Source: Pigoraptor vietnamica (Eukaryota > Opisthokonta > Filasterea). From it: 32,472 bases of DNA. The first letter of the stretch is position 1. Each line of letters opens with the position of its first letter. The notes under the pieces were generated by a model, which saw nothing but the letters and a program-made list of their open reading frames with translations, was not told the DNA's origin and made no database searches. Made by a program: the position numbers and the translations under genes. This document shows, one piece after another, positions 1 to 32,472 of the stretch. The stretch is taken from contig CALSCQ010001116.1 in NCBI GenBank assembly GCA_943704525.1, positions 1-32,472 on the forward strand, read 5' to 3'.

Positions 1-20
1 CCCCCGCCCTCTCACTACAG

Positions 21-4066
<4,046 letters not shown>

Positions 4067-4271
4067 GACACAGGCATGCACACACAAATTATTATAAAAA
4101 GCTGAGTTGGCGCTGGGTAAGGTTGTGGGACTTTGGCCAACTTTCGCTTGGCTGAACGGCTCGACGGTGCGAATGCATAACCCCAACCCACTGTCTACGG
4201 AACTAGAAGTGTATTCTTAGTCGTTCGAAGCCGGGGAGGGCTTCAGACAACCATTGCGACCATCGCCGGGC
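4067..4271. other. convergent intergenic spacer
   Basis: 205 bases between the stop codons of the glycosyltransferase (+) and the receptor kinase (-). It must hold both 3' UTRs. An AT-rich stretch at about 4085-4100 could contribute to 3' end formation of the + gene. No canonical AATAAA was recognised. Confidence 0.6.
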
Positions 4272-7200
4272 TCACACGCTTGAAGTATCCGGCAGAACGA
4301 GATCAAGATATGTTCCGGGACGCTGCAAGGCAGCACGTGCGCCGGATGAAACAACCGACTCTTCTGGAACCGTAACAGTTGAGATAGCCACGGCCTCCAG
4401 CGCCAACCCTGTCGCACTTCGCTGCAGGGCAGGTGTGTTGTCTGCCGTCCGTGTGTGCCTGCTCGCGGCCGACAACGTGGTCGTCTGAGACACAAGGTCC
4501 GAAAACGATGGTCTCGCCCTTGGATCCGTGTGCCAACAGCAGCGGACGAGGTCGAATAGAGGCTCGGGGCAGAGTGGTGGGCGCTCAAGGCGAAGCCCGG
4601 CACGAAGGCGCGTCAACAGCTCGGAAATCGCAACGCCCTCTATGTAGGCACCAATATAGAATGAACCGTCCGTCAGCACAAAATGCATCCACGCCCGCCA
4701 ACTTAGACAAGACGAACGGAGAGCAGGAGCGACTCGACTGGCAAAAACAGAGAGACGGCAGCCACACAGTGGAGAAAAAATAAGAAAAAAAAAAACAAAA
4801 CACCTACCGTATGGGACACGGCCGAACGCAAAGCACTCCCACACGCAGACGCCGTATGACCACCTGCCGACACGGTCCAGACCTACTATAAGACTCAAAT
4901 TGCCGGTGACTGACTGAGTCGGTCAATGCAGCACACTACTCACACGTCCGTCTGCTCGCTGTACTTGCGCTCGGAAATGACCTCGGGTGCCATCCATCGC
5001 AGCGGAAGGCGCTCTTTCCCGCCACGCTTGCTTCTGTAGTACTCGGAAGACCCCTCGGTGTGACGCGAGAGACCAAAGTCGGCGATCTTCGCCAAATAAT
5101 CGCCGAAAGAATCCTGACCGATCAGTACGTTTCTCGCCGCCAGGTCGCGATGTCTTCGGCCGTTGAAATGGGAAGAAGAAAAAGTCGGGACGGGGTAATG
5201 ATGCAATGATAAGCAAAAAAAAAAAGGACTGGTCGAACGCATATCCAACACCGTCGAGTCACGGCACAACACGTCTAACGCACACAGCCGGTTACGGCCC
5301 GATGCGCACACTGCCGAATTCACAGACACTCACACAATCCCGACCGACGCGAGGTACTCCATGCCGCGTGCAATGTGAAGCGCGAAGCCGAGCAGCAAGA
5401 AATGCGTGCTCGTCGTCGTGCGGCGGTGCTGCGGAATCGCCTGAACGAACGAGCGCAGGCTTCCGTGCGTCGCAAACTCGAGCAGGATCAGCATAGGCTC
5501 CTTGTTCACCGCGACGCCCACGAGCGAGATGACGTTCGGGTGGACTTGAAGTCCGCTCATCACTTCGGCCTCGTCGATAAACGCGATTCGCTCCCGGTAC
5601 GTCGAACCGTCGCGCAGCAGCTTGGCGGCACAGAGACGCCGGAGACCCCACGCAGTGAGCAGGGCCTTCTGTACGATCCCGAACTCGCCCTGGCCGAGGG
5701 GACCCATCAAGTCAATGTCGTCATGGGACACTTCGAGGGAGGAGAGCTTGCTCTGCACGGCGGGCTTTCGAAAGTGGTCCGCGAGAAATCGTTCGTGTGA
5801 CATGCGGCTTGCGGCGCGCCTTTCGGCCCTCAGTCGACGCCACATGAACGCCGCCACGACCAAGAGGGCAGCGCAGGGTACAATGACGGCAGGAAGTACG
5901 ACCGATAGTCGGAGATCCGTGTCTGTAACTGGGACATTTCGAAAAGAGGTGATTAGCGTGTATAGGGGTACTGAATGTTGGCCTAACAGGCACACATATT
6001 TGTGAGTCCGGGGGTCTCTCGCAGGAAGCAACACAAAGCACACACACCCAAGAAAGCACGCACACACACAAACACACACCCGCACACGCACACGCACACG
6101 CACACGCCTACGCACACGCGCACACAACCAAACAAACGCACGCGCGCGCACACACACACACACACACGCACACAAGCACACACACACACGCCACACACAC
6201 ACACACGGACACACGCACGCACGCACGCACGCACGCACACACTCACAGAGACAGCGGCAAACTCACTGTTGTCAGAACTGCCGTTGCTGTCCGCATCGGC
6301 GTCTGCAGGTGCTGCGAAAGCGACCAGCACACTCATCGTGCCGGCACTGCCAGCACTGCGCACCGAGCCAACGCTATCCGAATCGCCGATTCCGCCAAGG
6401 ACAACGACGGCGGTCCGGTTGACCGGTGTGCAGGCGCGCACGCTATAGTATGTTTGCGGAAATTCGATGCAGGAGGCCGCGTACGCCGCTTGTCGAAATG
6501 CAACAGCGGCATGGCCCTGTACACCCGTTGGGAGCTTCCCGCTGAACTCGGCCCATGCATTCTGGTGCAAGTCGTAAACAAACGTGTCCGCCGACTTTTC
6601 CGAGACGCTGTCGCCGCCGATAAGGAGGATGCGACGCGAATCGAGCTGAACGGCCGCAAGACGGGCGAGGGCCGGGGGCCCCGTCCCCGCGGGCTTGAGA
6701 AGCGTCCACGTACGAGACACTGGGGAAAGAGGGTTAGACCCGGATTATGTCACAAGTATTTTACACACATTGCGAATGCAAAAGGAAGTTGCCATCTGAC
6801 GAGGCAAGATTACATACCGACTTCGAACTTCCAAAACTCGCTTGAAAGGACGGTATTAACTTCGCCGCCGTACACCCCGAAAGCAGTGTCGCTCATTTGT
6901 ACGGCCGCGTGGTCACGCCGAGGAACAGGCCCCGCGCCGGTCCATTCGAGTTGACTCCAACGCTAGCAATCGGCAGGTGTGCAAGTGAGCGAGTCGAAGA
7001 CGCATAACGAGTCCCCCCGCCATTCACCATCCCCATTTGACCGTGCGAAAGGCCCCGTACCCCACCACGCACTGATAAAGTGCGCACCCATTTTCCATGC
7101 GACACGCAGCGTGCGTCAAAAAAAATGCTATTAAGAAACTGAACAAATCCGAGGGGAGAACCCCACCTTAGTGGCAAAGTCGAAGCGCCAGAGGTCGCCA

Positions 7201-10200
7201 GTTTGAGTGTGCTCGTTCTCCCCGCCGAAAGCAAACAGAGCACCCATCACTACGACGCACGAGTGACGAGAGCGTGGTCTGGGATATATGTCGACTGGAA
7301 TGGTCAAAGTCCACGTGCCTGCACACCAACTCGTTGTGTCACCTCCAGTGCGTCGGCATCAAATTTTTTGTGCGCCACATCCACAAAGACAGGCGCAACG
7401 CACCCATCCGACTACCCATCCACACACACACGCGCGCGCGCGTACGCGTAGACAAATGCACGAATCGCAATATACGCGCACACAGCGGTTGGGAATGCGC
7501 GCGCACACAACATATTAACTGAAGACGCCGTACACATCATGCCACAAAACTCACAAACGCGCTCACAAGGAAATTGCTCGTTAACAAGAGATGGCCGCGG
7601 CCGTTGTCAAATAGGGCTTCTTACCGCGCACGATGTCGAATTCCCATAAATCGTTCGTAACAGTGCTGCCATGGGAAGTGGGCAGGCTGCCACCAAAGAC
7701 GTACATGCGGCCTTGGCTGTGGACGGCGCAATGGCGCTCCCGGGGCAGTGGCCAACTGCCATTGTTGTAAGCAACTTCCTTCCACTCAAGAAGATCTGCA
7801 AGGCGCAACAGCCGGAGGGGAAGGCCACCGCTAAGCCGATGCACAGCCGAATTCATAAAAATACATACAGTGATCGCACGCCCGAAGCATGCATATGGGA
7901 ACGAACGAATGCGAGACACTGACCACCATCAAGCTGCAAAGCACAAACCCGCATAAAAAGACACTTGCCGTAGTTTAGTAAATACGTCTTATTGGTGGTC
8001 GTATCGCCGACATGGCCGCCAAACACGATGATCGTATTATTCTCCGTTACGACAGTAGAGTGATACGAACACGCCGGCGGCACACTGTTGAAACTGGCGA
8101 CTTCACCCCAAGACCAGTCCCCTGTGGACTCGACATGGTGTCAGACCGAGAAGGGCACGTGCCACATGATGTCACTCCATGCAAAGGCACGGCGAGGGAG
8201 TTATCAACACGTTGTGATTAATGGTAGACGCGGGTTCCAACGGCACGACAATCACACTGAGCAGAGACACCAACCGGCAGTCGGTGACCGGGGCGCAAAG
8301 TCGCCCGTCGCCGAGTCAACGCCCGTGCGCAGCGAAACCTTGAGCTCTTCGAGCGCCCACGTTATCCAACCAACGGCACTCAACGTCACGACGACGGGGC
8401 ATTGCGATCCGGAGTCAGCGCGGACCGAGACAGTCCGCAAATCTTGCATGCGCTCGCACGACTGGGTTTCATAATGGCTTTAAAAGAAGAAGGAGAAGAA
8501 GAAGAAAAAAGAGCTCATTGCATCGAAGAATATTACGACAGCCAATTACAAGCGAAGAGTATCGGAAAAACGCACCTGAAACGACGCATTGGCGCATGCG
8601 GCAAATGCAATTCCGTCATTGCTCGCATCGAGCGCAAAATTGCCGCCTGCGAACGTGCCGTTGAAACGGCGCTCGAGCGCAAGGCCAATGGCAAGCCCAA
8701 TTCGCTTAACAGCGGAGCCAAGCAGCCTGTCGGCGTAGGCAGAACCGGCGAAGGTGGTCTGGCTTTCGTCGCGGTCAACGCCTATAACGAAAACGCCACG
8801 TGACGCAGCGTAGAGAATCGCCGAGGAACCCGCCCCTCCCGCACAACCGAAGATGACGTCCGCGCCGCTGTCGATGAAATCTGAGCTCGCATTGGATGAA
8901 ATGGCGAGTCAGGAGTAGCGGGCGGAACAGAAGCAAGTGGTATTGCAGCACGTCATAAACAGGCGGTCCCCGACAAAGGCGAAAGAAGAGAGGACAAAAA
9001 TACACGCACATCAGAGGGAACAAGACAAACCGTGCTTACCCGCTGCCATCGACATTGAAAGAGTTGCGTCGTCAAATTTGGGAAGGTAACCGGCACGCAC
9101 TTTGCAGTCCTTACAGACGACATTGACGCCCTTCGCGAAGCCGTTGCGAAAACGCCGCACTGGCTCTAACGGGACGCCCGCAATTATGCCCACAACGCGC
9201 GACTGCAGAGCGCAGGGCAATGTTGTCACAGACGGAGGGGCCGGCCACACAAGAAAGAAACTACAGCACTCGGACCCTCCCGCACATTGAGTTCACGCAC
9301 GACGACGGCGCTCGTTAGAAAATTAAGAAGATTGAAAACTTCGCCCCGGAGTCAGCATACCTTCGTCACGACACCTGCTCCGTGCCAGCGCAGAACTTAC
9401 ATTTAGCTATAGTCAAGGATGGGCAGTTGAAGGGGAAAGCAGCGACTGATTGAGGCAATACAGCAGAAACTCCGATCCAAAACTCGGCGCAAAACCCACC
9501 CGCAACGAGGCCAGCCATGTAGCCTGCCTGGTCCTCGGCGAACACAGCCCCTTGGAGGTTGCCAGAGTGCGCGTCGGTAATTGCGCTATCGATGAGGGTG
9601 AATGCAACGTTTTGATGCATGGCCGCGGCACTCTGGAGCAAGGGCTCATACTGGGCGCCCATCGCGATGACGTGGACGACTGTGATGGGGCTCCTTTGTA
9701 CGGCAGCCGCGATCGTTAGCAAAATAAGAGTGAACATGGCTTCTAAACCGCGCGGAGAGGGTCATCCCAAAGGGCGCGAACCCGCGCATCGGAGTGATAG
9801 GAACGGTGGCACCGAACACTTTCCCGCACACAATTGACAATCATGTCAGCACAGAGACACAAACAGCGCCGGCAACGCACCGCACGCACGCACACACTCA
9901 CTTTGCGATTCGGTCGCTCAAGACATTCCCTTTGTCCGTGGTCGGAATTGTCGTGTCGAGGGTGCATCGTTCCTCCCCAAAGAAAGCCCTCGTCGTATTT
10001 CTGCAGCCTTCCCATATGAGGGCAGCGAATTCGTTTGGCGTTCCCTCTGTGTGCCGGCAACAACAACAGTCCAAGGACGGTGCAGGAAACGCGCAGGTTA
10101 GCAACGCCGGAGGGACGTGTGCGGAACGAGTACAACAGCTGCTAATAGAAAATCATGGCGCATTCACAGTATATGCGTCTGCGCGCGGCGCACATGCACA

Positions 10201-10227
10201 ATGGACCCGCCAGCACAGCGAAGCAGA

Positions 10228-10293
<66 letters not shown>

Positions 10294-10698
10294 ACCGACA
10301 GAGACTCGCACGCCTGCTCGTAGGGACACGAAAGAAACGCCAACTCAAGACGCACACAGCGTTCAATCTCGGAACATTGACAGGCGACGAAAAATAATAC
10401 CGCGATTTGACAACATAGCTCATCAAACCACTAAGACCCCACCCGAAGCGACGATATTGCCCTCTGCAAGCACAAGCACCGTGACGTTGGCGCTCGGCGG
10501 GATCGCGGCGGACAGAGACCACGCCTTCCGGAGCCGCGCGTGTGACAACGGCGCTTGGGCAGCATCGCGCTCACGAGCCGGCGAACTTCGGAGATCGCCG
10601 GCAGAGCTTGCATCAATCGTGTTGGCATTTGTGTGTGCGAGTAAATGGCACGCAAGCACGAAGAAGGAGGCGATGCGAACAACAGCTAGCGCCGTCAT
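4272..10698 (-). CDS. Receptor tyrosine kinase with BMP-type ligand-binding domain and Kelch repeats
   Basis: Predicted single-pass receptor that would phosphorylate proteins on tyrosine. Sixteen exons in coding order: 10698-10443, 10046-9902, 9693-9500, 9374-9361, 9202-9040, 8880-8576, 8461-8275, 8121-7969, 7795-7625, 7318-7167, 6962-6818, 6719-6267, 5928-5334, 5153-4944, 4863-4808, 4639-4272. They total 3567 nt (1188 aa), in phase throughout. Residues 1-26 form a signal peptide. About 70-360 is a Bmp/PnrA-type periplasmic-binding domain ([53 protein letters not shown]). About 420-760 has five or six Kelch motifs. A transmembrane helix lies at about 787-809. The kinase spans about 850-1120: GQGEFG, AAK lysine near 882, HRDLAARN near 979-986, DFG near 1003, paired Tyr in the activation loop, RWMAPE and [12 protein letters not shown]. 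All catalytic residues are present. The tail is about 70 aa. The kinase class is certain; the ligand is unknown. Confidence 0.9.
6053..6245 (-). repeat. CA-rich low-complexity tract (GT on sense strand)
   Basis: Imperfect CA/CG/CACG-rich repeat in intron 12 (5929-6266) of the receptor kinase, including a GCAC-type tetranucleotide run near 6213-6238. It starts close to the GTGAGT donor at 6266. Confidence 0.9.
7796..7968 (-). other. GC-AG intron (intron 8) of the receptor kinase
   Basis: The donor reads G|GCAAGT and the acceptor CTTGCAG. Phase 1 on both sides creates [12 protein letters not shown] across a Kelch blade. The nearest GT (GTGTCT at 7964) would leave phase 2, which the next exon cannot accept. 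Confidence 0.75.
9361..9374 (-). other. 14-nt microexon (exon 4) of the receptor kinase
   Basis: This exon lies between acceptor GGAGCAG and donor GTATGC. It enters in phase 1 and leaves in phase 0, supplying Gly-Val-Val-Thr-Lys. That links AGYMAGLVA to SRVVGIIAG, giving the spacing usual for BMP family proteins. Without it the flanking exons are out of phase. Confidence 0.85.
10229..10289 (-). repeat. (CA)n microsatellite, about 30 units
   Basis: Perfect AC repeat in intron 1 (10047-10442) of the receptor kinase. It reads GT on that gene's sense strand. Confidence 0.97.
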
Positions 10699-10919
10699 GG
10701 CGTCCGTCCATACAGCGTGGATTCAGTATTGTAACAGGGCTCCAGCACCAGCGCATGCATTTGGCGACACGCTCGGCTGTGGCGTTTTGCGTAAGCTGTT
10801 GCGTTTGTGTAAACAGTTCTGAAGCAAACAGACGCACTCACCAACACAGTCGGTAGCGCCGAGTCCGGGCGGCTGTCTGAGTCGTTCATCCGAATTGGCC
10901 ATTTTACTATGTCGAGCTT
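10699..10919 (-). promoter_or_regulatory. upstream region of the receptor kinase gene
   Basis: 221 bases between the F-box/LRR stop and the receptor kinase ATG, which must hold the kinase gene's promoter and 5' UTR unless these overlap the upstream gene. A TGTAACA element is at 10730-10736 (TGTTACA on the sense strand). No convincing TATA box was seen. Confidence 0.4.
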
Positions 10920-12662
10920 TTATTCGAGTAGTTTTCGCACACGCGACAGTGGCTCTCTGTTGGCAATAGGACAGCCCTTCACGCTCAGCACGCACACACG
11001 CTCGAGATGAGAAACGTCAGTCACACGCCGACAGCCATCCAGAATGAGAGTGTGGACGCCGCCAAGCATGGAGACATCCGACACCGGCGTGTGCGCTAAG
11101 TCGAGGTGGTAGACGCCGCCGAGCTGCGACACATCCTCCACTCTACAAAGTGCGAGGCTCAGGGTGTGCACCCGACCGAGCGCGGATACGTCGACGTCCG
11201 TTACCGCACAGCGGCTAAGATTCAAGTTGCGAACGGACCCGAGCTTCGAGAAGTCAGAAATGGCCTCACAGTAAGAGAGGTTGAGGGCAGACAAGTTGCC
11301 GAGCGCGGAAACGTCCTTTACGGGCGTGTTGTGGAGAGTGAGTGTGTGGACGTGCCAGAGCGCGCTGACATCTAAAACATTCGCGGACGAGAGATCGAGC
11401 GTGTGACAGTTACGCAGGGCGGCAAGGCCTTGGACGACAGTGCCCGACCGGCGGCCCCCAAACTGAAGACGAAGCGTATGTACGCGGCCGAATGTTGAGA
11501 CGTCCGACACTCTAGTAAACGACAGGTCGAGCGTATGCACCGAGCCCAGCGCACGACACACCTCGTCCGTCCACTCGAAGCACGATTGCGAGAGGTCGAC
11601 CTCGTGCACGCCATTGAGCGACGCAAGGCCGACCAGATCGTGCATTTCGGTCAGTCGGAGCGTGTGGACGCGACCGAGTGCCGAAACGTCGAGATCCTCA
11701 CACATAGAGAGCTCGAGCGTGTGGGCGGCGCCGAGCATGGACACGTCCTTCACTTGGCCACACTCGCGGAGGATGAGTGTTCTGACGCGACCGGCGGCCG
11801 ATACGTCGACGAGGCTACTGGACTCTGAAAGGTCGAGAAAGCGGAGGCACCCCAGCTCGGGCGGGATCGACGTCAGCTGGGAATTGTGCCACGTGAACGA
11901 GCGGAGGTATGTCGACGGCGGCAGCGCAACGACAGACCTGGCGTAGAGGACAACTTCGCGCGCGTTCTCCAGCACGCGGAGATCGGCGTCATGCACGCCC
12001 CCAACGGTAACACAGTGCGCGAGTCGCAATGCCGAGATGCCGCCATACCTATTCCGGGGCGTGAGGCGAACGTTTACGCGCCGCACACCTTCGAGGGAAG
12101 AAAGGTCGGGCGTCTCCGTACCGTAGAGATAAACCGACTCGGCCTTGCGGAAGGGAGGCAGCGCGCCCTTGTACCAGCCGAGCGTGAGGTCGCGAACGTC
12201 AGCCAAGTGTGCGAGGGCATCCGCCAGTGGACATTGGACGTTCCAAAAAGACATGGTCACAGTGTGGACGCCCCGAAGTGGGCTCAAGTCGGTCGCCCCG
12301 CACGTGTCTTGTTCAAATTGTTCTGGTCTCATGAAGATGGCCGAGTGGACGCCCGCGAAAGGAGTGAGGTCGGTGAGCTCCTTCCACCCGTAGAGAACGA
12401 GGCGGTCGACGGGAATGAAGCTCTTGACCTCCTCGCGAAACGCGCCGTCCTCGACGAACTTGCGGTTGTAGAGTGGCCACAGGTGGTAGAGACGCTCGCG
12501 GCGGAGGACGCGAAAGAGGCGCCCGCACGTTTTGGCCAGCGCGGCCGTGTCTATGGTCGAGAGGTAGGGCAGAATGTGGACGACGATCGTCTCCGCGGGG
12601 AGCGAGTCGAGGTTGGGTGCGTCATTCCCGCCGGCGTGAACGCTGACGGCGGTGGACTGCAT
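10920..12662 (-). CDS. F-box-like leucine-rich repeat protein, intronless
   Basis: A single uninterrupted 580-aa reading frame. ATG 12662 was chosen because an F-box-like segment follows about 20 residues later (LDSLPAETIVVHILPYL, then KTCGRLFRVL). The upstream in-frame extension is only the mirror of the P450 gene. The rest is irregular LRRs of about 21-24 residues with the recurring core GRVHTLRL...VSDVSALG, at least 15 copies, running to the C-terminus. The likely role is substrate recognition in an SCF-type ubiquitin ligase, inferred only from F-box plus LRR. Nothing shows the target. No signal peptide or membrane segment is seen. It is the only complete gene here without introns. Its stop lies 222 bases upstream of the receptor kinase start on the same strand. 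Confidence 0.85.
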   Translation of the reverse strand: MQSTAVSVHAGGNDAPNLDSLPAETIVVHILPYLSTIDTAALAKTCGRLFRVLRRERLYHLWPLYNRKFVEDGAFREEVKSFIPVDRLVLYGWKELTDLTPFAGVHSAIFMRPEQFEQDTCGATDLSPLRGVHTVTMSFWNVQCPLADALAHLADVRDLTLGWYKGALPPFRKAESVYLYGTETPDLSSLEGVRRVNVRLTPRNRYGGISALRLAHCVTVGGVHDADLRVLENAREVVLYARSVVALPPSTYLRSFTWHNSQLTSIPPELGCLRFLDLSESSSLVDVSAAGRVRTLILRECGQVKDVSMLGAAHTLELSMCEDLDVSALGRVHTLRLTEMHDLVGLASLNGVHEVDLSQSCFEWTDEVCRALGSVHTLDLSFTRVSDVSTFGRVHTLRLQFGGRRSGTVVQGLAALRNCHTLDLSSANVLDVSALWHVHTLTLHNTPVKDVSALGNLSALNLSYCEAISDFSKLGSVRNLNLSRCAVTDVDVSALGRVHTLSLALCRVEDVSQLGGVYHLDLAHTPVSDVSMLGGVHTLILDGCRRVTDVSHLERVCVLSVKGCPIANREPLSRVRKLLE

Positions 12663-12972
12663 CGCGTATTCTGTCAGGAAGGAGAAAGTAAAAGCATGAG
12701 TATTAGGACTGCCTTCCCTCCAAACAACGCCACCCAAACTCGCCTCTCGAGAAAAAAGAAGCGAGAGAGAGAAAAGTGGGTAGGTTTGATGTTCGATTGG
12801 GAAAAGTTTGAACGTCATGAAGTGCAGTTGTTGAATAACGGTGTTTTTCAGTGGATCCGGACAGCCCAGACACACCAGCCGAGAACGGCCCCTCGAACTC
12901 TTCAGTTGTTCCTGCACTTCGTCGCACGCACTTTCGCAAAGTGTGGCATGCAGGGAGCGCTTCTCTATTTGA
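12663..12972. promoter_or_regulatory. divergent promoter region, F-box/LRR (-) and P450 (+)
   Basis: 310 bases separate two divergently oriented start codons, so both 5' UTRs and promoters must fit here. A purine-rich patch (GAAAAAAGAAGCGAGAGAGA) lies at 12750-12769. No TATA box, TCACGTGA or TGTAAC element was found, unlike the other two divergent regions. Confidence 0.5.
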
Positions 12973-14282
12973 ATGGACGGCGGGCAAGGGTCGCTGCTGC
13001 GTGCGGTGGGCGCGGCGGTGGCTGTTGTCATCATCACTGCGGTGTGCTGGGTGCGATGGAGGACGCGTCGCACGCACGTGCGCGAGACGGCGCAGAGGCG
13101 AGTGGACGGAGAAAGAGGCCAGCAAGGAAAGGGAGGGGGAGTGAGTGCTGTGAACGAACTCGCGGATTCGATCGAGCGCGTGGATGGCGCAGTGTGCATC
13201 ACGTCGCTTCGTGGCATTACGCTCGCACTACGCGACAAGGCGCTTTCGGCGAATGCAATTGGCGGCATTTTCGGCCGTTTGAGCGACGTCGAGAGAGGGT
13301 CGTTTGCGCACATGGAGGGTGTGCTGAGGGCGCAGTTGCTGTCGCTGGAAGGGGCGCGGCACACGCGCGTGAGGCGGGTGATCGCGAGGCACTTTCGACA
13401 GAGCGAGTGGGTGGAAGAAGGGGATGCGCTCTTGTGCGCGAGTTGTCACGCGCGACTGTGTCTTTTTGACTTGACTCTCACGCGGCGCCTGCCTCGCCCT
13501 TACAACTCACTCTCCTGCATGCCTCTACTCACTCCATCTCAGGTGTGTTCGTCGCACTCCCCTGGTCGAGATGCATGCGAATCGCGCTGTGGACGCACTT
13601 CGCAGCGATATGGAATCCCTTGGCAGTGCCGATCTCGTCCCTATTGCGGCACAGTTCTCCCTCAGTGTGCGTTGAACGTGACTGCGCGCACACTCCGACT
13701 GTCACTTATAAGGGGGGGCCATCAAGGCTCTCTCTCCGTATATCCCCCTTCGATTGTGAGCCAACGCCACGCTGCACACGCCGCTGTCGTCGCACAACAC
13801 TCCTCTAGTTCGTCCCCCTTCTCCTTCTCACCGCTAAGCGCCTCTCTTTGCTCGCCGTAGGTCATCCTCGGCATGCTCGGAATCGACGCGTCGCACGGCG
13901 CTCTTATGCTGTCGTGCACGCGTGCCATCGAGGACGTCTTTGGCCCGCACGACGACGAGGGCCTTTTGCTTGCATGCGCCCGCGCGGACTCGTTCCTCCG
14001 CGAATGTGAGGCTGTCGTGTTGCAGCGCATGGGTGTGGAGCGTGAGGGATGGAGTACTGAAGCTCCCGAGCTCACCGGCGGTGGGCACGAGAGAGTGGGG
14101 GATAGTGCGGACGATCGGGAAAGCGACGAAGAAGCCGACGGCAGCGTGTCATCCGATGGTGCAATTCTCGACGATTTTGCGCGACTCGTGCGAGAAGGAG
14201 TATTGACGACGACGGAGGTGCGTACACGTACATTGCGGTTTGTGGGTGGCCGAGGCAGTTATCCTCTCGAAGACTTTACTCG

Positions 14283-14374
<92 letters not shown>

Positions 14375-15107
14375 CCGGCGCAGGCCGTCGCAAATGCCGT
14401 CTTCCTGGTCATGGCCGGCCATTCCACGACCGCCTCCCTCGTCACACACGGCGTGCGCGAACTCATTCTCAGCGGTAACTGGCCGACACTCGTGCCATCG
14501 AACAGCAAGCCACTCTCCCGCGCTCACACTGACGCGGCGGGCAAGCACAGCAGTCTCTCTGCGAGTGGGGCGGCGCATGCGGCGTGGTGCCTTGAGCGCA
14601 TCGCCCCCGTTCAACTGCTCTTTCGCGTGTTACCGCCGGACTGGCCTCCCGTGTGTCCCGGTGACATGGCAGGCAGCGAGCGCACCCTCGTGCTGGACCT
14701 TGCCGCTGCACAGAGAGAGCTGCTTGCATTGCGTGAGAATGTGAAAGAGGTGGGTGAACTGCGTGCGTCCGCGGGCACCTTAATGGGCTCGCAGACAACC
14801 GTATTTGTAAACAGTCGATGTGCTGCCACTCTGTTTCCATCACAAAATTGTCCCATTAGTCAGCGATATTTACGCGCGCTTTGCACAGCCCCGCAGTTCG
14901 CACCCAGTGCTTGCGTTTGGCGCCGGCCGCCACCAATGCCTTGGGCGCGCGTTGGGCACACTCGAGGCCGCGACGTTCTTTGGCGCGCTTGCGCGGGAAT
15001 TTCCCGCCCTTTCACTGTGCGGTGATGGGGATGCGCCGTCCGAGCAAGCGCACGGGACAGTGGCCGACCTGCCCTCTCTGTGGCTGGCGTCGTCATCGTC
15101 GTCGTGA
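12973..15107 (+). CDS. Membrane-anchored cytochrome P450
   Basis: Heme-thiolate monooxygenase, 503 aa from five exons: 12973-13406, 13543-13666, 13861-14217, 14384-14732, 14860-15107 (1512 nt, in phase). The N-terminus has a hydrophobic anchor (VGAAVAVVIITAVCWV) followed by Arg-rich sequence, typical of ER insertion. The helix C motif is EGARHTRVRRV. The I-helix oxygen-activation motif is AGHSTT. The K-helix region reads WCLERIAPVQLLFR. The heme-ligand loop is FGAGRHQCLG. Junctions were chosen by alignment: ending exon 1 at GTGGGT gives gap-free HFRQSECVRR...LVEMH, and ending exon 4 at GTGAGA gives normal spacing before the heme loop. The heme-loop sequence resembles bacterial-type P450s. The expected ExxR glutamate is Cys. 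Substrate unknown. Confidence 0.87.
14285..14367 (+). repeat. (CA)n microsatellite, about 41 units
   Basis: Perfect CA repeat in P450 intron 3 (14218-14383), ending 16 bases before the acceptor AG. It reads CA on the sense strand, the opposite of every other intronic repeat in the window. Confidence 0.97.
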
Positions 15108-15282
15108 CGTCATTACAGGTGGTGTGCGACGAACGTCCTGCCACTTCAGATCCCGCGTGTATGGCTTCTGCTTCCCCTGTCGGCATTATTCTTTACACTC
15201 GGCACGTTCAATTCGACGCACGCCCGCTCATTCCCACACTTCCAACGAAGGCAGAAGGCAGTATAAGGGAAACAACAAGCAT
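15108..15282. other. convergent intergenic spacer
   Basis: 175 bases between the P450 stop (+) and the RbfA stop (-). It holds both 3' UTRs. No other feature was recognised. Confidence 0.6.
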
Positions 15283-15638
15283 TTATCGCTCCACAGCGTC
15301 AGTGCCCGTCAGCCCCTCGCCCGCCAGCTCGTCCCGCTGTCGCGCTATGCCAATAAGCGCATCAATCTTTGCAACCTTGTCGTCGGATTCGTCGAGAACA
15401 AAGCGAATTTCGGGCGCGTATTTCATCTTGACTATGTCTTGTACGGCGAAGCGAAGCCACGACGCAGAGCGGTCGAGGAGATCGCCCATTGCGCGCAACT
15501 GCGAGCGCAAACGGGCGACTTAGAGAGAACGAATAGGCCACGCCAGGAGTTCACGCGCACGTAACTATGGTAGTCATTAATAAGGCACTACTCACAATTA
15601 CACACACGCACATACACACACACATACAGACACACATA

Positions 15639-15678
<40 letters not shown>

Positions 15679-18426
15679 CGCTCCCAGCACAGCACGTGGC
15701 GCACAGAGTGGATGGAGTGCCCACCTTGTCATTGTGGTCGTGCACGTAGAACACCTGGCACACAGCGAGGTCGCGGGACATTTCCGCCTGCGAGCGCAAG
15801 AGCCACGCGGTCAGCCACTAATATCTTCTGGGCGCATTTTCGCCTCGTCCCTCTCAGTTTCCCCTTCTTCCCACTGGAAAAATATACTCTCAACATACAA
15901 GCGCACAAACTGACATCAGGCCTCCACGCACGCCCGCGACATCGGCGTGCCACGCATCCTCAAACGAACCTTCGTGATGTTCAGTGATGCGTTGACTAGC
16001 GCGCGCCGAATGGGCAGAAGCGAAGAGTCCAATTTTGCATCGTTCAAAAAGCACTTCATGACGGCCTGTTGTGAGTAGGAGGAGAGAAACAGAGTCAGTC
16101 GCACACGCGATGACGAACAGATACTGGCAGGAGGCAAGACACGCACACACACACACACACACACAACACGCCCACACATGCACACAACCAATACACATAC
16201 TCACTCATACAGAGTCGACGCACACATACGGACACACACCTTGTGATACTCGGTCTGCACTTGCAAGACGCGAACGCTGCCGCGCGTTCCCACGCGAGGA
16301 ACCTTTGGCAGCTTGAGCTTGCCGAACGTTGCCTTTGCGTACGCCGCTACATCGGACTGCGGAAAGGGGTCCGATCAGGAGTTCGATGAGCGAGAGGCGC
16401 ATGCAGCAAAACACACGTTGACGATACACGTTAGACGTAGCCCAGCTCACGCACACGTACACAGGCCCGCACCCACACACACACACACACACACGCACAC
16501 ACACACGCACACGCACACGCGCGCGCGCGCACACACACGCACGCACGCAACGCACGCACCTTGGTCTCCTTGAGAATGTCCCTCTTTTGCTTGTTCGTGA
16601 GCGCGAGCGGGCCCAGCCCAATCCGGGACACGGCGTCGTTCAGGTACTTCCCGGGCTTCTGCAGCCGCAACTGCGCCTTTCGCATCTGCACCCACTCCTG
16701 AAACTCCTCCGACTCCTCGTGCACGTGACCCATCTTGCGGGACATGCGCTTGCCCTCGCCACTCCCCTTCTGCGGCTCGTCCTCAAGGTCCAAATCGCCC
16801 CCATCTTCGTCTTCCCTGTCAAGCGCCCCCTTCCCCCCGCGACGCGACGACCGCGACGAAGCCATAAGCGCCTTCATCGACTCTTCGTACTGGGCAGCGT
16901 CCGCTTCGCGCGCCGCCGCAGACATTTCGGGCGTCGGCGGGTTTTTCCGCATGGCGGCCGACACGCGCGCGGACAGACGGTGCTCGATAACGTTGAAAAA
17001 CGACGTCTCGCTGGCGCTGTCGACGTCGGAACCGGAAAAGAATCGCGTGACCTCCTCCTCAAGGTCGTCGACGCGCACGCCTGGGGGAAGTGCGGTGATG
17101 GTGTTGTTAGGCTTCGGGGCCTCACGTGACTGCTTGCGCTTGCGACCGTGTGCCTTTGCCTGCGCCCTCGCGATCAGTTCCGACATGGCTGACCTCGTGA
17201 CCACGCGCACTTCGACGGCGTAGTCGTCGCGGTGAGGTGCATTGGGACTGCGCAATGCATGCGGACGAGCGATTCGGATGAACAGGCCTCGCACGCCGCA
17301 CGCGCATTCTGTTGCCGGGACACACACACACACACACACACCTCACATGTGCAAATCACAGACACTCGCACGAATAGACTACCCCGTGCACATGAAACGA
17401 CACGCACGCATGCACGCATAGCGCACACGATACGCGGCACCCACTCTACGGGGGAAAAGCTCGAATGGCGCGGGGCCTTGGTCTTCTTCTTCGCCTCCGC
17501 GAGCATCTTCAGCTTCAGGGATGCTTCCGCCAGCTTTGCGCGCACGTTCACGTCGATCTCCTCATCCATCATTTCGCGCGTGCGCCTCTCAAACGCCCCA
17601 AAGTCCGCGTCCGACTCCGGCGTCGCGCGGGAAATGGCCTCCGCAAGCCTCTCGGCGTCCTCGTAGCGCTGTTGCGTGGCCCGTCGCCTCTCCTCCTCCA
17701 GACGCTGCCTCTCGCCCAGCGGCACACCCTCCGCCGTGAAATCGCTGGCCGGCACGCCGTACTTTTTCTGCATGCGCTCGATGTTCCCTCGTTGGCGCTC
17801 GCTGTGGATGGTCGCGGCCACGTGCTTCGGAGGTCCCCGTTGGGTGCGCGCGGCCGCCTCAGGCGGAGGGGGAAGCTCCGCCACGGCCTCTTCCGCCGCC
17901 GCAGCCTCCGCCGCATCTTTCATCACCTGTAGCTGTCGCAAGAGATCGCGCGTGCGTCTCCGACCCCTCCCACCACCCGCCGCAACATCCCCGGTCTCTC
18001 CAACGTCCTCTGCCGCGCCTGCGCTGGGGGACGACTCCGACGGCGGCTTCTCCGCCTGTTTTGCCCATGGATCCCCACCGCTGTGCGCGCTTGGGACGGC
18101 GGGGTCCGTCGCCGAGGTCTGTCCGAGGGATTGTTGCCGTTCGAATTGGCGCTTGAGTTCTTCCATCGACACTCCCGTTGAGGGCGTTGCGATATCGACC
18201 GTTTTAACGGCTCTGCGGGCAGATCGAACACAATGGGCACGCGATTAGGGAAGACCTCGGTAGAACAAGCGAGGGCGACGCACCGTCCTCCCTTCACACG
18301 CGCGGCGACGGGGCAGTGTGTGTGAAACAGTGCGGTCCGCACATGTTTCGCCGAGAGCGGCGCTGCGCGCGCGCAAGTCGTACATGTCGCAAGTGAAACG
18401 GTCCGGAGAGCGAGCGAAGCCGCCAT
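15283..18426 (-). CDS. RBFA: Mitochondrial ribosome-binding factor A (RbfA), with long N-terminal extension
   Basis: Small-subunit ribosome maturation factor, expected in the mitochondrion. Seven exons in coding order: 18426-18284, 18212-17445, 17247-16560, 16356-16240, 16065-15970, 15787-15725, 15498-15283 (2091 nt, 696 aa, in phase). The first 40 residues lack acidic residues and carry scattered Arg/Lys (MAASLALRTVSLATC...), like a mitochondrial presequence. About 60-530 is charged, low-complexity and coiled-coil-like (ERQRGNIERMQKKYG, GERQRLEEERRR). The KH-like RbfA core is at about 565-680, with LNITKAEMSRDLAVCQVFYV and YAPEIRFVLDESDDKVAKIDALI. Human RBFA is roughly half this length. ATG 17186 within exon 3 is an alternative start, but phase and the presequence favour one long gene. 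The N-terminal joins are less certain than the core. Confidence 0.82.
15601..15676 (-). repeat. CA/CATA-rich repeat
   Basis: CA repeat with CATA variants in RbfA intron 6 (15499-15724). It reads GT on the sense strand. Confidence 0.93.
16142..16167 (-). repeat. short (CA)n repeat
   Basis: CA tract in RbfA intron 4 (16066-16239). It reads GT on the sense strand. Confidence 0.88.
16466..16559 (-). repeat. CA/CG-rich repeat next to a splice donor
   Basis: Mixed CA and CGCA repeats filling much of RbfA intron 3 (16357-16559), directly downstream of the GTGCGT donor. It reads GT/GC on the sense strand. Confidence 0.9.
17324..17340 (-). repeat. short (CA)n repeat in RbfA intron 2
   Basis: About eight CA units inside intron 17248-17444, GT on the sense strand. 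Confidence 0.8.
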
Positions 18427-18867
18427 TTCTTTGGAGGGGCGTGGGATGGGTTCGTGAGAGGAGCTCCTGTTCGCGCTTTTCTGTTCTCAGTGGTTGAGCG
18501 TTACTCCGCCGGCACGTGCAATGCGCGTTACTCTCATATCACGTGATCAACCGCTGTTCTATTTCAGGTATCACGTGCGCTTCTATATTTAAGCTCAGGG
18601 GTGGTAAATTTCCTTTTATGTAACGAGGGAATGTGGCCATGTTACTCCACATGACCCTTGTCGCCAGTTTCTCCGCATCACGTCACGTCGCCCCAACAAA
18701 AGGAAAAGAAAACAAACGAGCCTTGGCATATCCCACACAGTGGCACGCGGGACACGCTTTCTTACGCATATAATCCTTACCGCACATTCGTTTTTTTCGT
18801 GCGATCATGTCGTAAACTCCTGTGTGTCATGTTGGGGTGTGTATGTTGGGGTGTGTGACTGCCACCA
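18427..18867. promoter_or_regulatory. divergent promoter region, RbfA (-) and MFS transporter (+)
   Basis: 441 bases between divergent start codons. A perfect palindromic E-box TCACGTGA lies at 18539-18546 and a second TCACGTG at 18571-18577. An inverted pair TGTAACG (18619-18625) and TGTTACT (18640-18646) is present. TATATTTAAG near 18583 and CATATAAT near 18766 are TATA-like candidates for the + gene. All functions are inferred from sequence alone. Confidence 0.5.
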
Positions 18868-20273
18868 ATGGCTGATGCCGCTGTGAACGCGCACAAGGCC
18901 GACTTTGTCGCGCCTCGGCGGTGCTGGCGACCCACGCCATGGCTCGTCGCGCCCGTTCTCTTTCTCTCGCTCTACATGGCGCTGATCCAAGTGACGGTGC
19001 TTCAGCTGGCCGTGCAGGACATCATGTGCGAACGGTACGCCAATCGCACCGAATATCCCAACCCGCGCCAGTGCAAGGACGACCACGCGAGCTCGAAGGC
19101 GTCGCTGTGGGCCATGTACTTCAACTTAGCCGTCACAATTCCTTCGATCGTGTCGGCTGGCACTCTGGGCGCGCTGTCGGACACATACGGACGCCGCATC
19201 ATGATCTTTCTCCCGTCGCTTGGGGCCGCGATCCAGTCCTTTCTCTTCGTCGTGTGGTCCCACTTTGACCTGCGCCTCGAGTTTCTGTTTGTCGGCCAGT
19301 TTGTCTGGGGCATCTCGGGCGGCGTACCGACGCTGTTGATGGCGGTGTTCGCGTACGTCGCTGACGCCTGCGCGCCCGGCCAGCGCTCGCTTGCGATTGG
19401 CCTCATGGAGTCGATGGTTTATCTCGGATCGGCGGCCGGACCCCTCACTGCGGGCGTGCTGAGCAAGTGGGTCGCTGCATGTTTCGTAGGCTCGCGATGA
19501 TTCTCAGTTTCGTACGTGTTCTGTTGTTCTTTGTCTCTGTTTTGACACTAGGTCCATCGCGTGTTCGCAGGCACTTTGGCCACGCGACGCCCTTCGCCGT
19601 CGCGGGTGGCGTGCTCGCTGCCATCGCCCTCTACAGCGTCTTTCTCCCCGAGTCGCTCTCAGAGGACAAACGCAAGTCGCGGCCCACGTGGCGAAAGGCG
19701 AATCTCATTGGCGCACTGTCCATTCTCGTGCGGCCGACGACGCAGGGACACAAACAGTGAGTCTCTTACACGTGATTGTGTGCTGCGCCCATGGCATGTG
19801 TGGTCGAGCACTGTGACTATTATGCTGACCGAATGACGTGTGTGGATGTGACCTTGCGCACGAGCGTCGCCCTTGCGATCGTGCGTTGTGTTCGCGCTTG
19901 CTCATACGCAACCCCTCCCTCTGCATCGTTGCAGCGCACTCGTCTTCCTCAGCGTCGCCTTCTCCCTCGTCTACACAAACGCCCTCGGCTTTCAAACGGT
20001 GACTCTCCTCTTCACGCGGCGCAAGTTTGGGTGGGACTCGGACATGGCCGGCTACTTTCTCTCCTCCGATTACGTCGCGCGGTTCGCTGTCGTGCTATGC
20101 CTCCTGCCGCTCTACTACGCCGCCATTCGCAAGCGCATTTCGGAGCCGCGTTTTGTGCAGCTCAGCCTGTTGTTTGCCGTCGCCAGCGCTATCGGCTTCT
20201 CGCTCGTGAACACTACGACGCAGATGATGGGAGGTGCGTGCAACTGTGGTAATGCTTTCTTGTTGTGTTGGAT

Positions 20274-20316
<43 letters not shown>

Positions 20317-20864
20317 AAGTGTGTATGTGTACGTGTGTGCATGTGCGTGCGTGTGTGTCCGTGTGTGTTGCACTTTGTTCTAATCCCTTGCCTGCCGCAG
20401 TTATCGCGATCGATGCATTCGGCGGCTTCTCTCTCCCAATTATGCGCGCCCTCTTCAGCCGCTTCGTGCTCCCCACCGAGCAAGGCGCCGTCTTCAGCGC
20501 AATCGCCGCGCTAGAGAGCATCTTCGGCATTGTCTCCCCGCTCCTGTTCAATAGCGTCTACTCTGCAACAAGCCGCGTGTACCCCGGCCTGAGTTACGCC
20601 ATCATGGGGGCGCTCGCGTGCGTCAGCATCCTGTCGCTCACGCAAGTTCCTGCGCCGGGTGAAGAAGGTTACGGACTCCTTCGTGCCAGCGACGATGAAG
20701 AGGCATGTGCTGCGTCTGGTACGGAGGAATGGTGCGAGGACGCCTCTCGTGTCGAGGAACCCGACCTGCGGCCGTACGGCGCTGTAGGGGGACTGCCCGC
20801 GCGGTGCGTTGGGTCTCGCGACAGTGCCGCGGATAGGTTGCTGGGGCGCAACTCGGACGTCTGA
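18868..20864 (+). CDS. MFS transporter, SLC46-like
   Basis: Predicted polytopic secondary transporter of 515 aa. Exons: 18868-19466, 19571-19756, 19935-20233, 20401-20864 (1548 nt, in phase). The first helix (WLVAPVLFLSLYMALIQVTVL) is followed by an extracytoplasmic loop with paired Cys (MCERYANRTEYPN...QCKDD). The MFS signature loop GALSDTYGRR sits between helices 2 and 3. A second half of hydrophobic helices starts at HALVFLSVAFSLVYTN. The Cys-containing first loop and the signature fit the SLC46/proton-coupled folate transporter branch, but I cannot assign a substrate. The last 65 residues are acidic and hydrophilic, a cytosolic tail. The start is the first ATG ahead of helix 1. Confidence 0.85.
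20275..20314 (+). repeat. (GT)n microsatellite in MFS intron 3
   Basis: About 19 GT units, followed by degenerate GTGC repeats to about 20370, in intron 20234-20400. GT on the sense strand. Confidence 0.95.
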
Positions 20865-21285
20865 GTTATGTGCGTGTAGTCTGTTGTGTGCGCGTTTTTG
20901 TGTGCGTGTGCGTGCGGCGTCCTCGATTGCGTGTTGATAAGACGGATAAATGGCATCAACGAAAGTTTGGTGTAACAGGCATGGGCTCGGGACACTTGAA
21001 AATTGGTGTATCAGAACCGACGGAAAACGAGAGACAGAGAGACAATAACGCCACGCCAAAGTTCCGCGAGTAACGCAAGTGCAGTGCAGGGTGTGACAGA
21101 GTCGAGGAGGCCCCAGGCCAGCCCGTGTCTGTGTGTTACGCATGCGTGCGTGAGTCTGTGTGTGGAGAGTTCGTGAGTGCATGTGTCTGTGAGCGCGCGT
21201 AAATGTACACGAAGGGCCCCTCATTCGAAGTAGAGGCCAAACACAATCCCCGTGGCGAATAGGGACGACGGCGAGGAAGGGCCCC
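20865..21285. other. convergent intergenic region with a duplicated exon copy
   Basis: 421 bases between the MFS stop (+) and the dynein light chain stop (-). It contains the distal copy of the 65-bp tandem repeat. The rest is GT-rich on the + strand (about 21120-21200), with no gene recognised. Confidence 0.6.
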
Positions 21286-21340
21286 TCATTCGAAGTAGAG
21301 GCCAAACACAATCCCCGTGGCGAATAGGGACGACTGCGAG
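21211..21340 (-). repeat. 65-bp tandem duplication covering the last dynein light chain exon
   Basis: Copy A is 21211-21275 and copy B 21276-21340. I see one difference, at G21266 in A versus T21331 in B, next to the splice acceptor. Copy B carries the functional last exon (21333-21286). Copy A carries the same exon body and stop, but its acceptor reads CG instead of AG on the - strand. Confidence 0.9.
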
Positions 21341-22530
21341 GAAGAGGACGATGTTTTGTGCGGTGAGGACAACTGCCTTGACAGTTCAGGAATCGCACAG
21401 AACCATTGGCACGTGATACATGGATGCACGCACGCAAACATACTACACACACACGCGCTCACACGCGCAGGCGTGCACACACGCTCACACATACGCGCAA
21501 GCACCCCACACATACACACAACACATAAAGCGTAAGGGAGTTAAACTCACGTTCTTGAAGGACGACGACGCATACGAGTCCTTGTCGAGGTCCCACAGGC
21601 ACCGCGAGGCCACGCGAATCCCTTGTCCCTTATTGGCGCCGATGCTCACAAGGCACACGTACTTGTACCGGCTAAAGCCGAGATCTGCTCAACGACAGAC
21701 GGAAATGCGTCACACACACACGCACAGAAACACTCTCACAAATACAAACGCACACACAGTTTTCACTCGATCGTACTAAGAATGAAGTCGCCGAGCGATC
21801 GCCCCACGCTGCCGACTGAATTTGCCCCTCTACCCCGCCACTCCCTAACCCATACGCTCAAAGCTTCCCAGAAGCAACAACAGCACAACGGACGCGCACA
21901 AATACGCACCCTTCACGCGCTCGAGGATGATGGCCGAGAGGGTCTTTGCGAGCTGCTTGCTGGCCTGTTCGTCGTACTTCTCCTCCTTCAACTTGGACGT
22001 GAGCACTTCGTTGATGATGTCCGTCACAACCCAGTGCTGGAACCTGCCGTTGCCCATTCATCAGCACAATAATTCCCACTCGCGCTATAGGGACTCGCCT
22101 CTCCCTTATCCCCTCCCTTCCCTCCTCGTGTGCATGCAGAGTTGGCACACATCTGGCCTCTGATCGACATCCCTCGCCCCCACTCACTTCTTCGTCGGGT
22201 GCGTCCTGTACGTATTCTCATACAGCTTTTGTGGCATGCGCGCCGTGTTCTCTCCATTGTCCGCGCTCGGTGCCTCCGACAGCTCCGCCGCACTCCTTGC
22301 CGCGAGGGCATTCTCCTACGCACACGTGGGACGATGGGCGCAATTTGAGTGCTCTGAAGAACAAAAACACCAACATATACAGGCCGATTTGATCGCACAC
22401 AGCTCTCTCCACAAGCGTGCACGTAGATGGAGCCTGTTCCATGGTCCGTGCTACACACCTGCGGCTGCTGAGGCGCGGCCGCCGTGTCTTGCGTGGTCGC
22501 CTCGGCGGATCCCTCATTGTCCTCCGCCAT
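21286..22530 (-). CDS. Dynein light chain, Tctex-type (Tctex2/DYNLT2-like)
   Basis: A dynein motor light chain that docks intermediate chains in cytoplasmic or axonemal dynein. Five exons in coding order: 22530-22459, 22315-22188, 22043-21910, 21684-21551, 21333-21286 (516 nt, 171 aa, in phase). About 60 N-terminal residues are acidic, Ala/Gln-rich and disordered. The Tctex-1 fold follows: KLYENTYRTHP, FQHWVVTDIINEVLTSKL, SAIILERVKDLGFSRYKYV, then GQGIRVASRCLWD and the terminal SSLFATGIVFGLYFE. The RCLWD and KNSSLFA stretches look closest to the Tctex2/LC2 branch, found in outer-arm axonemal dynein, which would imply a flagellum. That subfamily call is tentative. The gene shares a divergent upstream region with the WLM protease. 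Confidence 0.9.
21421..21531 (-). repeat. CA/CG-rich low-complexity tract
   Basis: Degenerate CACA/CGCA repeats in the last dynein light chain intron (21334-21550), GT-rich on the sense strand. A shorter CA tract at about 21709-21756 lies in the preceding intron. Confidence 0.85.
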
Positions 22531-22988
22531 CTTTCTCTCCAACTGCGCAACTCCCACACCACACAGACGCACCGCAAGTTTACAAGTACACGGTCGGGGG
22601 GGGTTGACGATGTGCGCGAGTGTTAATCGTGCTCTCAGAAATGGAGTGTGGATGCGAATCTTTTGTGGTCGAGCTGAGTGTCTGAGCCTCAAACTGTTGG
22701 CTGTCCGGTAAGGACTGTCGAATTGAAAAGCTTGCATTCTCCAACACACTTTTCTGGACGTCTCAATTATTGTCTCTCGGGTGTTGCTACGTGACAACCA
22801 GGAATTTATTACATCCGGGGTGATTATGTAACATACTGTTACGTTTTGTTACAAGATTGATACTGACCACCGAAACCGCGTTTTTGGATGAAACCTTCCG
22901 CTTCCGCAGCGACTTTCCGCTTTATACGCTGTTATAGCTTACAGCTATCCTCTACGTGCGCGCACACAGTTGCCGGACACAGGGAATA
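22531..22988. promoter_or_regulatory. divergent promoter region, dynein light chain (-) and WLM protease (+)
   Basis: 458 bases between divergent start codons. A cluster of three related 7-mers occurs at TGTAACA 22827-22833, TGTTACG 22837-22843 and TGTTACA 22847-22853. The first two form an inverted repeat with a 3-bp spacer and the last two are direct repeats 10 bp apart. CTACGTGAC near 22788 is E-box-like. Confidence 0.5.
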
Positions 22989-24482
22989 ATGGTGCTCGCA
23001 AGTGTCTCCGATTTGCCAACGGAGCTCAAGTTTGAAACGCTCAAATGGGACAACGACCCGCACGCCGTGCGACTACTGGCGTGCGCGTGCGAACAGGTCA
23101 GTCGCATTGCGGTACGGGTGATGTCTCACTGTTGAAATTCTCGTGATTCTGTCCTCACCGCAGCTCGTTTGGTCTTTTAGGTTAAGCCGGTCGTTGCACG
23201 GCGAAAATGGCGCGTGGGCATCGTGCGGGAGTTTTACCCAGACAATGACAGTCTCCTGGGTCTCAATGTGAATGCGGGGCAGGAAATTCGCATCCGTTTG
23301 CGACGTCCACGCGACAAGCAGTCGTTTTATCCGCCTCACGACGTGCTTGGGACGCTCATTCACGAACTGACTCACAATGGTACGTCCTCAAGCAGTTTCT
23401 GCGGGCCCTGAACTGCGTCAATCACTCTACACAGACGGTGCACACACTCGCGCGCACACATTCACACGTCCTTCGTTTCTAAAAGCCTCGTTTTTTTGCA
23501 GCCGTGGGTCCTCACAACGCAAGCTTTTACAAGTTGATGGACGAAATTTACTCGGAAGTGGAGGCATTGATCGACAAGGGCGCTGTGCCGTCATTCGACG
23601 GATATCGGTACGCGGGCGAGGGAGAGCGATTGGGGGGCGGACGCGCGCTGCCAGACAGGCGCGCTGTGCGAAATGCCGCCGCGGCAGCAGCGGAAAAGAG
23701 GCTTCGGAATACGACGTTGTTGGGAAATGGGCCCAGGTGAGAGAGTGTGCATTAGGTCTCGGCTGACTATGAAGCAAGACTTTCAACAGTACTTATTCCA
23801 TGCACTATATTTTCTGCTCTGCTGTTTGAACACGTTCATCCTTCCGTACTCTTTGGATTGTGACTAATTTCCACATGATTGTTCCTTTTCCAGAGTGCTC
23901 GGCGGAGGTGAAGATCGCCTCCACAAAGTCCTATCTCCGTCCGAAATGGCAGCAATGGCGGCTGAGCGGCGATTGCGCGATTCCCTCTGGTGTGGCGTGC
24001 ACGACGAAAGCGAGGGAGGGCCTTCGACGGGCACTGCTATAGCACCCGCCTTGCCGCTCGCTCCACCGCTGCAAACTGCCTCGACAAACGGGCCGCGCGC
24101 TGCTTCGTTGGCTCGTGAAGGCGCCCGTTTAGGTCCGACTGATGCAAGAGCACCCGCTGTCGCAAGCGGCGTCTTATCCAGTGAACCACGTGACGCGGGT
24201 CGGAAGCGCCAGGCCTCGAATGATGTGGTAGTTCTGGACGGCGCCTTGGCGGAAACGAAACGGCGCCGTGACGTGACGTCAAATTCCGACGTCACTTGGG
24301 ATTGCGGACTGTGCACGTTCGTCAACACTGTGAACGGTATCGACGCCCGACAGTGCGCCGTGTGTGGAACGGCACGGGAACTCTCCCGCGTCGGTGCGCG
24401 TCTGTGGAGCTGCGTCCGGTGCACGGCCGCGAATGATGTTGGGCTTTTGCGCTGTGCCGTCTGCGATGCAGCGAGGGGGTGA
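22989..24482 (+). CDS. WSS1: Wss1-like WLM metalloprotease with SHP box, SIM and two RanBP2-type zinc fingers
   Basis: Predicted SUMO/Cdc48-linked protease that degrades DNA-protein crosslinks in the nucleus. Exons: 22989-23096, 23181-23379, 23502-23736, 23894-24482 (1131 nt, 376 aa, in phase). The WLM domain covers about 1-135 (VGIVREFYP, LLGLNVNAGQEIRIRLR). Its zinc site is HELTHNAVGPH, with His97, Glu98, His101 and His107; the active-site helix is completed across intron 2. A Cdc48-binding SHP-type box follows at about 139-147 (YAGEGERLG). DVVVLDG at about 291-297 looks like a SUMO-interacting motif and TKRRRD is a possible nuclear signal. Two CxxC...CxxC fingers sit at about 316-341 (WDCGLCTF) and 352-374 (WSCVRCTA). 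This is the full domain set expected for a Wss1 orthologue. Confidence 0.92.
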
Positions 24483-25439
24483 CTTGGCACAATCTAATTA
24501 ATCTTCACTGTGCCGACATATATACGATAAGTTGGGATTGGAAGTATGAACTGGCTCCCGCACTGTGATCCCGCACTTAAATTTTCCGATTCGTCCGTAC
24601 ATCTAATATGGTAACAATGTCCAATTATATACATATTTGGCCATTATTAAGTCCCTTATATGGGCAAGAATGTCCTATTTTATACATTAGTGGCAATACA
24701 GTCCAGACACAATGGAATTTTCCCCCGCGAAACACGGGTGTTTTCCGATTTTGTTTCGTCCATATCCATTTCTCATACAAATTTCAGTCCCATACGGAAA
24801 TCCTTTTCCATACTGAGGTGGCATACTCACACCCCCAATCCACACAGATGTGCGCGCTCCTCGCATCCCCCTCTCGATCCATCCTCCATCGCGCCTCCTT
24901 TCGCCTCTCTCGCGCGCCATCCGTGCACAGCGGGCGAGTATCCTTGATGCTCTGACATCGCCGATGCGCGTGGTTCAAGTTCCGCGCCCACTTTTCTCCC
25001 GTTGAACTTCGCGGTTTTGAGGCTGTTTCACTTCTGTTTTTGCGGCACATTTCAAATCGGCGTCTTTATAACTACAAAGAGTAGTCTTCGCGCGTTTAGA
25101 CCGCTCGATTTTTGGACCGGCCGAGTTGGAAAGGCGCGCGCGTGTGTGCGATCGGTGGCCGTTTGCCTGGTGGCGTCGTGGGTGCTGTGCCATTGTTCGG
25201 ATCTGAGTCCGTCCCACATTCCATTCGCACGGCTTGCCTGCCCCCCGTGAACTCCCCAGTGTTTCTCCTTGCGATTTACGGTTGAGAAGTGCCGTTGATG
25301 CGCCCGTTTATGCGTTCTAGGACTTGGTTTTGTGTGTGCTGTCTTAGTTTGCGGCTTCCGTGTTTGTTGCTCGACGTGTGTGTGTGTGTGGGACTGACAT
25401 TGTGTGTTTGCTGTTTGTTTTCAGTACCAGGCCACAACC
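24483..25439 (+). promoter_or_regulatory. Upstream region of the PP1 gene, with AT-rich patch
   Basis: 957 bases without a recognised protein gene between WSS1 and PP1, both on the + strand. About 24520-24840 is markedly AT-rich. It contains an imperfect direct repeat starting AATGTCC (24616 and 24669) and a perfect CArG box CCTTATATGG (24654-24663). From 25260 on the sequence is T/G-rich. TGTTTGTTTTCAG at 25412-25424, 15 bases before the ATG, looks like a true splice acceptor, so a 5' UTR intron is likely. Its donor was not identified. Confidence 0.5.
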
Positions 25440-27664
<2,225 letters not shown>

Positions 27665-28204
27665 GAAGAGCCAGCAATGCCACCCTCCGCGAGGCACGCC
27701 TGCGTGTGTGGGCGTAGCCGGTGGCGGCGGCGACCTCTGATGCATTTTTGTGCGGCCGTTCGAAGAGCTCGTCGGCCGCGGCAATGTGTATAGACTGGCG
27801 TGCGCTTCTCTTTACGAGGGCGCGCGTCCCTTGTGTGCATGTCCCGCTGTTGTGTCTGCATTTTATCCGCGCGTGCGTTCGCGGCAGCTGCGCGTTTGTG
27901 CTTGGCGCTTGTCTGGTTTCTCGTTGCCGTTTCAAATTGCTCTGTGCACGGTGTTGAGTCGTCGGTTTCTGACAATGGATGTGAGGAGAGGTGTGTGACC
28001 GCGCGCGCCGCGTCTATCACCTTTGCTCGCTTCCACTGTTGTGGGTGCAGCGTGTGAAGCGCTGCAATGCTCCCTCGGCGCCGTCTGCCAGTGGCAAATG
28101 AAACGGAGGCAAACACTTTTGTTCGAAGTGTAGGCTAGGTATTGGATAGCAAGCACTACTTGCACCAATTCGCACACTGTCACGGGCAAACCCTGTGTAC
28201 TTTT
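27665..28204. other. convergent intergenic region
   Basis: 540 bases between the PP1 stop (+) and the RRP6 stop (-). No coding sequence, RNA gene or repeat was recognised. It presumably holds both 3' UTRs. Confidence 0.6.
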
Positions 28205-31200
28205 TCACCGCTTCTGCTGCGGTGCCCACTTTCCGGGCGTCGCACCGTCCTTCGGCTTGCGCACGCCACCCTGCCCTCCCGACGCGCCTCCAGCGGCTGG
28301 TGAGCTGTACGTGACGCTGCGCTGTCCAGACTTGGGACGGACATTTGCGCGCACGCGGCCACCGCCACGCTTCGGCTCGATCGTCTCCGAGTAAGGGTTA
28401 AAGACCGGCGCCTGTGCGTTGAGGGGGCGACCACCCTGATCAACACCAGCGCCCGCCGCACCCATCGCAGCACCGGCCGACGAATAGTCGTAAGGGACAA
28501 ACTGGGTGCCCTCAGGAAGACGGCGCCCAACGGGCTTGCCGCCAGCACCGCCAGCACCGCCCCGGATGGCTGCACGAGAATGGGTTAGGAAGGCCCGTTA
28601 GCGAGTGGGATAACGCGCACACTTCCAACATGACAAATTTGAACGCACACACATAAAACGATGTGCCCACACCACAACGCCATTCTCACTAACACGCACC
28701 TGCGCCAGAGCCCTTGGGGCCGGAAAGTGCATTCGCAATCGCCGCATTCGCTGCGCTCGAAACGGCAGCGGCACTCGACAGGCTGCCCGCCGCGTCCTGT
28801 CGCGACGCCCCGCCCGGCGCAGCGCCGGACGGATTCCACCCAATTCGCCGCATAAAGGCATTGACGTCCTCGCCCTCGGCCGCCTTGGGAACGCCCGCGG
28901 GGCCGTGGTCATCCATGCCGACACTATCGAGCATCGCAGGATCGGATCCCGAGCGCTCGCGCGAGTGCGCGCCAGAAAGTCCCACGGTGTTGAGGCTGTT
29001 CGTGCTGTTGTTTGCACTGCTTCGTGTCATCCCACTCGCCCCGGCCGCTGCGGCTGCCGCGCCGTTTTCGAGAGTGAGCGGTGAGAGGGGCATGGCGAAC
29101 GAGTCCTCCTTCAGCCGCTTCTTCTCCTTGTTGCGCTTGCGGTTCATGTTCGACAGCTGGTAAATCTCAGAGTAGCTCCGCGGCTCCCGCTGGCCCATGG
29201 GGGTCGGCGGCTTGGCGGGAATTTCGGCGGGCGCGTGCTCACCCGTCGTCACAGAAGATGCCGCCGCTGCAGGTGCTCCGGTCCCTTCGGCCGCTGCAGA
29301 CGTCGCACTGCTCGTGTTGGCGCCCGCGGCCGCAGGAGCGCCCGAGGACGTGCGCGCCTGAATGTGCGCGAGGGGCGACTCGAACGACCCGTGAATTCCG
29401 CGCGCCACTGCACGCGCGTCCGCCAGCGACACCGCCCCGCCACCGATGAGGCCTGCCGGGATGGTCGCAGAGGGTTGAAAGAGACCGCCCGAGCCCACGA
29501 CGCCGGCGTCCTCGTCCGCGTAGTCGTCCAGCGCAGCGCCGTCCACGTCCATGGCCGCGGCATCGCCCTGCGCCGATGCTATCGTCACGCCGGCACCGTC
29601 TGTGGGAGGGCTGGCGACCCACCCCGCAAACTGGAAGAGCTGGTGCGGCGTGACTATGGGCGCGTGGGGCTGGGACGCCTGCTGGGGCTGCACAGGGGCA
29701 GACGGCGCGGGGATGGCCTGTGCGGCGCCGTACGCACCGCCGAGATCGATGCCGACCTGCTGCGCCACTTGTTGCGGGGGCGGCGGCGGTTGCGCGTCGG
29801 CCGAGACGCTCTCTTTGGCCTTCTGAATGGCGACGACGAGGTCTCCGGCGCCGACACGCACGAGCGGAGGCGTGGGGTTGCAGCACGCGATCACGCCCGA
29901 GGGCTCCGTGGGCATGGCCTCAGCGATCGCAAACATCATGTGGTTGGGGAGTACGTAGCGCGTGCTCTCGTCTTCGTCCCTCGCGACACGATCGCGCCAG
30001 GCGTAGACGGCCTTCAAGACGGCGAGCTGCTGCGACGAGAGGGGTCGGCTGTAGCGCGCGTAGAGGTGGAGGTGGCTCGTATCGGTGAGGAGCTCCTTTT
30101 CGTATCGCTTCAGGCAAATGTCGCGGCTCCGGTTGAGCGCTGCGATGAGGAGGTTCTTGTTGGCGCCGCCGCGCATGATGAGCTCCGTCCGTAGCTTGTC
30201 GTAAATGTAGAGCAGGTAGTGCGTGTCCTCGCGCGCGTAACGGAGCATCTCGGCGGGAATCGGCCGCATGCGCCAGTCGGCGAGCTGGTACTTCTTGTCC
30301 GCGTTAACGTTGCAGTACGTCTTGAGGAGGTGGGCGAGGCCAAAGCTAGGGAAGTCGAGAAGGCGCGCGGCCTGTCCCGTGTCGAACAGATTGACAATGT
30401 AGAGCCCAAAGTCCCTCTGCAGCCACACAACGTCGCTGTCGGCGCCGTGGAGGACCTTGACGATCCGAGGGTCCGTGAACGGCTTGTGCAGGGCAGACTG
30501 CGGGATAAGTTCACGAAAGGACAAACGTCAGAATATTTGTTCCGAAGCGAATAATTATCAACGGACAAACATAGACAAAATATCTGACACCCCCGTAACC
30601 ATACACAAATGCAGTTGCGAAAACGACACACCTGCATGTGCGACCGCAGCTCGAGCGTGTCAACGAGAAAGTCCTCGTCGCGCGTGGACACCTGCATCAG
30701 GCACACAATGCCCTGGAACGAGCGATAGCTGTGCTGCTCGAGGTCAATCGCAAACTCAGAGACGCCCTCCAGCTTGCGACCGAGCGCCTGCAGAAGCGCG
30801 GGGGTGTCGACCCACGTGCACGGCACCTGTGGACACAACAAGAAACGGGAAAAGGTAAAGAGCGACGAATGTGAGCCTCGAGAACGACAACGAAAACAGC
30901 AGCCTTAAACGCGGACGACGCAGCCAAAAGATACAGCGCACCGTGTCGCCGAGCCACGTGCAGGTCCCAACAGCGCAGCGCACCTGCTCCAAGGGAAGAG
31001 GCGCGCGCTCCTCGCCGACTTCGAGCTGCTCCGCCGTCGGCTTCCAGCTCTCGAGCTCGAGCTGAAACGGGTGCGGATAACCGCCGGGCACAATGCCGCC
31101 ATCGTCCGACGAGATGCCGAGTCCTCGAATGTGCGATTGAATGTGGGGCGGTACAACGTCCCGCTCTGGCGAGGGACCGCGGCTGTGGGGCGGGACGCCG

Positions 31201-32028
31201 TAGTCGTGCGCCTTCGCAAGCGGATGCGGCACAAAGGGTGTGTTTGAGTTGTCGATCTTGTCCTCGAAGCTCAGCTGCGGGCGCTTGATGTTCTTGGCGT
31301 GCACGAGAGAGTAGTCGAGGCGCGTGCCCTTCGGAGTGAGCCGCGCGATGAGAGCGGGGCTCTGCTGCGAACCCGCGGGAAGAACGGGGCGCGCGTTCTT
31401 TGAGACACCTGCGGCCTCGTCCAGCATGACATCCACCTGCAGAAAGCACACGCCACATGTTCAGACGCTGTAAAGTAACGCCAGGAGTCGCGTGTAACAA
31501 GCAACGAAAACAGCAAATGCACACACACAAAGACGCTCCTGAAGACAAAAACACACTTATATAAAAAAAATAAAAATAAAAAATAAAAAAAGAAAAAAGA
31601 AAAAAAGAAAGAAACAACGACGAGGAAAAAGGCACGCACAAGAAAAGGCGAAACGAAAGGGGTCAACGGACCTTCTCGAGCACAGAGTCCACGGCATCCA
31701 CAATCGCCTCAAAGCGCGCGTCGTCGTCATCGGCCGCACCGGCGCCCGTGTTAAACGCGGGTGCGCCATCGGGACGCTCCTGCCTCAGCAGCTGTTGCAC
31801 TCCATTTAAAAGACGCGCCCCAACGCCCTCCATCAGCCGGCGAAACTGCGGAAAGCTGCCGTAAAACTCGTAATCCGCGCCCGCCTCGGGCAACTGGTTC
31901 GACCGCCGTGTCGAATCCACCAGGGACTCAAGCAACTGCTTCGAAAAGGACTCGAGCGTGGGATGCCCTGGAACAAAATCGCCCCCTGGCGGCCCCGCGG
32001 CGTCATGGTGCACGCCGCCCGTCGCCAT
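28205..32028 (-). CDS. RRP6: RRP6/EXOSC10 nuclear exosome 3'-5' exoribonuclease
   Basis: RNase D-family subunit of the nuclear exosome that trims rRNA, snoRNA and other RNA 3' ends. Five exons in coding order: 32028-31672, 31436-30984, 30826-30632, 30497-28700, 28569-28205 (3168 nt, 1055 aa, in phase). About 25-115 is a PMC2NT domain (DYEFYGSFPQFRRLMEG), which pairs with Rrp47/C1D. The DEDD-Y catalytic core spans about 270-440: DLE at 298-300, HGADSDVVWLQ with Asp357, and YAREDTHYLL with Tyr422 and Asp426. An HRDC domain lies at about 485-530 (LSSQQLAVLKAVYAWRDRVA). A long Ala/Gly/Pro-rich tail follows. The last exon is basic and Gly-rich and contains TQFVPYDYSS, resembling EXOSC10 C-termini. 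All catalytic residues are present. The upstream in-frame extension was not used because it is hydrophobic and lacks family similarity. Confidence 0.95.
31558..31616 (-). repeat. A-rich tract (T-rich on sense strand) in RRP6 intron 1
   Basis: Poly-A with scattered T and G inside intron 31437-31671. It is a polypyrimidine run on the sense strand but lies more than 100 bases from the acceptor, so it may not be the functional tract. Confidence 0.85.

Positions 32029-32472
<444 letters not shown>

Follow-up and report, generated by a model that had tools for sequence, protein, structure and literature searches.

The window, a stretch of 32,472 nucleotides from the filasterean Pigoraptor vietnamica, encodes on its minus strand a predicted single-pass membrane protein that combines a Bmp/PnrA-type binding domain, a Kelch propeller and an intact tyrosine kinase. 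The gene and this domain architecture are confirmed as real at the level of the genome sequence. We propose, with a probability of roughly 0.6, that the product is a filasterean receptor tyrosine kinase built like the Venus kinase receptors (VKR), in which a PnrA/Bmp flytrap with Kelch blades takes a nucleoside-like ligand and signals by trans-phosphorylation within a dimer and recruitment of SH2 proteins.

Results

Gene structure and splicing

Both strands of the window were read, and exons were rebuilt by hand and joined only where phase and splice signals agree. The resulting receptor gene (minus strand, 10698..4272) comprises 16 exons (Table 1) with a coding sequence of 3567 nt and a product of 1188 aa, the only stop being the terminal TGA. 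All 15 junctions are phase-consistent, 14 introns being of the GT-AG and one of the GC-AG type (after exon 8), and the 16-exon model put forward in the preliminary description is upheld by this reconstruction. A spliced aligner returned the same exons; as it was guided by the receptor protein itself, this recovery is a check on the aligner more than on the gene model.

Comparison with a paralogue on contig C1015 is the stronger sequence support. With the aligner guided by the window protein, all 15 introns have a counterpart of equal phase in C1015, displaced by at most two residues; the C1015 model contains two extra introns, one close to the 5′ end, which is unsure, and one at the kinase interruption. 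Over 1158 aligned codons the two genes differ by 30.5, 22.6 and 55.7% at codon positions 1, 2 and 3, respectively, and the third position is the most divergent in 15 of the 16 exons, positions 1 and 3 being tied in the four-codon microexon. An alternative donor for exon 3 near 9400 was rejected, because the microexon solution is backed by C1015 and fits the unbroken reading of C1143. Likewise, an in-frame TAG at 6965-6963 that seemed to break a Kelch blade was dismissed as a defect: it forms the acceptor of exon 11, and the residues joined there are also joined in C1015.

Table 1. Positions of the receptor gene and its encoded features in the window.
Feature	Position	Strand	Basis or remark
Exons 1-8	10698-10443, 10046-9902, 9693-9500, 9374-9361, 9202-9040, 8880-8576, 8461-8275, 8121-7969	(-)	
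Exons 9-16	7795-7625, 7318-7167, 6962-6818, 6719-6267, 5928-5334, 5153-4944, 4863-4808, 4639-4272	(-)	
Microexon (exon 4, 14 nt), inside Bmp domain	9361..9374	(-)	14-nt counterpart in C1015 (L021 2220-2233)
Signal peptide, about aa 1-25	10624..10698	(-)	hydropathy and pattern test
Bmp/PnrA-type binding domain, Pfam span aa 142-351, exons 3-6	8600..9671	(-)	PF02608
Kelch beta-propeller, about aa 425-758	6331..8113	(-)	PF24681, PF24981; last part by eye
Single transmembrane helix, about aa 786-808	5843..5911	(-)	hydropathy
Tyrosine kinase domain, aa 853-1118	4485..5710	(-)	PF07714; contains [31 protein letters not shown]
C-terminal tail, GTYLDL and final TSSV	4275..4484	(-)	similar tails in C1015 and C788

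Domain architecture of the receptor

A Pfam search of the spliced protein matched the BMP, Kelch and tyrosine kinase domains of the preliminary description, all three above cut-off. PF02608 scores 112.8 bits (cut-off 24.1), and three unspliced stretches exceed this cut-off on their own (29.6, 27.9 and 24.7 bits). The Bmp fold probably begins near aa 70, in exon 1, and its matches in the PDB include the lipoprotein 6yab (3.1e-24) and TmpC/PnrA 2fqw (2.7e-19). For the Kelch part, PF24681 reaches 230.7 bits (cut-off 50) with its best stretch at aa 425-613, and the best stretch of PF24981 covers aa 557-702. The blades recur with their GG and W positions; by eye we count about six, and exons 8-11 encode approximately one blade apiece.

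Hydropathy analysis visualizes a hydrophobic N terminus and, beyond it, a single helix, in agreement with the signal peptide and single transmembrane segment described before. A pattern test found no lipobox at the N terminus, and the extracellular part carries ten N-glycosylation sequons. The kinase (PF07714, 250.7 bits; cut-off 23.1) has retained its catalytic motifs, namely the glycine loop, the lysine, [11 protein letters not shown] and MAPE, so that catalytic lysine, HRD, DFG and APE are all present. Among 821 matches to solved structures, the best 60 are EGFR, FGFR, EphB4 and Tie2, consistent with a kinase of the tyrosine type. The Pfam search of the spliced protein revealed no PF00211 cyclase domain after the kinase; the chain instead ends in a tail resembling those of C1015 (GTYIDL...SNV) and C788 (GTYLDL...SHV). 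With a signal peptide, one transmembrane helix and a tyrosine kinase predicted to lie inside, the protein has the layout of a receptor tyrosine kinase, its topology being taken from hydropathy.

The predicted binding pocket

In BmpA of Borrelia, Phe27 and Phe176 provide the base stacking, with Asp98, Asp225 and Lys242 located near the ribose; mutation of either Phe abolishes measurable binding, and bacterial relatives differ in the nucleoside they take (PMC13325309). The counterparts of these five residues in the receptor are Phe92, Phe246, Asp169, Asp293 and Lys316, respectively, and Phe221 and Val292 likewise correspond to residues named for BmpA. This correspondence was derived from motif, spacing and alignment to Streptococcus pneumoniae PnrA and to TmpC rather than to BmpA itself; Asp19 and Asp24 of BmpA fall outside it. 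Three pocket spacings agree between receptor and BmpA (25 versus 25, 52 versus 53 and 47 versus 49 residues), and two agree less (77 versus 71 and 23 versus 17). The position of BmpA Asn28 is occupied by Ala93, and the first strand of the domain is difficult to align. The receptor thus possesses the aromatic pair and the ribose-contacting Asp and Lys residues of Bmp/PnrA proteins, and with seven corresponding residues its pocket appears compatible with a nucleoside, in line with the preliminary suggestion.

Phe246, Asp293 and Lys316 are invariant in all 15 eukaryotic Bmp rows of the alignment, Phe221 and Val292 are kept in 14 each and Asp169 in 13; Asp169 is missing in P0002 and C533, and Phe221 in C507. 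The Phe92 column holds Phe in 12 and Tyr in one (C507) of the 13 rows that have a residue there, C1095 and C712, both with unsure 5′ exons, having none. Invariance affects three of the six gapless pocket columns compared with 21 of 256 overall (hypergeometric P 0.008, or 0.004 for the five without Asp169), a P value that takes no account of the shared descent of the rows, which partly explains the conservation. A nucleoside-like ligand is plausible from this pocket. It is not the sole option, because some dictyostelid Grl receptors recognize folate or other ligands.

Related loci in the genome

Scanning the assembly (32.5 Mb in 1395 contigs) with profiles yielded 28 matches to PF02608 on 18 contigs. 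On 11 of these a Kelch match follows the Bmp match on the same strand, and a spliced model adds C54, giving 12 Bmp-then-Kelch contigs: C446, which holds the window, C1015, C126, C1143, C1349, C422, C1095, C1200, C507, C54, C542 and C712. No Kelch match lies behind Bmp on C555, C1193, C325, C533, C1008 and C619, of which C533 and C619 end soon after the Bmp match.

That one type of ectodomain serves several outputs is the most interesting point. Two of the 12 loci continue into a tyrosine kinase (C446 and C1015), and five, C1349, C422, C1095, C542 and C712, share with the receptor a Bmp-Kelch ectodomain followed by a kinase, yet of a different, TKL type. The TKL label is based on motifs together with PDB matches for C1095 (CTR1, MLK). 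The other four have kinase matches in Pfam; HRDLK or HRDMK is found in four of these loci and HLDIK in C712. The output is unreadable in the remaining five, as C126, C1143 and C54 lie at or near contig ends, the fetched stretch of C1200 includes 4000 N, and the fetched part of C507 displays no kinase. C325 and C1008 encode a Bmp domain without Kelch, a pseudokinase-like part and a guanylate cyclase; a Bmp-Kelch cyclase could not be read whole anywhere in the P. vietnamica genome. The recurrence of the Bmp ectodomain with other outputs had been absent from the preliminary description.

The C1015 paralogue has the same layout as the receptor gene, but its kinase is interrupted around DFG. C788, which contains an in-frame stop, is a neighbour by its kinase and probably carries another ectodomain. 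Its transmembrane and kinase part is 68.9% identical to that of the window and 70.4% to that of C1015, compared with 69.9% between the latter two. Open frames upstream of the C788 kinase match Laminin_G_3 and Cadherin_4 and likely belong to the same gene; ectodomain exchange seems to have occurred in the other direction as well, with a kinase of this kind behind another ectodomain. Receptors of this group may be prone to decay, C1015 and C788 being interrupted; the window copy looks intact.

Relatives in other species

HSP90 of this genome (439 aa used) is 94% identical to that of Opistho-2, which we take to be Pigoraptor chileana; the other 119 listed matches reach at most 83%, with Capsaspora at 81%. 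These matches point to a filasterean close to P. chileana, and an Acanthamoeba origin was discarded on their account. Opistho-1 is Pigoraptor vietnamica (PMC7147346). Searches of 5.8 billion proteins, in each of which only the 8000 candidates with the most shared words were scored, listed 21 and 9 proteins; among these, Bmp and Kelch occur together solely in P0001 from Opistho-2 and in P0002 from an ENA contig. No further Bmp-Kelch kinase from elsewhere was among the proteins listed, a weak absence at this depth of scoring.

P0001 is a receptor guanylate cyclase whose single protein record contains, in order, Bmp, Kelch, a helix, a kinase-like domain (HGH for HRD and DYG for DFG) and the cyclase. 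Ectodomain and helix are in common with the window receptor, and pseudokinase and cyclase differ; the 1093 aligned columns, in which the kinase-like part is included, are 32% identical. P0002 combines Bmp, Kelch and a cyclase match, with a helix seen by eye. As the C126 ectodomain is 63-78% identical to P0001 in six matched pieces, P. vietnamica probably possesses the same cyclase receptor, cut by the contig end.

In a midpoint-rooted tree of fourteen ectodomains, the window groups with C1015 (98/99) and P0001 with C126 (100/100). Another group, at 87/98 and under the starred level of support, unites the five TKL rows with four unread ones, and P0002 and C507 sit on long branches. The simplest reading of this tree would be few exchanges of output rather than many.

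Comparison with known receptors

The VKRs of invertebrates possess a flytrap related to ANF_receptor (PF01094) and a kinase related to the insulin receptor (PMC3703292), and are activated by amino acids (PMC3703292; PMC2680970). Like the window receptor, they and the choanoflagellate VKR-like RTKS and UTK12 unite a periplasmic-binding-protein fold, one transmembrane helix and a tyrosine kinase. In contrast to the PF01094-related VKR flytrap, however, that of the receptor is PF02608, with Kelch blades inserted between flytrap and membrane, and PF01094 is absent among the 13 families matched by the spliced protein at E up to 0.001. The kinases may differ too, the VKR kinase being akin to the insulin receptor and the best 60 structure matches of the receptor being EGFR, FGFR, EphB4 and Tie2. 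The receptor would work like a VKR, but by the defining feature of the flytrap it is, as judged from its predicted domains, not one. The preliminary view that the architecture is unfamiliar among animal receptors holds only in part: a PBP-type ectodomain on a tyrosine kinase is known from VKR, although that domain is PF01094-related.

The bacterial PnrA, TmpC and BmpA proteins share the PF02608 fold and the contact residues with the receptor; they are lipid-anchored transporter partners, whereas the receptor is devoid of a lipobox pattern and its Bmp domain is part of a kinase. A large ectodomain is present in most amoebozoan Grl receptors and is BMP-like in clades 2-7 (PMC10445921), and the dictyostelid family 3 GPCRs of this group have the Bmp-type ligand domain in common with the receptor, but a seven-helix output instead of a kinase. 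A Bmp-GPCR as in Dictyostelium was rejected for this genome, as the 18 listed 7tm_3 matches all fall on contigs other than the 18 with Bmp.

Discussion

We suggest the following mechanism. The PnrA/Bmp-type flytrap would form the tip of the receptor, and the Kelch propeller would serve as a stalk or for docking. The ligand, a small planar metabolite and most likely a nucleoside or nucleoside-like, would be clamped by Phe92 and Phe246, its sugar or polar edge being held by Asp169, Asp293 and Lys316. Closure of the Bmp lobes upon ligand binding would be transmitted through propeller and helix and alter the packing of a receptor dimer, whose kinases would trans-phosphorylate in the loop that carries the YY pair. 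Phosphotyrosines, for example in the GTYLDL tail, could then recruit SH2 proteins. We infer the ligand class, dimerization, the function of the tail and the cellular use, which may be the sensing of prey or of dissolved nutrients. More tentatively, and at somewhat worse than even odds, the Bmp-Kelch module may be a portable sensor of nucleoside-like metabolites in filastereans that feeds in parallel into tyrosine kinase, TKL kinase and cyclic-nucleotide outputs.

Kelch propellers commonly bind proteins. It is conceivable, if rather unlikely, that the Bmp domain has lost its capacity to bind a free metabolite and that Bmp and Kelch together offer a surface for proteins or glycans in adhesion or prey recognition, with the pocket as a structural relic. 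The Laminin_G_3 and Cadherin_4 matches upstream of the related C788 kinase and the loss of the BmpA Asn28 position would fit such a role, but the base-stacking and ribose-contacting positions rank among the best conserved of the domain, which would be superfluous in a relic. A quite unlikely variant retains a small ligand and replaces the nucleoside by a folate- or pterin-like molecule from bacteria or prey, as for GrlL/fAR1 and GrlG. Pterins share the planar shape of purines, a bodonid served as food for Pigoraptor clones (PMC7147346), and folate is bound by GrlG and GrlL, members of a receptor family with BMP-like ectodomains in clades 2-7; the sections of PMC10445921 drawn on here, however, do not state that GrlL belongs to a BMP clade, and Asp293 and Lys316 suit a ribose, which folate does not contain (PMC13325309).

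The remaining alternatives concern the gene itself. Intron 12/13, 338 nt long and rich in TG repeats, and an exon 12 that stays open beyond its donor could suggest two adjacent genes, one for a secreted Bmp-Kelch protein (exons 1-12) and one for a membrane kinase (exons 13-16). We regard this as very improbable: C1015 has the matching splice, and in Opistho-2 the ectodomain, helix and kinase-like domain form one protein record, both of which argue for a single gene. That the locus is a pseudogene or an assembly chimera is hardly credible; the interrupted frames of C1015 and C788 and an assembly of 1395 contigs invite the thought, but the window frame is open, its kinase motifs are intact and the third-position excess extends through 15 of 16 exons. 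Our preferred reading remains a receptor tyrosine kinase, plausibly for a nucleoside-like ligand.

Tyrosine kinase receptors with PBP domains, as in VKR, and Bmp ectodomains on Dictyostelium GPCRs are known already, and therefore the kind of receptor is known and the combination of its parts appears new. Holozoan tyrosine kinases are documented to have shuffled their ectodomains (PMC8662651), in a study whose main text mentions neither kelch nor Bmp. In the literature searched we found neither Bmp and Kelch paired with a tyrosine kinase nor this ectodomain shared with TKL and cyclase receptors.

How receptor tyrosine kinases, a hallmark of animals, acquired their outer parts is an open question. 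Here, one recognizable ectodomain can be traced through receptors with several signalling outputs in a unicellular organism closely related to animals. If the portable-sensor reading is true, a receptor tyrosine kinase would be gated directly by a nucleoside, and one class of ligand would be coupled to three kinds of second signal in such a relative. As the pocket predicts a ligand class, both the swapping of modules and the first ligands of such receptors would become testable by binding assays.

Related receptor kinases and cyclases

The paralogous Bmp-Kelch kinase on contig C1015 (stretch L021) has a reading frame that is broken near L021 6411-6597, and its kinase lacks the DFG motif; the gene may be a decaying copy, it may encode a pseudokinase, or the contig may contain an assembly error. 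On contig C788 (stretch L029), a receptor kinase has almost the same kinase as the window gene, with Laminin_G and cadherin-like open frames upstream and one in-frame stop in the C-lobe. All three related kinases terminate in S-x-V, namely SSV in the window gene (4275-4284), SNV in L021 and SHV in L029, an ending that resembles PDZ-binding tails of class I. The tyrosine kinase of the long open frame on C327 (Table) is 46% identical to the window kinase, and its ectodomain appears by eye to be repetitive and β-helix-like.

A second class of Bmp receptors, devoid of Kelch repeats, is encoded on C1193 (L012 and L013), C555 (L010), C325 (L020) and C1008 (L024). Here the ectodomain, in some cases with a short EGF-like cysteine stretch recognized by eye, precedes either cyclases or fragments of TKL-like kinases. 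With 58 PF01094 matches in the same genome, ANF-type flytraps are numerous too, and on contigs C91, C121, C227, C650 and C803 receptor-cyclase-like parts occur as well. In the database protein P0002, a Bmp-Kelch cyclase, the cyclase begins with FTDIESSTALWA, a start that we take to be reminiscent of kinetoplastid receptor cyclases.

Genomic neighbourhood

The window gene is flanked by the window features listed in the first three rows of the Table; the F-box-like/leucine-rich-repeat open frame lies directly upstream of it.

Table. Features of the window and of the related contig C327
Feature	Position	Strand	Remarks
Open frame with chondroitin N-acetylgalactosaminyltransferase match	window 2486-3946	+	PF05679, 50 bits
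Predicted tRNA-Glu (TTC)	window 4107-4190	+	directly beyond the 3′ end of the receptor gene
Long open frame whose start resembles an F-box, with numerous short leucine-rich repeats	window 10920-13445	-	based on an edited reading; the F-box score does not reach the cut-off
1378-codon open frame: ectodomain, helix, tyrosine kinase	L030 (C327) 431-4564
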